Source: Acidimicrobiaceae bacterium (GTDB lineage Bacteria; Actinomycetota; Acidimicrobiia; Acidimicrobiales; Aldehydirespiratoraceae). From it: 64,000 nucleotides of DNA. How positions within the stretch are numbered: position 1 is the first letter of the stretch; every line of letters starts with the position of its first letter. Below, one piece after another: positions 1-64,000 of this stretch. The notes beneath the pieces are model-generated. The model had not been told where the DNA came from. It searched no databases and worked only from the letters and a program-made list of their open reading frames with translations. A program made the position numbers and the translations under genes. The stretch lies in NCBI GenBank assembly GCA_026706815.1, contig JAPOYA010000057.1, positions 1 to 64,000 on the forward strand, written 5' to 3'.

Positions 1-838
1 CGCCCACGAGCACAACCGTGCCCGCCAGGTCCCGAGCTTCGAAACACTGCTTGTACACCTCGGGCAAGCCGATGGCGTCGATCGTGACATCCGCGCCGAA
101 CCCGCCGGTGTATTCCTGAATCTTCTCAACAGCGTCTTCTTCTCGGGAGTTGATCGTGTGGTGTGCTCCGAACCCCTTGGCCAGTTCGAGCTTCCGGTCG
201 TCGATGTCGACGGCGATGATGTTGGACGCTCCTGCCAGCTTCGACCCCGCGATGGCGGCGTTGCCCACACCCCCGCAACCGAATACCGCCACGCTGTCGC
301 CGCGGCCCACGCCGCCGGTGTTGATAGCGGCGCCGATCCCGGCCATCACCCCGCAACCCAGCAGTCCGGCTGCCGCGGGGGAGGCCTCGGGATCGACTTT
401 GGTGCATTGACCGGAGGCGACAAGCGTCTTCTCGGCGAAAGCGCCGATACCCAACGCGGGCGATAGCTCGGTCCCGTCCTCCAGAGTCATCTTCTGTTCG
501 GCGTTGTGCGTGCTGAAGCAGAGGTGGGACCTGCCCCGGTTGCATGCCCGACAGTCACCGCACACCGCCCGCCAGTTGAGGATCACAAAATCACCGGGAG
601 CAACTTCGGCCACCCCCTCGCCAACGGCTTCGACCACTCCTGAAGCCTCATGGCCGAGCAGAAACGGGAAATCGTTGTTGATTCCGCCCTCGCGGTAGTG
701 AAGGTCGGTGTGGCAGACCCCGCACGCCTGTATCGCCACGACTGCTTCGCCGGGCCCCGGATCAGGGATCACGATGTTTGCAATAGTGACCGGTTCGCCG
801 ACCGCCGCGGAAATTACTCCCTTTACCGTTTGTGGCAT
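1..838 (-). CDS. mscR: S-(hydroxymethyl)mycothiol dehydrogenase, C-terminus beyond window
   Basis: Zinc-dependent medium-chain alcohol dehydrogenase that oxidises the mycothiol adduct of formaldehyde using NAD in the cytoplasm. About 279 residues are visible from an ATG at 838, reading leftward off the window. Catalytic zinc ligands are Cys42 (GVCHTD) and His63 (LGHE). The structural zinc quartet is Cys93, Cys96, Cys99 and Cys107 with the classic spacing. The nucleotide-binding GCGGVGNAA loop lies near residue 188. The opening [10 protein letters not shown] and the NWRAVCGDC and [17 protein letters not shown] stretches match, from memory, mycobacterial AdhE2/MscR rather than generic alcohol dehydrogenases. 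The gene implies that the host makes mycothiol. An NDMA-dependent alcohol dehydrogenase is the main alternative. Confidence 0.88.
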
Positions 839-938
839 TGTTCTGCTCTCCGTGTATGTGACCGTCTGGATCTCTGACTTTAGCCCCACGCCTCAAATCA
901 GTCGATCCCCATCTGTCGATCCGCACCTGGGCGAAGAC

Positions 939-1628
939 CTACGGGGTTTCGTCGCGGCTGCTGGTGAGGAGGGGTTTGACGGTTTTCCAATCAGCGCGGA
1001 CGACGTTGAGCATTGAGGAGCGACCGGCGGCCTGAAGGTCCTCGAAGGTGAGGTCGCTTAGTTCGTCGACGATCTCGGTGCAGCGGTCGAACAGCACGGT
1101 GTTGTCGGGGTCGAGGCCGGAGACGATCGCCAAACCGGTGGGCTCCACATCGACGGTCGTCACGGTCAGATCCGGACGGTGGTGGCGCAGTGCAACCACG
1201 ACCTTCCAGACGTCGCCGGACCAGATCATGCTGGTTTGCTCTCGCGCGGAGGTCTCTGCGTCGATCGGGAGGCAATCGTGTATCAGGATGACACCTTGGG
1301 GACTGCTGTGGCGTTCGATGTTGGCCACGTCTCGCAGGGCCTGTTCGTACAGATGGAGCCCGTCGACGAAGGCCAGGTCGATCGGGCCTCCGAGCAGGCC
1401 GAACAGGTCCGGATCGCCGAAGAATCGGTCAGAGGTTGTCGGGACGATCACGGCGTTGTCGGGAGAGTTTTCGACCATTGGTTCGGGATCGACCCCGACA
1501 GCGTGGGTCTCGGGTCGCACGAGCGCCAGCGAATGGCCCCGGTGAACGCCGATTTCCAGGTAGCGCTGCGGTTCGAGGATCTCATGTGCCTGCCGCAGCA
1601 GCCGGTAGTAAGTGCCGATCTCGCCCAT
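939..1628 (-). CDS. Class I SAM-dependent methyltransferase (Methyltransf_24 type)
   Basis: About 229 residues. A SAM-binding glycine motif, LEIGVHRG, sits near residue 24, followed by an acidic VGVDPEP strand. The later FVDGLHLYEQALRDV and ILIHDC stretches are typical of the family that includes rhamnosyl and cephalosporin O-methyltransferases. I chose the ATG at 1628 because it lies one base after the stop of the upstream methyltransferase, which points to a two-gene operon. The open frame extends farther upstream, but that part overlaps the neighbour. The two genes probably modify the same small molecule or surface glycan. The substrate cannot be read from sequence. Confidence 0.75.
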   Translation of the reverse strand: MGEIGTYYRLLRQAHEILEPQRYLEIGVHRGHSLALVRPETHAVGVDPEPMVENSPDNAVIVPTTSDRFFGDPDLFGLLGGPIDLAFVDGLHLYEQALRDVANIERHSSPQGVILIHDCLPIDAETSAREQTSMIWSGDVWKVVVALRHHRPDLTVTTVDVEPTGLAIVSGLDPDNTVLFDRCTEIVDELSDLTFEDLQAAGRSSMLNVVRADWKTVKPLLTSSRDETP

Positions 1629-1629
1629 G

Positions 1630-2475
1630 TCAGCTGCTGCGCCGCCAGTGGACGCCGGTCCAGTCGACAGAGACGATCTCGTCGGTGATCTGGTGAGCGG
1701 CACGGTAGTCGTCGACGGCCTTTCGGCAAGGTTCCCAGGCGCCGTAGTCGTCTACCAGCACATATCCGCCGACGCTGAGCTTGGGATACAACGCAGTCAG
1801 GGCATCGGTGGTCGATTCGTAGAGGTCGCCATCGAGCCTCAGGATCGCCAACTGCTCAATCGGAGCGGTGGCCAAGGTGTCGGCGAACCAGCCTTCGAGG
1901 AAGCACACCCGCTCATCGAGCAGGTCGTAGCGGCCGAAGTTGGCTCGCACTTCATCAACAGTCACATGCAGGGCTTTCACCTCGGACATGTCATGGCCCT
2001 CATCGGCCGGGTATGCCTCGACATTGGGCACGGGCAGGCCGCTGAAGCTGTCGGCGACCCAGACCCGCCGTCGGGTGTCTCCCCACGCCTCGAGCATCCC
2101 CTTCATCAGGATCGTCACCCCGCCGCGCCAGACGCCTGTTTCAATAAAATCGCCGGGCACGGCGGCGGCCATCACCTGGTCAATGCACCAACGCACGTCT
2201 GCGAGCCGTTGCCGACCCACCATGGTCTCGGCCGTGGGCGGCCAGTCTTGGCCCTCGGCCCGCGCCTGGGGTTTGCCACCCTGTTTTGTCAGACGCCAGC
2301 CGTTGGCCTTGAGAACCGATCGAAGTTCATCGGAGCCCCCGGGCCATTCTGAGAGATCGACGTCGTGGGTCTCTTCGGCCAGAAAGAGCTCGCGTGTCAA
2401 GCACCCCATCAACAGATCGACATAGCGGTCGCGCGCTTCCTGGCGCGTGCCGGATCTTTCGCCTCTCTCAGCCAC
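1630..2475 (-). CDS. TylF/MycF-type O-methyltransferase
   Basis: 281 residues, similar in size and motif order to macrocin O-methyltransferase TylF and mycinamicin MycF. Visible family signatures are FIETGVWRGG (SAM site), VADSFSGLP, the acidic LRLDGDLYESTTDAL and VLVDDYGAW, which carry the metal-binding aspartates. The family methylates sugar hydroxyls using SAM and a divalent metal. It is followed one base later by a second methyltransferase, so the two are likely co-transcribed. No polyketide or glycosyltransferase genes are visible nearby, so an antibiotic role should not be assumed. Confidence 0.8.
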   Translation of the reverse strand: MAERGERSGTRQEARDRYVDLLMGCLTRELFLAEETHDVDLSEWPGGSDELRSVLKANGWRLTKQGGKPQARAEGQDWPPTAETMVGRQRLADVRWCIDQVMAAAVPGDFIETGVWRGGVTILMKGMLEAWGDTRRRVWVADSFSGLPVPNVEAYPADEGHDMSEVKALHVTVDEVRANFGRYDLLDERVCFLEGWFADTLATAPIEQLAILRLDGDLYESTTDALTALYPKLSVGGYVLVDDYGAWEPCRKAVDDYRAAHQITDEIVSVDWTGVHWRRSS

Positions 2476-2555
2476 GCCCCATTATGGGTGTGAACTCGCC
2501 TCGATTGGTCCGTAACCCAGAAGGCCTGTCATGCCGAGAGAGTTCTTTGTGTGGT

Positions 2556-2725
2556 TCACAGGGTTGATTGTTGAGTTTTGAGGTATTTGGCTGCTTCTGT
2601 GTGCTGTGCCGCGAGGTGTTGGGCGTAGTGGCCAACTGTTGTGGGGTTTTTCCAGCGGCCTGCTTGCATGAGACCGGGCATGCTGATGCCGTGAGTCGGT
2701 TCATGCATCGCCGCAGGCTACGGAC
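2556..2725 (-). pseudogene. Tyrosine recombinase (integrase) C-terminal remnant, copy 1
   Basis: Read on the minus strand in a frame that is not part of any long ORF, this stretch gives THGISMPGLMQAGRWKNP followed by a segment ending AAKYLKTQQSTL and a TGA stop at 2556-2558. This matches the C-terminal end of the integrase at 58891 (THGLMQAGRWKSP ... GQYLKTQHY). An in-frame TAG lies just upstream, and the core-binding and most of the catalytic domain are missing. It sits immediately before the secreted-protein cassette at 2815, the same arrangement as at 56947-58614. Confidence 0.8.
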
Positions 2726-2814
2726 CCCAATCACATACACCTCACACAACCCGGCCCCAAACCACTGGAGGTCGACGAAAGAGAGCAGGCGTCGCTAAAC
2801 GCGACACGGCCCTT

Positions 2815-3276
2815 GTGAGGAAACTTGTGCTTGTACCATTGGCCGCGATTATCCTCGCGAGCGTACTCGCAGTCGTACCAGTTAGCACTAGCGGAGTGCC
2901 AGTGTTGTCAAGCCTGGAGGCCCAACCAGCCGACGCACACGATCCGCTGATGACGATCCCTATACCGCGCACAGTATGCAGGGACGTATACAAGAAGGTA
3001 ATAGTCGGGTCCTACCATCCCCTAGGACCGAGCCGACCAGCTCAGTACATCTATGGCTACCGTTGGGTTGAGGAATGCGGTACGGAGCACTTCTACATCA
3101 CCATTGTTCACCCCCACTCGCACGGCTTCCGAGAAGAATGCACGTGGATGACCGTAGCCGCCAACGTCGCAACATTAGGTCTAATTGTTCGCATGTTGGG
3201 GAATAGCGCACTAGTTTGGGTGTGTCAGAATGTCCCAGATGTCCAATACGAAATAATCGAGCCTTGGCGTTACTAA
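2815..3276 (+). CDS. Cassette secreted protein, copy 1 (four-Cys, P-H-x-H)
   Basis: About 153 residues from a GTG start. A hydrophobic signal segment ends QPADA, which gives an A-x-A cleavage site and a mature protein beginning HDP. The mature part has a VC near residue 55, the stretch VIVGSYHPLG, an EC, the motif VHPHSHG, an ECT and a late VC. The same order (VC, VIVG, C, RPHMHV, VCT, VC) occurs in the 57458 protein, so the two are distant paralogues. Sequence just upstream stays open and encodes RAGVAKRDTAL, which is part of the N-terminus of the 57458 protein. The 5' end here has therefore probably been truncated and restarted. I recognise no described family. Confidence 0.7.
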   Translation: MRKLVLVPLAAIILASVLAVVPVSTSGVPVLSSLEAQPADAHDPLMTIPIPRTVCRDVYKKVIVGSYHPLGPSRPAQYIYGYRWVEECGTEHFYITIVHPHSHGFREECTWMTVAANVATLGLIVRMLGNSALVWVCQNVPDVQYEIIEPWRY

Positions 3277-3303
3277 GGTCATATTCAAAATACAGGAAAG
3301 GTA

Positions 3304-3558
3304 ATGATAATCACTAAGATTATGAGGGGCAGGATTTTCACACTGCTCAATACTCGAGCTTTGTGGCCGTATGACATACCCATTGGGATTGCTGTATTTG
3401 CGCTGCTTTGGATGTACAGCCCGGCTTGGCTCACAGTCACGCTCTTTATCGTGGGCTGCGTTGTCCTTGCGACCCGGATCATCGTTGTGCTTGCCGCCCA
3501 GGCCCTGGGCCGTCGCCTAGCGGAGCGGCATGCGGAGCCTGAACCGGTGACCGAATAA
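3304..3558 (+). CDS. Cassette small membrane protein, copy 1
   Basis: 84 residues with two predicted helices, around IPIGIAVFALLWMYS and TVTLFIVGCVVLATRIIVVLA, and a short basic/acidic tail ending EPVTE. It starts 28 bases after the secreted-protein gene, on the same strand, with AGGAAAGG a few bases before the ATG. By position it is equivalent to the small membrane proteins at 58092 and 60056, but direct sequence similarity to them is weak. Its function is unknown. It probably anchors or assists the secreted partner. Confidence 0.55.
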   Translation: MIITKIMRGRIFTLLNTRALWPYDIPIGIAVFALLWMYSPAWLTVTLFIVGCVVLATRIIVVLAAQALGRRLAERHAEPEPVTE

Positions 3559-3590
3559 ACCCGCGAACCTTAGCTCACTGTGTTTTCACG

Positions 3591-3734
3591 ATCACCTACA
3601 TTGAGGTGCTTTCGGAGCATGATGAAGCTCACGCAGCGGGTAACGACGACCACGCTGACATAGACGACGACGTATTAGTTGCCAAGATCGACCTAGTTGC
3701 TGCTATTGAGGCAACCACTCAGGCTTGTGGATGA
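3591..3734 (+). pseudogene. Cassette lipoprotein remnant, copy 1 (N-terminus lost)
   Basis: This open stretch without a start codon ends with TGA at 3732-3734 and reads SEHDEAHAAGNDDHADIDDD followed by a tail ending AAIEATTQACG. The intact lipoprotein at 58312 ends EEHATAHTADADHSEVE and AAESTRRACQ, with the same His/Asp-rich block and the same spacing to a terminal Cys. The signal peptide and lipobox are absent here. It is the third member of the cassette in the same gene order as at 57458-58614. Confidence 0.6.
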
Positions 3735-3779
3735 CGGCCATTCACGTGACAGGGGACCCTGGTTTGGGTTCGGGGGCAA

Positions 3780-4810
3780 ACTCTAGTGGTGGTTGTGACA
3801 TAGCTGAGTGTAGGTGTCTGCGGCTGATTTCCAGTTGTGGAGTTTGCGGGGCATCGTGTTGAGGTTGTCTGCGATGACGGCGAGGTGTGCGGGGTTGGGG
3901 TTCGAGTCGCTGCCTTTGGGCAGCCGGCGTCGCAGCGGCTTGTTGGTTTGTTCGTTGGTTGGGCGCTGCCATGGTCAGCGGGTCGCAGAAGAAGACCTCG
4001 ACGCCTGATGCGGTTTCGGTGTCTGAGCGTCGTGTCATCTCGCGGCCTTGGTCCCAGGTGGGTGTCTTGACCAGATGTGTTGGTTGGCGGGCCAGCGCTT
4101 TGGTGATTGCTTGGACTGTGGCGTCAGCGCGGTAGCCGTCGGGCAGCGGCACGGCCAAAGCGCGGCGGCTGGTTCTCTCAACGGCGGTGGCCGCCGCCGA
4201 GTTGTTGTTGTGGCCGATGATCAGGTCGCCTTCCCAATGCCCGGGCTCGTGCCGGTTCCTCGATGTGGACGGGCCGCCGGCTCAGCGGCCGGCAGTCGCC
4301 CAGCGGCGACCGTTTCGCCTGTTGGCAGCGTCCGCGGGGTTTGCGCCTGCGGTGTCGGCTGGGCAGGCGCCGCCGCCCTGTCGGGTCATAGCACGCCCGA
4401 TAGACCGCCTCCGCGCTGATGGTCATGTGTCCGGCGCGCGGATCGGCGCTGATCGCGTGCGGCGACCAACGCGACTCCAACCGCTTCGCCGCCTCCGCGG
4501 CCAGCTCAACATGTCCGGCGAGCTTGGCGGCTTCGGGCGCCGCGCCCGCGAACACGCCGCCCTATGGGCAACATCGGCTCGATACCGCAGCGGCCGCCGC
4601 TGCTCGCCAACTCGCGCTGGACCGTCGACCGGTGACTGCCCAACCGCTGCGCTATCGGCCCGGGACCCAACCCCGCCTCTGTCATCGCCTCGATCACCAC
4701 ACGCTCGCCGAAACACAAACGCTGCGCCATACCCAAAACCCCCATCGGATCGGCTGCCGACTCGTTCAACCGGCCAACCACGGCCGACACGTCGCAACCA
4801 CCGATGGAGT
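3780..4810. mobile_element. Decayed IS30-family insertion sequence
   Basis: About 1.03 kb, the usual IS30 length. The ends are imperfect inverted repeats of about 22 bp. The left end starts ACTCTAGTGGTGGTTG at 3780 and the right end, read inward from 4810, starts ACTCCATCGGTGGTTG. They agree at about 17 of 22 positions. The body is a transposase broken in several frames. A further copy of the right end is found at 5423-5510. I could not identify a target-site duplication with confidence. Confidence 0.75.
3783..4790 (-). pseudogene. IS30-family transposase, multiply frameshifted
   Basis: The pieces line up in IS30 order when frames are changed. An N-terminal helix-turn-helix reads IAQRLGSHRSTVQREL near 4660. 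A middle piece reads RLESRWSPHAISADPRAG then TISAEAVYRACYDPTGRR. The first DDE Asp is in HEPGHWEGDLIIGHNNNSA near 4210, the second Asp in TPTWDQGREMTRR near 4055, and the NEQTNKPLRR segment with the final acidic residue near 3950. The C-terminus ends ADTYTQLCHNHH with a TAG at 3783-3785. At least four frame changes are needed, so no active transposase is made. Confidence 0.8.
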
Positions 4811-4991
4811 CCGCCGACCCTCCAGTGTTCGGTTCGTGTACAGCACCGATTCTGGAGGACTCCCGCGTTCAACCGCGGATAGCCCCCGCCCTCACACCAC
4901 CCTCAAACGCGAAGAGCCGGTCAAGCCTAGCCAATGGTTCTCGGGTGCGTATTCCCCGACAGTCTACGCCCTTCAGATCTGGCAGGACGAT

Positions 4992-5198
4992 TCACTGCCT
5001 TGCAAGTGCTCGCCGATTCCGTATCGTTGGAGCGGCGAGCACTATCGTCGCAGCTCCGATAGCTGGAATGAATGATTGGTAGCTAAATCCAGAGACCAAC
5101 CAGTAAATCCCAATACATATTATCCCTGTCATAACTGCCAGGCTTAGATTGCGCAAAGACAAGACGGTTTCGGGTTCTTTTTTTCGATTCATGTTCAT
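4992..5198 (-). CDS. Possible small two-helix membrane protein
   Basis: 68 residues, with a basic N-terminus (MNMNRKKEPE) and two hydrophobic stretches, LAVMTGIICIGIYWLV and FIPAIGAATIVLAAPTI, then a basic tail. The local DNA is clearly more AT-rich than the surrounding genes, which suggests foreign origin. No strong ribosome-binding site is visible. It lies between the decayed IS30 and its displaced end and resembles the other very small membrane proteins of the mobile islands only in size and topology. It may be spurious. Confidence 0.35.
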   Translation of the reverse strand: MNMNRKKEPETVLSLRNLSLAVMTGIICIGIYWLVSGFSYQSFIPAIGAATIVLAAPTIRNRRALARQ

Positions 5199-5422
5199 CA
5201 GGACTTTCTTGAAATTGGTAGCTAGATCACATTTCTATCAGGTTGCTATTTCCGGCCAGTATTGGTGGGCCAGAACCCACCTGGTGCATCCAAAACCCCA
5301 CATTTTTGTACGATCTACGGCTCCATGGCCGCAATTGTAGCGCTTTGAGATACGCTTCGACGACCAGACACGTCTAATCTGTGGTCCGTCGTCTTTGCGT
5401 TAGCGAGTGGTTTGTTTGTGTT

Positions 5423-5510
5423 GGGTGGCGGACTCCATCGGTGGTTGCGACATATCGGCCATGATTGGCCGGTTGAACAAGTCAGCAACCGATCCGATGG
5501 TGGGTTTGGC
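5423..5510 (+). repeat. Displaced copy of the IS30 right end
   Basis: This stretch is roughly 85% identical, by eye, to the reverse complement of about 4735-4822. It includes the terminal repeat and the first codons of the transposase (MIGRLNKSATDP here, VVGRLNESAADP there). It is inverted relative to the intact right end. Similarity stops near 5510. Confidence 0.75.
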
Positions 5511-6090
5511 TTGTGGTGACAGTGACGGGGTTGCCGAGGACGAGGGTACTTCGTTGGTTGCGCTTGAAGCGAGTGCCGCCGCGGCTGAGGCTTTGGAGAG
5601 TGCTGAGCAGCATCAGATTGCCGAGGCTGTCTACTACCACGACGTGAGCGAAGCGTTTCAACAAGTAGCCGCGGCTGCTGATCGGGGCGACGCGGCTGAG
5701 GCTGCGGATCTGTATCGCAAAGCAACCTGGCATGCGATCGCTGCGACCAGCGGCTCGAGTTTGGTAGAGGCCGTCGCGGACTATCCGGTTCCAGCAAGCC
5801 TGACCGATCCCTCATGTGTGGAGTTTGCGCATTATCATCCGGAGACCTCTTGTCATGTTCATTCCACGCGTCCTGCATGTCAGCCCATTCATGCGTTGAT
5901 CTATCGGGTACATGACCCCGACGAAGAAACAGGCCACCGATACAGCACGGTAGATGCCTGCCCGACCCCTCAAGACGCCGCTGGTGTCATCAGAGGCGCC
6001 AGCGTCGCGGTGCTGGCCTGGCAACAAGCAGCCAGCACTGCCAACGCTGCTGCCGAAGCCTGGGAAGCGTTCTCTCAAACAAACCAGTAG
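5461..6090 (+). CDS. Hypothetical Ala-rich protein with IS30-derived N-terminus
   Basis: About 209 residues from an ATG at 5461 (the frame is open from 5407). The first dozen codons come from the IS30 end. After CGDSD the sequence becomes an Ala/Glu-rich helical region (LEASAAAAEALESAEQ, AAAADRGDAAEAADLYRKAT), then a Cys/His-containing middle part (VEFAHYHPETSCHVHS, RPACQPIHALIYRVHD), then another helical Ala-rich end. No family is recognised. The native start was probably lost, so this may be a 5'-truncated gene read through from IS sequence. The true start may instead be the ATG at 5497. Confidence 0.45.
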   Translation: MIGRLNKSATDPMVGLACGDSDGVAEDEGTSLVALEASAAAAEALESAEQHQIAEAVYYHDVSEAFQQVAAAADRGDAAEAADLYRKATWHAIAATSGSSLVEAVADYPVPASLTDPSCVEFAHYHPETSCHVHSTRPACQPIHALIYRVHDPDEETGHRYSTVDACPTPQDAAGVIRGASVAVLAWQQAASTANAAAEAWEAFSQTNQ

Positions 6091-6107
6091 CAATGTGGTG
6101 TTGCCGG

Positions 6108-7058
6108 TCACTGGCGGTACTCGACGCCGGGGAGGACGCAGAGCATCTCGTACAGCATGTTCGCGGCGGTGAGCGAAGTGGCTCCGCTGGCGTCGTAGAT
6201 GGGTGCCACCTCCACAAGGTCGCAGCCCACGAGATCCAGGCCCAGACAACCACGGATGATCTCCAGGGCTTGAATCGTGGTCAGGCCTCCGATCTCCGGT
6301 GTTCCGGTACCGGGAGCGAACGACGGGTCGAGGCCGTCGATATCGAAGCTCAGATAAACCGGTCCCTCCCCGAGTTGGGCACGCACTTCGGCCATCAGCG
6401 GTTCAAGGCTCCGATGCCAGCAGTCTTCGATCTGAACCACCCGGAACCCCTGCTCGCGGGACCAGTCGAAGTCATCCGCGGCATAACCGGTGCCGCGCAT
6501 CCCGATCTGGACGACGCGGGGACAGTCGAGCAGCCCTTCCTCCACAGCACGGCGAAACGGTGTGCCGTGAGCGATCTTCTCGCCGAACATGGTGTCGTTG
6601 ATGTCGGTGTGGGCGTCGATGTGAACGAGGCCAACGGGCCCGTGTTTGGCGGCTATGGCCCGCAGAATCGGCAGCACGATGGTGTGATCACCGCCCATGG
6701 CCACGGTGATGAGGTCATGGGTCAGCAGCTCCTCGAAATGGCCGGTGATCCGTTCGACTGCATCGGTCAGGTTGTACGGGTTGGTGGCCACATCGCCCAC
6801 ATCGTCGATGCGCAGGCTGTCGAAGGGAGCGGCCCGCGTCGCCATGTTGTACGGACGCAGCAGCACCGACTCTTCGCGGATGCCTCGGGGGCCGAACCGG
6901 GCGCCAGGCCGGTTCGAGGTGCCGATGTCGAAGGGCACGCCCACGACAGCAACATCCAGATCTTCTGGCGACGATGTCGCAGGCAGGCGCATGAACGTGG
7001 CGATCCCGCCGAATCGCGGCATCTCATTGCCGCCCAGAGGCTGAGGGTTGTCGCTCAT
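6108..7058 (-). CDS. speB: Agmatinase/guanidinobutyrase-type ureohydrolase
   Basis: 316 residues, the normal length for the agmatinase branch of the arginase family, which hydrolyses a guanidino compound to urea and an amine with two manganese ions. Metal ligands are visible: His125 in GGDHT, Asp148, His150 and Asp152 in HIDAHTD, and the pair in SFDIDGLDPSFAPGTGTPE near residue 240. The N-terminus (PRFGGIATFMRLP) resembles guanidinobutyrase and guanidinopropionase sequences as much as SpeB, so the exact substrate is open. It is transcribed alone and is convergent with the 5461 gene. Confidence 0.85.
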   Translation of the reverse strand: MSDNPQPLGGNEMPRFGGIATFMRLPATSSPEDLDVAVVGVPFDIGTSNRPGARFGPRGIREESVLLRPYNMATRAAPFDSLRIDDVGDVATNPYNLTDAVERITGHFEELLTHDLITVAMGGDHTIVLPILRAIAAKHGPVGLVHIDAHTDINDTMFGEKIAHGTPFRRAVEEGLLDCPRVVQIGMRGTGYAADDFDWSREQGFRVVQIEDCWHRSLEPLMAEVRAQLGEGPVYLSFDIDGLDPSFAPGTGTPEIGGLTTIQALEIIRGCLGLDLVGCDLVEVAPIYDASGATSLTAANMLYEMLCVLPGVEYRQ

Positions 7059-7162
7059 CTAGGCCTTTCCTGCTGGTCACCGACAACTAGTCCTGCTGGC
7101 CACACGCCCGGACGCGCAACAACTTAGCGAACTTCTCCTGCGAGCCGCATCTACGATGAGAC

Positions 7163-7804
7163 ATGGCCGAATCCGCCGAACCGAGGCGCTCAGTCGGACG
7201 ACTGCTGTGGACACCTATCGGGCTGCTGGTTCTGGCCCTCGCGGTGATGTGGGGAATCGAGATTGTCGACACACTGGTGTTGGACGATCGCCTGCAGGGC
7301 AACGGCATCCTCCCTCGGCGTCGAGACGGACTCGACGGCATCGTCTGGACGCCTTTCCTCCACTCGGACTTCGGCCACGTCGCATCCAATTCACTGCCGC
7401 TGTTGGCCCTCGGCGGCCTAGTCGCAGTTCGCGGGATGCGCTACTGGGCCCTGGTGACTCTGACGGTGATTGTTGTCGGCGGGGGATTGACCTGGGCGCT
7501 GGCCGGATTCGGCAACCACATCGGGGCGAGCGGGGTGGTCTTCGGGTATTTCGGGGCGATCCTCGCTGCTGCCTTCTTTGAACGCCGGCCGCGAGCGCTG
7601 GCTTCGGCATTGCTGGTGATCGTCTTCTACGGCGGCATGGTGGCCGGGATCGTGCCCCAGGAGTACATCTCGTGGGAGGGCCATCTATTCGGCATGGGCG
7701 CCGGCGTCATCGCCGCCCGGGCGATGGCCGAACCGCGTCGCCAGCGGGCAACCGCACCCGACAACCCCGAGCCCTGGGAGCTCGACGAACCCTGGCTCAA
7801 CTGA
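7163..7804 (+). CDS. Rhomboid-family intramembrane serine protease
   Basis: 213 residues with about six hydrophobic segments. The catalytic serine is in GASGVVFGYFGA (Ser123) and the catalytic histidine in SWEGHLFGMGAG (His174). The early HSDFGHVASN motif near residue 67 is also typical. It cleaves transmembrane helices within the membrane. It lacks the zinc-finger head of the second rhomboid at 52002. The C-terminal tail is short, acidic and proline-containing. Monocistronic, divergent from the ureohydrolase gene. Confidence 0.85.
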   Translation: MAESAEPRRSVGRLLWTPIGLLVLALAVMWGIEIVDTLVLDDRLQGNGILPRRRDGLDGIVWTPFLHSDFGHVASNSLPLLALGGLVAVRGMRYWALVTLTVIVVGGGLTWALAGFGNHIGASGVVFGYFGAILAAAFFERRPRALASALLVIVFYGGMVAGIVPQEYISWEGHLFGMGAGVIAARAMAEPRRQRATAPDNPEPWELDEPWLN

Positions 7805-7828
7805 GTCCCGGCGGCGGCTGGCGTTGGG

Positions 7829-7905
7829 GGCTCCGGCTACGCCTGGCAACAGCAACGCGTTTGGAGGGCTCCGGCTACGCCCGGCAACAACAATACGCCC
7901 GGCGA
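7829..7905. repeat. Two and a half copies of a dispersed intergenic repeat
   Basis: Two near-identical units, GGCTCCGGCTACGCCYGGCA followed by ACARCAA, lie at about 7829-7856 and 7867-7892. A partial third (TACGCCCGGCGACAAAG) lies at 7894-7910. The reverse complement occurs at 11640-11667 and a close variant at 15352-15379, all between genes. The motif contains CCGG-rich self-complementary parts and could fold in RNA. Confidence 0.7.
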
Positions 7906-7953
7906 CAAAGCAGTAGGATGGGGCGCTCCACTAGTTGAAATCAGGAACCAAAG

Positions 7954-8820
7954 ATGAAATTCGGTCTGGCGTTTGCCAATGTCATGCACTTCGGCACCGG
8001 CGAGGGTGCCAAATTGATCGGTCGAGCCGCTGAAGCGGCGGGCTTCGAATCGGTATGGACGGTTGAACACATCATCTATCCCGAGGGTTATCAGTCGATC
8101 TACCCCTACGACGACAGCGGGAAAATGCCTGGGACCGGGGAGAACCCGATCCCCGATCCATTGATCTGGCTCGGTTTCGTGGCTGCGCACACCACTAGCC
8201 TGCGTCTTGCCACGGGCATCTCGCTGCTTCCTGAGCGCAGTCCCATCACCTACGCCAAAGAGGTGGCCACGCTAGACAGCCTGTCAGGCGGGAGGGTCGA
8301 GCTGGGCATAGGGATCGGTTGGCTCAAAGAAGAGTTCGAGGCGCTGGGTGTGCCGTGGGAGAGGCGCGGCCCGCGCACCGAGGAGTACATGGAGGTGATG
8401 CGGGCGCTCTGGGCCGACAATGCGGTGTCGTTCGACGGAGAGTTCGTCAGCTTCGACCCCATCTCCTGCAACCCCAAGCCGGCCGACGGCTCAGTGCCCA
8501 TCCATATCGGAGGGCACAGCCGCGCTGCTGCGGAACGAGCGGGAAGGGTCGGCGACGGCTTCTGGCCGGCGCAAGGTGATCTGCCCGAGCTCTTCGAGAT
8601 CGCACGGCAGACGGCCGCGGACCATGGCCGTGATCCGGAGGCGATTGAGCTGACCGGCCAGCACATGGGCATCTTCGGAGATGATCCGGGCGCGGCGGTC
8701 GAGGAGTTGGCCTCTTGGGGAGCGAACCGCATGATCGTGCCGTCTTTCTTGTTTTTCCGCGATACGGCCGACTCGCTCGCTGCCTGGGGTGACAAAGTCA
8801 TTGCCAATGTCTCCGTTTGA
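7954..8820 (+). CDS. LLM-class F420-dependent oxidoreductase
   Basis: 288 residues of the luciferase-like TIM-barrel family. Typical segments are AAEAAGFESVWTVEHI, LRLATGISLLPERSPITYAKEVATLDSLSGGRVELGIGIGW (split over residues ~90-130), and PIHIGGHSRAAAERAGRVGDGFWP. Actinobacterial members of this subgroup use reduced F420 for hydride transfer to varied substrates. The substrate here is unknown. It stands alone between the rhomboid gene and the VIT transporter gene. Confidence 0.82.
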   Translation: MKFGLAFANVMHFGTGEGAKLIGRAAEAAGFESVWTVEHIIYPEGYQSIYPYDDSGKMPGTGENPIPDPLIWLGFVAAHTTSLRLATGISLLPERSPITYAKEVATLDSLSGGRVELGIGIGWLKEEFEALGVPWERRGPRTEEYMEVMRALWADNAVSFDGEFVSFDPISCNPKPADGSVPIHIGGHSRAAAERAGRVGDGFWPAQGDLPELFEIARQTAADHGRDPEAIELTGQHMGIFGDDPGAAVEELASWGANRMIVPSFLFFRDTADSLAAWGDKVIANVSV

Positions 8821-8969
8821 GGTGAGCCGTTGAGGTGCGCTTCCACCCCCAGTTTGAATCTCGGGGCTTCTACGTCTTTGGAGCAGTTTGGCCGAATCGG
8901 CACCATTCCAGTGTTGTAATCGCCAAGATTTCGGCACGACCGGTGATCCGGTCTGACAGACTGTTGACG

Positions 8970-9728
8970 ATGACCGCTGACGACCCAGAGAACGGTTCAG
9001 AGCAAGAGCACGAACACGACCATCCGCACAGCTATCTGGTCCATCGTCACCGTGATGTTCAAGGAGGTGAGGCCCGGGCTGCCGTTTTCGGCTTCAGCGA
9101 CGGCTTGGTGTCCAATGTCGCTCTCATCATCGGGATAACGGGAGCATCGGCGGATGGGTCACTGGTACGACTCGCCGGCATCAGCGGACTGTTGGCGGGA
9201 GCCATTTCGATGGCGGCCGGAGAGTGGGTCTCGATTCGTGCGCACAACGAACTGGTGGAACGGGAGATCGCCATTGAGCGAAAGTCCTTGGAGGAGAATC
9301 CCAAAGCAGAGATCCGAGAACTTGCCGCCATATATCGAGAGCGAGGACTGAACCCGGAGAGTGCCGAACAGCTCGCCAGCGAGATAATGGCCGACCCCGA
9401 AGTCGCCTTGGATGTACACGCACGCGAAGAATTAGGCGTGGACCCCGAGGGGGCGGGCAGTCCTCTGCGGGTCGCGTTGTCGTCGTTCTCCGCTTTCGCG
9501 ACGGGCGCGTTCGTTCCTTTGTTCCCGTGGTTGTTTGCCGAGGGTGCCGGTGCCGCAGTCGCCTCGGTTGTGATGGCGGTCGTTGCCGCGTCGCTGGCGG
9601 GCGTTGCCTTGGCAGTTTTCACCGGTCGCTCCAAGGTGCGAACCGCGGCGCGTCAGGTTCTGGTGGCGGCAGGCGCTTGCGGTGCCACGTTCCTGATCGG
9701 CTCGCTGCTGGGCGTGTCGGTGGCCTAG
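8970..9728 (+). CDS. VIT1/CCC1-family iron/manganese transporter
   Basis: 252 residues. A His/Glu-rich N-terminus (EQEHEHDHPHSYLVHRHRD) precedes the first helix, AAVFGFSDGLVSNVALIIG. A second helix leads into GAISMAAGEWVSIRAHNELVERE, the family signature whose acidic cytoplasmic loop binds metal. The C-terminal helices are rich in Ala and Gly. The family moves Fe2+ or Mn2+ out of the cytoplasm or into stores. The ATG at 8970 is preferred because the frame upstream lacks family sequence. Confidence 0.85.
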   Translation: MTADDPENGSEQEHEHDHPHSYLVHRHRDVQGGEARAAVFGFSDGLVSNVALIIGITGASADGSLVRLAGISGLLAGAISMAAGEWVSIRAHNELVEREIAIERKSLEENPKAEIRELAAIYRERGLNPESAEQLASEIMADPEVALDVHAREELGVDPEGAGSPLRVALSSFSAFATGAFVPLFPWLFAEGAGAAVASVVMAVVAASLAGVALAVFTGRSKVRTAARQVLVAAGACGATFLIGSLLGVSVA

Positions 9729-9795
9729 ACCCAGCGGCCGAGCGCGGCCATAGCCGGCTTGCGCCGACAATGTTCAGCCTCATAGCCTAGGATCG

Positions 9796-9962
9796 ATGGC
9801 AGGGCCTCTTGCTGGTGTGAAAGTGGTTGAACGGCTGGTCTGGGCGCACTTCCCTACGGGTCTATGCGCTTGGCTGAGAGCTCTGATGTGTTTCTCGAGT
9901 CGTTCCGCCCCGGCGTCGCCGAGATAGCCCAGCTTCGTTCGCAATCGGCTATCGGAGGCTGA
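9796..9962 (+). pseudogene. Family III CoA-transferase (CaiB/AMACR) remnant
   Basis: It begins MAGPLAGVKVVE, the standard opening of CaiB/BaiF and alpha-methylacyl-CoA racemase proteins. After a deletion and frame change it continues LAESSDVFLESFRPGVAEIA, normally about 80 residues farther on. It then stops at 9960-9962. The great majority of a roughly 380-residue protein is missing. Confidence 0.7.
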
Positions 9963-9972
9963 AGCTGCTGCT

Positions 9973-10656
9973 CTAGTTCCCAGACAGCGAGGCGGCGATG
10001 TTGCGGATGGCGCTGGAGACTTCGTCCGGATGCGAGCGCATCACGTAGTGGCGGGCACCCTCGACAGTCGTGCGAGTCGCATGCGGCAGCTTCTTCTCCA
10101 TGTAGTCGTTGGCGCCGAGATAGGCCCTGTCGCCGTCGCCGATCACCAACGCCACCGGCAACGTCAGTTCGGTCATGCGGTCGATCACCATGGAATCAAC
10201 ATGCAGCCCCGCGGTGGCGGCCAACTCGCTCACGCCGTAGCTCGGAGCATTCTTCAACAGCCTTGAGTTCCACCCCTGTCGAGCCTCCGGGTCGCGGAAC
10301 CCGGGGCCGGTCGATACCAGCACCAGAGCGTCGACAACGCCCGGGCGGGTCAGGGCGTAGGCCATAGCGAGATATCCGCCGAGTGAATGCCCGACGAACA
10401 CGACCGGGCGCTCCGACTCGGAGATGACCGCGTCGAGATCTTCAAGCATCGCGCTGCGCTCGTATGCCGAAGGGTCGGTGCTGACCGGCGACTTGCCGTG
10501 TCCGGGCAGGTCGGCGGCAACACAGAGATGATCCGAGAGAAGCTCGATGGTCGGCGTCCAGACCTCCGAGTCCGAATCGACGCCGTGAACGAACAGCAGC
10601 GTGGCCGGACTCTTGGACGCGGACCCGGTGGTGGTGACGTGCAGGGGAGTGCTCAT
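9973..10656 (-). CDS. Alpha/beta hydrolase
   Basis: 227 residues with the usual order: the oxyanion-hole region LLFVHGVDSDSEVW, DLPGHGKSP, the nucleophile elbow FVGHSLGGYLA near residue 92, the acid in VIGDGDRAYLG, and the catalytic histidine in EGARHYV near residue 205. No lid domain large enough to suggest a substrate is seen. Its ATG overlaps the stop of the upstream CDF transporter by one base, so the two form an operon. The substrate is unknown. Confidence 0.8.
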   Translation of the reverse strand: MSTPLHVTTTGSASKSPATLLFVHGVDSDSEVWTPTIELLSDHLCVAADLPGHGKSPVSTDPSAYERSAMLEDLDAVISESERPVVFVGHSLGGYLAMAYALTRPGVVDALVLVSTGPGFRDPEARQGWNSRLLKNAPSYGVSELAATAGLHVDSMVIDRMTELTLPVALVIGDGDRAYLGANDYMEKKLPHATRTTVEGARHYVMRSHPDEVSSAIRNIAASLSGN

Positions 10657-11585
10657 TAGTTGGATTCGGGAGTGTCTGGGCGATGGACGTCGGGCTCGAT
10701 GTACATGGGGCGCGCTTGGGGGACGTCGCTGCGGACCTTTGCTTCGATCTCGTTGATGACGTCGCCCAGTTGCTCGGTCGTGTAGCTCGGGTCGAATGCG
10801 ACTTTCGCTCCGACAAGGAGTTCCTCGGGACCGAGGTACTGAGTACGGATGTGAATAATGCGCTCCACGCCCGTGACGCTCTCAACGGCTTTGGCGATTT
10901 TGGACTGCGTTTTGGCGGTTGCTCCCTCGCCGATCAGCAGGCTCTTCATCTCGATGGCCAGAACCACCGCGATCAGGCCCAGCAGAACACCGATCGAGAG
11001 CGTGCCGATCCCATCCCAAACAGGGGCGTCGAACGCCACCGCTACCGCCAAGGCGCCAAGCGCCAGGAGCAGGCCGATCATCGCTCCTAGATCCTCGAGA
11101 AGAACAACCGGAAGCTCGGGTACGCGCGAGCGACGGATGAAAGCAATCCAACTCAGGTCGCCTCGAACCCGATTGGACTCGACGACGGCAGTGCGCAAGG
11201 CATAGCCCTCAAAGACAATCCCGATAGCGAGAACCGAAAATGCCCAGATCGGAGCGTCAATCGGGTGGGGGTGGCGGATCTTCTCGACGCCCTCGTAAAT
11301 CGCGAACATCGAACCAACGGTGAACAGCACGAGAGCGACCACGAAAGACCAGAAGTATCGCTCCCTGCCGTAACCGAAGGGGTGGGTCGTTGTGGCTTCT
11401 CGTCTGGCTAGACGTCCGCCCAAGAGCAGTAGGGCTTGATTGCTGGTGTCGGCGCAGGAGTGGACCGCCTCTGCCAGCATCGAAGACGCTCCAGTGAAAG
11501 CGAACGCCACGAACTTGGCGATGGCGATCCCGAGATTCGCGAAGAATGCGGTGAGGATTACCTTGGTTCCGCCACCTGCTGCCAT
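10656..11585 (-). CDS. Cation diffusion facilitator (zinc/divalent metal efflux)
   Basis: 309 residues, with a family-like N-terminal half of about six helices and a C-terminal cytoplasmic ferredoxin-like domain. The HSCAD motif in helix 2 (AEAVHSCADTSNQ) supplies the metal ligands. A second polar pair sits in VVLLEDLGAMIG. The HPFGYGRERYFWSF loop is characteristic of the branch related to SLC30A9. It exports zinc, iron or cobalt by proton exchange. It is co-transcribed with the hydrolase gene by a one-base overlap. Confidence 0.85.
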   Translation of the reverse strand: MAAGGGTKVILTAFFANLGIAIAKFVAFAFTGASSMLAEAVHSCADTSNQALLLLGGRLARREATTTHPFGYGRERYFWSFVVALVLFTVGSMFAIYEGVEKIRHPHPIDAPIWAFSVLAIGIVFEGYALRTAVVESNRVRGDLSWIAFIRRSRVPELPVVLLEDLGAMIGLLLALGALAVAVAFDAPVWDGIGTLSIGVLLGLIAVVLAIEMKSLLIGEGATAKTQSKIAKAVESVTGVERIIHIRTQYLGPEELLVGAKVAFDPSYTTEQLGDVINEIEAKVRSDVPQARPMYIEPDVHRPDTPESN

Positions 11586-11639
11586 TCAAGCTCCTCGGGT
11601 CTCGTTGCGAATCCAAGCACGGACCCCGAAGAGGATAGC

Positions 11640-11667
11640 GTTGTTTGCGCCGGGCGTAGCCGGAGCC
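11640..11667. repeat. Dispersed intergenic repeat copy
   Basis: GTTGTTTGCGCCGGGCGTAG followed by CCGGAGCC. It is the reverse complement of the units at 7829-7892 and lies in the gap between the CDF and MaoC genes. Confidence 0.7.
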
Positions 11668-11720
11668 GCGGCGGCACTGTTCTGTGGGCGCGCACGAACC
11701 AACGGGTACTGTTGCATCTC

Positions 11721-12176
11721 ATGGTGACTGTCTTTGCATCCCCCGACGACCTGCTGAATGCGGTCGGCGCTGAGCTCGGATCCAGCGAGTGGCTCACGAT
11801 CAACCAGGAGCGCATCAACCTGTTCGCCGACGCGACCGGGGACCATCAGTGGATCCATGTGGATCCAGCCGCGGCCGAAAAGGGCCCGTTCGGCGCCACG
11901 GTCGCCCACGGCTACCTCACCCTTGCGCTCACCAACCAGTTCCTGCCCGAGATAGTGCGCGTCGACGGCGCGTCCATGGGGATCAACTACGGCACCAACA
12001 AAGTGCGCTTCCCTCAACCGGTCACGGTAGGCAGCAAGGTGCGGGCCAGCGCGGTTCTCAGCGATGCCCAAGAGGTCAGCGGAGGAGTTCAGGCAGTCAT
12101 CACGATCACCGTCGAGATCGACGGGCAGACCAAACCGGCCTGCGTTGTCGAGTCCGTCAGTCGGTTCCTGCGATGA
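11721..12176 (+). CDS. MaoC-family (R)-specific enoyl-CoA hydratase
   Basis: 151 residues with a single hot-dog fold. The hydratase signature is clear: INLFADATGDHQWIHVD with the catalytic Asp/His pair near residue 40, then GPFGATVAHGYLTLAL. Members hydrate trans-2-enoyl-CoA thioesters. The start at 11721 gives the normal length, and the longer open frame upstream is the shadow of the CDF gene. It is followed closely by map on the same strand. Confidence 0.85.
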   Translation: MVTVFASPDDLLNAVGAELGSSEWLTINQERINLFADATGDHQWIHVDPAAAEKGPFGATVAHGYLTLALTNQFLPEIVRVDGASMGINYGTNKVRFPQPVTVGSKVRASAVLSDAQEVSGGVQAVITITVEIDGQTKPACVVESVSRFLR

Positions 12177-12213
12177 ACTCCTCCGGCCCAGATCGCGCTG
12201 TCGATGGTGTCGT

Positions 12214-13167
12214 ATGATGGCGAAACGCAAGCGGCGCAGTCCGCGACCATCGCTAGTCGAGGCGTCGTACCCGCCGGTCGTGCCGGGTCTGTTGAGTCCT
12301 GCCCGACGCGTGCCCGCGGCTATCAAGCGTCCGCCCTACGCCCTGACGGGCCAACCTCCTCCTTCGAACTCCTCATTGGTTCGCACGCCCGAAGAGCTTG
12401 CTGCGATGCGCCGTACTGGGGCTGTCGCCGCGGAGATCCTCCTGAGGGCGGGCGAGGCGGCTCGACCCGGAGTCACCACTGACGAGATCGACCGGCTGGT
12501 ACACGAACTGTCGATCGAAGCCGGCGGTTACCCGAGTCCGCTCAACTACCGGGGCTTCCCCAAGTCCGTCTGCACATCGGTCAACGAGGTGATCTGCCAC
12601 GGAATTCCCGACAGTCGGCCTCTGGGAGACGGCGACATCGTCAACATCGACGTCACTTTCTTCCGTGAGGGAGTTCACGGAGACACATCGGCCACGTTCC
12701 TTGTCGGTGATGTGGCCCCTGAGTCGATCATGCTGGTCGAGGTGACGCTCGAGTCTCTCGACCTCGCGATCGCCGCGCTGGGCCCAGGCGCGATGGTGCG
12801 CGACATCGGCCGTGCCATCGAGTCCCATGCCATGAAGCATCGGTTGGGCGTGGTCCGCGAGTTCATCGGCCACGGTGTGGGCACTGAATTCCACTCCGGT
12901 CTGCAGATACCTCACTACCACGACCGTCGGCTCACGATCCCCCTCGAGTACGGCACCACCTTCACAATCGAACCGATGCTCACTCTTGGGGCTCCGGACG
13001 CGGCAATGTGGGACGACGAGTGGACTGCGGTCACCATCGACGGGAGCCGCACCGCCCAGTTCGAACACACTCTGGTTATGGGAGAGAACGGGGCCGAACG
13101 GCTCACGGTCACCGAATCGGGCGAATGCGCGCACGACTTGGTGCGCGTCGCTGTATTGAGCCGTTAG
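12214..13167 (+). CDS. map: Type I methionine aminopeptidase with N-terminal extension
   Basis: About 317 residues. The catalytic M24 domain starts near VRTPEELAAMRRTGAVAAEIL and carries the usual ligands: His in VICHGIPD, Asp in VNIDVTFF, Asp in GDTSATF, His in FIGHGVGTEFH, and Glu in TIEPM and QFEHT. About 50 residues of basic, Pro-rich sequence (LLSPARRVPAAIKRPPYAL) precede it, as in mycobacterial MapB, where the extension is thought to contact the ribosome. It removes N-terminal Met during translation. ATGs at 12214 and 12217 are both possible. Confidence 0.9.
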   Translation: MMAKRKRRSPRPSLVEASYPPVVPGLLSPARRVPAAIKRPPYALTGQPPPSNSSLVRTPEELAAMRRTGAVAAEILLRAGEAARPGVTTDEIDRLVHELSIEAGGYPSPLNYRGFPKSVCTSVNEVICHGIPDSRPLGDGDIVNIDVTFFREGVHGDTSATFLVGDVAPESIMLVEVTLESLDLAIAALGPGAMVRDIGRAIESHAMKHRLGVVREFIGHGVGTEFHSGLQIPHYHDRRLTIPLEYGTTFTIEPMLTLGAPDAAMWDDEWTAVTIDGSRTAQFEHTLVMGENGAERLTVTESGECAHDLVRVAVLSR

Positions 13168-13216
13168 CAGCACGATCCTGCATGCGGACACAGCGCACCG
13201 AGCCGGTGTACGCAAC

Positions 13217-14758
13217 TCAGGAGTACGACGTGCTGTCGGAACGGGGGAGTTCAACCCAGGTGCGGCCAGGGAGGATCGAAATCCGGCGCCCCTGGGCGTC
13301 TGAATAGGTCGTTACGTCGGTAGCTCTCTGACGAGACCAGGTGGCTTCCACCGCGTGGCCATCGGTGAACACGAGTGCCCGGCCAGAACCGACGGTAATC
13401 GCCTCCGGCGATCGAGAATCGGCGGCCGATTGCCCGTAGCGGGTGAACTGCACGATCACAGTGGCAGGGCTTGTGCGTACCCCCCGGTTGTCGAACATCG
13501 GCCTGCCGTCCTGGGTTCGATCCCACCCCGACCCGTTCCAGGTGTAGGAGACTTCGGTATAGCCATAGTCAATGTCGACGGAGCTCGCGGGGATCGCCGT
13601 GGAGTTGACCGGTTCGTTCGGATCGCGGAACACGAACATCGGCGAAGGCAGACCAGTGCCGGAATATCCGCTGCCCGCCGACCACAGGTTGCCGGTGTTG
13701 GCAAAGAGGTTGTGAGGCACTCTCCGGCTTGAAACCCGATAGTAGAGCTGTGGGGCCGCGCCCACTCCGACGTCGACCAGCGTGGACTGGGCCAGCGCCG
13801 CGCGTGTGCCCCGGTTTCCGCCCGAATTGGCGAACAGCGGGCTGTTGAGCTGAGCCAGAAGATCGAAGTCCCCGGTGCGCATCGAGCGAACCGGACCTAC
13901 CTCTGCTGGTGCTGTTGAATGGAACACCGCAGCCAGTCGAGTGGCGAACTCGACCTCTTCGACGAACACGATGTCTGCCTCGTTGATGCCCGCCTGGGGC
14001 ATGGCTGCGGGAACATTGTCGATCTTGACCACCAGAGCTGGTCTGGAGACGTGCGAAGTGACGTCCAACCCGGTGAGAACTGCGGAAATCTGCCGCGATT
14101 GTTCCTTCTCGATCCGGATGAGCGTGTTCTGGATGGCCACAAGGGTGTTTTCAAGCTCGGCTTTTGCGGCGGCGACCTCGTCTCTGAGTTGTCGTTCGAG
14201 AGCTTGGCGCTGCTCGAACTGGTCTTGTGAAGCGGAGAGGAGCTGCCGTGTCCGGGCTAGTTGGTCGGTGAGGCTTTGCAGGCGGGTGTCGATCTCGTCA
14301 AGACGCCGGGTCGCATCGGCGACCACCGACTGATAGAGCACGCGCCGTTGGGGCACCTTGGTGTTGCCGTCCAGAGCGCGGATTTCGTCGATCAACCCGC
14401 TCTGGCGGGGGTCGCCCTGCCTGAATCCGATAACTGCTATCTCGATGCGGGTGGCTGCGGGCTCGCGCCGCTCGTCCACTGTTCTCTCAAACTCGTCGGC
14501 TGTCAGCTCGAGCTGCGTGCTCTCTGTCGCGATCGTGTTGCTGAGGTCGAAGATCTCGTTGTTGATCTCACCCAGAGTCGCTTCCTGTGCCGCTATGAAC
14601 GCGGTCAGCTCGTCGCGTCTACTCTCTTGTTCGCGCAGGTGCGCCTCCTCTTCGCGCAGGATCTGCGGGTCTCCTTGGCTGAGAGCAGGTGCCGCCAGAG
14701 TCGACACAGCCGCACAGCAAACGATGATGAGGGAGAGGACTCGAGAGGTTTTTGCCAT
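13217..14758 (-). CDS. Secreted coiled-coil protein with DUF3048 domain
   Basis: About 513 residues from an ATG at 14758. A signal peptide (SLIIVCCAAVSTLAAPALSQ) is followed by roughly 220 residues of coiled coil (EEEAHLREQESRRDELTAF; ALERQLRDEVAAAKAELE). Then comes a DUF3048 region: PALVVKIDNVPAAMPQAG, ADIVFVEEVEFATRLAAVFH, GPVRSMRTGDFDLLAQLN, and a C-terminal half with PHNLFANT and DGRPMFDNRG. DUF3048 lipoproteins are usually about 330-350 residues without a long coiled coil. This arrangement resembles the coiled coil of cell-wall hydrolase activators such as PcsB. The function is unknown, but it is probably cell-envelope. Confidence 0.7.
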   Translation of the reverse strand: MAKTSRVLSLIIVCCAAVSTLAAPALSQGDPQILREEEAHLREQESRRDELTAFIAAQEATLGEINNEIFDLSNTIATESTQLELTADEFERTVDERREPAATRIEIAVIGFRQGDPRQSGLIDEIRALDGNTKVPQRRVLYQSVVADATRRLDEIDTRLQSLTDQLARTRQLLSASQDQFEQRQALERQLRDEVAAAKAELENTLVAIQNTLIRIEKEQSRQISAVLTGLDVTSHVSRPALVVKIDNVPAAMPQAGINEADIVFVEEVEFATRLAAVFHSTAPAEVGPVRSMRTGDFDLLAQLNSPLFANSGGNRGTRAALAQSTLVDVGVGAAPQLYYRVSSRRVPHNLFANTGNLWSAGSGYSGTGLPSPMFVFRDPNEPVNSTAIPASSVDIDYGYTEVSYTWNGSGWDRTQDGRPMFDNRGVRTSPATVIVQFTRYGQSAADSRSPEAITVGSGRALVFTDGHAVEATWSRQRATDVTTYSDAQGRRISILPGRTWVELPRSDSTSYS

Positions 14759-14832
14759 GGCCAAGACGGGGATTTTGCCCGCTCGACGGCTCATGGTACC
14801 GGTCGAAGACGCGCCAACGGGGTACCGTTGCG

Positions 14833-15348
14833 ATGGTGCCGACGCAGCCGTTGAAGGAAATCGAGTTCGGGCGGGATGACAGCTCGGAGGTGGTTGCTGC
14901 GATGGCTGAGATCGCCGCCGCGCCGGGCGCCGGCGGTTGGGTCAATATCGGCCCGGCGTTGACCGATGAGCAGGCCGCACAGGTTCCGCCCAAGAGCGGA
15001 CTTGCCGCCTGGTTCTCCGGTCGCGGACCAGCTGTTGCGATGGGAACCTGGATGCAATCCTCGATTGGCGGCCGTCCGAGAGCCGCTCAGGTCGGAGTTG
15101 AGCACGGGCAGGGCCCGAACGCGTTGAAGCGGTTGCGCGAGGCTGGTCTGGAGTTGCCCGGCGGCTGGCTGAAGCGCCAAGACCATGCCAAACACGGTGT
15201 CGTGATCGAGCTCGGTGGCGACGATGACCTGTCGGTGGCAGTCGAATGGATCATCGACGCAGTGACTATCCTGACATCTGACACAGTCCTGAGATCTGAC
15301 ACAGCGGTTGGGGACCGGTTCATCGCTGCGGTGTATCGCTCGGTCTGA
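14833..15348 (+). CDS. Conserved hypothetical protein
   Basis: 171 residues with no signal peptide or membrane segment. Features are VAAMAEIAAAPGAGGWVNIGP, an AWFSGRGPAVAMGTWM stretch, and HAKHGVVIEL before a C-terminal helix. The layout (mixed alpha/beta, WVNIGP, conserved Gly/Arg) is compatible with a small enzyme or ligand-binding protein I cannot name. It is divergent from the DUF3048 gene, so the two share the short intergenic region 14759-14832 as a promoter. The ATG at 14833 is chosen because upstream codons are a shadow of the neighbour. Confidence 0.55.
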   Translation: MVPTQPLKEIEFGRDDSSEVVAAMAEIAAAPGAGGWVNIGPALTDEQAAQVPPKSGLAAWFSGRGPAVAMGTWMQSSIGGRPRAAQVGVEHGQGPNALKRLREAGLELPGGWLKRQDHAKHGVVIELGGDDDLSVAVEWIIDAVTILTSDTVLRSDTAVGDRFIAAVYRSV

Positions 15349-15351
15349 TGC

Positions 15352-15379
15352 GTTGTTGTCGCCGGGCGCAACCGGAGCC
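15352..15379. repeat. Dispersed intergenic repeat copy
   Basis: GTTGTTGTCGCCGGGCGCAA followed by CCGGAGCC, a close variant of the units at 11640-11667 and 7829-7892. It lies directly after the stop of the hypothetical gene. Confidence 0.65.
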
Positions 15380-15418
15380 GCGGAGGACGTCACCGAGATC
15401 GTGTTGCTCGGCCCGTGG

Positions 15419-16351
15419 TCACCGAACCGCCGTGACGGCTTCGACGATCAGCTCGATCACGGCGTCGGCATCGGCGGAACGAAGGACGCGGACGTTCGCG
15501 TCGCTGTCTGCATACGAGCCTCGGTCGTCGACCACGGTCATGCCGCGGGTGTGTGCGCCGGTGAGCTCGATGTCGACCGGTTGTCGTCTGCCGTCAAAAA
15601 GCTGCGGGTGAGTGACCGCCAGTACCGCGCAGGCGTCATGAATGGGGGCTCCGGCCCAGCCCCGTAGTTCCAATGAGCGGTCGATGGCGTAGTCGAGGAG
15701 TTCAGCGGCCAGAGCGGCGGCCGGCGTGCGGGCTGCACTCATTTGATCGACTTGAGCGGGCCTGAGAAGCACCTGCTGTGTCACGTCGAGTCCGACCATC
15801 GTGATGTCGCCGCCTAGGCGAAAGACGGTGTCGGCTGCTTCGGGGTCGGCCCAGATGTTGAATTCCGCGGCGGCGGTGACGTTTCCCCCGACTGCTGCTC
15901 CGCCCATGATGGTCAACCCTTCGAGCCGCTCGGGCAATGAGGCGTCTCGATGCAGCGCCTCGGCGACATTGGTGAGCGGGCCGACGGCCACGAGATGGAG
16001 TCCTTCAACACGATGGCTGGTTTCAATGATGAACCCGACAGCATCTTCGGATTCAACGGATCGGGTGATTTCGGGCAACTCGACGTTGCCGAGGCCCGTG
16101 GCGCCGTGGACATGGCGCGCGCCTCTGGATTGGTCTGCTAGCGGCCGAGCGGCGCCGCGGTGCACCTCGACGTCGAGACCGGCGATCTGCGCGACTGCCA
16201 GGGCGTTGCGGGTGGTGTAGTCGATGCCAACGTTGCCGTCGACGGTCGTGATCCCGACGAGGTCCGCGAAATGGGCCGCGGTCAGCAGGGCGATGGCGTC
16301 GTCAAGCCCAGGATCGCAGTCGACCAGCATCGGCACGGGGGTCAATGACAT
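15419..16351 (-). CDS. Inosine-uridine preferring nucleoside hydrolase
   Basis: 310 residues. The N-terminal DCDPGLDDAIAL motif supplies the calcium-binding aspartates. VAVGPLTNVAEAL, IMGGAAVGGNVTAAAEFN(I)WADPEAA and a late IHDACAV are the other family blocks. It hydrolyses ribonucleosides to base and ribose. The ATG at 16351 has a GGAAGGG about nine bases upstream. A TTG at 16360 that would overlap the ribokinase stop is a weaker choice. The next gene upstream is ribokinase, which would phosphorylate the ribose released, so the pair forms a nucleoside salvage unit. Confidence 0.88.
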   Translation of the reverse strand: MSLTPVPMLVDCDPGLDDAIALLTAAHFADLVGITTVDGNVGIDYTTRNALAVAQIAGLDVEVHRGAARPLADQSRGARHVHGATGLGNVELPEITRSVESEDAVGFIIETSHRVEGLHLVAVGPLTNVAEALHRDASLPERLEGLTIMGGAAVGGNVTAAAEFNIWADPEAADTVFRLGGDITMVGLDVTQQVLLRPAQVDQMSAARTPAAALAAELLDYAIDRSLELRGWAGAPIHDACAVLAVTHPQLFDGRRQPVDIELTGAHTRGMTVVDDRGSYADSDANVRVLRSADADAVIELIVEAVTAVR

Positions 16352-16356
16352 TTGTC

Positions 16357-17325
16357 TCAACCCTTCCCTAGAAGGGATGTGACCTCCGCGGGGTTGGGGA
16401 GGGATGGTTGAGCACCGGGGCGCAACGTGGTAGCGGCGCCGACTCGGACGGCCCAGCGCACTGCGTCGACGATCGGTTCCTTGCGTACCAGAGCGTCGGC
16501 CAGCGCTCCGCAGAAGGAGTCGCCCGCTGCGGTGGTGTCGACGGGTTCGACCTCAGGCGCGGCGATGTGGCTGACCTCCCCTTCGACGACGGCCAACGCT
16601 CCCAGCGCGCCGAGCGTCACCACGACGGTCGGGATCGGAAGTTGCCTCGCTGAATCGGCGGCGACGGCAACATCAACGGTCCCGTCGTGACCGGTCAGCA
16701 GGGCCAACTCGGTCTGGTTGGGAACGATCACATCGACTGCCTCCAACAGCTTCGCTGGGAGCGGAGACGATGGTGCGGGAGCGGGATTGAGGACGACGAC
16801 ACCTCCCGCCGATTCAGCCGCGGCGAGCACTGCATCGACGGGGCTCTCCAATTGAACGAGGGTGACCGCTGCGGCGTCCAGCACATCGGCGGCAGCCTCG
16901 ACGTCGGTCACCGACAGACGACTGTTGGCGCCGGGGCTGACCACGATGGAGTTGTCGCCATCGTCTCCGACGGCGATCAGGGCCACTCCGCTGGGCGTGT
17001 TGGGCGTGGTCGTCAGATGAGACGTGTCGACCCCGTCGGTCTCAAGCGCTGCACGCAGCATTCGGCCGCCCTCGTCGTCGCCGACGCGACCGATCATGGC
17101 GACCGAGCGCCCCAGACGGGCGGCAGCGACAGCTTGATTGGCTCCCTTGCCACCGGGAATCCGAGCCAGGTCGCCGCCGAGGACCGTTTCTCCGACCAGC
17201 GGCACCCTCGGCACCTCGACTACGAGATCGAGGTTGGCGCTGCCGACCACGGCAATCTCGGGCTTCGGGATCTTGTGGGCGTGAGCGGGGCCGCTGGAGC
17301 GCACCGTTGTGACGGGCGGCCGCAA
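16357..17325 (-). CDS. rbsK: Ribokinase (PfkB family)
   Basis: About 322 residues. The N-terminal PfkB signature IPGGKGANQAVAAARLG and the C-terminal DTTAAGDSFCGALADAL (catalytic Asp and anion hole) are intact. VGSANLDLVVEVPRVP is typical of ribokinase. It converts ribose to ribose-5-phosphate using ATP. The first in-frame start after the upstream stop is a TTG at 17325. A GTG at 17304 would remove seven non-conserved residues and may be the real start. It is operonic with the nucleoside hydrolase gene downstream. Confidence 0.87.
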   Translation of the reverse strand: MRPPVTTVRSSGPAHAHKIPKPEIAVVGSANLDLVVEVPRVPLVGETVLGGDLARIPGGKGANQAVAAARLGRSVAMIGRVGDDEGGRMLRAALETDGVDTSHLTTTPNTPSGVALIAVGDDGDNSIVVSPGANSRLSVTDVEAAADVLDAAAVTLVQLESPVDAVLAAAESAGGVVVLNPAPAPSSPLPAKLLEAVDVIVPNQTELALLTGHDGTVDVAVAADSARQLPIPTVVVTLGALGALAVVEGEVSHIAAPEVEPVDTTAAGDSFCGALADALVRKEPIVDAVRWAVRVGAATTLRPGAQPSLPNPAEVTSLLGKG

Positions 17326-17739
17326 CTATTTGACGAGGCTTTCTTCGAGTTCGTGAAGCCGTTTCACCGCACCTACAAGAACCTTGCGGGCGACGAGCGC
17401 GCTCTCGTCGAGCAGCGAGGTGAACTCGCGGCGGTTGAGCGCCTCAATCACCATGTCGGTGTCGGCGGTAACTGTGGCTGTGCGGGGAACACCGGCGATG
17501 ACTGCGAGCTCGCCGAAGAAGTCGCCGGGTCCGAAACGTGCGATCACCCGGCCGTTGCGCCGAACGGTCGCCTCCCCCTCGCTCACAATCATGAATTCGC
17601 GGCCCGGTTGACCCTGCACAGTCAGGTTGCGCCCGGCCTTGACATTGACTGTCGTCATGAACGAGGCCACGTTCTTGAGTTCCCTCTTGGACAACTCCGA
17701 AAAGAGTTCGATTTCCGCCAACTGCTCGATCAGTGCCAT
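17326..17739 (-). CDS. Stand-alone cyclic nucleotide-binding domain protein
   Basis: 137 residues comprising one cNMP-binding beta-roll: LFSELSKRELKNVASFM, GREFMIVSEGEATVRRNG, FGPGDFFGELAVIAGVPRTATVTAD (phosphate-binding cassette with the R-T-A core), then a short helix. There is no DNA-binding domain or enzyme domain. Such proteins are common in actinobacteria, and their partners are not defined. It lies immediately upstream of rbsK on the same strand and probably shares its transcript. Confidence 0.8.
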   Translation of the reverse strand: MALIEQLAEIELFSELSKRELKNVASFMTTVNVKAGRNLTVQGQPGREFMIVSEGEATVRRNGRVIARFGPGDFFGELAVIAGVPRTATVTADTDMVIEALNRREFTSLLDESALVARKVLVGAVKRLHELEESLVK

Positions 17740-17801
17740 TTTCTTCCCTTCAGACCGTGCTTGCCTCCAGACGGAGCCCGCGCCCCGTCCCTACATGTCT
17801 A

Positions 17802-18764
17802 TCAGAAGACAGCGACGGGGGCCACGGGCGCCCCGGTTCCGCCGACGAACGGTTCCGGGGTGGCAGACAGGAAGAACTCGTAACGGCCCTGCTCGCGGCA
17901 TACCTCTGCGAGCGTTTCGAGGTTCCAGTTCTGACCTTGCGTGAACCCCATGTCGACCACGGCCAGGCAGTGGACTGCGAGCACGTTGCTCCAGTCGGGA
18001 CCGGGGAAGACCTCAAAAATGAAGGTGTCCGTCGCCGCTGCGGCGATGTCGTTGCGGTGAAACCAGCGCACCGCGTCGATCCCGGGGCCAGGACTCTCGC
18101 CGGCGAGGTTCTCGCCGATGTTGTACTTGTGGGCGTCGCCGTCGTTCAGCCACAGCTGCATACGGCCCGTTCGGATCAAGATGACGTCGCCGCTGCGGAT
18201 CTCCACGCCGGCCCATTCGGCGGCGGCGTCGAGCTCGGCACCGGTGATCTCGTGGGCGTCGGCGATTCGATCGACTCCGAGCGGCCCGGGCATGTCCAAG
18301 AGCACGCCGCGGCCCACAAGGGAGCGCACATGCTCAATGCCGAGCACCTGTGAACCGTTGCGGGCGGTGATGGTGGCTGCGTCGATGCCGTTGTAGAGCT
18401 TGTGGCCGTAACTGACATGGGAGAGCCCATCCCAGTGCGTGCCGGCCTGCAGTCCCATGGTGACCATGTCATCAGAGAAGTGGGGCACCATGGCGTTGCC
18501 GTCCGCGTCGCCGAGATCGGGGTGATCAATTGTGCCCATCACATGGACGGGGTTGATGCGGGTGGGAATCGCTCCGATCTGAACCCCGTTGTTCTGAAGA
18601 TCGATCGCCAGTGGCACACGCTGACCGGTCTTGATGAGTTGTGCAGCGCCGGCCACGACTTCGTCGGTGATCAGGTTGAGCGTGCCGATGCGGTCATCGT
18701 CGCCCCACCGTCCCCAGTTGCGGACCTCGTCGGCGACCTCGTGGAAGTAAGCGGTGAACGACAT
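17802..18764 (-). CDS. Cyclase-family (kynurenine formamidase-like) hydrolase
   Basis: 320 residues. The family metal motif is visible as AGTHWDGLSHVSYG (H-x-D-x-x-x-H) near residue 110, preceded by DDRIGTLNLIT near the N-terminus. Other blocks are GVLLDMPGPLG and GDVILIRTGRM. Members are metal-dependent amide or lactone hydrolases related to KynB and isatin hydrolase. The substrate is unassigned. It is followed on the same strand, upstream, by a D-2-hydroxyacid dehydrogenase gene, which suggests a small catabolic unit. Confidence 0.8.
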   Translation of the reverse strand: MSFTAYFHEVADEVRNWGRWGDDDRIGTLNLITDEVVAGAAQLIKTGQRVPLAIDLQNNGVQIGAIPTRINPVHVMGTIDHPDLGDADGNAMVPHFSDDMVTMGLQAGTHWDGLSHVSYGHKLYNGIDAATITARNGSQVLGIEHVRSLVGRGVLLDMPGPLGVDRIADAHEITGAELDAAAEWAGVEIRSGDVILIRTGRMQLWLNDGDAHKYNIGENLAGESPGPGIDAVRWFHRNDIAAAATDTFIFEVFPGPDWSNVLAVHCLAVVDMGFTQGQNWNLETLAEVCREQGRYEFFLSATPEPFVGGTGAPVAPVAVF

Positions 18765-18794
18765 GTTCCCGAGCGTAGGCGACCCGCGCCGAGG

Positions 18795-19733
18795 TCAATA
18801 ACCCAAGTCCAGGTCGACTATTCCTTCCAGTGGTTCGCCGGCTGTGAAACGGTGATAGTTGGCGACGAAAGTGTCGAACATGGAGTTCCCCGATCTGGGT
18901 GCCGCCCATGAGATGTGGGGCGAAAGACGCACGCTGGGGTGGCTGAAGAGCCAATGCCCGTCGGGCAGGGGTTCGGGAACAACAGCGTCGAGCGAGGCTC
19001 GCGCCACGCGACCGTCGTCGAGTGCTTCTCGCAGTGCATCCTGATCAATGAGAGCACCGCGCGCGATGTTGACAATATGAAGCCCCGGTGCGACACGGGC
19101 CAAAATGTCATGGTCGATGAGAGCGGCGGTCTCGCTGGTGGCAGGCGCGGCCAACACTAGGTGATGGGCGTCGCCGATGACTTCGCTGAGATCGGTGGTG
19201 ATTTCCATCCCAGCATGAGGCGTCGGCAACGGGCGGCGGCGGACGCCGATCACGCGCATGCCGAAAGCGAGCGACAGGCGTGCCACTTCAGCGCCGATTC
19301 CGCCCACTCCGACCACTACGACGGTGTGCCCGTTGAGGGCTCCCATTCTTGGCCCTGTATGCCAACCATTGGCCGGTACGGCGTTGATCCAAATATCGGG
19401 CAGTGCCTTCGCATGGGCCAACATTGCCGCCAAAGCGAACTCGCTGATCGGGGTCGCGGTCGAGCCGCGGGCACACGTGAGGATCTGGTCGGACCGGATC
19501 AACTCGATAGGGAAGTCATCGATTCCCACACCCATGACGTGGATCCAGGTCGCGCCGCAATCGATGATTGCTCCGAGGTTGGGGGCCCCACGGGTGTGGG
19601 TGAATATCACATCGCCTTGTAGATCAGGAGGAACTTGGGCGTCTCCGTCTATTCTGACTTCGCGCAGACCAGGAAGGGACGCCACCTTCTTGGGGAGATC
19701 GTGCCCCAGATTGTTGACAACGGTCACTTTCAC
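18795..19733 (-). CDS. D-isomer-specific 2-hydroxyacid dehydrogenase
   Basis: 312 residues. The NAD-binding GVGGIGAEVARLSLAFGMRV motif is near residue 140. Catalytic Arg is in NIARGALIDQDAL, the acidic residue in VVPEPLPDGHWLFSHP, and His in LSPHISWAAP. It interconverts a 2-keto acid and the D-hydroxy acid with NAD(P)H. The Glu is in a slightly altered context (VVPEPLP rather than the usual DVFEPEPLP), but the catalytic triad is complete. The substrate is unknown. Confidence 0.85.
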   Translation of the reverse strand: MKVTVVNNLGHDLPKKVASLPGLREVRIDGDAQVPPDLQGDVIFTHTRGAPNLGAIIDCGATWIHVMGVGIDDFPIELIRSDQILTCARGSTATPISEFALAAMLAHAKALPDIWINAVPANGWHTGPRMGALNGHTVVVVGVGGIGAEVARLSLAFGMRVIGVRRRPLPTPHAGMEITTDLSEVIGDAHHLVLAAPATSETAALIDHDILARVAPGLHIVNIARGALIDQDALREALDDGRVARASLDAVVPEPLPDGHWLFSHPSVRLSPHISWAAPRSGNSMFDTFVANYHRFTAGEPLEGIVDLDLGY

Positions 19734-19796
19734 GGCGGCGACTTTAGCTGCTAGCGGAACCGTTCAGATCGGTAGTACGGTTCAAGGCGAATCGAC

Positions 19797-20303
19797 ATGA
19801 CCGGACTCTATATTTTTCTTCTCGCCGCTGGAGGACCGCTGCTGTTGTGGCTGGTGTTCGCCGGGGACGCTGACGCGGACGGAGAGGCCTTTTCGGTCAT
19901 CCCGCTCTCGTCGATCGCGTTTTTCGCGGCGACTTTCGGATTCATCGGCGTGGTCGGAGGCGCAACGGGCGCCGGAGCGGTGTCCCTGTTCGTGACAGCG
20001 GCGGTGGTGGCGGTTCTGGCGGGTTTGATGAGCACGCAGGCTTTCAAGTGGATTCGCAAGAATTCCGTTTCGAGCGAGGTGATGGACTCAGAACTAGAAG
20101 GGTCGATGGCCCGGGTGGCCCTTGAGTTGAGTTCTGATCACCGGGGCAAGATCATCGTCGACATGGCCGGGGCACGCGAGCAGATGACCGCTTCACCGAT
20201 TGACGGGTCGACCATCAAGGAAGGGGAACGGGTTGTGATCGTCAAGGTCGAACGCGGGATAGCCCTGGTGGCGCCTCTCGGTCCCGACCTTAGGCTTGAA
20301 TAA
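19797..20303 (+). CDS. NfeD-like membrane protein
   Basis: 168 residues. Three hydrophobic segments fill the first ~80 residues (IFLLAAGGPLLLWLVFAG; SIAFFAATFGFIGVVGG; VTAAVVAVLAGLMS). They are followed by a soluble OB-fold domain (LEGSMARVALELSSDHRGKI ... GERVVIVKVERGIALVAPL). This is the short NfeD form (YuaF type) that accompanies flotillins. The flotillin gene follows 57 bases downstream, so the two are one operon organising membrane microdomains. Confidence 0.8.
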   Translation: MTGLYIFLLAAGGPLLLWLVFAGDADADGEAFSVIPLSSIAFFAATFGFIGVVGGATGAGAVSLFVTAAVVAVLAGLMSTQAFKWIRKNSVSSEVMDSELEGSMARVALELSSDHRGKIIVDMAGAREQMTASPIDGSTIKEGERVVIVKVERGIALVAPLGPDLRLE

Positions 20304-20360
20304 GTCGCTAACGGCCGTTCAGGCTGTTCGAAAGCGCTCAGGCGCAGGAGGAATCAGCAG

Positions 20361-21668
20361 ATGTCTTTGTTTTTGATTAGTGGCTTGGCGATTGGGGTGA
20401 CGGTGATCCTGCTGATCATGATCCTCAGCTCACTGATCGTCATTTGCCCACCGAACCGGGTTGCGGTGATTTCGGGCCGCAGCCGTCAACTCTCGGACGG
20501 ACGGACTGTCGGGTATCGCATCCTCAAAGGTGGTCGGACCGTTCGGATCCCGCTCATTGAGAAGGTGTCTTGGCTGGACCTCAACACGATCCCGCTCGAG
20601 GTGTCGGTAACCAACGCCTACTCGCGCGGCACGATTCCGTTGAATGTGCAGGGAATCGCCAACGTCAAGGTTTCCTCGAAAGAGGGTGTGTTGGAGAATG
20701 CCGCGGAGCGTTTCTTGAACGTGCCGAATCAACACATCGGACAGATCGCCAAAGAGACTCTGGAGGCCAACCTCCGCGGTGTTCTAGCCACGCTCTCGCC
20801 TGAAGAGGTCAACGAGGATCGTTTGAAGTTCTCCCAACAGTTGATCGACGAGGCCGACGACGACATCAAGACGCTGGGACTCGATCTCGATGTGATGAAG
20901 ATCCAAAACGTGACCGACGACAACCTCTACCTCGAATCGGTGGGTCGTCGGCTGACCGCAGAGGTGGTCAAGGAAGCCCGGGTGGCGGAGGCCAACCGGC
21001 AATCCGAATCTGAGCAGGCCGAAGCGAAGGCGCGCGAACGCGCCGAGATTGCCCAGGCGCTCGCTGATCGCAACATCGTGGAGGAGCAGAACAATCTGCG
21101 AGTCCGCACAGCCGAACTCGATGCCGTTGCTCGCGCCAAAGAAGAGCAGGCGTTGGTGGCCGGCGATATCGCTCGGGCGACTGCTGAGCAGGAACTCGAG
21201 CAGCAGCGCATCGAGTTGGAGCGGCGCCGACTCGAAGCCGATGTCGTGACCCCGGCCCGTGCAAACTTGGAATCGAAGCAACTGCAAGCACAGGCCGAGG
21301 CTGCGAAGATCATCGAAGACGGCAAGGCCCAGGTTGACGTGTTTCGTCGGCTCACCGATCAGTATCAACTGGCGGGGGAGGACGGCCAGAGGATCTTCGT
21401 GCTCAACATGCTTCCCGAACTCGTCGACAAGATCGTCTCCACGGTCAACAGCGTCTCGATCGACCGGGTCGCGGTGGTCGACGGGGGCAACAACGGCGGT
21501 CAAGGGGGCATTCCTGCCTTGATGGCACAGCTCCCCGCTGCGGTGGTGAGCCTCAGTGAGCAGATCGAAGCCGCCACCGGCGTCGACATCCTGCAGAGCA
21601 TGCGTTCCGCTGACGGCGAGGATGAACCGGTTTCTGAACTCCCGCCGCCACCGCCTTCGGCCCCCTGA
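20361..21668 (+). CDS. floT: Flotillin-like SPFH protein
   Basis: 435 residues. One N-terminal membrane segment (ISGLAIGVTVILLIMILSSL) is followed by an SPFH domain (CPPNRVAVISGRSR; IPLIEKVSWLDLNTIPLEV; VPNQHIGQIAKETLEANLRG). A long charged coiled coil follows (ARVAEANRQSESEQAEAKAR; EQQRIELERRRLEADV), and the tail ends in a run of prolines. AGGAGG lies just upstream of the ATG. It is the scaffold partner of the NfeD-like protein encoded directly upstream. Confidence 0.88.
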   Translation: MSLFLISGLAIGVTVILLIMILSSLIVICPPNRVAVISGRSRQLSDGRTVGYRILKGGRTVRIPLIEKVSWLDLNTIPLEVSVTNAYSRGTIPLNVQGIANVKVSSKEGVLENAAERFLNVPNQHIGQIAKETLEANLRGVLATLSPEEVNEDRLKFSQQLIDEADDDIKTLGLDLDVMKIQNVTDDNLYLESVGRRLTAEVVKEARVAEANRQSESEQAEAKARERAEIAQALADRNIVEEQNNLRVRTAELDAVARAKEEQALVAGDIARATAEQELEQQRIELERRRLEADVVTPARANLESKQLQAQAEAAKIIEDGKAQVDVFRRLTDQYQLAGEDGQRIFVLNMLPELVDKIVSTVNSVSIDRVAVVDGGNNGGQGGIPALMAQLPAAVVSLSEQIEAATGVDILQSMRSADGEDEPVSELPPPPPSAP

Positions 21669-21680
21669 ACCAGGTGCTCC

Positions 21681-22358
21681 TCAACGGGCCAGGGTATGCA
21701 AACGTGAAAGATCGAGTATCTCTATTCGACCGCGCCCTATGCGGATCACTCCGCCGGATTCCGCGAGTTTGAGCGCGTGGTTCGCTGATTGACGGCTGCT
21801 GCCGGCCATCGCGGCGATGTCGCTTTGCCGGACCTTCACGACCACAGGGTGGACGCCTCTGTCGAATGCCGCGGCGAGCCGCAGCAGCGCACGCATCACT
21901 CGGGACTCAACCGGAGCGAACAGGACGTCGACGAGTTGGTCGGTGCCCTGGGAGAGCTTGTCTGCGACAACCTTGAGGAAGTAGCTGTCGACGGCCGGGT
22001 CCTCGGAGCGGAGTTCGGTCAGCGTCTGTCGGGTTAGAGCGAGAGTTTCGGTCGGTTCGAGCGCGGTGACCCGGGCGGTCCGCCGGCCGTCGCCTACAAC
22101 GGCGAGTTCACCGACGATGTCGCCCGGCCGGCGGACCGAAAGGGCGGCCACATCTCCGCGTGCCATGGACACTTCGACAAGGACACGGCCCTTCTCGATC
22201 AAGTGAATGGTGTCGCCGATTTCTCCTTGGTGAAAAATCACCTCTCGGCGTTGGAATCGACGTCGATGCATCTGCTTGCGCCAGTTGACTGCGGCAGGCC
22301 CAAGTTGTTCCATCAGACCGCCGCGCATCGCTGAACCGTAGCTTTTCCAGATTCCCAA
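21681..22358 (-). CDS. Crp/Fnr-family transcriptional regulator
   Basis: 225 residues. The N-terminal cNMP-like domain has GDTIHLIEKGRVLVEV and RPGDIVGELAVVGDGRRTARVTALEPTE (split across residues ~80-110). The C-terminal winged helix carries KVRQSDIAAMAGSSRQSANHAL, a good recognition helix. The effector is not predictable. The start could be the ATG that gives MRGGLMEQLG about ten codons later. It is convergent with the flotillin gene. Confidence 0.8.
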   Translation of the reverse strand: MGIWKSYGSAMRGGLMEQLGPAAVNWRKQMHRRRFQRREVIFHQGEIGDTIHLIEKGRVLVEVSMARGDVAALSVRRPGDIVGELAVVGDGRRTARVTALEPTETLALTRQTLTELRSEDPAVDSYFLKVVADKLSQGTDQLVDVLFAPVESRVMRALLRLAAAFDRGVHPVVVKVRQSDIAAMAGSSRQSANHALKLAESGGVIRIGRGRIEILDLSRLHTLAR

Positions 22359-22392
22359 TGGCGCGATTGCATGTGTTGTTGAGTGGTCCGCG

Positions 22393-22551
22393 ATGATTTG
22401 GGCCTATGACTCTGAGAGGCAGCAACGCGGCCGCCGGCAGAGAAGCCGTCGCTCGCGCATCAAGGATGCCTCGATGCGGATGGCTGCTGAAGGCGGCTAT
22501 TACCACATTCACGACAATTCCGGGAGACCAGTAAGTGTCCAGATTCCTTGA
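22393..22551 (+). pseudogene. Possible TetR/KstR-type regulator N-terminal remnant
   Basis: A 52-codon open frame reads RRSRIKDASMRMAAEGGYYH, which resembles the first helices of TetR-family repressors (KstR has RRKRILDATMAIASKGGYEA). The helix-turn-helix and ligand domain are missing, and the frame stops at 22549-22551 inside the start of the SDR gene. It fills the otherwise empty gap 22359-22534. The match is short and may be chance. Confidence 0.3.
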
Positions 22552-23467
22552 CGGCAAGAGCATTGCGATAACAGGTGCGGGTGCCGGCATCGGCAAAGCC
22601 ATTGCGCTGGCAGCCGCGGCCGAGGGAGCGAACATTGTTGTTGCCGACTACGGCGTGGCGATGGACGGCAGCGACCCGACAAGCGAAGTCGCCGACAATG
22701 CGGTGGTCGAAATCAAAGCTCTGGGCGGACAGGCCGTGGCCGTGGCGGGAGACGTCAGCCAGTTCGACGTCGGCGAGGAGGTGGTCGCGGCTGCTTGCGA
22801 CAACTGGGGATCTATCGACGGCGTTGTCTGCGGTGCGGGAGTGTTGCGAGAGCGAATGCTCTTCAACATGAGCGAGGACGAATGGGACCATGTCGTGGCG
22901 GTCCACCTGAAAGGGCACTTCAACGTCTACCGAGCGGCGTTGGCGCGAATGCGCAAACAGGACACGGGAGGGTCGCTGGTGGGCTTCACTTCCGGTGCGT
23001 TCACCGCCTCCACGGCTCAGGCCAACTACTCCGCGGCCAAAGGCGGAATCGTCAGCCTCACCCGCTCTGCAGCGATGACCGCGGCGAGCCTCAGACTCCG
23101 TGGCGGACCGGCCGTCAACGCCAATTGCATCGCTCCGGTAGCCAGGACTCGCATGAGCGAGAACGTGCCGTTCGAGATCGAAACAGGTGAACCTGAAGAC
23201 GTCGCCCCGATGGCCGTCTATTTGATGAGCGATGCCGGCCGTCACGTCAACGCACAGATCTACACGGTGGTGGGCAGGCGGATTTCGGTGTGGAACCAAC
23301 CGATGGAGGTTCGAACGATGACCGCCGATGGTGACCGCTGGACTTGTGAGCAGATCGCCGAAGCATTGCCGGGCAGAATCGGACAGGAGCCGAATCCCTT
23401 TATCGATGATTTGGAGCGCCGTATGGCCGAGATGGCAGAGAACACCAAGTCTGGGAGCACCAGCTGA
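22535..23467 (+). CDS. Short-chain dehydrogenase/reductase (steroid-cluster type)
   Basis: 310 residues from a GTG with GGGAG upstream. The Rossmann motif is ITGAGAGIGKAIAL, and NAG is replaced by CGAGVL. The catalytic motif appears as ANYSAAKGGIVSLT (Tyr-x-x-x-Lys). The DYGVAMDGSDPTSEVAD segment after strand 2 resembles the dehydrogenase part of peroxisomal multifunctional enzyme 2, which acts on 3-hydroxyacyl-CoA. From memory, its length and partner match the Rv3548c-Rv3549c SDR pair of the mycobacterial steroid C/D-ring regulon. It shares a TGATG overlap with the next SDR gene. Confidence 0.8.
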   Translation: MSRFLDGKSIAITGAGAGIGKAIALAAAAEGANIVVADYGVAMDGSDPTSEVADNAVVEIKALGGQAVAVAGDVSQFDVGEEVVAAACDNWGSIDGVVCGAGVLRERMLFNMSEDEWDHVVAVHLKGHFNVYRAALARMRKQDTGGSLVGFTSGAFTASTAQANYSAAKGGIVSLTRSAAMTAASLRLRGGPAVNANCIAPVARTRMSENVPFEIETGEPEDVAPMAVYLMSDAGRHVNAQIYTVVGRRISVWNQPMEVRTMTADGDRWTCEQIAEALPGRIGQEPNPFIDDLERRMAEMAENTKSGSTS

Positions 23468-24246
23468 TGTCTGTCGGGCCTGAACCGCCGGGACGGGGCC
23501 TGCTCGATGCGAAACGTGTGGTGGTCACCGCGGCTGCGGGTACTGGCATCGGCTCTGCGGTGGCAAAGCGCTGTCTGATTGAAGGCGCGCAAGTGCTTAT
23601 CTCCGACATCCACGAACGCCGTTTGAGTGAAACAGCCGACCGACTCGAAAGCGAAACCGGAAATCGGCCCCTCACCGAGATCTGCAATGTCACGGTGGAA
23701 AAAGATGTCGAAGCTCTGGTGGCTGCTGCGATCAGCGGTTTCGGCGGCATTGATGTGATGATGAACAATGCGGGTTTGGGCGGGACGGTCGACCTTGTCG
23801 ACATGGCCGACGAACAATGGAATGCGGTGATGGGGGTCACGCTCGAGGGGACCATGCGCTGCACGCGTGCAGTCCTGCGCCACATGATTGAAGCGAAGAC
23901 CAAGGGCGCGATAGTCAACAACACCTCGGTCGTGGGTTGGCGCGCCCAACGCGGGCAGTGCCACTACGCTGCGGCCAAGGCGGGAGTGATGGCGTTGACC
24001 CGGTGCTCGGCTATTGAGGCCGCCGAGCACGGTATCCGGGTGAATGCAGTCGCTCCGAGCATTGCCATGCATCCGTTTCTGGCAAAAGTCACAGATGATG
24101 CGCTGCTTGATGAGCTGTCGAAAAAAGAAGCGTTCGGCCGAGCGGCGGAGCCGTGGGAGGTGGCCAACGTCATGGTTTTTTTGGCTAGCGATTTGTCGAC
24201 GTATATGACCGGTGAGGTCATCTCGGTGAGCAGTCAACACCCGTGA
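23467..24246 (+). CDS. Short-chain dehydrogenase/reductase (steroid-cluster type)
   Basis: 259 residues. The cofactor loop is VVTAAAGTGIGSAVAKR, and MMNNAGLGG is the NNAG motif. The active site is NTSVVGWRAQRGQCHYAAAK with Ser, Tyr and Lys in place. The C-terminus is normal for the family. It is translationally coupled to the preceding SDR. The length of 259 and the pairing suggest the orthologue of Rv3549c in the KstR2-type steroid regulon, about 12 kb from the ipd operon in this window. The substrate is not proven. Confidence 0.8.
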   Translation: MSVGPEPPGRGLLDAKRVVVTAAAGTGIGSAVAKRCLIEGAQVLISDIHERRLSETADRLESETGNRPLTEICNVTVEKDVEALVAAAISGFGGIDVMMNNAGLGGTVDLVDMADEQWNAVMGVTLEGTMRCTRAVLRHMIEAKTKGAIVNNTSVVGWRAQRGQCHYAAAKAGVMALTRCSAIEAAEHGIRVNAVAPSIAMHPFLAKVTDDALLDELSKKEAFGRAAEPWEVANVMVFLASDLSTYMTGEVISVSSQHP

Positions 24247-24369
24247 CCTCCCCGCCGTTCACGCAAGTTCTGCTGTTCAGTGCTTGTCGCGCTCCCGAAA
24301 AGTGTTACAAAGTGCTAGACCTTGTGGCGTGAGTCACAGGCCGATTGTGATTCTTGGAGGAGACAAGAC

Positions 24370-26175
24370 ATGAAATCCCTTACTAGGCCCACAATGTTCG
24401 CTCAGTTCATCGCGCTGCTTCTGGCGTTGTCGTTGGTCGCCGCCGCATGCGGCGGTGATGACGGCGACGACGCCACAGGCAACGACGGCGAGGTTGCTGT
24501 CGGTGACGATGGCGATGACGGCGACGATGGCGATGACGGAGATGCTCCGTCGACTACCGCAGCCCCCGTGGAAGAGGTGGTCGAAGGCAACGTGTGCATC
24601 GGCGATGCCTGCGATGAGCCGACCGGGGAGGATGAAACAGATCCCGAGCCTGTGAGGGGCGGGACCCTGCGAATCGCGGTAGAGGCCGAGACCGATGGCC
24701 TCAATCCTGCGGCCAACAACTTCGCGGTATCGGCCTACACCATGGGAAACACCATATTCGACCCGCTCTTCGCCATCGACAGAGACGGCAACTGGGTTCC
24801 TTTCCTGGCCGAGTCGGCGACGCCCATCGACGGCGGATCGTCCTGGCAGATAAAGGTCCGTGAGGGCATCACCTTCCACGACGGAACACCGCTCAACGCC
24901 GATGCGCTGATCGCCAACTTCGAGACGGCGATCACCGATCCGATCATCTCGCTGGCGATCGTGCCCAACTACCCGGCCGAGAACCGCTATGAGAAGATCG
25001 ACGATCTGACTGTTCAGTACAATCTGATCCGCCCGTCCGCCCATTTCCCGCTCAATCTGTCTTCCCAGTTGGGCATGATGGGCTCACCGGACTGGCTGGC
25101 GGCAGCGGCTGAAGACGACAGCCTCAACCAGATGCCCGTCGGAACGGGACCGTTCATGATCGAGAGCCGCAACCAGGACGTGTCCACGAAGGTGGTCAGG
25201 AACCCCGACTACTGGCGCGGCACCGACGACATCCATCTCGACGCCATCGAGTTCTTCATCACCACCGACACAGCGCTCGCAGCCGAGCAGGTCGCAGCGG
25301 GTGAGCTCGACCTCGTGGTCACCACCAACGCGGACGCGACGCTCACCCTGCGCGACGCCGAGAGCGTGTCCACGTTCGAGAACCTCTACTCCGGCGAAGA
25401 CTTCATCATGTTGAACACCAAAGCCGTGCCGACCGACGACATCCGCGTCCGCCAGGCGTTGACTTTCGCCACCGACCGACAGGCGTACCACGACCTGATC
25501 GGACAGGGCACCAAGCCGCTGGCCGATTCGATGTACCACCCGGATCTCATCTGGAACAACCCCGACGTCGTCCAGGAGGGCAACATGGCTGACAGGGCTG
25601 GGCCGCTGGTGGACTCCTACTGCGCGGAGTTCCCGGACAACTGCAGCAACGGCAAGGTCAAGATCGAACTCCAGTTCTCAGGACCCTCAACGCTTCAAAC
25701 TCGGATCATGGATCTCCTCAGCGCCGGCTGGGAGCCGTACTTCGAGGTCGAGCGTCAGCAGCTCCCACAGGATCAGCACATCCTGCAGACCGCAATCGGC
25801 CAGTTCCAAGTCGTGACCTGGCGCCAGTTCGGTGCTGTCGACCCCGACAACGAGGTTGTCTGGCTTCAGTGTGCAACCGCCACCGGCGGGATCACAATCA
25901 ACTGGGTCCGCTTGTGCAACGAGGAGCGCGATGCGCTGCTGTTCGAACAGCGTGCCATCTCAGACCTGGATCGCCGCGTGGAGATCATGCATGAGATCCA
26001 GGCCGAGATCAATTCGTCCTACTCCTACATCTTCCTGACCCATGCAAATTGGACCGTGGGCTTCCGCAACGCAGTCAAGAACATCTGCGGCCAGACCGGT
26101 CCTGACGGAGTTGTGCTGGTCTGCAACAATCAGGGACGCGGCTTCTATCACAACGTCTGGATCGACGAGGGCTGA
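24370..26175 (+). CDS. dppA: Oligopeptide-type ABC transporter solute-binding lipoprotein
   Basis: 601 residues. The signal peptide ends LVAAACGGDDG, a lipobox with Cys near residue 33. It is followed by a strongly acidic Gly/Asp linker of about 30 residues built from GDDGDDGDD repeats. The SBP_bac_5 domain starts at RGGTLRIAVEAETDGLNPAAN and includes FHDGTPLNADALIANFE and VRQALTFATDRQAYHDLI. GGAGGAG lies seven bases before the ATG at 24370. It binds peptide or another hydrophilic ligand outside the membrane and delivers it to the permease encoded downstream. Confidence 0.88.
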   Translation: MKSLTRPTMFAQFIALLLALSLVAAACGGDDGDDATGNDGEVAVGDDGDDGDDGDDGDAPSTTAAPVEEVVEGNVCIGDACDEPTGEDETDPEPVRGGTLRIAVEAETDGLNPAANNFAVSAYTMGNTIFDPLFAIDRDGNWVPFLAESATPIDGGSSWQIKVREGITFHDGTPLNADALIANFETAITDPIISLAIVPNYPAENRYEKIDDLTVQYNLIRPSAHFPLNLSSQLGMMGSPDWLAAAAEDDSLNQMPVGTGPFMIESRNQDVSTKVVRNPDYWRGTDDIHLDAIEFFITTDTALAAEQVAAGELDLVVTTNADATLTLRDAESVSTFENLYSGEDFIMLNTKAVPTDDIRVRQALTFATDRQAYHDLIGQGTKPLADSMYHPDLIWNNPDVVQEGNMADRAGPLVDSYCAEFPDNCSNGKVKIELQFSGPSTLQTRIMDLLSAGWEPYFEVERQQLPQDQHILQTAIGQFQVVTWRQFGAVDPDNEVVWLQCATATGGITINWVRLCNEERDALLFEQRAISDLDRRVEIMHEIQAEINSSYSYIFLTHANWTVGFRNAVKNICGQTGPDGVVLVCNNQGRGFYHNVWIDEG

Positions 26176-26230
26176 GGAGCCGAGCACCAGAGGAACGAGC
26201 ACCAGTTGACGCAGCTTCGGAGGACTTGAG

Positions 26231-27241
26231 ATGAAGCAGTTCATCCTCCGCCGAGTTGCGCAACTGGCGCTCGTGTTCTTCTCCGTCACCTTCCTGACGT
26301 TCGCCTCGTTGAACCTGGTCGGAGACCCGCTCTTCAACATCGTTGGAGTGATCTCCGGCATTCCCGACGAACAGTGCGAGGCGGTTGAGCGCGGTGAGAT
26401 GGAGGACACGCAGTCGTCGGGTCTGAACTTGGGAGACTGTGCCTTGATAGCGCAGGCGAAGGCTCAGAACAATCTCGACAAGAACGTCGTCGAGCGCTAT
26501 GGAATCTGGCTTTCTGACATGATGCGCGGGGACTTCGGCACTTCGTTCGTGAACGGCGATGAGATCTCAGACATCGTCAAGGAGCGTCTGCCGGTGACGA
26601 TCCGGCTGATCGTGCTCGCTCAGACAGTGGCGCTGGGCATTGCGATTCCCTGGGGAGTGGCCTCGGCCTATCGAGCCAATCGCGGCTTCGACAAAGCATC
26701 GACCATCGGGTCGTTCGGCCTCCTCTCCATCCCCAATTTCGCGCTGGGAGTGATCCTGCTCTACTTCTTCACGCTCCGCTGGCAGATCTTCCCCTCGAGG
26801 TACGAGAACGACGGCTGGTGGTCTGAACTGAAAGCCCTCACCCTCCCGGCCTTCACCTTGGGGCTCGGTCTGGCCGCCACCTATCAACGGTTGTTGCGCA
26901 CCGACCTGATCACGACGCTGCAGGACGACTTCATCCATATGGCCCGAGCGAAGGGCATGTCGGATCGGCACATCATGTACCGCCATGCGCTCCGGCCCTC
27001 CATGTTCTCGGTTATCACCGTGTTCGGGGTCAACACCGGTGCGCTGATCGGCGGGGCGCTGGTGGTCGAGCAGATTTTCTCGATTCCCGGCGTTGGAACG
27101 GAGTTGGTGGAAGCGGTGTTGCGCAATGACCCGCCTGTCGTCATCTCCTTGATCTCGGTTGTTGCAATCGGCTTCGTGCTGATCAATTTTTTCGTTGATC
27201 TCATGTACGGATATCTCGACCCGAGGGTAAGAACGTCGTGA
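26231..27241 (+). CDS. dppB: Oligopeptide-type ABC transporter permease, DppB-like
   Basis: 336 residues. The N-terminus MKQFILRRVAQLALVFFSVTFLTF is the standard first helix of the family. The EAA cytoplasmic loop is TTLQDDFIHMARAKGMSDRHIMYRHALRPS near residue 235. A moderately long extracytoplasmic loop (residues ~40-85, EQCEAVERGEMEDTQSS) follows helix 1. The gene lies 55 bases after dppA and overlaps dppC by four bases. Confidence 0.9.
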   Translation: MKQFILRRVAQLALVFFSVTFLTFASLNLVGDPLFNIVGVISGIPDEQCEAVERGEMEDTQSSGLNLGDCALIAQAKAQNNLDKNVVERYGIWLSDMMRGDFGTSFVNGDEISDIVKERLPVTIRLIVLAQTVALGIAIPWGVASAYRANRGFDKASTIGSFGLLSIPNFALGVILLYFFTLRWQIFPSRYENDGWWSELKALTLPAFTLGLGLAATYQRLLRTDLITTLQDDFIHMARAKGMSDRHIMYRHALRPSMFSVITVFGVNTGALIGGALVVEQIFSIPGVGTELVEAVLRNDPPVVISLISVVAIGFVLINFFVDLMYGYLDPRVRTS

Positions 27242-28131
27242 GTGAGACAGAGACGACCGGCGAGAGCAGCCATGTCGAAGCCGTCTTGATGGATGACGAC
27301 ATGGTCGATGCCGTCAAGAAGAAGCTCGGAGTCGGCTTCTGGATTGCGGTCGGGTGGCTGGGGTTGCTCGTCGCCACGGCGGTCCTCGCTCCCTTCCTCC
27401 CTTTCGATGATCCGGACAAATTGGCTTCCGGACCTGCTCGCACAGGGCCGTCGCTAGACAATTGGTTCGGGACCGACGCCCTCGGGCGCGACGTGTTCGC
27501 CAGAACCGTGTACGGCGCCCGCGTCTCTCTGGTGGTGGGCTTCATTGCGATCGTCTTCGGCATGGTCGTAGGCGGTTCACTCGGCATGATCGCGGGCTAC
27601 TTCCGCGGACGGGTCGATCAGCTCATCAGCTTCTTGTTCTTCACGCTTCTGTCGTTCCCCGGCTTGATCCTGGCCCTGCTGATCACCAGCACTTTCGACC
27701 GCACACTGCGCACAGTCAGCCTGACTCTTGGCGTGCTGGCGGTGGCGCCGGTCGGTCGGCTCGCACGAGCCGCCACTTTAGTGTTCGCGGAGCGCGAGTT
27801 CGTGCAGGCGGCCCGCGTGATCGGAGCGAGGCACTTTCGGATATTGACCAGGGAGCTGCTGCCGGTGGTGCTGATCCCGATGGCCGCATTGGCATTGCTG
27901 GGCATGGGTGTGGCGATCGTCGCTGAAGGTGGTTTGGCGTTTTTGCAGCTCTCGGTTGAGGACATCAGCTGGGGTGTGATCATCAACGACGGCCGCGGCA
28001 TTCGCGACCTGCAGGAGAACCCGCATGTCGCTTTGATGCCGATCGGGGTCATGTTCTTGACCATCCTGGCCCTCAACTTCGCAGGGGATCGTGTGCGCGA
28101 GTACTTCGACGTCCGCGAGACGGCGTTCTAG
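27238..28131 (+). CDS. dppC: Oligopeptide-type ABC transporter permease, DppC-like
   Basis: 297 residues. After a short acidic N-terminus, the first helix is FWIAVGWLGLLVATAVLAPFLP. Then comes the family motif WFGTDALGRDVFARTVYGARVSLVVG. The EAA loop is FAEREFVQAARVIGARHFRILTREL. Six predicted helices. It forms the heterodimeric channel with the DppB-like protein. The start is a GTG overlapping the end of dppB. Confidence 0.9.
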   Translation: MSETETTGESSHVEAVLMDDDMVDAVKKKLGVGFWIAVGWLGLLVATAVLAPFLPFDDPDKLASGPARTGPSLDNWFGTDALGRDVFARTVYGARVSLVVGFIAIVFGMVVGGSLGMIAGYFRGRVDQLISFLFFTLLSFPGLILALLITSTFDRTLRTVSLTLGVLAVAPVGRLARAATLVFAEREFVQAARVIGARHFRILTRELLPVVLIPMAALALLGMGVAIVAEGGLAFLQLSVEDISWGVIINDGRGIRDLQENPHVALMPIGVMFLTILALNFAGDRVREYFDVRETAF

Positions 28132-28139
28132 GAGAGATG

Positions 28140-29213
28140 ATGGCTGAGGCGTCCGCCGCAAACACACAGTTGCTGGTGCGCGACCTGACGGTGCGCTTCC
28201 CAACGACTCGGGGCACGGTTCAGGCTCTCAACGGCGTTACCTTCGACCTGGCCAGGGGTGCGTCGCTTGGAATCGTCGGTGAGTCGGGTTCGGGCAAGTC
28301 GGTCACGGCCAAGACTTTGATGAACCTGCTGCCCCGAACGGCGGAGGTCAGCGGGGATGTGATTTTCGAGGGCGAGGATGTTCGGCGACTCGCCCGGGAG
28401 GGCCGGGAGCATTTCTGGGGCGTCAAGATGACGATGGTCTTCCAAGATCCCATGACGTCTCTCAACCCGGTGAAGAAGTGTGGTGAGCAGATCGCTGAGA
28501 CGTTGCGCTATCACCTCAAGCGGGACAAGAAGACAGCTCTCGCTGAAGCCGAAGATCTGCTCGCTCAGGTCGGTATTCCCGAACCGGGAAAACGGGTCGA
28601 CCAGTACCCGCACGAATTGTCGGGCGGGCTGCGTCAACGGGTGGTCATCGCCATGGCACTGGCTTGCGAGCCCTCTCTGCTCATTGCCGACGAGCCCACG
28701 ACCGCGGTTGATGTGACTGTTCAGAAGCACCTGCTTGATTTGCTGGACAAGCTCCGTGAAGACCGAGGGATGTCGATGATCCTCATCACCCATGACCTGG
28801 GTGTGGCCCGAGGCCGTTGCGATGAGATCGCGGTGATGTACGCGGGGCGTCTGGTCGAGCGTTCGGCGCCCGAAACGCTCTTCAGCGATTCGCGTCATCC
28901 CTACACAGACGCGCTGCTGCGTTCGATTCCTCGAATCGATCAGCCGAGTCACACCCGGCTGGAACCGATCCCGGGACGACCGCCCGAACTCATCAATCCT
29001 CCGGAGCAGTGCGCCTATGCGCCGCGTTGTCGCTTCGCTCAGCCGGACTGCCTGGAGTCGATCCCCGATATCAGCGGTGTGGCCGGCATGCATGAGTTCG
29101 CCTGCTTCCACCCGGCCAACACGGACCGTGGGCGTGAAGCTCTGGCCGGCAACCTGGCTCAGGGCCGTACGGCTGCGGGCCTCGAAATATCAGGCGCGGG
29201 GGCTTCGAGCTGA
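28140..29213 (+). CDS. dppD: Oligopeptide-type ABC transporter ATP-binding protein, DppD-like
   Basis: 357 residues. Walker A is GESGSGKSVTAKTL, the signature is LSGGLRQRVVIAMAL, Walker B is SLLIADEPTTAVDVT, and the switch is ITHDLGV. The C-terminus contains the oligopeptide-transporter tail with the Cys-rich CAYAPRCRFAQPDC segment expected to bind an Fe-S cluster. The ATG at 28140 has GGAGA five bases upstream, and the ATG at 28137 is too close to it. The stop overlaps the next gene. Confidence 0.9.
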   Translation: MAEASAANTQLLVRDLTVRFPTTRGTVQALNGVTFDLARGASLGIVGESGSGKSVTAKTLMNLLPRTAEVSGDVIFEGEDVRRLAREGREHFWGVKMTMVFQDPMTSLNPVKKCGEQIAETLRYHLKRDKKTALAEAEDLLAQVGIPEPGKRVDQYPHELSGGLRQRVVIAMALACEPSLLIADEPTTAVDVTVQKHLLDLLDKLREDRGMSMILITHDLGVARGRCDEIAVMYAGRLVERSAPETLFSDSRHPYTDALLRSIPRIDQPSHTRLEPIPGRPPELINPPEQCAYAPRCRFAQPDCLESIPDISGVAGMHEFACFHPANTDRGREALAGNLAQGRTAAGLEISGAGASS

Positions 29214-30229
29214 TGGCCGGGTCAGGGCACGCCCCGCTGCGCGAGGACCTCGAAGTGCTGCTGACGGTTCGCGACCTTGAAGTCGAGTTCCCCGTCGGCA
29301 AGGGCGCTGTGGTCCACGCGGTGAGCGGTATCTCTTTCGATGTGGCTGAGGGCGAGACGCTCGGCATTGTGGGCGAGTCGGGCTGTGGCAAATCGACGGT
29401 CGCGAAGTCGATCATCCGTCTCAACGACATCAAGGGCGGCGCTGTCGACTATCAGGGAAACGATCTGGCCCGACTTGAGGGCGAGGAGTTGCGCCAGCTT
29501 CGGCCTGACCTGCAGATGATCTTTCAGGACCCGATCTCGTCTCTGAACCCGCGGCGCAAGATCCGCCAGGTGATCTCGGAGGGTCTTGCAGTTTGGGGGG
29601 ACGAGAAGGGCTCTTGGTCGCAGAGCCGGATCGAGGAACTGATGCTGTCGGTGGGTATTGATCCCAAGTTCGGTGAAAGGCGACCCCACCAATTCTCCGG
29701 CGGGCAGTGCCAACGAATCGGGATCGCTCGGGCGTTGGCCCTCGACCCCAAGGTCCTGATCTGCGACGAACCGGTGTCGGCACTTGATGTGTCGGTCCAG
29801 GCTCAGGTATTGAACCTGTTGGAGGACATGAAGAAGCGGTACGGGTTGACGCTGCTCTTCATCAGCCACGATCTCTCGGTGGTGAAGAACGTGTCCGACC
29901 GGATCATTGTCATGTACCTGGGCAAGGCATGCGAGATCGGCAACGCCAACGAGCTGTACGAGAATCCGCGACACCCCTACACGCGGGCTCTGCTGGCCGC
30001 GATTCCTGAGCCTGCGCCGACGGTCGACGTATCGGAGGGCGACATTTCCGGTGAACTTCCGTCACCGATCAACCCTCCGGCCGGTTGTCGTTTCAACACC
30101 CGCTGTTCCCACGCGACCGATGTCTGCTTCACCGACGAACCGGAGATGCAGCGGGTTGGCGACAGCGACCACTACCTGGCCTGTCACCACCCAGTTGCGG
30201 TGTCGATCAACGGGCAACAAGCTGTGTGA
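29213..30229 (+). CDS. dppF: Oligopeptide-type ABC transporter ATP-binding protein, DppF-like
   Basis: 338 residues. Walker A is GESGCGKSTVAKSI, the signature is FSGGQCQRIGIARAL, Walker B is VLICDEPVSALDVS, and the switch is ISHDLSV. The C-terminal family tail includes PPAGCRFNTRCSHATDVC. It pairs with the DppD-like ATPase and closes the operon dppABCDF. No terminator hairpin is obvious after the stop. Confidence 0.9.
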   Translation: MAGSGHAPLREDLEVLLTVRDLEVEFPVGKGAVVHAVSGISFDVAEGETLGIVGESGCGKSTVAKSIIRLNDIKGGAVDYQGNDLARLEGEELRQLRPDLQMIFQDPISSLNPRRKIRQVISEGLAVWGDEKGSWSQSRIEELMLSVGIDPKFGERRPHQFSGGQCQRIGIARALALDPKVLICDEPVSALDVSVQAQVLNLLEDMKKRYGLTLLFISHDLSVVKNVSDRIIVMYLGKACEIGNANELYENPRHPYTRALLAAIPEPAPTVDVSEGDISGELPSPINPPAGCRFNTRCSHATDVCFTDEPEMQRVGDSDHYLACHHPVAVSINGQQAV

Positions 30230-30236
30230 CCGCTAC

Positions 30237-30625
30237 TCAGCTGAGTGTCCAGACGGTGTCCGACGACATCGTTGAGGCCGCGGCGATGGTGGGTGCGGCT
30301 CTGCCTTCGTTGTGGAGTTTGGTGAGGTGGGCGACGACTGAACGGGCCGCAGGTCGGTGAAGTTCCTTTCGGACATCGGCGTAGAGCACCGCGACCATCT
30401 GTTTTGCTGAGGCTGGTCCCTCGGCTAGCTGGCCGAGGATTTGGGCTTCCCGGCGAAGGCGGTGGTTGAGCAACGCAGACACGTAGCGTTGCGGGTTGGT
30501 GACCGGCCCACCATGAGTCGGGTACAGGACTTCATCGCTGCGTCCATCAGTAGCTGCAATGACTTCAGGTAGTCGCTGACATCACCGTCGGGTGGAGGGA
30601 TGATCGTTGTCGACCAGCCCATCAC
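30237..30625 (-). pseudogene. Metallo-beta-lactamase-fold hydrolase, truncated and frameshifted
   Basis: The visible pieces are MGWSTTIIPPPDGDVSDYLKSL, then after a frame change near 30550 DEVLYPTHGGPVTNPQRYVSAL, then the winged-helix tail RREAQILGQLAEGPASAK with VVAHLTKLHNEGR. These match the C-terminal half of LACTB2-like MBL hydrolases. The N-terminal part with the HxHxDH zinc motif is absent upstream of 30625. The gene is therefore dead in two ways. Confidence 0.75.
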
Positions 30626-30841
30626 CCGGCCTCAGCTTACGCAGCAACTTCGCGGGTTGAGTTCGGCCCGCACGGCTGGCGACAACGATGGAGCCAACGA
30701 TCAGGAGAAATGATTGCATCTGGATGAACGATCGAAATATCTGATACGTTCTCCGAACCACATAGACTGGTGACCCTAGAAGGAGGCGTGTGAACGCTAG
30801 GTTCACTTGCGTTACGAGGCGTCTCGTATCCTGGCGAGCTG

Positions 30842-32086
30842 TTGTTGATGTTGATATTCCGGGAGAAATTGACGGATCCGAGAAATACTATTCGAGGCCC
30901 TACGCCCTTCCCTGCACCTCTCAGTAGGTTTTGGATTGGAGAAACTGTGGTTTCCGTTGTCGCTTTTGGTGCGGTGTGCGAGTTGGAGGATTTGACCGCT
31001 CCAGCGCGCAGGTCGACGCTAGACGCTCTGGGATACGTTGCTTCCAGAGACTTGGAGTCGGAGGTGCCTGCTCGACTCGCAACTCCAGAAGACGAGACAG
31101 CCGGCTCCTTTGCCACACGTGACACGTTGTTTCGTGATACGTTGTGCTCCTCTGCTTCGATGCTGAGACAGCGGCAAAGAACGGTTGAGTCCGGCGAACC
31201 CCATTTCTGCTTGGAGGAGTTCGCGGATCTCAGTGACGGTAGACGCGTGCTGTTGAAGGATGACCGTGGCTGGTCCGGTTGGCCTCAGAACTGCCTTTGG
31301 CCGCGGAACAGCCGTAAAGGCAAGTGGAAGACCTCGGTTGGACGAGCGCTGGCCAGAGAAGCAGTCTGGGTGCTTGGTCCGGACGAGGTTGACACAAACG
31401 AACTCTGGGAAGGGTGGACGATTGAATGCTTGGGGTTTCTGGGTGTCGAAATCGATCCGGCTTCTGTCCATGCAGCCCCTTTTATTGTCGAGTTCGGCCC
31501 TCGCGTTCAACATGAGTTTCGGCAACTGAGACATAGGTGGCGGAGGCAACTGAGTTCAGTGGTGGACCTGCGTTCGGGGTCTGGAAAGTGCGTAGACACC
31601 TTCGATGTTGTCACCTTTGGTGCTGTTTGTGAACTGGACTACTTGACCGATCCTGTTTACTGCCCGACCAGAAGCAGTGGCTTCGATTACCACGAGACGT
31701 TGTATCAGGCGGATTGGCCCGTTGGGAAACTGCAGTCACAACGTGATGAGATGACCGCGTGGGGTATGCGCGGATTTCGCGCGGAAGAGTTCGCGGATCT
31801 CAACGACGGTCGGCGTGTCGTTCTCAGGGACGGCCGCTGTTGGGATTTTTGGCCCCTCAACGAGTCTGATAGCATCTGGAGGTTTGCCAACGGGCGCGAG
31901 CTGACGCAACAGACCATTTCAATGCTTGAGCCGGTCGACAACGACGAGTGGTTTGAATCGACGCTGCAACGTTTGGAATCGGAGGGCGTCAGGGTAGACC
32001 CCGCTTCGGCTCACGCGGCACCGTTCAAGGTTGAGTTCGGACCCAACGTCAAAAATGAACTACACCGGCGCAAACCAACGAATTAG
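30842..32086 (+). CDS. Uncharacterised protein with two tandem ~190-residue repeats
   Basis: Up to 414 residues. Two halves align well. FGAVCELEDLT, EEFADLSDGRRVLLKD, VEIDPASVHAAPFIVEFGP in the first correspond to FGAVCELDYLT, EEFADLNDGRRVVLRD, VRVDPASAHAAPFKVEFGP in the second. The repeats begin near residues 41 and 252. There is no signal peptide or clear membrane segment. The start is uncertain: the frame begins with TTG codons, and a GTG at 30949 sits at the first repeat. AAGGAGG at 30779-30785 precedes a different, short frame. I recognise no family. Trp- and Asp-rich single domains of this kind are seen in immunity-like proteins, but that is a guess. Confidence 0.6.
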   Translation: MLMLIFREKLTDPRNTIRGPTPFPAPLSRFWIGETVVSVVAFGAVCELEDLTAPARRSTLDALGYVASRDLESEVPARLATPEDETAGSFATRDTLFRDTLCSSASMLRQRQRTVESGEPHFCLEEFADLSDGRRVLLKDDRGWSGWPQNCLWPRNSRKGKWKTSVGRALAREAVWVLGPDEVDTNELWEGWTIECLGFLGVEIDPASVHAAPFIVEFGPRVQHEFRQLRHRWRRQLSSVVDLRSGSGKCVDTFDVVTFGAVCELDYLTDPVYCPTRSSGFDYHETLYQADWPVGKLQSQRDEMTAWGMRGFRAEEFADLNDGRRVVLRDGRCWDFWPLNESDSIWRFANGRELTQQTISMLEPVDNDEWFESTLQRLESEGVRVDPASAHAAPFKVEFGPNVKNELHRRKPTN

Positions 32087-32122
32087 GCAAAAGCCGCGCC
32101 GTCGGGATGATCGCGGCTCGGC

Positions 32123-33916
32123 TCAGGTGGCGCACTCCGAATCGCCGACCACTGCTTCATACGGGCCTGCCTCGTCGAAGTCGGTGTAGAACTCGGGGTC
32201 GTCGTCATACGCCGGGAACTGATCAAGATCCTTGAGTCCCGCGGAAATGGCCCGCACTCCTCCTGAGCGTTCGATCCAGCCACGGAACGACTCGCCGACC
32301 GTGCGCTCGTTGTTGAATCGATGCACGACTCGCAGAGCGGCCTCGGCGGCGTTCTTGGCGGGGAGGCGCAGGGCTTTTGTGCCGAAGTGCGCCTGCTCCT
32401 GGCCGATGTAGCCCCCGAGCATCATCTGGTAGCCGGGCGCTGAGCGGCCATTGGCCCGGCGCTCGGCGCCGAAGAATCCGATGTCGGCTGCGTGATGCTG
32501 TCCACAAGAATTGGGACATCCGCTGATGTTGATGCGCAAGCCGGCCACTTCGGCGAGTCCATCGGATTCGAGGGCATCGCCGATTGCTTTGGCGAGTCCG
32601 CGGCTCTGGGTGACGGCGAGGTTGCAGGTGTCGGCGCCGGGGCAGGCCACCACGTCTCTGACCAATTCTGCGCCCGAACGGGCCATGTCCACGGCGAGCA
32701 GCCGCTCGTACAGACTCGGGAGCTGTGATTCGTCGAGCCCTCGGATGATGAGGTTCTGGCGGTTTGTCAGGCGGATGTCGGCTTCGAATTCACGGCTGAT
32801 TGCTGCAATAGCGCGGAACTGCTCGGCGGTTATGTCACCGAGTTGCGCCCAGGCATAGGCCGACGCCTGCCCAGAGGCGATACCCCGGACCACGTTGGCA
32901 CTGAACCATCGGTCATAGGGGGAGGCTCCACCGATGCTGACCGGCGTGCCCTGCCCGATTCTGGTGACCTTCGCCGTGGCGTCCAACCCTGCCGGCGCAT
33001 CGCCTCGGACCCGCACTTCGGTGGGGAGACCGCCCGGGTACGACGACGAGGCGAGCAGGAATTTGCGGATTGCCAGCACACGGCGCCGGACTTCGTCGAT
33101 CCCGAGCTGTTCGACTACCCATTTCATCCGGGCGCGGAGCTTGTTGTCTCGATTGCCGGTCTGATCGAAGACCCTGAGGATCGCTTCGAGTGTGGGCAGC
33201 AGTTCTTCTTTGCGGGTGAACTCTTCAACTGCCTGAGCGGGGAACGGCGTTGTCCCGAGTCCTCCGGCGACGAAGACTCGAAAACCTGCCTCGACGGTTC
33301 CGTCATCGAGCGTGCGGGTCGCGGCTATCACCCCGGCGTCGTTGAACATTGCCTGGCCGCAGTCGGTCTCGCAGCCAGAGAAGTTGATCTTGAATTTGCG
33401 AGGCAGTCTCTGGCTGAGCGGGTTGCGGACGAAGTGGCGGTAGGCCGCCTCCGCCCACGGCGTGATGTCGAGGTTCTCATGCGGGCAGGCACCAGCGAGA
33501 TGGCACCCCTGCACGTTGCGAACGGTGTCGCCGCAGGCCTCGCGGGTTGTCAGGCCGACCGCCGCGAGGTGGTCCAGCACTTCGGGAATCTGATCGAGTT
33601 GCACGAAATGGAATTGAAGGTTCTGTCTTGTGGTGATGTGAGCCCAGCCTCGGCTGTAGCGCTCGACAATGAACGCCAGCATCTCGAATTGTTCTGGGTC
33701 CATCGATCCGTAGGGAACTTTGACGCGGACCATCTGGTTGGTCCCGCCCTGTCTTTGGCCGTAGATTCCGTTGTTCAGCCGGAACACTCGGAACACGTCT
33801 TCTGAGATTTCGCCTGCCTCGTACTTGGCGAGGACGTCCCGGAATTTGTCGATGTCGGTCTGAATGTCAGGATCTACGGGCCGTGTTTCGACTGTGGCGG
33901 TTTCAAGGAGGGTCAT
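32123..33916 (-). CDS. sir: Assimilatory sulfite/nitrite reductase (siroheme, 4Fe-4S)
   Basis: 597 residues, two NiR_SIR half-repeats. The first has RVKVPYGSMDPEQFEMLAF and HITTRQNLQFHFVQL. The second carries the cluster cysteines Cys425 and Cys431 (ACPGADTC) and Cys467 and Cys471 (ISGCPNSCG). Six-electron reduction of sulfite to sulfide is most likely, because siroheme synthesis genes are fused in the operon and no nitrate genes are present. Nitrite reductase remains possible. It overlaps cobA by four bases. Confidence 0.85.
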   Translation of the reverse strand: MTLLETATVETRPVDPDIQTDIDKFRDVLAKYEAGEISEDVFRVFRLNNGIYGQRQGGTNQMVRVKVPYGSMDPEQFEMLAFIVERYSRGWAHITTRQNLQFHFVQLDQIPEVLDHLAAVGLTTREACGDTVRNVQGCHLAGACPHENLDITPWAEAAYRHFVRNPLSQRLPRKFKINFSGCETDCGQAMFNDAGVIAATRTLDDGTVEAGFRVFVAGGLGTTPFPAQAVEEFTRKEELLPTLEAILRVFDQTGNRDNKLRARMKWVVEQLGIDEVRRRVLAIRKFLLASSSYPGGLPTEVRVRGDAPAGLDATAKVTRIGQGTPVSIGGASPYDRWFSANVVRGIASGQASAYAWAQLGDITAEQFRAIAAISREFEADIRLTNRQNLIIRGLDESQLPSLYERLLAVDMARSGAELVRDVVACPGADTCNLAVTQSRGLAKAIGDALESDGLAEVAGLRINISGCPNSCGQHHAADIGFFGAERRANGRSAPGYQMMLGGYIGQEQAHFGTKALRLPAKNAAEAALRVVHRFNNERTVGESFRGWIERSGGVRAISAGLKDLDQFPAYDDDPEFYTDFDEAGPYEAVVGDSECAT

Positions 33917-34713
33917 CGCAGAGCCCCTTTCTGAGCGAGTTCTTGCTGGTTGCCGGCAGGTGTTTCCACGGCTCCGGCTGCGTCCGGCGAAAGCACCGCG
34001 CCCGGAACCAACACCGATTGGGCGGCTACTGCCCCGATCACCAGCGTGGATGGGTTGGTCACGTCGATCTCCGGGAGTCCCGCGAGGTTCGTTCGGGTCA
34101 CGTTCTCGTGGTCGGTCGTGGCAGAATAGACGACGGCGACAGGCGTGTCAGCGGACATTCCCGCGGTCATCAAGCGCTGTGCGATCAACGCCGTGCGCGA
34201 TGCTCCCATCAGGACCACCAGAGTTGTGCCGGAGCGAGCGAGTGCGTCCCAATCGAGCCATCGTTCAGTATTCGGGTCTTGGTGACCGGTGACAACAGTG
34301 AACCCGCTGCTGAGTCCTCGCATGGTGACGGGGATGCCGGCGGCAGCGGGTGCTGCAATGGCGGAGGTGATCCCCGGTACCTCTTCGACGTCGACGCTTG
34401 CCGCCCTCAGTTCCAGGGCTTCCTCTCCGCCACGGCCGAAGACGAAGGGGTCGCCGCCTTTGAGGCGGACGACGCAATCGAATCTCCGGCCCCGGTCGAT
34501 CAGCACATCGTTGATTCGCGTCTGTGCGTCGGCGGGTGTTCCCGGGCGCTTGCCGACGTCGATCATCTCCGCCCAGGGCGGGGCGAGCCCAAGCACTGCA
34601 GGCTCGATCAGCCGGTCATAGACGACTACATCGGCGCGCTGCAGGAGCTTGGCTGCTTTGATGGTGAGCAGGTCCGGGTCTCCGGGCCCGGCTCCAACGA
34701 GGTAGACGGTCAT
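33913..34713 (-). CDS. cobA: Uroporphyrinogen-III C-methyltransferase
   Basis: 266 residues. VYLVGAGPGDPDLLTIKA is the N-terminal SAM-binding loop. Then VVYDRLI, VRLKGGDPFVFGRGGEEAL, GITSAIAAPAAAGIPVTMRG and VVLMGAS follow in the order seen in SUMT enzymes. It makes precorrin-2 for siroheme, the cofactor of the reductase encoded next to it. The ATG at 34713 overlaps the upstream stop as ATGA. The long open frame farther upstream is a shadow of the dehydrogenase gene. Confidence 0.9.
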   Translation of the reverse strand: MTVYLVGAGPGDPDLLTIKAAKLLQRADVVVYDRLIEPAVLGLAPPWAEMIDVGKRPGTPADAQTRINDVLIDRGRRFDCVVRLKGGDPFVFGRGGEEALELRAASVDVEEVPGITSAIAAPAAAGIPVTMRGLSSGFTVVTGHQDPNTERWLDWDALARSGTTLVVLMGASRTALIAQRLMTAGMSADTPVAVVYSATTDHENVTRTNLAGLPEIDVTNPSTLVIGAVAAQSVLVPGAVLSPDAAGAVETPAGNQQELAQKGALR

Positions 34714-35345
34714 GCGAGCACCCCTTGGGTCCTCAGGCCGAGATGGCCCCAAAGGCGTTCTCGCGCTTCGACGATGCGGTTTTGCTGCACCAGGTCGAGC
34801 AGCCCGTCGTTGAGAGCCGTGTCCCATCCGGCGATCTCGGACGTGCCGAACACCGCGCGGGCTTCGGCTCGAGCTTCTGTCAAGAGCCCGAGCAGTTCCT
34901 CGTAGCCTTCGTTGAGTCGCCCTTCGAGTCTTTGACGCAACCAACGGGCGAGGCCGGGGCTGCGGCCGCCGGTCGACACGGTGATCTGCAGGTCGCCTCG
35001 GCGGGCGACGGCAGGGAGTGTGAAGGAGCAGTTGGAGGGGTCGTCCGCGGAGTTGACGAAGACGTTGGCACGGTCGCCGTCTGCGCGTACTTCGGCGTTG
35101 ACTGCGGGGTCGTCTGTGGCGGTTATGGCGAGGCGGTAGGAGGCTGCCTCTCCAGGTTGGTAGGGGCGGGCCAACCACCGCACGTCGGGGTCGGCGCTGA
35201 TCTCGCGGACTGCGGTGGGGGAGACCACAGTCACGCGAGCATCAGCGCTTCGCAGGCCGGCTACCTTGCGGGCCGCGACCGGTCCGCCTCCGACGACGAG
35301 GACGGGTTGACCGCTGAGTTCTAGGTTGACCGGGTAGGAAGACAT
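34710..35345 (-). CDS. Precorrin-2 dehydrogenase / sirohydrochlorin ferrochelatase-type
   Basis: 211 residues from an ATG at 35345. It matches the N-terminal part of CysG and Met8p: YPVNLELSGQPVLVVGGGPVAARKV binds NAD, and NVFVNSADDPSNCSFTLPAVARRGDLQITVSTGGRSPGLAR (residues ~100-140) covers the active site with the Asp seen in the family. It converts precorrin-2 to sirohydrochlorin and possibly inserts iron. An upstream in-frame start at 35399 would place a perfect inverted repeat inside the coding region, so the later ATG is preferred. First gene of a three-gene siroheme/sulfite operon. Confidence 0.87.
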   Translation of the reverse strand: MSSYPVNLELSGQPVLVVGGGPVAARKVAGLRSADARVTVVSPTAVREISADPDVRWLARPYQPGEAASYRLAITATDDPAVNAEVRADGDRANVFVNSADDPSNCSFTLPAVARRGDLQITVSTGGRSPGLARWLRQRLEGRLNEGYEELLGLLTEARAEARAVFGTSEIAGWDTALNDGLLDLVQQNRIVEARERLWGHLGLRTQGVLA

Positions 35346-35357
35346 GTGTACACAATC

Positions 35358-35392
35358 CAGATAATCCTGATCCGAACAGTCAGGATTATCTG
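35358..35392. promoter_or_regulatory. Perfect 13-bp inverted repeat, candidate operator
   Basis: CAGATAATCCTGA (35358-35370) and its exact reverse complement TCAGGATTATCTG (35380-35392) are separated by nine bases, 12 bp before the siroheme gene start. Symmetry and position suggest a repressor or activator dimer site controlling the sulfite operon. There is no T-run that would make it a terminator. Confidence 0.6.
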
Positions 35393-35442
35393 ACACCATA
35401 ACCGAACGCCTCAGCTAAAGCATCTAATTCCGATCATTTTTG

Positions 35443-35943
35443 TCAGATTTTCGTTTTGGCCTTCCGTGCAGCGCGGATGATCTTTGTGGCGATGAAGGCG
35501 AGGCCGACAGCAACCGCGCCCAGTGTCATGAACTGTGCCCAACCTCCCCGGTCGCCCGGGTGCTGCGGTTCGGGCCCTGCGTCATCGCAGCCGATGATGG
35601 TGCGGCAAGCCTCAGGTGGACTGATCCGCTCGGTGCTGACGAATGTTGCTCCGATGTCTTCAGTGTGGACATGGGCACTGTGATCACGGGCACTGTGATC
35701 ATGCGCGGGATCTGAGGCGCTCGCGTCGCCGCCGTCGCTCAAGTCGCTCACGGCGTCGGCGGTCGGGTGATCGTGGCTGCTGTGATCGTGTCGGTTTGCG
35801 AACGCGATCACCACCAAGGCAGCTGCCGACATCATGACGAGGAGTGCGGTGATCGTCGTACGGTCGGTCCACAGCGAACGTCGTGCTGAACCCGGATCAC
35901 CCGTGTGGGTTTGATCCCCGGAGTCGCCGGAGGCGTTGTTCAT
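35443..35943 (-). CDS. His-rich membrane protein, putative metal-binding
   Basis: 166 residues from an ATG at 35943. An N-terminal helix (TALLVMMSAAALVVIAFA) is followed by an outside segment rich in His and Asp (RHDHSSHDHPTADAVSD; PAHDHSARDHSAHVHTED), then a Cys pair in EACRTIIGCDD, and a C-terminal helix (QFMTLGAVAVGLAFIATKII) with a basic end. The H-D-H clusters suggest nickel, zinc or copper binding. The start overlaps the stop of the SDR gene upstream by four bases. It may be the last gene of that transcript. The function is unknown. Confidence 0.6.
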   Translation of the reverse strand: MNNASGDSGDQTHTGDPGSARRSLWTDRTTITALLVMMSAAALVVIAFANRHDHSSHDHPTADAVSDLSDGGDASASDPAHDHSARDHSAHVHTEDIGATFVSTERISPPEACRTIIGCDDAGPEPQHPGDRGGWAQFMTLGAVAVGLAFIATKIIRAARKAKTKI

Positions 35944-36743
35944 GATTCGGTTTGCGTTGACGGAGCGACCGTCGCCGCATCGATGTAGCCGGGGCTCTCC
36001 CCACCGCCGTGAACGGTGATCGCGCAACCGGACACCCAGCGGGCCAACGGTGACGCGGCGAACAGCACAACATCGGCGACTTCGGCAGGAGTCCCCATGC
36101 GCTTCAGGGCGAGTTTCCGGCCGACCGCGGCGATCCCTTCTTCGTCGCCATAGAACAAATGGGCCTGTTCAGTGACGATCATCCCCACCACCAGCGCGAT
36201 CACGCGGATCTTGGGCCCCCACTCGTGAGCCAGAGTCTCTGTCAGATTGATCACCCCGGCTTTGGCCGCGCCGTAGGCCGCGCCCTGGGGGTTGGCCCGA
36301 GTGCCGCTGACAGAGGTGATGTTGACGATCACGCCCCCGCCTTCTTGTGACTGCATCTGGTCGTGAACTGCCTGAGCGAAGGTCAGCGGCGCGATGAGAT
36401 TGAGCGCGGTGATCTTGTCGTTGAAACGCGGCGACACGGTTGCGCTGACCGACGGAGGTGCTCCGCCGGCATTGTTGACAAGTACGTCGATCCGGCCTGT
36501 GGAACCGACCGCCGCGGACACCACATTGGCGATCTGTTCGGGCTCTCGAACGTCGGCGGCAACGAAGAGGGCTTTGCGACCCCCATGCTCGAGCGGATCC
36601 TCTGGCGCGTTGCGAGCGCAGACGACAACATCGGCGCCCTGTTCCAAAAAGCGTGCGGCGATCACGCGTCCCAGGCCCTTGGTGCCGCCGGTCACGATGA
36701 CCGTCCGACCGCCCATGTCAAGAGAGTCGTTCGCCTCGACCAT
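35940..36743 (-). CDS. Short-chain dehydrogenase/reductase
   Basis: 267 residues from the ATG at 36743. VIVTGGTKGLGRVIAARFL is the cofactor loop, VLVNNAGGAPP the NNAG motif, and ITSVSGTRANPQGAAYGAAKAG the Ser/Tyr/Lys active site. The gene is divergent from ipdA with a 145-base gap. It may therefore belong to the same steroid regulon, where IpdF is an SDR acting on the 5-hydroxy HIP-CoA intermediate, but that assignment rests on context only. Confidence 0.8.
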   Translation of the reverse strand: MVEANDSLDMGGRTVIVTGGTKGLGRVIAARFLEQGADVVVCARNAPEDPLEHGGRKALFVAADVREPEQIANVVSAAVGSTGRIDVLVNNAGGAPPSVSATVSPRFNDKITALNLIAPLTFAQAVHDQMQSQEGGGVIVNITSVSGTRANPQGAAYGAAKAGVINLTETLAHEWGPKIRVIALVVGMIVTEQAHLFYGDEEGIAAVGRKLALKRMGTPAEVADVVLFAASPLARWVSGCAITVHGGGESPGYIDAATVAPSTQTES

Positions 36744-36888
36744 GCCCGTCACCCTATCGGGACGGCCCGAGCCGTCGAGAAGCAAGGGTCGGAGACGCGA
36801 CTGGCAACTGTGCGGGCTTAGCACCGCGGGCCGGCGTCGAATACCGTCAAGGAGCCCTTGAGTCGACGAACCGTTGATTGGAGCCCGA

Positions 36889-37749
36889 GTGTCAGACAAG
36901 CAGATGACCGAGGAGGAGGTGGTCGGAGAACTCCGCAGCGGGATGACCCTCGGCATCGGAGGCTGGGGCTCCCGCCGAAAGCCGATGTCATTGGTGCGCG
37001 CCATATTGCGCAGTGACCTCAGCGACCTCGACATCGTCTCCTATGGCGGCCCCGACGTCGGAATATTGTGCGCCGCGGGAAAGGTGCGGAAGCTCACCTA
37101 CGGTTTCGTGTCGCTTGACTCCATCCCGCTCGAACCGCATTTTCGACTGACTCGTCAAGCTGGGGCGATCGAAGTCTCCGAGTTGGACGAAGGAGCCTTC
37201 TATCTGGGCCTCATGGCTGCAGCTCACCGCGTGCCGTTCTATCCGACGCGAGCGGGTTTGGGCACAGCAATGATGTCGGAGAATCCTGATCTCAAAACCG
37301 TGAAATCACCTTACGACGACGATGAAGAACTGGTGGCGGTTCCAGCCTTTCGAATGGACGCGGTGATTCTCCATATGAACCGGGCCGACGCTGCAGGAAA
37401 CGGCCAGTTCCTGGGACCGGATCTGTACTTCGATGACCTGTTCGCCATGGCCGGCGACAAGACCTTCATGTCTGCAGAGCAGGTTGTTCCCACAGAACAG
37501 TTCTTGAGCGAAGGATCGGTTCACACGCTGCGAATCCCGCGAACCCATGTCGACGGAGTGATTCAAGCGCCGGGTGGAGCCCACTTCACCGAATGCCCGC
37601 CCGATTATCAGCGCGACGAGGCGTTCCAGTCCGAATACGCGGCAACAGCCCGCGACCCCGAGGCTTGGGAGCAGTTCCGCAGAGACTGGCTTGAACTCGA
37701 ATCACACGACGACTACGTCGAAAAACTCAAAGAGCGGAGCCAGAAATGA
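36889..37749 (+). CDS. ipdA: Steroid ring-opening CoA hydrolase, subunit A
   Basis: 286 residues from a GTG at 36889 with GGAG five bases upstream. The GMTLGIGGWGSRRKPMSLVR segment, YGGPDVGILCAAGKVRKLTYGFVSLDS, the RAGLGT stretch and VDGVIQAPGGAHFTECPPDY match mycobacterial IpdA as I remember it. IpdA and IpdB form a CoA-transferase-fold enzyme that hydrolyses the last steroid carbon ring (COCHEA-CoA) during cholesterol or steroid C/D-ring degradation. It overlaps ipdB by four bases. Confidence 0.88.
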   Translation: MSDKQMTEEEVVGELRSGMTLGIGGWGSRRKPMSLVRAILRSDLSDLDIVSYGGPDVGILCAAGKVRKLTYGFVSLDSIPLEPHFRLTRQAGAIEVSELDEGAFYLGLMAAAHRVPFYPTRAGLGTAMMSENPDLKTVKSPYDDDEELVAVPAFRMDAVILHMNRADAAGNGQFLGPDLYFDDLFAMAGDKTFMSAEQVVPTEQFLSEGSVHTLRIPRTHVDGVIQAPGGAHFTECPPDYQRDEAFQSEYAATARDPEAWEQFRRDWLELESHDDYVEKLKERSQK

Positions 37750-38498
37750 CCGTCACCCTCGATGAGATCTGCGTCGTCGCTCTCGCCGAGGCGTTCAGGG
37801 GCGACGGCGAACTGTTGTGCAACCCGATGGGCCCGGTGCCGGTGATCGCCGGGCGATTGGCCAGGGCCACCTTCGCTCCCGACCTCATGCTCACCGACAC
37901 GATTGCGTTTGCGATCGAAGGCAACCTGGCCCTTGGCGGAGACCCGTCGACAGCGGTGATCGAGGCATACATGCCGTTCAGGTCGGTCTTCGATCAGGCG
38001 TGGTCGGGGAAGCGGCATGTGGTGATGGGCGCCAGCCAGATCGACCAGCACGGCAACCAGAACTTCGCCGCAATCGGGCCCTACCGCAAACCCAAAGCAC
38101 AGTTGCTGGGGCTGCGCGGGGCGCCGGGCAATCTGATCAACCACCCCACCAGCTACTGGATCCCCAATCAGGCACGGGCCTTCAGCGCAACGGTCGACGT
38201 GGTCTCGGCGCCTGGCTACGACCGCATCGCGCAACTCCCCGAAGCCAGCAGAAGACACTTCGAGATCCGCCGGGTGGTCACCGACCTCGGGGCTTACGAC
38301 TTCGAGACCGAAGACCGCAGAATGAGAGTCCGTTCGCTCCATCCTGGGGTCACCCTTGAACAGGCACAAGAGGCCTCCGCGTTCGAACTCGCAGTCACCG
38401 GCGATGTCGAGGAGAGTCGGTTGCCCAGCGATGAGGAATTGCGGCTGATCCGCGAGGTCCTCGACCCCGGCGGCGTGCGCAAAGCCGAGTTCCGCTGA
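37746..38498 (+). CDS. ipdB: Steroid ring-opening CoA hydrolase, subunit B
   Basis: 250 residues. Diagnostic stretches are CVVALAEAFRGDGELLCNPMG, MGASQIDQHGNQNFAAIG, LLGLRGAPGNLINHPTSYW and EIRRVVTDLGAYDFET, all close to mycobacterial IpdB. It is the obligate partner of IpdA, with ATGA coupling at its start. The stop overlaps the next ATG (TGATG), so stoichiometric production with the dehydrogenase pair is likely. Confidence 0.88.
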   Translation: MTVTLDEICVVALAEAFRGDGELLCNPMGPVPVIAGRLARATFAPDLMLTDTIAFAIEGNLALGGDPSTAVIEAYMPFRSVFDQAWSGKRHVVMGASQIDQHGNQNFAAIGPYRKPKAQLLGLRGAPGNLINHPTSYWIPNQARAFSATVDVVSAPGYDRIAQLPEASRRHFEIRRVVTDLGAYDFETEDRRMRVRSLHPGVTLEQAQEASAFELAVTGDVEESRLPSDEELRLIREVLDPGGVRKAEFR

Positions 38499-39634
38499 TG
38501 GACCTCGAGCTTTCTCCCCGCTACGTAGAGTTTCGTGACGAATGTCGAACTTGGCTGCGCGACAACAAACCCGCCGACCCGCTGGCTTCGATGGACTCAT
38601 CGGTGGGATTTGAGGAGCATAGGTTGTGGGAACGCGCCCTGTTCGAGGGAGGTTGGTCGGTGCCGGCGTGGCCTGCGGCATACGGCGGCCGTGACTGCGA
38701 TCTGATCGAGTGGTTGATCTATGAAGAGGAATACTGGGCTTCAGGTGTACCCGGTCGGGTGAGTGCCAACGGCGTGAGCTTGCTGGCGCCCACCATTTTC
38801 AACTTCGGCACTCGAGCCCAGCAGGACTATTTTCTACCGAGAATGGCCGGCGGCGAGCACATATGGGCCCAGGGCTGGTCTGAGCCCGAGGCCGGGTCGG
38901 ATCTCGCCGGGATAAAGACGATTGCGGTCCGCGACGGCGACGACTATGTCGTCAACGGCCAGAAAATCTGGTGCTCACGGGGCAAGTATGCAGACTGGAT
39001 CTTCTGCATTGTCCGCACCGACCCGACTGCGGAGCGTCACGCGGGCTTGAGCTATTTGCTGGTTCCGGCTGACGCCCCGGGAATCACGCGGCGAACCGTC
39101 AAGCGCCTCGATCAAGAGTCGGGCTTCGCGGAGATCTTCTTCGACGACTGCCGAGTCAGTGCGGACAACGTTCTCGGCGAACCGGGTCAGGGTTGGGCGG
39201 TGGCTATGGCGGCAGCGGGTTCCGAACGCGGGCTCAGCTTGCGAAGCCCAGGTCGGTTCATGGCCGCAGCCGAGCGTCTCAGGGAGCTTGCGGTCAGCGA
39301 AGCAGGCAGCGGGTTGGACGCGCGGCTGCGAGATGAGGTGGTTGATGCCTGGATCCGGGCTGAGGCCTATCGCTGGCAGACGTACTTTGTGGCCGCCGAG
39401 TTGATGGCGGGCGGCGATCTCGGATCAGAGGCCAGCCTGATGAAGGTGTTCTGGTCTGAGATGGATCTTGAGTTGCATGCCACGGCTCTTCGCCTCCTCG
39501 GCGATGAAGCCGAGGTGCCGAGCGACTGGCTCGACGGGTATGTGTTCGCTCTGGGCGGACCGATCTATGCGGGGACCAACGAGATTCAGCGCAACATCAT
39601 CGCTGAACGCGTGCTTGGCCTGCCCCGGAGGTGA
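38498..39634 (+). CDS. ipdE1: Acyl-CoA dehydrogenase, IpdE1-type large subunit
   Basis: 378 residues of acyl-CoA dehydrogenase fold: WSVPAWPAAYGGRDCDLIEW, AQGWSEPEAGSDLAGIKT (FAD/substrate loop), YVVNGQKIWCSRGKYADW and the C-terminal GGPIYAGTNEIQRNIIAERVLGLPR. In mycobacteria IpdE1 (FadE30) works as an alpha2-beta2 heterotetramer with IpdE2 on an opened steroid C/D-ring CoA ester. A paired shorter dehydrogenase follows with a GTGA overlap, exactly as that model requires. Confidence 0.82.
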   Translation: MDLELSPRYVEFRDECRTWLRDNKPADPLASMDSSVGFEEHRLWERALFEGGWSVPAWPAAYGGRDCDLIEWLIYEEEYWASGVPGRVSANGVSLLAPTIFNFGTRAQQDYFLPRMAGGEHIWAQGWSEPEAGSDLAGIKTIAVRDGDDYVVNGQKIWCSRGKYADWIFCIVRTDPTAERHAGLSYLLVPADAPGITRRTVKRLDQESGFAEIFFDDCRVSADNVLGEPGQGWAVAMAAAGSERGLSLRSPGRFMAAAERLRELAVSEAGSGLDARLRDEVVDAWIRAEAYRWQTYFVAAELMAGGDLGSEASLMKVFWSEMDLELHATALRLLGDEAEVPSDWLDGYVFALGGPIYAGTNEIQRNIIAERVLGLPRR

Positions 39635-40644
39635 CGCAGGTGCTTTTCGCCTTTACCGACGAGCACGACATGTTCCGTGACACCGTCCGCGGGATCTTTG
39701 CGAACCAATGCAGCGCGGAGGCGATCCGGGAAAGCTGGGACAGCGCTGACGGACGGGTGAGGGGGTTGTGGTCGACGTTGGCAGAGGTTGGAGTGCTGGC
39801 CATAATGGCCCCGACGGAGGCAGGCGGACTCGGGATGGACGAAGTGGCTCTGGTCCGTGTGCTCGAGGAAGCAGGTTACGGCGGCGTACCGGAACCGCTG
39901 GTGGAGCACGTGGCCGTGGCGGTTCCTGCGCTGGCGACCGCAGGCGCTTCTGAGATGTTGGTCTCGGCGATCAGCGGCGAGAGCACCTGCACGGTGGCGT
40001 TGGCAACCGGTGGCCCCAATGTCGTGGCCCAGGTCGCAGCTGATCTGGTTGTAGCCGAACACTCAGGCTCACTGCTGGCGGTTGACAGTGGGGCGCTGAC
40101 AGTCGCTCCCAAGGACTCCATTGACCAGTCTCGTCGCCTTGCCGAGATCAGTTTTGATCCGGATGCGGCGACTCTGCTGGCTGGTGCAGACGTGGCTTTG
40201 GCCTCTGATCGGGCTGTTTTGGGCACTGCAGCTCAGTGCGTCGGCGTTGCTCGGCGCCTGCTTGATTTCACGGTCGAGTACGTCAAAGAGCGCAGGCAGT
40301 TCGGTAAGCCCGTCGGGAGTTATCAGGCAGTCAAGCACCATCTGGCCAACGTCAGATTGGCGATCGAGTTCTCCGCGCCGCTGGTGTATCGAGCGGCATG
40401 GTCTGTGGCTCATAGCGACGACGCAGCCGTGAGGGGCCGAGACGTGTCGATGGCCAAGGCAACCGCGTCGGACGCGGTTGATCATTCGTGCCGGGCGGCG
40501 CTTCAGTGCCACGGCGCTATCGGGTACACCTATGAGTACGACCTGCAGATCTGGCTGAAGCGAGGCTGGAGCCTGTCGGGGGCGTACGGTACTGCCTCCC
40601 AGCACAGAGACCGGGTGGCCGGCACCCTGGGACTCTTGGGATAG
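39631..40644 (+). CDS. ipdE2: Acyl-CoA dehydrogenase, IpdE2-type small subunit
   Basis: 337 residues from GTG. It has LWSTLAEVGVLAIMAPTEAGG and a C-terminal half with VEYVKERRQFGKPVGSYQAVKHHLANV and ALQCHGAIGYTYEYDLQIWLKR, but the middle beta domain is shortened, as in the FadE33/IpdE2 partner subunits. Half of each active site would come from IpdE1. Last gene of the ipdA-ipdB-ipdE1-ipdE2 operon, whose four genes all overlap by one to four bases. Confidence 0.82.
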   Translation: MTQVLFAFTDEHDMFRDTVRGIFANQCSAEAIRESWDSADGRVRGLWSTLAEVGVLAIMAPTEAGGLGMDEVALVRVLEEAGYGGVPEPLVEHVAVAVPALATAGASEMLVSAISGESTCTVALATGGPNVVAQVAADLVVAEHSGSLLAVDSGALTVAPKDSIDQSRRLAEISFDPDAATLLAGADVALASDRAVLGTAAQCVGVARRLLDFTVEYVKERRQFGKPVGSYQAVKHHLANVRLAIEFSAPLVYRAAWSVAHSDDAAVRGRDVSMAKATASDAVDHSCRAALQCHGAIGYTYEYDLQIWLKRGWSLSGAYGTASQHRDRVAGTLGLLG

Positions 40645-40660
40645 CTACGATCCAAGGCGT

Positions 40661-41449
40661 ATGAGAACCGACCAGGATCCAGCACTGCTGCAAAGCCCGA
40701 TCATCGACCGGGTCGAACGGGTCGTGATCGTCATGGCGATGGAGGCAGAGGCGGCACCTCTGCGGGATGCCCTCGGAGCGCAGCCCCTTGAGGCGCCTGC
40801 GTGGGCGAACGGTCTGCCCTGCCGACTGTCCCATGCGCCCAGATCGGAACGACGACCTGATGTGGTGCTTGCCGTCAACGGGACCGATCCGATCTACGGC
40901 GTCGACGCGGTTGGAAGCACGGCTGCGGCTCTCACCACTCATGTGGCCCTCAACCTTGATCGACCGAGGCCGGACCTTGTCTTGTCTGTGGGAACAGCCG
41001 GCGGTTGGCTGCGAGCCGGTGCCGGGATAGGCGACGCGTTCTTGGTGTGGCCCCACTTCGCCTGCCACGACCGACGGATCCCGCTGCCGGGCTTCGATGT
41101 CATGGGCGACAGCGAACTTCCCGCAGCGGATCTGCGCAGTCACGCCTCAGCACTGGGTTGTCGACTGGGGATCGTCACGAGCGGTGACAGTTTTGACGAA
41201 TCACCGGCGGACCGGGAGAGGATTCTCGCCAACGGGGCAGAGGTGAAGGAGATGGAGGCTGCAGCTGTCGCCTGGGTCGGGCGTCTTCACGACGTGCCGA
41301 CAGGGGCGCTGAAGACGATCACCGATCTCGTCGACTCGCCAGTCGCTGCCGAAGCTCAGTTCGTTGAGAACCTGGCAACAGCAGCCGAAACGCTCCAGCG
41401 CAAAACCCTCGCTCTGCTCGAGCGCCTCGCCCGAGAGGACGGGGACTGA
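40661..41449 (+). CDS. Nucleoside phosphorylase-fold protein (MTA/SAH nucleosidase-like)
   Basis: 262 residues. VIVMAMEAEAAPL at the N-terminus, VLSVGTAGGWLRAGAGIGDAFLV in the middle, TSGDSF, and EVKEMEAAAVAWVGRLHDVP near the C-terminus are the MTA/SAH nucleosidase order. The Glu in KEMEAAAVA contacts ribose, and a catalytic Asp is expected in ITDLVD. It probably cleaves 5'-methylthioadenosine or S-adenosylhomocysteine. It starts 16 bases after ipdE2 and could ride on that transcript. Confidence 0.78.
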   Translation: MRTDQDPALLQSPIIDRVERVVIVMAMEAEAAPLRDALGAQPLEAPAWANGLPCRLSHAPRSERRPDVVLAVNGTDPIYGVDAVGSTAAALTTHVALNLDRPRPDLVLSVGTAGGWLRAGAGIGDAFLVWPHFACHDRRIPLPGFDVMGDSELPAADLRSHASALGCRLGIVTSGDSFDESPADRERILANGAEVKEMEAAAVAWVGRLHDVPTGALKTITDLVDSPVAAEAQFVENLATAAETLQRKTLALLERLAREDGD

Positions 41450-41460
41450 ATCCAGCCAGG

Positions 41461-42195
41461 TCAGGTCTCGCCGAGGTAGCTGGCGCGCAGGTGGGGGTTG
41501 GCGAGGAGCGCTTCGGCGGTGTCGTCGAGAACGACCCGGCCCGTTTGAAGCACCCAGCCGCGGTCTGCGATAGAAAGCGCCATGTTGGCGTTCTGCTCTA
41601 CCACGAAAATCGCCACGCCCTGCGAATGGATCTGCTCGATCAACTCGAAGTTGGTCTGCACCAGAGCGGGAGCGAGCCCCATCGACGGCTCGTCCATCAG
41701 CAGCACCTTGGGGTCGGACATCAACGCCCGGCCCATCGCCACCATCTGCTGCTCACCACCGGACAGCGTGCCGGCTTTCTGGCTGAGCCGTTCCTTCACC
41801 CTTGGAAACATCTCGAATATCCGTTCCAGGTCAGCGTCGATGGCTGAGCGGTCCGAGCGCAGGAAGGCGCCGAGTTCGAGATTGTCCTTGACCGATAGCC
41901 GTTTGAACAGCCGTCGGTTCTCGGGAACCATCGTGACGCCCCGCTCGACGCGATACGAAATCGACTCGTCGGTGACTATCTCGCCGTTGAGGAGCACGTC
42001 GCCGGTGGTGGGCACAACCATTCCCAACAAGGTCTTGAGGGTGGTCGACTTGCCCGAGGCATTGCCGCCGAGCAGGCACACCAACTCGCCGGGGTAGATC
42101 GAGAACTCGACGTCTTTGAGGATGTGGACGGCGCCGTAGTGGGTGTTGACCCCGCGCATCTCAAGCAGGGGAGCGGTGCCGTTGGCGCCGCTCAT
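41461..42195 (-). CDS. livF: Branched-chain amino-acid type ABC transporter ATPase, LivF-like
   Basis: 244 residues. Walker A GGNASGKSTTLKTL, signature LSGGEQQMVAMGRAL, Walker B VLLMDEPSMGLAP and the C-terminal VLQTGRVVLDDTAEALL are typical of LivF rather than LivG. It is the last gene of a five-gene minus-strand operon (livK-livH-livM-livG-livF). Its start overlaps livG by four bases. Confidence 0.9.
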   Translation of the reverse strand: MSGANGTAPLLEMRGVNTHYGAVHILKDVEFSIYPGELVCLLGGNASGKSTTLKTLLGMVVPTTGDVLLNGEIVTDESISYRVERGVTMVPENRRLFKRLSVKDNLELGAFLRSDRSAIDADLERIFEMFPRVKERLSQKAGTLSGGEQQMVAMGRALMSDPKVLLMDEPSMGLAPALVQTNFELIEQIHSQGVAIFVVEQNANMALSIADRGWVLQTGRVVLDDTAEALLANPHLRASYLGET

Positions 42196-42983
42196 GCGGA
42201 TTCCTCTGCGGGGCGCCCGAGGTATGCCTCGATGACATCGGGGTTGGTCGACACTTCCTCATAGGTTCCATGAGCGATGGTCTCGCCGTGGTCCAGCACA
42301 ACTACTCGGTCGCTCACATCGCGCACGACGCTCATGTCGTGCTCGATCATCACGATGGTGAAGCCCCAATCGCTGCGGAGTTCGCCGATCAGTCGGGTCA
42401 GTGCCGCGGACTCCTTCGGGTTCATGCCGGCGACGGGTTCGTCGAGCAGGATGATCGTGGGTTTGGTGGCCATTGCTCGGGCGATCTCCAGCCGCCTCCG
42501 GTTTGCATACGACAGCACCGCGGCCGGTTGGTCGAGCCGGTAGCCGACTAGGCGAGTACCGAAGAAGCCCAGCACTTTCTCGCCGTGCTCTCTGATCTCC
42601 TGCTCTTCCCGTTTGAACGGGCGCGTCTGAAACAGCGCGCCCCAAATGCCCTGCTTGGTGCGGCAGTGCTGGGCGACCATCACGTTCTCGAGAATGGTCA
42701 TGTTGGCGAACAGGCGGACGTTCTGGAAGGTGCGGGCGATTCCGGCCGCGGTGACTTGGTTGGGGTCCAGCCCCAAGAGTGACTCGCCTTTGAAGATGAT
42801 GTCGCCCGACGTCGGTGTGACCATCCCCGAGATCATGTTGAAGAAGGTGGTTTTACCGGCGCCGTTGGGCCCGATGACCGACACGATCTCGCCTTCGTCG
42901 ATATAGAAATCGAGGTCTTTGAGGGCGTGGAGACCGCCGAAGGTGACGCTGAGTTTATTGATGGTCAACAGACGCCGGCTCAT
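42192..42983 (-). CDS. livG: Branched-chain amino-acid type ABC transporter ATPase, LivG-like
   Basis: 263 residues. Walker A is GPNGAGKTTFFNMISG. The LivG insertion FKGESLLGLDPNQVTAAGIARTFQNVRLFANMTILENVMV spans residues ~65-105. A variant signature LSYANRRRLEIARAM precedes Walker B IILLDEPVAGMNP. ATGA coupling joins it to livM upstream and livF downstream. Confidence 0.9.
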   Translation of the reverse strand: MSRRLLTINKLSVTFGGLHALKDLDFYIDEGEIVSVIGPNGAGKTTFFNMISGMVTPTSGDIIFKGESLLGLDPNQVTAAGIARTFQNVRLFANMTILENVMVAQHCRTKQGIWGALFQTRPFKREEQEIREHGEKVLGFFGTRLVGYRLDQPAAVLSYANRRRLEIARAMATKPTIILLDEPVAGMNPKESAALTRLIGELRSDWGFTIVMIEHDMSVVRDVSDRVVVLDHGETIAHGTYEEVSTNPDVIEAYLGRPAEESA

Positions 42984-44845
42984 GCGGGCAGCACCCCCGT
43001 ATTGCCATTGGAGTGCGAGTCGTCCTCGGGTTCGGAGTCGGTGTCGATCTCTCCGCGCAGCCAGGCGTCCTGAAGGTACTCGTCTTGGTGGAGTTCACGG
43101 GTGCGCCGAACGTTGGGCACCAGTCCCTCAGGACGTTTCAGCATCATCCAGATCAGCAACACGCCGTAGATCAGCAGCTTGTATTCGGAGAACTCCTGCA
43201 ACAGACCCGGTTGTCGAGGTCCGCCAAGGATGCCGATCAGCACAACCGAGCCGACGATCACGCCCGCGATGTTGCCCATGCCGCCCACGATCACGACCAC
43301 CAATATCACGATGGAGACCAGAATGATGAAGCTGTTGGGGAAGACCGAGCCCACTTTGGCGGCGAGGATGGCACCCGAGAATGAGGCCAGCACCGCGCCG
43401 ACCACGAAGGCCATGAGCTTGGCGTTGACCGTGTTGATGCCCATCGCTTCGGCGACCGACTCGTCTTCGCGGATCGCCATCCAGGCGCGGCCCAGCCGAC
43501 TGCGTTCCAACCGCCACGACACGTAGACGGCGATCGCGCAGAAGAACAGCACAAGGTAGAACACGGCGCGCGGGTCGGTCCCCTTCACCGTGGCCAAGCC
43601 GAAGACCTGCACGCCGGGAATATTGGTCACCCCTTGCGCGGCGCCGGTGTATCCCCCGAGCCAGTCGGAAAGGAACAGCAGGCGGATGATCTCACCGAAG
43701 CCGAGGGTGACGATGGCCAGATAGTCGCCTCGCATGCGGATCACCGGAGCGCCGATGAACAGTCCGGCCAGCGCGGCCAGAATCACCACAACGACCAGAG
43801 CCGTGCCCCAATAGAACTGCGGCATCCAATCGGGCCAGGATTCTCCCCGGTTGGCGGTGGTCAGAATCCCGGCCGTGTAACCGCCGATCGCGAAGAACGC
43901 CACGTATCCGAGGTCGAGTATTCCAGCGAGGCCGACCACGATGTTGAGGCCCAGGGCCAACAGGACGAACAGACCGACGTTGGCCAGCAGTTCGTTGGTG
44001 ATGCCGCCCAAGAACAGAGGCAGGATCACCAACGCGGCTGCAAGCGCCAACAGGCCGATGGTGTTCGCCCGAGTTCGGCTCGTTCCTTCCAGGGCTTGGA
44101 AGCGCTCCTTGGCACGATGTGCCCGGTCTCGTCCGAAAGCGGCGGACAGGCTGCCGGCCGCAGCCAGCACCGCGGCTCCGTGCATTGTCAGCCCGCCCCG
44201 GATGAAGTAGAGCTCATCAACCAGCCACTCGGCGCCGAGCCAGGCGAAGCCTTCCGACAGGTCGAGAATCACCGTCTCGAAGACTGCGAAGGCGATCACA
44301 GAAACGAAAGCCCAGCTCAGCACCCGGCGGGTTGTCGCCGAGAGAAGGTGCGTCAACCCGCCGAATGTTCCGAGCACCAATCCGATGGGCAGCCAAATGG
44401 CGATGCCGAAGGCTGTGTCTCGTTGGAAAGACAACAACTCGAGCAGTTGAGGACTCCAGTTGACCAGCGGTTCTCGGAGATTGAAATTGTCGAGGAGGAG
44501 AGTGAGGAAGCTGAGACCGGCACCACCGATCAGGCCCACGAGCGAGCCGGCGAGCACTTCGCGGCTTCCCTTGGCGTAGCTGGGCATTCCAGCCAAGACT
44601 GGCTCCCTGCACACCACCAGGCCGAAGACGGCAGGGAGCCAGAACAATGACAGGTAACCCATCGAGAAAATCGGTTCGATCAGCATGCGGCGATCAAGGT
44701 TGACCGGCATGTTGGTGAGTGCGACAAACACAAGCACCAGAGCCAACAGCAGGCCGTATTTGAATACCTTCCGCCAGTCCTGGTCCAGCATTCGCCGTGC
44801 CGGCAGCTCCTCGTCTGATGGTTCTTCGATGAATGCTGCGCTCAT
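42980..44845 (-). CDS. livM: LivM-like permease with long N-terminal membrane extension
   Basis: 621 residues. The C-terminal ~330 residues are a normal LivM: LGLNIVVGLAGILDLGYVAFFAIGGY, MRGDYLAIVTLGFGEIIRLL and the SRLGRAWMAIREDESVAEAMGIN coupling loop. About 270 residues precede it with five or six more hydrophobic segments (YGLLLALVLVFVALTNMP; EVLAGSLVGLIGGAGLSFLT). LivM proteins are usually 300-425 residues long. The C-terminus is acidic. It overlaps livH and livG by four bases each. Confidence 0.85.
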   Translation of the reverse strand: MSAAFIEEPSDEELPARRMLDQDWRKVFKYGLLLALVLVFVALTNMPVNLDRRMLIEPIFSMGYLSLFWLPAVFGLVVCREPVLAGMPSYAKGSREVLAGSLVGLIGGAGLSFLTLLLDNFNLREPLVNWSPQLLELLSFQRDTAFGIAIWLPIGLVLGTFGGLTHLLSATTRRVLSWAFVSVIAFAVFETVILDLSEGFAWLGAEWLVDELYFIRGGLTMHGAAVLAAAGSLSAAFGRDRAHRAKERFQALEGTSRTRANTIGLLALAAALVILPLFLGGITNELLANVGLFVLLALGLNIVVGLAGILDLGYVAFFAIGGYTAGILTTANRGESWPDWMPQFYWGTALVVVVILAALAGLFIGAPVIRMRGDYLAIVTLGFGEIIRLLFLSDWLGGYTGAAQGVTNIPGVQVFGLATVKGTDPRAVFYLVLFFCAIAVYVSWRLERSRLGRAWMAIREDESVAEAMGINTVNAKLMAFVVGAVLASFSGAILAAKVGSVFPNSFIILVSIVILVVVIVGGMGNIAGVIVGSVVLIGILGGPRQPGLLQEFSEYKLLIYGVLLIWMMLKRPEGLVPNVRRTRELHQDEYLQDAWLRGEIDTDSEPEDDSHSNGNTGVLPA

Positions 44846-45975
44846 GCTCGGTCCTCGGTCGACAGCCGCTCTCCGAACAGACCGGTCGGCTTCACCAACA
44901 ACACGAAGATGAGCACAAGGAACGCCACCGCATCCTTGAGTTGCGAGACGCCGTCGATACCCCAGGGCTCAAGCAGGATCAGCGGCGCCACGGACTCGGC
45001 GCTGCCCAAGGTGATCCCCCCGGCCATCGCACCTCCCATATTGCCGATACCACCGACCACGGCCGCGCTGAAGGCCTTGATGCCGGGCAGGAACCCGGTG
45101 GTGTGAACGACTGACCGGAAGAGCAGACCCCAGAGGATCCCCGCAATACCGGCCATGGCCCCGCCGACAGCGAACGTGGTGACAATCGTGCGGTTGACGT
45201 TGATCCCCATCAACGAGGCGATCTCCTTGTCCTCCGCCACGGCTCGCATGGCCTTGCCGATCTTGGTCCGCTCAACCAGATACCACAGCGCCACCATGGA
45301 TATTGCCGCTACGACCAGCACCATCAGCCGCGTGCCCTCGATGGTGACGAAACCGAACAGCTCCCGTTTCTTCGACAGCCAGTCCGGCAGTGTCGGGTAG
45401 GACTTGGCTCCAGGTCCGAGAAGCACCACCGAGACGTTCTGGATGAAGAACGACACGCCGATGGAGGTGATCAGCGGAATGAGCCGCGGCGAGCCCCGCA
45501 GTGGCCGATAGGCGACTCGTTCCATGATGATCGCCGTCAAGGTGGAGCAGATGATCGCTATTACCAGGACGAACAGCAACGAGAGCAGAAAGTTGCTCTC
45601 CCACGCGCCGGACTCGTCAAGTTTGTTCGATGTGATCATTCCGGTCATGGCGCCCACCATGAAGACCTCGCCGTGAGCGAAGTTGATGAACCCCAGGACG
45701 CCGTAGACCATGGAATAGCCGAGCGCGATCAGCCCGTACATCGCTCCCTGTGAGAGCCCCGAGATCACCAAGCCTTCGAACTGGGCAGCGGTCAGCCCGG
45801 TGGCGTCCGGGTTGATGCGGGAGGCGACGAAGTTGTCGGGGTTGATCTGCTGCCCGATGAACATGAGCAGGCCGAGGACCACGAAGGCGCTCATGACCAC
45901 CCGCATGAGCAGAAGAAAGGCGTCCACGCCGAGGCGACGGTTCAGCCTGTTCTCCGCGGTGACCGGTGACGGCAT
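44842..45975 (-). CDS. livH: LivH-like ABC transporter permease
   Basis: 377 residues. The family core starts near residue 68: GLSQGAMYGLIALGYSMVYGVLGFINFAHGEVFMVGA. The cytoplasmic coupling loop is RTKIGKAMRAVAEDKEIASLMGIN. The end of the protein carries VGGIGNMGGAMAGGITLG. An N-terminal helix and loop of about 65 residues precede the core. It forms the channel with the LivM-like protein. A strong hairpin lies between it and livK. Confidence 0.9.
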   Translation of the reverse strand: MPSPVTAENRLNRRLGVDAFLLLMRVVMSAFVVLGLLMFIGQQINPDNFVASRINPDATGLTAAQFEGLVISGLSQGAMYGLIALGYSMVYGVLGFINFAHGEVFMVGAMTGMITSNKLDESGAWESNFLLSLLFVLVIAIICSTLTAIIMERVAYRPLRGSPRLIPLITSIGVSFFIQNVSVVLLGPGAKSYPTLPDWLSKKRELFGFVTIEGTRLMVLVVAAISMVALWYLVERTKIGKAMRAVAEDKEIASLMGINVNRTIVTTFAVGGAMAGIAGILWGLLFRSVVHTTGFLPGIKAFSAAVVGGIGNMGGAMAGGITLGSAESVAPLILLEPWGIDGVSQLKDAVAFLVLIFVLLVKPTGLFGERLSTEDRA

Positions 45976-46020
45976 GTTCGGTGGCTCAGTTGCTTGCTGT
46001 GGAGGCCATGGTTGTGGGAG

Positions 46021-46052
46021 TCGGCCACCCGGCTCTTGGGCCGGGTGGCCGA
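46021..46052 (-). terminator. Intercistronic hairpin between livK and livH
   Basis: TCGGCCACCCGG (46021-46032) and CCGGGTGGCCGA (46041-46052) are perfect 12-bp arms with an eight-base loop. No U-run follows on the minus strand. Such a stem after a binding-protein gene usually stabilises its mRNA or partly terminates, giving more receptor than permease. Confidence 0.7.
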
Positions 46053-46069
46053 CTGTTGAAAGTGGCGAG

Positions 46070-47434
46070 TTACGACGGGGCGTACTCGAAGACCACGTTC
46101 GCTTTGCTCGCGGCGAGGTCGTCAGGATCCTCGTGGTGGATCACGGTGATCCGCTGTGCTCCGCAGTCGCCGAAGTCGTCGCAGCTGATCGACCCGATCA
46201 AACCGCTGTAACCGCTCACACTGTTGAGGTAGTCGCGAACGCCTTGGCGGTCGACGACCAGTGTGTCTCCGTCGGTGAAGGACGCCGCTTCGATTGCTTC
46301 GAGCAGAAGCGTAGTTGCATCGTAGGAGTGCGCCCAGAAGGGTGCCTCCGGTGCTACACCGTAGAGGTTGTTGTAATCGGCCAGGAAGTCGTCGGCCGTG
46401 CGGCCCGTGCTCTGGTTGGTGTTGTCCCCGTAGCGCACATCGGGACCTGAGAAGTACATTCCTGCTGTCTGCGACAACTCCAAGTACGAGTCTACGAGCA
46501 GTCCGTCGGCCGCGAGCAGCACCGTGTTCTCGAGTCCGGCGACGCCGGGGGCCTGAGCGGCGATATGGTCTCCTGCCGGCTGAAAGATCGGGAAGAACAG
46601 CGCCTCTGGAGTGTGTGCTGCAACCTCAGTCAACACCGGCACCATGTCGGCGTCGTCCTTGTGTACAGCGGTGAATCCAGTGACGGTGCCCCCGAGGGCC
46701 TCGTAGGCGTCTGCGAATGCCTGGGCGAGACCCTGGGTATAGGGATCGCCGTCGTGAATGGCGGCTGCGGTGGCCAGGCCCAGATCCCCATAAACGAACT
46801 GCGCCATGGCAGCACCCTGGTAGAGGTCGTTGTGAGCCGTCCGGTAGTAGCCGACGCTGTAGTTCTCACCGGCGGTCCCGGCCAAGTCGGAAGTCAACGC
46901 GGGTGACGTGTTGGACGGTGAGATCATCACCATTCCCGCACTGGTGACGAGCGGGGCAGCAGCGGCGGCTGCTCCGGAACACGAAGTTCCGATGACTCCT
47001 ACGACTCTGTCGTCGGCCACGATCGTCTGAGCCGCTGCCTGACCGCCGTCGGCGGAGCAGGTGTCGTCGAGGCCTTCGCCTGAAGTGACGTCGAAACCGT
47101 GAATCGCGCCATAATGTTCGACGGCAAGTTCGACGCCGCGCTGATTGGGCAGTCCCAAGAAGGCGACATCGCCTGTGATTGTGTTGAGCGAGCGGATCTG
47201 AATCGCCTCGCCGGACTCAACCTCCACGACGCCTAGCGATCCGTCGCCGAGATGATCCATCATCTCGCTGTCGTCGTCCATGTCGTCGCTGCTGTCGTCG
47301 GCGTCGTCGTCCATGTCGTCGCTGCTGTCGTCGGCCATGTCGGCGCCGACAGTGGTCTCGTCGTCGTCGCCGCAAGCGACGGCAAACAGGGCCAACGCAG
47401 CTAACAGAAGTAGAAGTTTGCGAATTCGTCCCAT
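46070..47434 (-). CDS. livK: Branched-chain amino-acid type solute-binding lipoprotein, LivK-like
   Basis: 454 residues. The signal peptide LLLLAALALFAVACGDDDE contains a lipobox with Cys near residue 21. It is followed by a very acidic linker with a repeated DDSSDDMDDD unit. The periplasmic-binding type I domain starts near IQIRSLNTITGDVAFLG, with GAIHGFDV, GVIGTSCSGAAAAAAPLV and MISPSNTSPALT. A Cys pair (SCDDFGDCG) near the C-terminus could form a disulfide. First gene of the liv operon. The ligand is not certain to be an amino acid. Confidence 0.88.
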   Translation of the reverse strand: MGRIRKLLLLLAALALFAVACGDDDETTVGADMADDSSDDMDDDADDSSDDMDDDSEMMDHLGDGSLGVVEVESGEAIQIRSLNTITGDVAFLGLPNQRGVELAVEHYGAIHGFDVTSGEGLDDTCSADGGQAAAQTIVADDRVVGVIGTSCSGAAAAAAPLVTSAGMVMISPSNTSPALTSDLAGTAGENYSVGYYRTAHNDLYQGAAMAQFVYGDLGLATAAAIHDGDPYTQGLAQAFADAYEALGGTVTGFTAVHKDDADMVPVLTEVAAHTPEALFFPIFQPAGDHIAAQAPGVAGLENTVLLAADGLLVDSYLELSQTAGMYFSGPDVRYGDNTNQSTGRTADDFLADYNNLYGVAPEAPFWAHSYDATTLLLEAIEAASFTDGDTLVVDRQGVRDYLNSVSGYSGLIGSISCDDFGDCGAQRITVIHHEDPDDLAASKANVVFEYAPS

Positions 47435-47606
47435 GGTCTCCCTCCAGAGTCGGGTTTGGTGTCAGTTGTCACAAGTGAGCATTCCCTGCGTGATTGCTCG
47501 CGAGTGGTCTGTGATGCTAGCAAGTCACCCGCCGTTGCGTGAAGGGTCAAATTGTCAGCAGCTGAAAAACCTATGAGTGCTGCCGTTACTGCTAGACAGA
47601 AGCTCG

Positions 47607-48182
47607 ATGAGCGATGGTCGACCCCGGATGATTCGCGAAGCACCACGACCGCAACCCGCTCACGAGCGGGCGACGGTTACCTTCCTGTGTACGGGCAACG
47701 CGGCCCGTTCGGTGATGGGGGCGGCGATGATGCGGGCTCACTTCGGCGATGACCCGCCGGTGTGTGTTCTCAGCGGGGGGACCCATGTTCTGGCAGGGCA
47801 GCCGATGAGCGTGCGCACCCGCATGGCGTTGGAGCGGCACGGTTTGCGTGACCCGTGGCATCGCAGTCACCAACTGTCCGCTGAAGACATAGAGAGATCC
47901 ACGTTGATTGTCGCTATGGAGCCGGATCACCTCCGTTGGATGCGACGAACCCATCCCGAAGGCGCCGCCCGAGCCGGAAGCCTGAAGCGGGTGGCCCGAG
48001 ACCTGGCGCCGGGGACTGCTGATGACCTGGCTGTGCGAGTCGCTCAGCTGGGTCTCGCGGGAATAGAGCCTGAGGCCTGGGAAGAAGTCATCGACCCTGG
48101 TGCGGGGCAGCAAGCCGACTACGACGCGGCAGCAGATGAGGTGGCCGCGCTCGTTGATCGACTGGTCAAGCACTTGGTGTGA
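47607..48182 (+). CDS. Low-molecular-weight protein-tyrosine-phosphatase-like protein
   Basis: 191 residues from an ATG at 47607. The P-loop is FLCTGNAARSVMGAAMM, giving C-x5-R-S (CTGNAARS). The C-terminal EEVIDPGAG supplies the DP general-acid motif. ELSGGT-like early sequence (VCVLSGGTHVLAGQPMSVR) fits the fold. It could be a tyrosine phosphatase or an arsenate reductase-like member. It is divergent from livK and lies ~100 bases upstream of murA on the same strand. Confidence 0.75.
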   Translation: MSDGRPRMIREAPRPQPAHERATVTFLCTGNAARSVMGAAMMRAHFGDDPPVCVLSGGTHVLAGQPMSVRTRMALERHGLRDPWHRSHQLSAEDIERSTLIVAMEPDHLRWMRRTHPEGAARAGSLKRVARDLAPGTADDLAVRVAQLGLAGIEPEAWEEVIDPGAGQQADYDAAADEVAALVDRLVKHLV

Positions 48183-48281
48183 CAGCGTGCAGACAGCGCT
48201 CGCGTTGATGCGCGCGGAAGAACTCGCAGATATGTCTCAGATGACGCGCGCTGCGGGTGTTGTGGTGGCAGACTCTCAGTG

Positions 48282-49592
48282 ATGTCGCTGTTGGTCGCAG
48301 ACGCTCCAGAACTTGACCTCCCCGGGCGCAGCCTCGTCGTGCGAGGACCTTCTCCTCTCGACGGAACAGTCGAAGTCTCCGGCGCCAAGAACAGCGTGTT
48401 GAAGTTGATGGCTGCGACTCTGCTGGCCGAGGGCACTTATCGCATCGCCAATGTTCCTCGCATCACTGATGTGGGGTTGATGGCCGAACTGTTGCGGGCT
48501 GTCGGCTGCAAGGTCGAGTTGCCTGCCGCCGACTCCGACGGACCGCTGGTCGTCGAGGTTCCAGCGGAGATCGAACCGGTTGCCCCTCAAGGCGTCGTCG
48601 ATCAGTTCCGGGCGTCGATCGAGGTTCTCGGACCGATGTTGGCCCGCTGTGGCGAAGCAGTCGTCGCGCTGCCGGGCGGTGATGACTTCGGCCCTCGCCC
48701 TATCGATATGCATCTGCAGGGGTTGGCAAGGCTGGGTGTTGAGGCCGAGACGGTCGACGGATATGTCCATGCCCGAGTCCAAGAGTTGCGGGGAGGGGCG
48801 ATCAGGCTTGATTTCCCGAGTGTCGGCGCCACCGAGAATCTGCTCATGGCGGCTGTGCGGGCCAAGGGCACGACTGTGATCGACAATGCGGCGCGTGAAC
48901 CCGAAGTCTCCGATCTCTGCGAGTTCCTCAACAAGATGGGTGCGCGAATAGAGGGATCGGGTTCAAGCACCCTCACGATCAAAGGCGTCGACCATACAGA
49001 GGCGCTTCGGCCGGTCGATCACTCGGTCGTTGGCGACCGTATTGTGGCGGCGACCTACCTGGCCGCCCTCGGGATCGCTACAGGCGAAATCGTTGTCACC
49101 GGTGTGGACCTTGATCACATGGCGGTGTTGTGCGGCAAGCTCAGTGATATGGGGATGGAGATATCGGCAGAGGGCGAGAGCATTCGCGCTTGTGTGTCCG
49201 GTCGTTTGAGTTCGGCGAAGTTCTCAACCCTTCCGTACCCGGGCGTGGCCACCGATCTGAAGCCTTTGCTGGTTGCTCTGCTCTCCACCGCCGATGGTGT
49301 CGGATCGGTTACCGAGAATCTCTTCGCCGAGCGGTTCCGCTACGTGGACGACCTGCGCCTCATGGGTGCAGATATTCGTATCGACTCGCATCATGTGGTG
49401 ATTGAAGGCAGAGAGCGTCTGTCGGCAGCGAAGGTGAAGGCTCCCGATATTCGAGCGGGTGCTGCGCTGGTGATTGCCGGTCTGGGTGCGCAAGGGGAGA
49501 CGACCGTGAGCGACGCTCACCATATTGCCCGCGGTTACGACGACCTGGCAGGCAAGCTCAACTCGCTGGGCGCCGACGTCAGTCGTTGTTGA
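48282..49592 (+). CDS. murA: UDP-N-acetylglucosamine enolpyruvyl transferase with Asp at the Cys site
   Basis: 436 residues, the normal length. It performs the first committed step of peptidoglycan synthesis, adding enolpyruvate from PEP to UDP-GlcNAc in the cytoplasm. SGAKNSVLKLMAATLLAEG has the catalytic Lys. The active-site loop reads LPGGDDFGPRPIDMHLQGL near residues 131-149. Where E. coli has GGC, this has GGD, so the nucleophilic Cys115 is Asp. The same change is known in mycobacteria and Chlamydia and prevents alkylation by fosfomycin. ATG 48282 is preferred over GTG 48279. Confidence 0.92.
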   Translation: MSLLVADAPELDLPGRSLVVRGPSPLDGTVEVSGAKNSVLKLMAATLLAEGTYRIANVPRITDVGLMAELLRAVGCKVELPAADSDGPLVVEVPAEIEPVAPQGVVDQFRASIEVLGPMLARCGEAVVALPGGDDFGPRPIDMHLQGLARLGVEAETVDGYVHARVQELRGGAIRLDFPSVGATENLLMAAVRAKGTTVIDNAAREPEVSDLCEFLNKMGARIEGSGSSTLTIKGVDHTEALRPVDHSVVGDRIVAATYLAALGIATGEIVVTGVDLDHMAVLCGKLSDMGMEISAEGESIRACVSGRLSSAKFSTLPYPGVATDLKPLLVALLSTADGVGSVTENLFAERFRYVDDLRLMGADIRIDSHHVVIEGRERLSAAKVKAPDIRAGAALVIAGLGAQGETTVSDAHHIARGYDDLAGKLNSLGADVSRC

Positions 49593-49752
49593 TTTCCGGG
49601 CGGTTGACTTCTGTCGGCCCGGCTTCTGCCTGCCTGTTTTTATTGTGGGCGCGCGCCCGCCGTCGGGCGACGAGCAGCAGCGAGCCGAACACGGCCATCG
49701 GCGCGCCCACCGCGAGGATCTCATCCCAACCGCCTTGGTGAGCAAGGAGCAA
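49579..49752 (-). CDS. Possible small single-helix membrane protein
   Basis: 57 codons from a TTG: LLLAHQGGWDEILAVGAPMA then VFGSLLLVARRRARAHNKN. One hydrophobic helix is followed by a strongly basic segment. Its 3' end overlaps the murA stop region on the opposite strand. Proteins with the pattern LAHxGGWDE, a helix and RR are, as I recall, common small actinobacterial products, but the start here is weak. It occupies the otherwise empty gap 49593-49825. Confidence 0.35.
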   Translation of the reverse strand: MLLAHQGGWDEILAVGAPMAVFGSLLLVARRRARAHNKNRQAEAGPTEVNRPEINND

Positions 49753-49825
49753 AGCGACAGTGTTCGTGCCTCCAAGTTACTGGAGTCCCCGACGTTTGCC
49801 GGACTGGTGCTGGCACAATGGGAGT

Positions 49826-50086
49826 GTGCGAACCCAGGTTGAGAAGGTCATCAATGCGATCCGCCCGGCTATTCAGGCCGATGAGGGCGACATTGAACTG
49901 ATCGAGGTAGACGAAGCCTCGGGTGTTGTGACCGTTGAGTTGTTCGGTGCTTGCGTCACCTGCCCGGCATCGACTCAGACCCTCAAAGCCGGTATTGAGC
50001 GGATAATGAAGGACCGGGTCGCCGGTGTCACCGAGGTTGTCGAGAAGAACGCCTTGGGCATGAGCGAGTCCCCGGTCAAGCTCTAG
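49826..50086 (+). CDS. NifU C-terminal domain Fe-S scaffold protein
   Basis: 86 residues from GTG at 49826. The whole protein is one NifU domain: VEKVINAIRPAIQADEGDIEL then VTVELFGACVTCPASTQTLK. The C-x-x-C (Cys-Val-Thr-Cys) holds a transient Fe-S cluster for delivery to apoproteins. It serves the same pathway as the cysteine desulfurase at 54688. The open frame farther upstream lacks family sequence. Confidence 0.85.
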   Translation: MRTQVEKVINAIRPAIQADEGDIELIEVDEASGVVTVELFGACVTCPASTQTLKAGIERIMKDRVAGVTEVVEKNALGMSESPVKL

Positions 50087-50116
50087 CCGCCAAGGGCTTG
50101 CTTGGCCTGTGGTTCT

Positions 50117-51901
50117 TCAGTCTGCGTGAGCGAGGTTGCAGGCGTTGTTTATCAATCCGAGATGTGAATAAGCCTGAGGGTGGTTGCCGAGGCCTTGTCG
50201 CGTCGTCGGGTCGACTTCTTCGGGGATCAACCCTGTAGGACCTGCGAGAGCGAGAAGCGACCCGAACAGACCTCGCGCATCGTCCAAGTCGCCGATCATG
50301 ATCTTGGCGTCTATCAGCCAGCTGGTCATGAGGTTGAAGCCGCCTTCGGCGCCTGAGATTCCGTCCTCGTGTCTGTAGCGGTAGACGGCGTCGTTGCGGC
50401 GCAGCGACTCGTCGACTGCGGCGACTGTTGCCGCGAACCGTGGGTCGTCGGGCTCGATCAGCCCGAAGAGGCCGATTGCAAGGACCGAAGCATCGAGGTC
50501 CATGCCGTCATACGCGGTGGTGAAGGCGCCGGCCTGATCGTTCCAGCCGTTCGCCAAGACGTCATCGCGGATTCGCTCACGCAGGTCGATCCAGTCGGGG
50601 CGGTCGCCGCCGTTGGTGTGGGTGCCGGTCCGAACGGCCCGGTCGACCGTCAGCCAGCACATCACTTTGGAGTGGGTGTGATGCCGGGGAGCTGAACGGA
50701 TTTCCCACATCCCCTGGTCGGGTTCCATCCATCGTCGTTCGACCGCGTCGACGAGATTCTTGAGCAGCCGCCAGTAATGCACTGGGAGCGTCCCGTTGGC
50801 GCTCGCGATTTGATGGATCAACTCGGCCACGGATCCGAGGACGTCAAGTTGCAGTTGATGGCACGCGGCGTTGCCGACCCGCACCGGACGCGAATCCGCA
50901 TAGCCCGCCAGTTCTTCGATCGTTTCCTCAGGCGGGAGAGGCAGACCCTCCACCGTGTAGAGCGGTGACAGCTCGTTGGGGCTGACATCCTGGTCCTCGG
51001 TCAGGTCCAAGAGCCAGTCGAGCAGGCTGACGGCTTCGCTGGTCGAACCCAGTCTGGCGAGGGCGCCGGCTGTCATGGCGGCGTCGCGGATCCAGCAGTA
51101 GCGGTAGTCCCAATTGCGGACTCCGCCGATGAACTCGGGGAGGCTGGTCGTCGCCGCCGCAAGTATTGCCCCGGTTGGCCCGTAGCAGAGGGCTTTCAGG
51201 GTGAGCGCCGAGCGGCGCACTGCTTCGGGTTCCACATCGGGAACTTGAAGTCGGTCGGCCCAGTCGCTCCAGAAGCGTGCTGTGCGTTCCCGGCGCTCAA
51301 GTTCTGGTGGGCGGGCCCCGCTGGGCGATGTCGCGCCGTAGCGCATCTCCAGCGTGACCGGTCCCTGGTCGAGGTCGATTTCGGCCACAGCGGTCTGGTG
51401 TACGCCGTGGTCTTCAATGGACCAATCCACACCTGCGGCTTCGAGGACGAGCAGATCCGAGGCGCCGGCCACTTCCAATCCTCCGTCTCGGATTTTGATC
51501 TGCGTCGGCAGGCGCCCGAAGTCGAGTCTGGGAGCGAACGCGACACTGGCCCGTCCGGCGCCTTCGATGTGACGGATCAGATCGGTTCTCCCGGCTTTCT
51601 CTGAGGGCCGACCGTCGGAGCAGTCCAAGTAGTCGGTCACGCGCAGCGCCGGCCAGGAGGTCTGCAGAACCAGAGTGCTGCCGAGGTAGGCCTGAGCGGG
51701 CTTTGTGTCGGTGTGGTCGCCGTCGGCGTCGTCGTTCAGCGGTGTGATTGAGAAATGGCCGGCTTCGGGGCCGTCGAGCAGTTCTGCGAAGATCGCGGGC
51801 GAGTCGATTCGGGGCAAGCACAGCCAGGTGATCCGAGCGTGCGGCGTGACCAGCGCGGCGCTGCGCTGATCGCTCAGCATTGAGTGATCCTCGATGGGCA
51901 C
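50117..51901 (-). CDS. Glycoside hydrolase family 15 protein (glucoamylase/trehalase type)
   Basis: 594 residues from a GTG at 51901. The N-terminal beta domain starts IEDHSMLSDQRSAALVTPHARITWLCLPRIDSPAIF (residues 3-38). The (alpha/alpha)6 catalytic domain includes GGVRNWDYRYCWIRDAAMT and ends EEVDPTTRQGLGNHPQAYSHLGLINNA, where the catalytic acids lie. Actinobacterial members of this layout often hydrolyse trehalose rather than starch. No signal peptide is seen, so it is cytoplasmic. It is divergent from the rhomboid gene, which shares its upstream region. Confidence 0.85.
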   Translation of the reverse strand: MPIEDHSMLSDQRSAALVTPHARITWLCLPRIDSPAIFAELLDGPEAGHFSITPLNDDADGDHTDTKPAQAYLGSTLVLQTSWPALRVTDYLDCSDGRPSEKAGRTDLIRHIEGAGRASVAFAPRLDFGRLPTQIKIRDGGLEVAGASDLLVLEAAGVDWSIEDHGVHQTAVAEIDLDQGPVTLEMRYGATSPSGARPPELERRERTARFWSDWADRLQVPDVEPEAVRRSALTLKALCYGPTGAILAAATTSLPEFIGGVRNWDYRYCWIRDAAMTAGALARLGSTSEAVSLLDWLLDLTEDQDVSPNELSPLYTVEGLPLPPEETIEELAGYADSRPVRVGNAACHQLQLDVLGSVAELIHQIASANGTLPVHYWRLLKNLVDAVERRWMEPDQGMWEIRSAPRHHTHSKVMCWLTVDRAVRTGTHTNGGDRPDWIDLRERIRDDVLANGWNDQAGAFTTAYDGMDLDASVLAIGLFGLIEPDDPRFAATVAAVDESLRRNDAVYRYRHEDGISGAEGGFNLMTSWLIDAKIMIGDLDDARGLFGSLLALAGPTGLIPEEVDPTTRQGLGNHPQAYSHLGLINNACNLAHAD

Positions 51902-52001
51902 GACGTCTGGCTCTCCGGGCGAATCGGCCGGTCGTTCGCGCGAGCGGTTCACGGCTCCCGAGGCTATCGCTGTTGGGGTTGGCAACGGTAGCTTCGTGGG
52001 T

Positions 52002-52820
52002 GTGAGCACACAGTCGGACTCTTCAGCGGTCGTCAGTTGCTATAGACATCGAGATCGCCGAGCGGGGGTCATCTGTCAGAGATGTGACCGCCCGATCTGC
52101 GCTGATTGCATGAGCGTGGCCTCCGTCGGCTTCCATTGCCCGGAGTGTGTGGCGACCAAGAGCCAGCGGGTGGTGACGGGCCCGATGGTGTTCACGCCGG
52201 TGCTGACCACGACTTTGGTCGCGTTCAACGTTGCGATCTGGCTCGCTTCAACAGTTCAAGGCACGAACTTCTTCGTGGACTATGCCCTGTGGGGACCGCT
52301 GGTGGCCGATGGCGAGTGGTACCGGATCGTCACTTCGGGGTTCCTCCACGACGGCGTCTTCCATCTTGGTTTCAACTGTTTTGCGTTGTGGATCATGGGC
52401 AAGTCCCTGGAGCAGTTCCTAGGCCGACCGCGTTTTGCGGCGTTGTATTTTGTGTCGCTTCTCGGCGGGTCCTTGGGCGTTCTGCTGTTGGAACCGAGTG
52501 CGGTCGCAGTGGGGGCCTCTGGTGGCATCTTCGGTTTCTTCGGGGCTATGGCCATTGTCCAACGATCGGTTGGGGTCAGCGTCTGGGCGACCGGTCTGGG
52601 ACCGATTCTGGCGCTGAACCTGTTCCTCACCTTTGCGGTCTCGAGGATCTCGGTCGGGGGTCACGTCGGTGGTCTTGTCGCCGGGGGAGTCGTCGGCTTG
52701 ATCTATGTCTCGTTGAAGCGCGCCAACACGCCCAATTCTGTGGCTGTCGGTTCTGCGACTGCGCTTGGGGCTTTGCTCGTCGTGCTCAGCCTGTTCTTGG
52801 CTGCCAACCCTCTGATCTAG
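52002..52820 (+). CDS. Rhomboid protease with N-terminal zinc-binding domain
   Basis: 272 residues from GTG at 52002. A B-box-like zinc finger opens the protein: CYRHRDRRAGVICQRCDRPIC, then CPEC. Six helices follow. HDGVFHLGFNCFALW is the loop motif, GASGGIFGFFGA carries the catalytic Ser and GGHVGGLVAGG the catalytic His. This head plus rhomboid arrangement is widespread in actinobacteria. It is the second rhomboid of the window, and the first (7163) lacks the zinc domain. Confidence 0.87.
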   Translation: MSTQSDSSAVVSCYRHRDRRAGVICQRCDRPICADCMSVASVGFHCPECVATKSQRVVTGPMVFTPVLTTTLVAFNVAIWLASTVQGTNFFVDYALWGPLVADGEWYRIVTSGFLHDGVFHLGFNCFALWIMGKSLEQFLGRPRFAALYFVSLLGGSLGVLLLEPSAVAVGASGGIFGFFGAMAIVQRSVGVSVWATGLGPILALNLFLTFAVSRISVGGHVGGLVAGGVVGLIYVSLKRANTPNSVAVGSATALGALLVVLSLFLAANPLI

Positions 52821-52867
52821 CTGTTCAGAAACAGGATTGAAGCAGTCAGGGCACGAATTCCAGAGGT

Positions 52868-53308
52868 CTAGAAGGCGGGGAGAGGGTCTCGGGTCGGGAG
52901 TTGGGGGAACATTGAGAAGTCCCGATCTCGGGTGAGTAGCGCTTCAACGCCGTGAGCAACACAAATCGCTGCAACACGGGCGTCGTGGACGATTCCGCCG
53001 ATGATCCTCGGACGATCTACGAACTCTCGCAATATGTCCAGGAATTCTGCCGTTTCTCCGATCAGGCGATTCGAAGGAGAGCCAGTCCAGGCCAGTAGCT
53101 GGCGCCAGGCTTGGTGTGGCGTGCTTGCGTCGTCGTTCCAGATGCGGCGATTCGTCGTGACGCTGAGGAACTCGTAACAACACGGCCATGGGATTGCCCA
53201 AGGTTGGTTTCCTTCGGCGAGAGTTGTTAGCAACTGGTATGCGGCGTCGCCGTGGCGGGATTCATGGCGGTGCGCGTAGACCAAGATGTTGGTATCGACA
53301 GCGATCAT
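52868..53308 (-). CDS. vapC: PIN-domain ribonuclease toxin (VapC-like)
   Basis: 146 residues. PIN acidic residues are visible: Asp4 in MIAVDTNILVYAHR, Glu near residue 47 in CCYEFLSVTTN, and Asp residues in GIVHDARVAAICVAHG and LLTRDRDFSMF. It cleaves RNA when free of its antitoxin. The start overlaps the antitoxin stop by four bases, the standard vapBC order. It sits in ordinary chromosome rather than in the mobile islands. Confidence 0.85.
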   Translation of the reverse strand: MIAVDTNILVYAHRHESRHGDAAYQLLTTLAEGNQPWAIPWPCCYEFLSVTTNRRIWNDDASTPHQAWRQLLAWTGSPSNRLIGETAEFLDILREFVDRPRIIGGIVHDARVAAICVAHGVEALLTRDRDFSMFPQLPTRDPLPAF

Positions 53309-53550
53309 GTGGGACCTTCGCCGCCGTATATCAACTCGCGTAGTTCAGGCCATGAATAACGCTCCAGCGGGTCAGGCGCGTCCGGGTTTCCTGCGCGTAG
53401 ATCGGAAAGAACATACGGTGCCGGTTCTGGCTCGGAGAGCACCCGACGCAGTCCGTCTTCCACGACGGCACGGAGCGGGCGTCCGGTCGTTTTGGCGAGG
53501 CGTTTTGCGCGCTCAAGCAGTTCGTCGTGTATGTCGATCGTCGTCTTCAT
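53305..53550 (-). CDS. vapB: VapB-like antitoxin
   Basis: 81 residues. The N-terminus MKTTIDIHDELLERAKRLA and the following KTTGRPLRAVVEDGLRRVL form a ribbon-helix-helix DNA-binding unit of the DUF2191 type. The acidic tail (PDAPDPLERYSWPELREL) would wrap the toxin. It is first in the operon and probably represses its own promoter. Confidence 0.8.
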   Translation of the reverse strand: MKTTIDIHDELLERAKRLAKTTGRPLRAVVEDGLRRVLSEPEPAPYVLSDLRAGNPDAPDPLERYSWPELRELIYGGEGPT

Positions 53551-53554
53551 GTTC

Positions 53555-53581
53555 CCATATTACCCATATTCATCTATATGG
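53555..53581. promoter_or_regulatory. Candidate vapBC operator
   Basis: Just upstream of the vapB start, CCATAT occurs at 53555-53560 and 53564-53569, and its reverse complement ATATGG at 53576-53581. Three half-sites in 27 bases next to a ribbon-helix-helix antitoxin suggest an autoregulatory site. Confidence 0.45.
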
Positions 53582-53623
53582 CCAAGCAATATCAGATATG
53601 GATTCGCCCGAGTGATCGGCAAG

Positions 53624-54640
53624 TCAAAGGTAGGGGTGGCCGCCTTGGTCGAGGATTTGGGCGGTGGAACGGTCGGCCATGGAGATGAACATCTCGTCGC
53701 CTCTCTCGGTGTCGGTGGCTGCGAACGCGCCGAGGACAGCGATGAAGGGACCCGACCAAGCGCCCAGAGCGCAATCGGCTTTGAGTTGATCCAGGTCGTA
53801 ACCGGTCACGCCGTAGTCAAAGAGCGCGTCCAGATATGTCGTCAGGAGCGTGTCCTCGTATTCCCGGCGGACGTCAATGGGCAGGCTGTTGCCCAGGAAG
53901 TAGGCCACGTCTTGCCCCGGGCTGCCGATCCTGATCGTCTGCCAGTCGACGGCTGCGACTGAGTCGGCCGTGAACAGCAGATTGTCGAGTCGGTAGTCGG
54001 CGTGGGCCAGAGTGAACGGGTCGTGGGTTTCTTCGACCCACGCCACGGTGTGCGGTGCGAGCGCTTCGAGAACATCGCCTGTGTGGTCCATGAGACGAGG
54101 GCCGTAGCGCTCCATGAACTGGGTGTGCGCCAGCGGATATATCTCTTCGAGGATCGCGCTGTCATGGGGTGCTAGAGCCGGGTGAGAGGCCAATTCAGGA
54201 TTGTTCCAAGTCGGCCCGTGCAACAGCGCCAGATTCTTGAGCGCGAGGCCGGCTTGCGCGGGTGTGCAGCCGGCGATCTGGTCGCCTTGTTGAGCGGGTG
54301 CCAGATCTTCGAGAACGAGGGTGAAATCCCCGCCCGTCTCAGCAATGGCCGCGAAGAAGCACTCCGGGACGCGGCAAGGCAGCGAGGAGGCCAAGTCCGC
54401 ATAGAAACGCACCTCCCGCTCATAGACGCCTGCGGCGAGTTCGCGCAGTGACTCGTCTTCGGCCGGCACTTTCAACACGACACTCGTCATTTTGTCGGCG
54501 ATGAGCTCGAATCGGAAGTTCCTCGACATTTGGCCCGTCCCGATCGGTTCGTGAGCGGTAATCTCCTCGACGCGGAGGTTGAGCGTCTCACTCAGCCAGT
54601 CGGCGGTGACCTCTGTTGGTTCGGTGATGATTGAAGCCAT
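53624..54640 (-). CDS. APH-fold phosphotransferase (ecdysteroid-kinase-like)
   Basis: 338 residues from ATG 54640. The kinase-like fold shows VVLKVPAEDE (nucleotide Lys), FTLVLEDLAPAQQGDQIAG (hinge), the catalytic loop LAHADYRLDNLLF and the metal motif AAVDWQTIRIGSPGQDVAYFLG. This subgroup is related to the DUF1679/EcKinase set that phosphorylates small hydroxylated molecules and occurs in steroid-degrading actinobacteria. The substrate is unknown. No resistance role is implied. Confidence 0.75.
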   Translation of the reverse strand: MASIITEPTEVTADWLSETLNLRVEEITAHEPIGTGQMSRNFRFELIADKMTSVVLKVPAEDESLRELAAGVYEREVRFYADLASSLPCRVPECFFAAIAETGGDFTLVLEDLAPAQQGDQIAGCTPAQAGLALKNLALLHGPTWNNPELASHPALAPHDSAILEEIYPLAHTQFMERYGPRLMDHTGDVLEALAPHTVAWVEETHDPFTLAHADYRLDNLLFTADSVAAVDWQTIRIGSPGQDVAYFLGNSLPIDVRREYEDTLLTTYLDALFDYGVTGYDLDQLKADCALGAWSGPFIAVLGAFAATDTERGDEMFISMADRSTAQILDQGGHPYL

Positions 54641-54687
54641 CGGACAACCATAGAGCCGGTCGGGCGATAGTTGCGTAGTATCAAGCT

Positions 54688-55848
54688 GTGCCCGCATCAG
54701 AGATCTACCTTGATCACGCTGCCAGCACGATGGTCCGCACAGAAGCACAAGCCGCCTGGGTCGCAGCCGCACAAGCCCACCATGCGAATCCGACGGGAGC
54801 CCACAAAGCGGCTCGTGACGCTCGCCGCGCACTCGACGATGCCCGCGATCTGATCGCCTCGCTGATCGGGCGCGCCCCCGCGGAGGTGGTGTTCACAAGC
54901 GGCGGCTCTGAAGCCGACAACCTGGCCGTGCGCGGAGTTCTGGCAGCTCGTGGAGGCACGGCTGTCTGCTCGGCGGGGGAGCACCATGCCGTCCTCGAAC
55001 CTGTCGAGCACGCCGGCGGGTCGACCGTCGGACTCGACGACATGGGGCGGGTCACACCTGAGGCTCTGGCCGCCACGCTCGGGGCAACCGACGATGTGAG
55101 CGTCGTCTCGATCATCGCGGTCAACAACGAGACCGGCGCCGTCAATGATCTGCCGGCGCTGGCGCAGGTCGTCCGGGAGCACGCCCCCGGGGCGCTCTTC
55201 CATACGGACGCAGTGCAGGCTCTTTCCTGGATCGACCTTGCAGCTGCGGTCGCAGATGTCGACATGGTGTCGATAACGGGGCACAAGGTGGGCGGCCCCA
55301 TAGGCACCGGTGCACTGTTCGTTCGCTCCGGGATTGAACTCGAAGCCCAGATTCTGGGCGGTGGGCAAGAACGCGGGCGCCGTGCCGGCACCCCCGATGT
55401 TGCCGGCGCGGTGGCTTTCGCGGCTGCGGTCGAGGCCACCGTGGAGCGGCGTGACAGCGAGGTTGTGCGTCTGCGAGAACTGCGTGACCGCTTGGTCGAC
55501 GGCCTCGTCGACCGGCTCGGTTCTGTGGTGGCGCCGACCCTGCTCGGCAAGGGTCATGACTCTCAAGTCGCCGCGGGCATCGCCCATCTTTGTCTGGACG
55601 GGGTTGAGGCCGAAGCGCTGCTGTTCCTCCTTGATGCACAAGGGCTGCGTGCTTCGGCGGCATCGAGTTGCTCGAGCGGCGCCCAGGATCCCTCCCATGT
55701 GCTCGCGGCGATGGGCGTGCCACGCGAGCTTGCTTTGGGTTCGCTGCGCTTGTCGCTGGGCCATTCGTCCACGCCGGGTGACATTTCCGCCGCGCTGGAG
55801 ATTATTCCTCCTGCGGTCGAACGCCTGCTCAGCCACGGTGGGGGCTAG
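54688..55848 (+). CDS. iscS: Cysteine desulfurase
   Basis: 386 residues from GTG. EIYLDHAASTMVRTEAQAAW opens the protein. VFTSGGSEADNLAVRG and EHHAVLEP bind PLP, and VSITGHKVGGPIGTGALFV carries the PLP lysine. The mobile loop SAASSCSSGAQDPSHVL has the persulfide Cys. It supplies sulfur for tRNA thiolation by MnmA, encoded 19 bases downstream, and for Fe-S clusters. Confidence 0.93.
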   Translation: MPASEIYLDHAASTMVRTEAQAAWVAAAQAHHANPTGAHKAARDARRALDDARDLIASLIGRAPAEVVFTSGGSEADNLAVRGVLAARGGTAVCSAGEHHAVLEPVEHAGGSTVGLDDMGRVTPEALAATLGATDDVSVVSIIAVNNETGAVNDLPALAQVVREHAPGALFHTDAVQALSWIDLAAAVADVDMVSITGHKVGGPIGTGALFVRSGIELEAQILGGGQERGRRAGTPDVAGAVAFAAAVEATVERRDSEVVRLRELRDRLVDGLVDRLGSVVAPTLLGKGHDSQVAAGIAHLCLDGVEAEALLFLLDAQGLRASAASSCSSGAQDPSHVLAAMGVPRELALGSLRLSLGHSSTPGDISAALEIIPPAVERLLSHGGG

Positions 55849-55867
55849 AGGCCCTACGCTGGCTCGT

Positions 55868-56953
55868 ATGTCGATTGGCTCAGCTTCAGCCCTGAATCAT
55901 GGGGGACCTGTCATGGTTGCCATGTCGGGCGGGGTTGATTCCTCGGTCGCGGCCGCTCTGCTGTTGGAGGCCGGCTACGAGGTGGTGGGCGTCACCATGA
56001 AACTGTGGGGCGGGCCGAGTGACACGGGTTGTTGTGCAGTTTCCGATGTTGATGACGCTCGCCGCGTCGCCGACCGACTCGGCGTCGAGCACCATGTGTT
56101 CAATTTCGGTGACGACTTCGAACGCGATGTGGTCGGCCCGTATGTGGCGGACCACGCGGCGGGCCGGACCCCGAATCCATGCATCGAGTGCAATCGGCAC
56201 CTGAAGTTCGATCGTCTGCTGCGCCGTGCCGACGCGCTCGGCTTCTCGATGATCGCCACCGGACACCATGCTCGTGTTGTCGCTACGGTCGATGGGCCGC
56301 GAATCGGCAGAGGTGCCGATATTGCCAAGGATCAGTCCTACGTGCTGCACATGCTCGACGAGGCTGTGCTGAGGCGTCTGCTGTTTCCGCTTGGACACAT
56401 GACCAAGGCCGAGGTGCGCAGGATTGCTGCCGAGTTGGCTCTGCGCACCGCGGCGAAGCCTGAGAGTCAGGATGTCTGCTTCATCACCAACCAGCATGGT
56501 CGGGAGGCGTTCCTCGGTGATCGGATCGGACTCAAACCAGGGGTTGTGGTTGATCGAGCGGGTGCGACGGTCGGCCGGGTGGATTCGGTCGAACTGGTGA
56601 CGGTCGGCCAGCGCAAGGGCCTGGGTCTCGCCGGAGGCGCCGATCCGCATTACGTGATCGACGTGGACCCGAAGTCGTCGACGGTCACCGTGGGGACAGC
56701 TGAGGACCGGCTGGTTGAGGTGACCCCACTCGAATCGTGGGTGTGGACCGGTGAAGCTGTCAGCGGCGACGTGGAGTTGCAGTGTTCGGCGCATGGCAAG
56801 CCCGCTAGTGGCGAAGTTGTCAACGGATTCGTGAGGTGGCGCGGCGAGCATCGCAGGATCGCCCCGGGTCAGAGCGTCGTCGCCTACCGCGGTGACCTGG
56901 TGATCGGCGGAGGCATAGCCGCCCGCGCCGCTCACGCGGCCTTGCCTCAGTAG
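55868..56953 (+). CDS. mnmA: tRNA-specific 2-thiouridylase
   Basis: 361 residues from ATG 55868. It adds sulfur to U34 of tRNAs for Lys, Glu and Gln using ATP and sulfur from IscS. The PP-loop is AMSGGVDSSVAA near residue 18. The first catalytic Cys is in TPNPCIECNRHLKFD (Cys105) and the second in KPESQDVCFITN. A C-terminal beta domain ends ARAAHAALPQ. The last 35 bases form part of a 130-bp direct repeat shared with 58878-59008, so the gene end is the attachment point of the island that follows. Confidence 0.93.
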   Translation: MSIGSASALNHGGPVMVAMSGGVDSSVAAALLLEAGYEVVGVTMKLWGGPSDTGCCAVSDVDDARRVADRLGVEHHVFNFGDDFERDVVGPYVADHAAGRTPNPCIECNRHLKFDRLLRRADALGFSMIATGHHARVVATVDGPRIGRGADIAKDQSYVLHMLDEAVLRRLLFPLGHMTKAEVRRIAAELALRTAAKPESQDVCFITNQHGREAFLGDRIGLKPGVVVDRAGATVGRVDSVELVTVGQRKGLGLAGGADPHYVIDVDPKSSTVTVGTAEDRLVEVTPLESWVWTGEAVSGDVELQCSAHGKPASGEVVNGFVRWRGEHRRIAPGQSVVAYRGDLVIGGGIAARAAHAALPQ

Positions 56954-57048
56954 TGCTGGGTCTTGAGGTATTGTCCCGCGGGCGTGTCCGACGCTGAGAG
57001 GTGTTCGGTGTAGCGGACAGCGGTTGCGGGGATTTCCAGCGTCCTGCT
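56919..57048. repeat. Direct repeat A: mnmA 3' end plus integrase tail (att-like)
   Basis: 130 bases that recur as 131 bases at 58878-59008. By eye only two differences are seen: A/G next to the mnmA stop (CTCAGTAG versus CTCGGTAG) and one G missing in a G-run near 57028. The first 35 bases are the end of mnmA. The rest is the antisense of the integrase C-terminus. Confidence 0.9.
56947..57048 (-). pseudogene. Tyrosine recombinase C-terminal remnant, copy 2
   Basis: On the minus strand this encodes the last ~33 codons of the same integrase as at 58891, ending QYLKTQHY with a stop at 56947-56949 that lies inside the mnmA coding region. A one-base deletion in the G-run breaks the frame before the GRWKSP motif, and everything upstream of 57048 is unrelated. 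Confidence 0.8.
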
Positions 57049-57402
57049 AACACATGAATAGTACATGACGAATAACTGCCGTTATTCGTAACGTAGCTTC
57101 GGGGCTGTTGTCAAGTCTTTGTTGGTCTCGTTGCTGCCGCGTGCCCGGTCCTATCTCGTCGATTGCTCGGTTTACCTGGACAGATAGCGGGCGAATCAGA
57201 ACCGGGTTCTTCAGGAGCGAGCACTCAGCAGTCGTGATCAACGAGATCTAGGAGCACATCGAATCTCCCTCCGGGTGATTGAAAACCAGCGGTTGCGGGT
57301 CACCCGTGGGTATGAAGCGGCCGCGTTGACGCTCACCTAAAACCCATTCCGAGCAGAGGTTTCGTACTGCGTGTCCTTGCGGTCCGGTGTCTCGGCGCTG
57401 GG
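57049..57402. other. Gene-free stretch inside the mobile island
   Basis: About 350 bases between the integrase remnant and the cassette. A 64-codon minus-strand frame exists (57047-57241), but it lacks motifs, a ribosome-binding site and typical codon use, and I do not accept it. No RNA gene is seen. The promoter of the cassette probably lies in the right-hand part. Confidence 0.5.
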
Positions 57403-57444
57403 GTTCTAGGTGACGGATAACGGCAGATATCCGTCACCTAGAAC
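57403..57444. promoter_or_regulatory. Perfect 17-bp inverted repeat before the cassette
   Basis: GTTCTAGGTGACGGATA (57403-57419) and its exact reverse complement (57428-57444) flank an eight-base loop. The right arm runs into the ribosome-binding site AGGAG at 57445-57449. It could be a dimeric operator or an mRNA hairpin controlling translation of the secreted-protein gene. Confidence 0.65.
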
Positions 57445-57457
57445 AGGAGAGCCAACT

Positions 57458-58045
57458 ATGAAACAGCCCCGTGCCACCAAGATCGTCGGCCGGCATCGAA
57501 GAGCAGGCGTCGCTAAACGCGACACAGCCCTTGCGAGGAGACTTGCAATCCTGCCATTGGCCGCGATCGCAGCGTTGACCCTTGCGAGCGGAGCGGTGCT
57601 TGGCGACGCACTGGCAAACCCCGAGCCCGCTAGCGCCCACGGAGTCATGAAGCGTGTTGGTAGGCCCCAGAGAGTCTGCACAGCGGAAACGAGGCAAGTG
57701 CAGGTAATCGTTGGCTACGAGGGAGTGGGTCGGCTGCGTCGACCCGTCTACGCATGGGAGGCGCAGACCCGCGAATTCTGCGAGTGGAAGAACGTCGTCT
57801 CGTACGTTCCACGTCCGCACATGCACGTCAGCGACGAGGTTTGCACCTACGTCGAAGTCTTCATGGTGGGTTCTGGTGCCTACTATGGTGGTAAAGCTGG
57901 TGCAGCCGCGGGCGCGGGTTCAGGCGGCTCGGCGCCTGGTGCTGTTGCGGGTGGTGCCGTTGGCGCCGGACTAGGGGCCTCGGGAGGGTACTGGGTTAGT
58001 CAGCGAGTCTGCAATTGGATTCCGTCGGTCATCTGGTTGGGGTAA
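57458..58045 (+). CDS. Cassette secreted protein, copy 2 (four-Cys, P-H-x-H)
   Basis: 195 residues from ATG 57458, with AGGAG eight bases upstream. A long basic n-region (RHRRAGVAKRDTALARRLA) leads into the hydrophobic ILPLAAIAALTLASGAVLG. The cleavage site is EPASA, leaving a mature N-terminus HGV. The mature part has VC, QVIVGYEGVGRLRRPVY, FC, the motif YVPRPHMHVSDEVCTYV, then a Gly/Ala-rich helix (GGKAGAAAGAGSGGSAPGA) and a final VCNWIPSVIWLG. The Cys positions, VIVG and P-H-x-H match the 2815 protein. The Gly-rich segment is unique to this copy. Exported. Function unknown. Confidence 0.8.
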   Translation: MKQPRATKIVGRHRRAGVAKRDTALARRLAILPLAAIAALTLASGAVLGDALANPEPASAHGVMKRVGRPQRVCTAETRQVQVIVGYEGVGRLRRPVYAWEAQTREFCEWKNVVSYVPRPHMHVSDEVCTYVEVFMVGSGAYYGGKAGAAAGAGSGGSAPGAVAGGAVGAGLGASGGYWVSQRVCNWIPSVIWLG

Positions 58046-58070
58046 CAATAAAGGTTGGGGTAACAATAAA
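58035..58070 (+). repeat. Two perfect tandem copies of an 18-bp unit
   Basis: GGTTGGGGTAACAATAAA occurs at 58035-58052 and again at 58053-58070. The first copy contains the last codons and stop of the secreted-protein gene, so the duplication adds a second stop and lengthens the spacer to the membrane-protein gene. Confidence 0.9.
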
Positions 58071-58091
58071 ATGGAGAAAGAGGGATTTGTT

Positions 58092-58349
58092 ATGAGGTAT
58101 TTCAATACGAATCTGGTGAGCGTGTATCGGGGACACCCGATAGCGATGCATGTTGGATTTGTTGCTGCGTCCGTGACCGGTGGCGTGGTATCTGCGCTGT
58201 TGTTTCACTCCGGCGGTTACACGATGTCCGCCGCCGTGGGCAGAGGCGTCGCGGTTGCGGCGGTTACCTACGCTTTGTTTCTGACTCATCGTTGGGTTGG
58301 GGCGCGCCTAGATGCTAAGCGGTCGGGTGATCCGAAACACGTTCGCTGA
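58092..58349 (+). CDS. Cassette small membrane protein, copy 2
   Basis: 85 residues from ATG 58092, with GGAGAAAGAGGG upstream. The first helix is MHVGFVAASVTGGVVSALLF and the second AAVGRGVAVAAVTYALFLTH, with FHSGGYTMS between them and a basic tail. The protein at 60056 shares VTGGVVSALLFH and GGYTMSAAVG or DGYTMSAAVG, so the two are recent paralogues. It overlaps the lipoprotein gene downstream by 38 bases, which suggests co-translation. Confidence 0.7.
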   Translation: MRYFNTNLVSVYRGHPIAMHVGFVAASVTGGVVSALLFHSGGYTMSAAVGRGVAVAAVTYALFLTHRWVGARLDAKRSGDPKHVR

Positions 58350-58614
58350 CCAATGCCGCCAATTAGGGTCGGTGTGCGCGGTGTTGGTGTTGTCGGGTCT
58401 GCTGGCTGGGTGCGGCGGTGGTGCAAACGCTGATGCGTGCCGCGCCGCCGCGACTGCGCAAGCAGAGGCAGAGGCGGCTTGGGGTTCAGTTATCGAGGAG
58501 CACGCCACCGCTCACACAGCCGACGCTGACCATTCTGAGGTGGAGACGCGTTTGTTGTCTGGACGCGTTGATGTGATCATCGCTGCTGAGTCCACACGGA
58601 GGGCGTGCCAATAG
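58312..58614 (+). CDS. Cassette small lipoprotein (His/Asp/Ala-rich)
   Basis: 100 residues. VCAVLVLSGLLAGCGGGANA is a signal peptide with the lipobox LAGC, so the mature protein begins at Cys34 and is lipid-anchored outside the cytoplasmic membrane. The mature part is a short helix (ACRAAATAQAEAEAAWGSVI), a His/Asp segment (EEHATAHTADADHSEVE) and a terminal Cys near the end (RRACQ). Related remnants lie at 3591-3734 and 60329-60413. Third gene of the cassette. Function unknown. Confidence 0.7.
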   Translation: MLSGRVIRNTFADQCRQLGSVCAVLVLSGLLAGCGGGANADACRAAATAQAEAEAAWGSVIEEHATAHTADADHSEVETRLLSGRVDVIIAAESTRRACQ

Positions 58615-58626
58615 GCGTCATAGACG

Positions 58627-58670
58627 AGCGGTTGGGTTCCTGTGCTCATCCCGCCGGGAGCCCAACCGCT
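58627..58670 (+). terminator. Hairpin after the cassette
   Basis: AGCGGTTGGGTTCC (58627-58640) pairs with GGAGCCCAACCGCT (58657-58670) over 14 bp with one G-U, loop of 16 bases. It lies 12 bases after the lipoprotein stop. There is no T-run, so it may be a weak terminator or an mRNA end stabiliser. The rest of 58671-58877 shows nothing I can name. Confidence 0.55.
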
Positions 58671-58877
58671 GAACCTGACAACCTCCTGCAAGTCTCATGG
58701 CGAACAGTCCACGGGTTCATCATCCCAACCAACTTCCGCAACGACACCGCGTGAGGCACACTGTGGCCGGTGCGCTGGGCCGTGATGAATCCGGCCCTCT
58801 CGGCTGTCATCGCGTTGCCTTGTTCACCTGAAGGACCACGGATCGTTTGAGAACATCACGCTCCATCTCCAACTCGA

Positions 58878-59008
58878 CCGCCCGCGCCGCTCACGCGGCC
58901 TTGCCTCGGTAGTGCTGGGTCTTGAGGTATTGTCCCGCGGGCGTGTCCGACGCTGAGAGGTGTTCGGTGTAGCGGACAGCGGTTGCGGGGGATTTCCAGC
59001 GTCCTGCT
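58878..59008. repeat. Direct repeat B: mnmA 3' end plus integrase tail (att-like)
   Basis: Second copy of the repeat at 56919-57048. Its first 35 bases reproduce the end of mnmA (coding ARAAHAALPR and a stop) although no mnmA gene precedes them, so this is a displaced attachment site. The remaining bases are the integrase C-terminus, here in continuous frame. Confidence 0.9.
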
Positions 59009-59280
59009 TGCATCAGACCGTGCGTGGGTACACCTGCGGCGGCAAGGTCTTGGGCCATGCCCAAGCGGGGTGAATGGCTGGTGATGTTGGCGGGGTCGAG
59101 TCCGGCAGCTTGCCGGGTTGGGGCCCGGGAGCGAGCTGTGTCGGTTGCTGACCGCGGCGAGGTAGGTGCCAATGGTGGTGGGTTTCTTTTTCTGGCGGAT
59201 CATCGTGATCAGCCAAGCCTGGAGGTGCCCGGGGTCTGCGGGCAAATCTGGATGGCCGTTGTCAGAGGCCCACTTGTTTC
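58891..59280 (-). pseudogene. Tyrosine recombinase (integrase) with internal deletion, copy 3
   Basis: Two parts are joined out of frame near 59145. The N-terminal part (59140-59280) reads LPADPGHLQAWLITMIRQKK and PTTIGTYLAAVSNRH, a core-binding domain. The C-terminal part reads GLDPANITSHSPRLGMAQDL, with the HxxR box, then LMQAGRWKSP, AVRYTEHL and YLKTQHYRGKAA, ending at a TGA at 58891-58893. About 100 codons with the first catalytic Arg are missing. The stop lies within the mnmA-derived part of repeat B, so in the intact element the integrase gene overlapped its own attachment site. Confidence 0.85.
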
Positions 59281-59312
59281 CATGGGATATGTGTGTTGGT
59301 ATACTGTGAAGT
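59274..59312 (+). promoter_or_regulatory. Candidate leaderless promoter of the toxin-antitoxin operon
   Basis: TATACT at 59300-59305 is seven bases before the antitoxin ATG at 59313, and TTGTTT at 59274-59279 could act as a -35. There is no Shine-Dalgarno sequence in between, so transcription probably starts at the ATG and the mRNA is leaderless, which is common in actinobacteria. Confidence 0.5.
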
Positions 59313-59534
59313 ATGGCTGCAACGACTACCATCAAGGTCTCTGTCCGGACTAGGGATGCCTTGCGTCAGCTTGCGGATAGAGAAGGGCGGACTTTCGGCG
59401 CCCAACTCGACAAGATGATCCAAAGGGAGCGACGCCGCATCCTCGGGGCTCAACTTGCGAGCGCCCCCCTCGAAGTTGACGACCATGTCGTGCTCGATGC
59501 GTCAGCAAGCGATGTAGCCCATGCGAGCCGGTGA
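59313..59534 (+). CDS. MazE-like ribbon-helix-helix antitoxin
   Basis: 73 residues. TTTIKVSVRTRDALRQLADR then GRTFGAQLDKMIQRERRR form a ribbon-helix-helix DNA-binding unit, and the C-terminal part (LEVDDHVVLDAS) would bind the toxin. The toxin gene overlaps by 14 bases. The pair is cargo of the second element in the mnmA island and would favour its retention. Confidence 0.78.
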   Translation: MAATTTIKVSVRTRDALRQLADREGRTFGAQLDKMIQRERRRILGAQLASAPLEVDDHVVLDASASDVAHASR

Positions 59535-59835
59535 CGTCGTCCGCTGCGACTTCGGCACTCCGGCTAGGGGGGAGCCTGGATTTGTCAGGTCGGCGGTCGT
59601 TGTCACCTCCGACGACGTTCTTGAGTTCCGCCAGCATGCCGTTCTGGTCGTTCCCTGTACGGCCAATGATCGAGATTGGTTGAGCGAGGTAGAGGTGTCG
59701 GGGTTCGGAGTCGCACAAGCGCACCTGCCGACAACCGTCAGCGCCGACCGTGTAGTCGAAACCACCGGCACGAACATAGGAGTGGTTGCGCTGACGCAGA
59801 TCCGCGAAGTCATCGCCGATCTGCTCGGACTCTGA
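59521..59835 (+). CDS. mazF: MazF/PemK-family endoribonuclease toxin
   Basis: 104 residues. GDVVRCDFGTPARGEPGFVR is the MazF opening with its conserved Gly-Asp-Val and Arg. SAVVVTSDDV, VVPCTANDRDW and VALTQIREVIADLLGL follow in family order, with the catalytic Thr in PCTAN. It cleaves single-stranded RNA when released from the antitoxin. Start ATG 59521, inside the antitoxin gene. Confidence 0.85.
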   Translation: MRAGDVVRCDFGTPARGEPGFVRSAVVVTSDDVLEFRQHAVLVVPCTANDRDWLSEVEVSGFGVAQAHLPTTVSADRVVETTGTNIGVVALTQIREVIADLLGL

Positions 59836-59995
59836 ACGGAGCCTGAGTCCACAACGAACAAGCGCTAGATGCGCATGAAGCGTCTGGACTTGCATCACCC
59901 CCTACGGACAACTATCTGGACAGTGTCCGTGGACTCCCCAACCCCCTCCTGGTGGGATCTTGCCGGCTTTCTTGACGTCGAGGCGCCAACTCGCC

Positions 59996-60025
59996 TGGAT
60001 TCCGTCGGTCATATGGCTGGGATAA
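59996..60025 (+). pseudogene. Cassette secreted-protein 3' remnant, copy 3
   Basis: The last nine codons and stop, WIPSVIWLG, are identical to the end of the 57458 protein and sit in the same position relative to the following membrane-protein gene. Nothing upstream to 59836 resembles the rest of the gene, so it was removed by deletion or by toxin-antitoxin insertion. Confidence 0.75.
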
Positions 60026-60055
60026 GGTCAGGGGAATAAGGAGAAGGGTATTGCT

Positions 60056-60328
60056 GTGAGGTATTTTGTCTCAATGCTTGCGAGCTTGTATAGGGCCCAA
60101 CCGGTGCTTATGTTCGTTGGGGCCGTAACCGGTGGCGTGGTATCTGCGCTGTTGTTTCACTTTGACGGTTACACGATGTCCGCTGCGGTGGGGATGGGTG
60201 CGGCGGTGGCGGTGCTCACGTACGCTGGCAATCTAGCTGTCCGTTGGGCGGCGGAACGTCTCACTGCTAGTGGGGCAGTTGGTAGCGCCGCTGACAATGC
60301 GGCTTCGCTGACTGACGATGCTGGTTAG
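60056..60328 (+). CDS. Cassette small membrane protein, copy 3
   Basis: 90 residues from GTG, with AAGGAGAAGG upstream. Helix one, LMFVGAVTGGVVSALLFHF, and helix two, AAVGMGAAVAVLTYAGNLA, match the 58092 protein closely. The C-terminal tail is longer and Ala/Asp-rich (SGAVGSAADNAASLTDDAG). It looks intact even though both cassette neighbours are broken, so it may still be expressed. Confidence 0.65.
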   Translation: MRYFVSMLASLYRAQPVLMFVGAVTGGVVSALLFHFDGYTMSAAVGMGAAVAVLTYAGNLAVRWAAERLTASGAVGSAADNAASLTDDAG

Positions 60329-60413
60329 GTCGGTGCGCGCGGTGTTGGCGTTGTCGGGTCTGCTGGCTGGCTGGGTGCGGCGGCGACGCTGACCATTCTG
60401 AACTGGAGACGAG
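60329..60413 (+). pseudogene. Cassette lipoprotein remnant, copy 3
   Basis: The bases encoding the signal peptide (ALSGLLAG) are present, but a four-base GCTG insertion breaks the lipobox and about 110 bases are deleted before CGACGCTGACCATTCTGA, which matches the His/Asp segment of the 58312 gene. The remnant ends where the NCS2 permease gene begins at 60414, marking the right edge of the island. Confidence 0.75.
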
Positions 60414-62165
60414 TCAATCGGCTTTGATGTGGACCGTCACGATGTCGAGGTCGTGGTACTGCTGGTGGAAGACCTCCGAAGCGTGGTGTTGCAGCATCCG
60501 CAAGGAGATGTCTCGTTCGAGCGGCAGTCCCGTGTTCTGCGAGGCGAGCACCGAGAGCCGATCCTCGAGGTTCTCCTCGTTCGCTGCCGCGACGAACTCG
60601 AGCACGGCATGTCCGTCCTGTCTGCCGGCTGTCAGGCGCAGCGTGCGTCGGACATCCTTATCAGAACCATCCGTGGACTCGTCACTGTCGAGCAGTGTGA
60701 GCAGAGTCTCCTCGGCGACCGCGTCGAGCCGATGCGCCATGGCCTCCTCCCAACGGTTTCGATTCGAGAAGTCCTTGAGGAACTCGCGGATGCGGGGTAG
60801 TTCGGACACCGACAGCTGCGAACGGAAGCGTTTGCGCCTAGAACCCGTAAGTTCGGTGAACAGGGTCAGCGCAATCGCGGTGAGACCACCCGTGGTCATG
60901 CCGTTCTCGAAGAAACCGCCGGCGAACCCCTCAAGATATTCGGGGAAGATCTCTCCGCCCTGGAAACCGACCCCGATCCAGAACGAAACACCGGCGATCA
61001 GGCTCTTGCGGTAGTCGTTGGCGTCCTCGACCACCATCCTCATGCCGACCACGAACAGCAGAGCCAACAGCACGGTTATGTAAGCGGCGACCACCGCGTC
61101 GGGTATTGCGAGCACCAGCGCCAACACCTTGGGAAGGAAGGCCATCAGCACGAACGAAATGCCGATGGCCACACCGACGCGGCGGGCGGCGACACCGGTC
61201 AACTCGGTGATGGAGATGCTGGTTGAATACGTCGTGTTCGGCATCGTGCCCGCGATCCCCGACAGCAAGTTGCCGGTGCCGTCGGCGGCCACGGCGCCCT
61301 GTACTGATCGATAGTCAACGGCACGGGGTCGACGCCACGACACCCGTTGAATCGCCACCGAGTCGCCGATCGTCTCGACCGCGCCGATCAGCGTGACGAA
61401 CACGAAGGCGGGCAGCAGGCTCCAGAAGTCGCCGCCGAAGCCGAAGTCGTACCCGGGCCAGCCGCCGTCGGGCAGGCCGATCCATGACGCGTCGGCCACT
61501 TGGCCGGTGTCGTAGAGCCCTAACATCGCAGCCACCACCGATCCGGCTGCGATGCCGATGACCGGTGCCCACAGACGCATGCTGCGGGTGGCCGTCAGCG
61601 CGATGACGATGATCACGCCCATTGCGGCAAGGGCACTTGCCGGTGCGCTCCACGATGACTTGCCCTCAGGCGAAACTGTCACCATGTCGAAAACGAGGGG
61701 CATCACCGTCACCGCGATGAGCATGACCACGGTGCCCGCCACGGTGGGGGTGAGCAAGCGGCGGAAGATCGACAGCTTTGCCGCCAGGAGGAACTGGAAC
61801 AGCGATGAGGCTATGACCAGCGTGGCGAGCAGGCCTGGTCCGCCCTTTTGAAGTGCAGTGACGCAGACCGCGATGAACGCGCCGGACGTGCCCATGAGAA
61901 GGACGTAGCCCGAACCGATGCGGCCGACGCGCACAGCTTGCAGAATCGTGCTGATACCGCTGATCGCCGCGGCGGCGAACACCGCCCATGCCAAGTACTC
62001 GTCGGTGCCTCCGGCGGCTCTGATCACGATGGCAGGGGTGAGTACGATTCCGGCGATAGCCAATATGGCGAACTGCAACCCGAGACCGGCAGTGAGCGCA
62101 ACCGGTGGCTTGTCGTCGGCTTCGTAGCGGATGTTCCGCTGAGCTTTGGATACTTCGTTCTGCAT
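60414..62165 (-). CDS. NCS2-family purine/pyrimidine permease with cytoplasmic C-terminal domain
   Basis: 583 residues. The first ~440 residues are a nucleobase-cation symporter: LTAGLGLQFAILAIAGIVLTPAIV, LLMGTSGAFIAV, FVTLIGAVETIGDSVAIQRVS and GTGNLLSGIAGTMPNTTYS (Q/E substrate motif and GxxxP-type segment). The C-terminal ~140 residues are soluble: ELPRIREFLKDFSNRNRWEE, AMAHRLDAVAEETLLTLLD, HAVLEFVAAANEENLEDRL and a final HDLDIVTVHIKAD. The helix-strand order resembles a GHKL/RsbW-like ATPase domain, although the Asn of the N-box is not evident. Typical NCS2 permeases end near residue 450. Confidence 0.85.
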   Translation of the reverse strand: MQNEVSKAQRNIRYEADDKPPVALTAGLGLQFAILAIAGIVLTPAIVIRAAGGTDEYLAWAVFAAAAISGISTILQAVRVGRIGSGYVLLMGTSGAFIAVCVTALQKGGPGLLATLVIASSLFQFLLAAKLSIFRRLLTPTVAGTVVMLIAVTVMPLVFDMVTVSPEGKSSWSAPASALAAMGVIIVIALTATRSMRLWAPVIGIAAGSVVAAMLGLYDTGQVADASWIGLPDGGWPGYDFGFGGDFWSLLPAFVFVTLIGAVETIGDSVAIQRVSWRRPRAVDYRSVQGAVAADGTGNLLSGIAGTMPNTTYSTSISITELTGVAARRVGVAIGISFVLMAFLPKVLALVLAIPDAVVAAYITVLLALLFVVGMRMVVEDANDYRKSLIAGVSFWIGVGFQGGEIFPEYLEGFAGGFFENGMTTGGLTAIALTLFTELTGSRRKRFRSQLSVSELPRIREFLKDFSNRNRWEEAMAHRLDAVAEETLLTLLDSDESTDGSDKDVRRTLRLTAGRQDGHAVLEFVAAANEENLEDRLSVLASQNTGLPLERDISLRMLQHHASEVFHQQYHDLDIVTVHIKAD

Positions 62166-62226
62166 CGGGTGATTGTTGCCGCGAGCCTCGTCGCGATCAA
62201 ACAGTGCTCTCGGCAGAGCCTTGCGT

Positions 62227-63120
62227 TCAGGCGATGTTGATACCGCGTCGTTCCGCGGAACGCATCACATCGGCCGGGCGGGAGGGGGAGATCAGCAGTG
62301 ATCTGACCTGGCGTTCATGGGTGCTTTTTCGTCCGGTGACCAGCGGCAGGGTCACGGTGGTGCGCAGCTTCAACTCAAGGGCCAGGCCCAATGCCGAGGC
62401 AGTGAGGTCAGTGGCGCTCGTGTCGGCATCAGCTGGACCCAAACCTACGATTTCCCGTCGGGCGAACAGGACCGGTTCGCGCAAAACGGTCCGGTCGTGC
62501 AGTACCAGTCCGTTCGGCACGAACACGATGAAACGGCCGGTGAGCCTGTAGAGGGCGTGGAACGCAAGCGCCGCGAGGGGCACTCCGACCACCGTCGCCA
62601 CCGCTCCGGCCAACCAGCGCTGATCGGCCAACAGGATCGGTCCGACTGTCGAACCGAGGATCACCACAGCCCACGCCGGCACAACCAGGACCACCAGCAC
62701 TGGCCCGGGGGGCCGCAGGGCGAAGCGTCTCTCGTCTCCGTAGCTGGCACCGTCGATGAAGCTGTCTGCCACCCCCGGGGCAAGCACCGCCGCGGTAACC
62801 GCAACGCTGCCGACGATCCCAGAACCTGCGAGGGTCGTGTCCTGGGACTCGATGGCGGCCCAGACGGTGACGGGCAGGGTGCCGGCGGCTCCGATGCGCG
62901 CGACCGCGAGGGTCACCGGAAGACGCGCTGCCAGCGAGATCAAAATCGCCAGCCAAAGAAGCCAACTCGCCAAGGTGACGATGCCGCCGAACGAGTCCGA
63001 AGCTCCACCCAACCCATCGCTCAACAACGGCCCCAACAGGAACGGCTGCGCTATCCAAAGCCCGGTTGCCAGCCAGCACAGTCGCTGTGCAGAGGTGGAA
63101 CCGCGTAGACGTTTGAGCAC
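62227..63120 (-). CDS. Conserved membrane protein
   Basis: 297 residues with four to six hydrophobic segments (TLASWLLWLAILISLAARLP; PVLVVLVVPAWAVVILGSTV; GAVATVVGVPLAALAFHALY). They are followed by a soluble C-terminal domain of about 100 residues (RFIVFVPNGLVLHDRTVLREPVLFARRE, split from residue ~205; ELKLRTTVTLPLVTG). The tail resembles PH-like domains found in actinobacterial membrane proteins. Function unknown. The next 204 bases up to ligA hold nothing recognisable. Confidence 0.65.
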   Translation of the reverse strand: MLKRLRGSTSAQRLCWLATGLWIAQPFLLGPLLSDGLGGASDSFGGIVTLASWLLWLAILISLAARLPVTLAVARIGAAGTLPVTVWAAIESQDTTLAGSGIVGSVAVTAAVLAPGVADSFIDGASYGDERRFALRPPGPVLVVLVVPAWAVVILGSTVGPILLADQRWLAGAVATVVGVPLAALAFHALYRLTGRFIVFVPNGLVLHDRTVLREPVLFARREIVGLGPADADTSATDLTASALGLALELKLRTTVTLPLVTGRKSTHERQVRSLLISPSRPADVMRSAERRGINIA

Positions 63121-63312
63121 GAAGCTACATTACGCATACCCGCCGACCTTGGCTTGAATGCCCCGGCAGGTGCTCGGATCGAGCATGTCAGTGCGTCGAT
63201 ATCAGTTGTTCTCCGCTCTTGTTCGCTTCGCTCACGGGGCCGCTCGGGCCACGGCCTCGTCTCGATCCGGCGTCTTTGGGTCAATCCGCTCGGCCTCCAG
63301 TGTGATTGCTAA

Positions 63313-64000
<688 letters not shown>

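What the first reader, a model, noticed from the sequence alone, without database searches (positions are those of the whole stretch)
57458..58045. Secreted cassette proteins mature to an N-terminal His and share a P-H-x-H motif and four cysteines
Both secreted proteins have an A-x-A cleavage site directly followed by His (ADA-HDP at 2815, ASA-HGV at 57458). Both carry HPHSH or RPHMH in the same place between the second and third conserved Cys. An N-terminal His plus a second His pair is how CopC-type and His-brace copper proteins hold copper. Nothing else in these sequences resembles CopC or polysaccharide monooxygenases, so this would be a new scaffold if true. The partner lipoprotein is also His/Asp-rich.
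Basis: inference. Interest (0 to 1): 0.75.

Follow-up and report, generated by a model that had tools for sequence, protein, structure and literature searches.

The report
N-terminal-histidine secreted metal-protein family
A sponge-associated actinobacterium carries a multi-copy, previously unnamed family of small secreted proteins whose first residue after export (His, sometimes Asp) appears to pair with a later His-x-His motif to hold a metal ion, encoded with a small membrane protein and a histidine-rich lipoprotein.

Summary
I found 32 family members (13 in this genome; others in congeners and two other families of the order). At a conserved A-x-A cleavage site the first mature residue is His (24) or Asp (8) and nothing else, while positions +2 to +5 vary. 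An H-x-H follows the second Cys in 28 of 31 full-length members; the Pro is not conserved. Across 27 members the distance residue 1 to Cys1 tracks the distance Cys2 to H-x-H (3-16 residues, r = 0.97), as expected if an antiparallel hairpin pinned by a Cys1-Cys2 bond puts residue 1 opposite H-x-H. Low-confidence AlphaFold2 models show that hairpin. No Pfam, NCBIfam, PADLOC or PDB match explains the family. Most copies sit in a three-gene module: secreted protein, two-helix membrane protein, lipoprotein with conserved HxxxH. I judge it a new scaffold for an N-terminal-His/Asp metal site with the ligand set of PmoB CuB. The metal, its identity and the role (metal handling or effector) are unmeasured. 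Upstream of three copies, including the window's, lies an inverted pair of recombinase-like sites (a candidate invertible promoter).

The parts
57458..58045 (+). Copy B: secreted protein, 195 aa, no family name
   Evidence: ORF; homologues; no significant family hit
57458..57637 (+). Signal peptide of B, ending in A-S-A
   Evidence: -3 = A/V and -1 = A in 32/32 members
57638..57640 (+). His1 of mature B (predicted metal ligand: amino group and side chain)
   Evidence: H or D in 32/32 members
57677..57679 (+). Cys1 (mature residue 14)
   Evidence: invariant
57779..57781 (+). Cys2 (mature residue 48), predicted cross-strand partner of Cys1
   Evidence: strands 4-28 and 35-58 in the model
57818..57826 (+). 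H-x-H (mature 61-63), predicted ligands
57842..57844 (+). Cys3 (mature 69)
57854..57998 (+). Gly/Ala-rich hydrophobic (glycine-zipper-like) segment between Cys3 and Cys4
   Evidence: PF13488 below cut-off, E 0.0085
58010..58012 (+). Cys4 (mature 125)
58071..58349 (+). Second gene of the module: two-TM protein
   Evidence: hydropathy and conserved position
58312..58614 (+). Third gene: lipoprotein with HxxxH...DH loop and two further Cys
   Evidence: alignments A2, A4
57068..57089 (-). Outer palindromic site of candidate inverton
57413..57434 (+). Inner palindromic site of candidate inverton, inverted relative to the outer one, just upstream of the B start codon
56922..57048 (-). Tyrosine recombinase 3'-end remnant beside the outer site
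   Evidence: 98% identical to the copy at 58881 onwards
2815..3276 (+). Copy A: secreted protein; His1 at 2938-2940, HPHSH at 3109-3123
3304..3558 (+). Two-TM protein of copy A
3594..3731 (+). Truncated lipoprotein of copy A (HDEAH...DDH kept, lipobox lost)
   Evidence: E 5.4e-9
59985..60420 (+). Remnant of another B-like module: C-terminal tail of a secreted gene, intact two-TM gene (60056-60328), truncated lipoprotein start
   Evidence: sequence read by eye

Best explanation
These are small exported metalloproteins of a new family. Signal peptidase exposes His1 (or Asp1). The free amino group and side chain of residue 1 together with the two imidazoles of H-x-H form one metal site (most likely Cu(II); Zn or Ni possible) at the open end of a beta-hairpin pinned by a Cys1-Cys2 disulphide. 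The Gly/Ala-rich segment between Cys3 and Cys4 anchors the protein in or on the membrane. With the two-TM protein and a lipoprotein bearing an HxxxH loop it forms a small envelope complex that captures a metal ion outside the cell and passes it between the two histidine sites. Shown: conservation, spacing covariation, gene module. Inferred: disulphide, metal, membrane anchoring, relay.
For: Residue 1 is only H or D in 32 members while +2 to +5 vary. H-x-H is kept in 28 of 31 full-length members. d1 (residue 1 to Cys1) and d2 (Cys2 to first H of H-x-H) correlate at r = 0.97 in 27 members, and at 0.97 in 19 representatives below 50% identity (none of 100,000 permutations as good); the control d1 versus Cys1-Cys2 spacing gives 0.32. 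A member found after the rule was formulated, L099, fits it (D1, d1 = d2 = 5). AF2 models show strand 1 followed by strand 2 with limits that put Cys1 opposite Cys2 and the N-terminus beside H-x-H. Lipoprotein HxxxH in 19 of 22, and one of the three exceptions (L090) also lacks H-x-H. Precedent: N-terminal-His proteins of diverse folds bind Cu2+ or Ni2+ (PMC12537917), and PmoB CuB uses the N-terminal amine and side chain of His33 with His137 and His139 (PMC12576850).
Against: No metal measurement. pTM 0.27/0.34 from 3-4 sequences, so the models are weak. L096 (H1 kept, H-x-H lost) and L090 show the motif can be lost without losing His1. No copper transporter, oxidase or regulator was identified beside the copies examined, and CopC is absent from the genome. 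Thirteen copies, poorly conserved two-TM partners and a candidate phase switch are unusual for housekeeping metal uptake.
Confidence: 0.55

Rival explanations
1. An effector-immunity module: the glycine-zipper secreted protein disrupts membranes of competitors, the two-TM protein and/or lipoprotein give immunity; the His site is a metal-dependent folding or assembly element.
For: Gly-zipper-like segment, two-TM partner, many divergent copies per genome, candidate invertible promoter. Caulobacter CdzC/CdzD are small glycine-zipper toxins with a small TM immunity protein (PMC5380434).
Against: Cdz proteins use type I secretion, these have cleaved signal peptides; no defence profile hits; the conserved His sites in both secreted protein and lipoprotein are unexplained by it.
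Confidence: 0.22
2. A structural zinc (or other metal) site in a surface or matrix protein; metal stabilises the fold and has no trafficking role.
For: Small disulphide-rich proteins often need such stabilisation (own knowledge); invertons are often found near cell-surface genes (PMC11892184).
Against: An exposed N-terminal chelate is the usual design for an open, exchangeable or catalytic site; the lipoprotein also carries an HxxxH.
Confidence: 0.13
3. No metal: His1 and H-x-H are conserved for protein-protein contact, for signal-peptidase processing, or only through common descent of paralogues.
For: Members are paralogues from few genomes; His1 can be Asp.
Against: Everything except H1/D1, H-x-H and the Cys has diverged to 25-40% identity in most pairs; the spacing covariation ties residue 1 to H-x-H.
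Confidence: 0.1

Closest known systems
PmoB/AmoB CuB site (particulate methane and ammonia monooxygenase)
   Same: Same predicted ligand set: N-terminal amine and side chain of His1 plus H-x-H (His33, His137, His139; PMC12576850)
   Different: No Pfam hit to it; small Cys-rich hairpin instead of cupredoxin domains; no PmoA/PmoC neighbours seen
CopC / histidine-brace copper carriers
   Same: Exported, N-terminal His plus later ligand(s)
   Different: No CopC profile hit in the proteins or genome; four Cys; no CopD neighbour seen
DUF4198, DUF6702, Ang-1 and Ang-2 (signal-strapping families, PMC12537917)
   Same: Secreted N-terminal-His metalloproteins, metal capture at the membrane proposed; authors expect Asp as an alternative
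   Different: No sequence hit; DUF4198 and Ang-1 structures are beta-sandwiches, and Ang domains are fused to a HupE/UreJ permease
Cdz contact-dependent glycine-zipper bacteriocins
   Same: Small secreted glycine-zipper proteins with a small TM partner (PMC5380434)
   Different: Signal peptide instead of type I secretion; conserved His site; extra lipoprotein

Membership tests
[quoted passage not shown]
   24 of 32 members including both window copies; Asp in 8. Cleavage inferred from the -3/-1 pattern, not from SignalP
Histidine-brace type N-terminal-His metal site (a kind of site, not a homologous family) | A further internal His placed next to residue 1 | tested here: inconclusive
   H-x-H in 28 of 31; spacing covariation r = 0.97 and hairpin in low-confidence models support it; no reliable structure
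Histidine-brace type N-terminal-His metal site (a kind of site, not a homologous family) | Binds Cu (or Ni) through amine and imidazoles | not testable with these tools
   needs purified protein
CopC (PF04234) | CopC profile match | tested here: not met
   no hit in 14 members at E <= 1; none in the genome
PmoB/AmoB | Profile match or PDB sequence match | tested here: not met
   Pfam scan of 14 members, none at E <= 1; no PDB sequence hit
LPMO families | Sequence profile match | tested here: not met
   no Pfam hit
LPMO families | Immunoglobulin-like fold | tested here: inconclusive
   no fold match at E <= 0.001, but the models are weak
Cdz-type glycine-zipper bacteriocin | Type I secretion with an RTX-like secretion signal | tested here: not met
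   signal peptide with A-x-A site instead; no transporter gene noted in the loci read
Cdz-type glycine-zipper bacteriocin | Kills cells lacking the immunity gene | not testable with these tools
   needs experiment

The most novel reading that the evidence does not exclude
A multi-copy, recombinase-switched family of secreted metalloproteins in which a minimal disulphide-pinned hairpin holds Cu through residue 1 (His or Asp interchangeable) and H-x-H, the hairpin arm length being free to vary while the register is kept, working as a metal-armed surface effector or metal-capture complex with a two-helix protein and a His-loop lipoprotein.
Probability: 0.3. Interest if true: 0.8.

Novelty: new variant of a known kind. 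Interest (0 to 1): 0.62.

Why it matters
It would add a new and very small scaffold to the short list of proteins that bind metal through a processed N-terminal His, with the ligand set of PmoB CuB. The natural His/Asp alternation at position 1 and the sliding arm length give a ready test of what such a site needs. The three-gene module, its many copies in a sponge-associated lineage and its candidate phase switch point to an unstudied envelope system.

Tried and rejected
CopC as an explanation: absent. Pfam, NCBIfam, PHROGs, PADLOC: only weak glycine-zipper or chance-level hits. PDB by sequence: none; by fold: none significant. Viral contigs, phages and plasmids: no homologues. Copies without H-x-H (L025, L090, L096) and the truncated L005 were kept as counter-examples. 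A sigma-70 consensus scan of 56900-57500 found no promoter, so the outward TTGACA is only inferred. The invertible segment has the same orientation in all three loci, so inversion itself is not shown.

Full report
What is there. Copy B (57458-58045) encodes a 195-aa protein with signal peptide ...EPASA and mature start HGV; copy A (2815-3276) reads ...QPADA|HDP. Both have four Cys and an H-x-H between Cys2 and Cys3.

How far it extends. Searches with the protein and then with profiles found 32 distinct members: 13 in this genome, others in four of five congeners examined, and sporadic ones in two other families of the same order. Samples of 296-345 genomes of the class and phylum gave no convincing member outside the order (two weak class-level hits, E 0.001-0.008, had interrupted frames). 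Related loci carry titles of Acidimicrobiaceae/Acidimicrobiia MAGs; that these come from sponges is my inference from isolate names. No homologue in viral contigs, phages or plasmids.

Conservation. In nine full-length members the invariant columns are A(-1), H1, Cys1, Cys2, both His of H-x-H, Cys3, one Gly and Cys4. With all 32, residue -1 is always Ala, -3 Ala or Val, and residue +1 is His (24) or Asp (8); entropy is 0.81 bits at +1 and about 3 bits at +2 to +5. Conserved -3/-1 with a freer -2 is the mark of a signal peptidase site. H-x-H is present in 28 of 31 full-length members; L025 (Asp1), L090 and L096 lack it, L005 is truncated. The Pro before it is not conserved.

Do residue 1 and H-x-H meet? 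The key test used sequence only. The N-terminal arm varies (residue 1 to Cys1: 3 to 16 residues). H-x-H lies 3-13 residues after Cys2, and the two distances follow each other: 13/13, 11/11, 7/8, 5/5, 3/4 (r = 0.97 in 27 members; r = 0.97 and mean difference 0.68 in 19 representatives below 50% identity; 0 of 100,000 permutations as good). The control, arm length against Cys1-Cys2 spacing, gives 0.32. In an antiparallel hairpin joined by Cys1-Cys2 this keeps residue 1 opposite H-x-H. The largest departures are L004 and L010 (16/13) and L007 (15/13), which would need a bulge. The representatives fall into a few arm-length groups, so the permutation value overstates independence; but L099, found later, obeys the rule. 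AlphaFold2 with 3 and 4 sequences gave strands 4-28/35-58 for B and 12-36/44-68 for the L081 protein, with block pLDDT in the eighties there but pTM 0.27 and 0.34.

The module. Most copies are followed directly by a gene for a two-TM protein (22 of the 29 members tabulated, my count) and then a lipoprotein. Many short-arm copies share a two-TM type with motifs RSxRE before TM1 and GRxRFPL after TM2. The lipoprotein has Cys near both ends of its mature part and a conserved HxxxH followed by a D/E-H loop.

What it most likely does. Shown: export signal, conserved residue 1, H-x-H, Cys pattern, spacing covariation, gene module. Inferred: Cys1-Cys2 disulphide, metal binding, membrane anchoring by the Gly/Ala-rich segment, and a relay to the lipoprotein. 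Copper is preferred because free N-terminal His plus internal His sites are mostly copper sites (own knowledge) and because PmoB CuB has this ligand set (PMC12576850); N-terminal-His proteins of other folds bind Cu or Ni, and the same authors expect Asp to serve too (PMC12537917). The main rival is an effector-immunity module, because of the glycine zipper, the two-TM partner, the copy number and the possible phase switch (PMC5380434).

Membership. By arrangement it would work like a histidine-brace protein, but it is not a member of CopC, PmoB, an LPMO family or any profile family tested.

Regulation. Upstream of B lie two 22-bp palindromic sites in opposite orientation, 345 bp apart, the only such pair in the window; equivalent pairs lie upstream of L002 and L005, and the asymmetric centres agree within a locus but differ between loci (CGGCAG in B and L005, CGGCGA in L002). 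Tyrosine recombinase sequence adjoins in L005 and, as a remnant, in the window. A TTGACA at the same place in all three points away from the secreted gene and would point towards it after inversion, though a consensus scan does not call a promoter and no inverted orientation was observed. Other copies with enough upstream sequence do not have such a pair. This is a lead, not a result.

Copy A looks partly decayed: its lipoprotein gene lacks the lipobox part and its 5' flank joins a recombinase remnant, so B is the better copy for bench work.

Noticed in passing
57068-57089, 57413-57434; L002 2140-2161 and 2477-2498; L005 444-465 and 786-807: Inverted pairs of palindromic recombinase-like sites about 340 bp apart just upstream of three copies; candidate invertible promoter.
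   Followed up: partly
2560-2740, 56922-57048, 58881-59335; L005 879-1917: Remnants of a tyrosine recombinase gene beside copies A, B and L005.
   Followed up: partly
L006 and L024 upstream of the secreted gene: Leader hairpins with different stem sequences inside the same frame, TTTGCATCAA...TTGATGC, just before the gene.
   Followed up: no
L003, L007, L020, L025, L049, L061: Several contigs end within about 50-300 bp of the secreted gene, as if repeats or rearrangements broke the assemblies there.
   Followed up: no
59985-60420: Remnant of another B-like module with an intact two-TM gene.
   Followed up: no
59314-59835: Antitoxin-like and MazF/PemK-like toxin gene pair beside the module (by eye).
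   Followed up: no
5407-6090: Protein with a His/Cys-rich stretch CVEFAHYHPETSCHVHSTRPAC; not aligned with the family.
   Followed up: no
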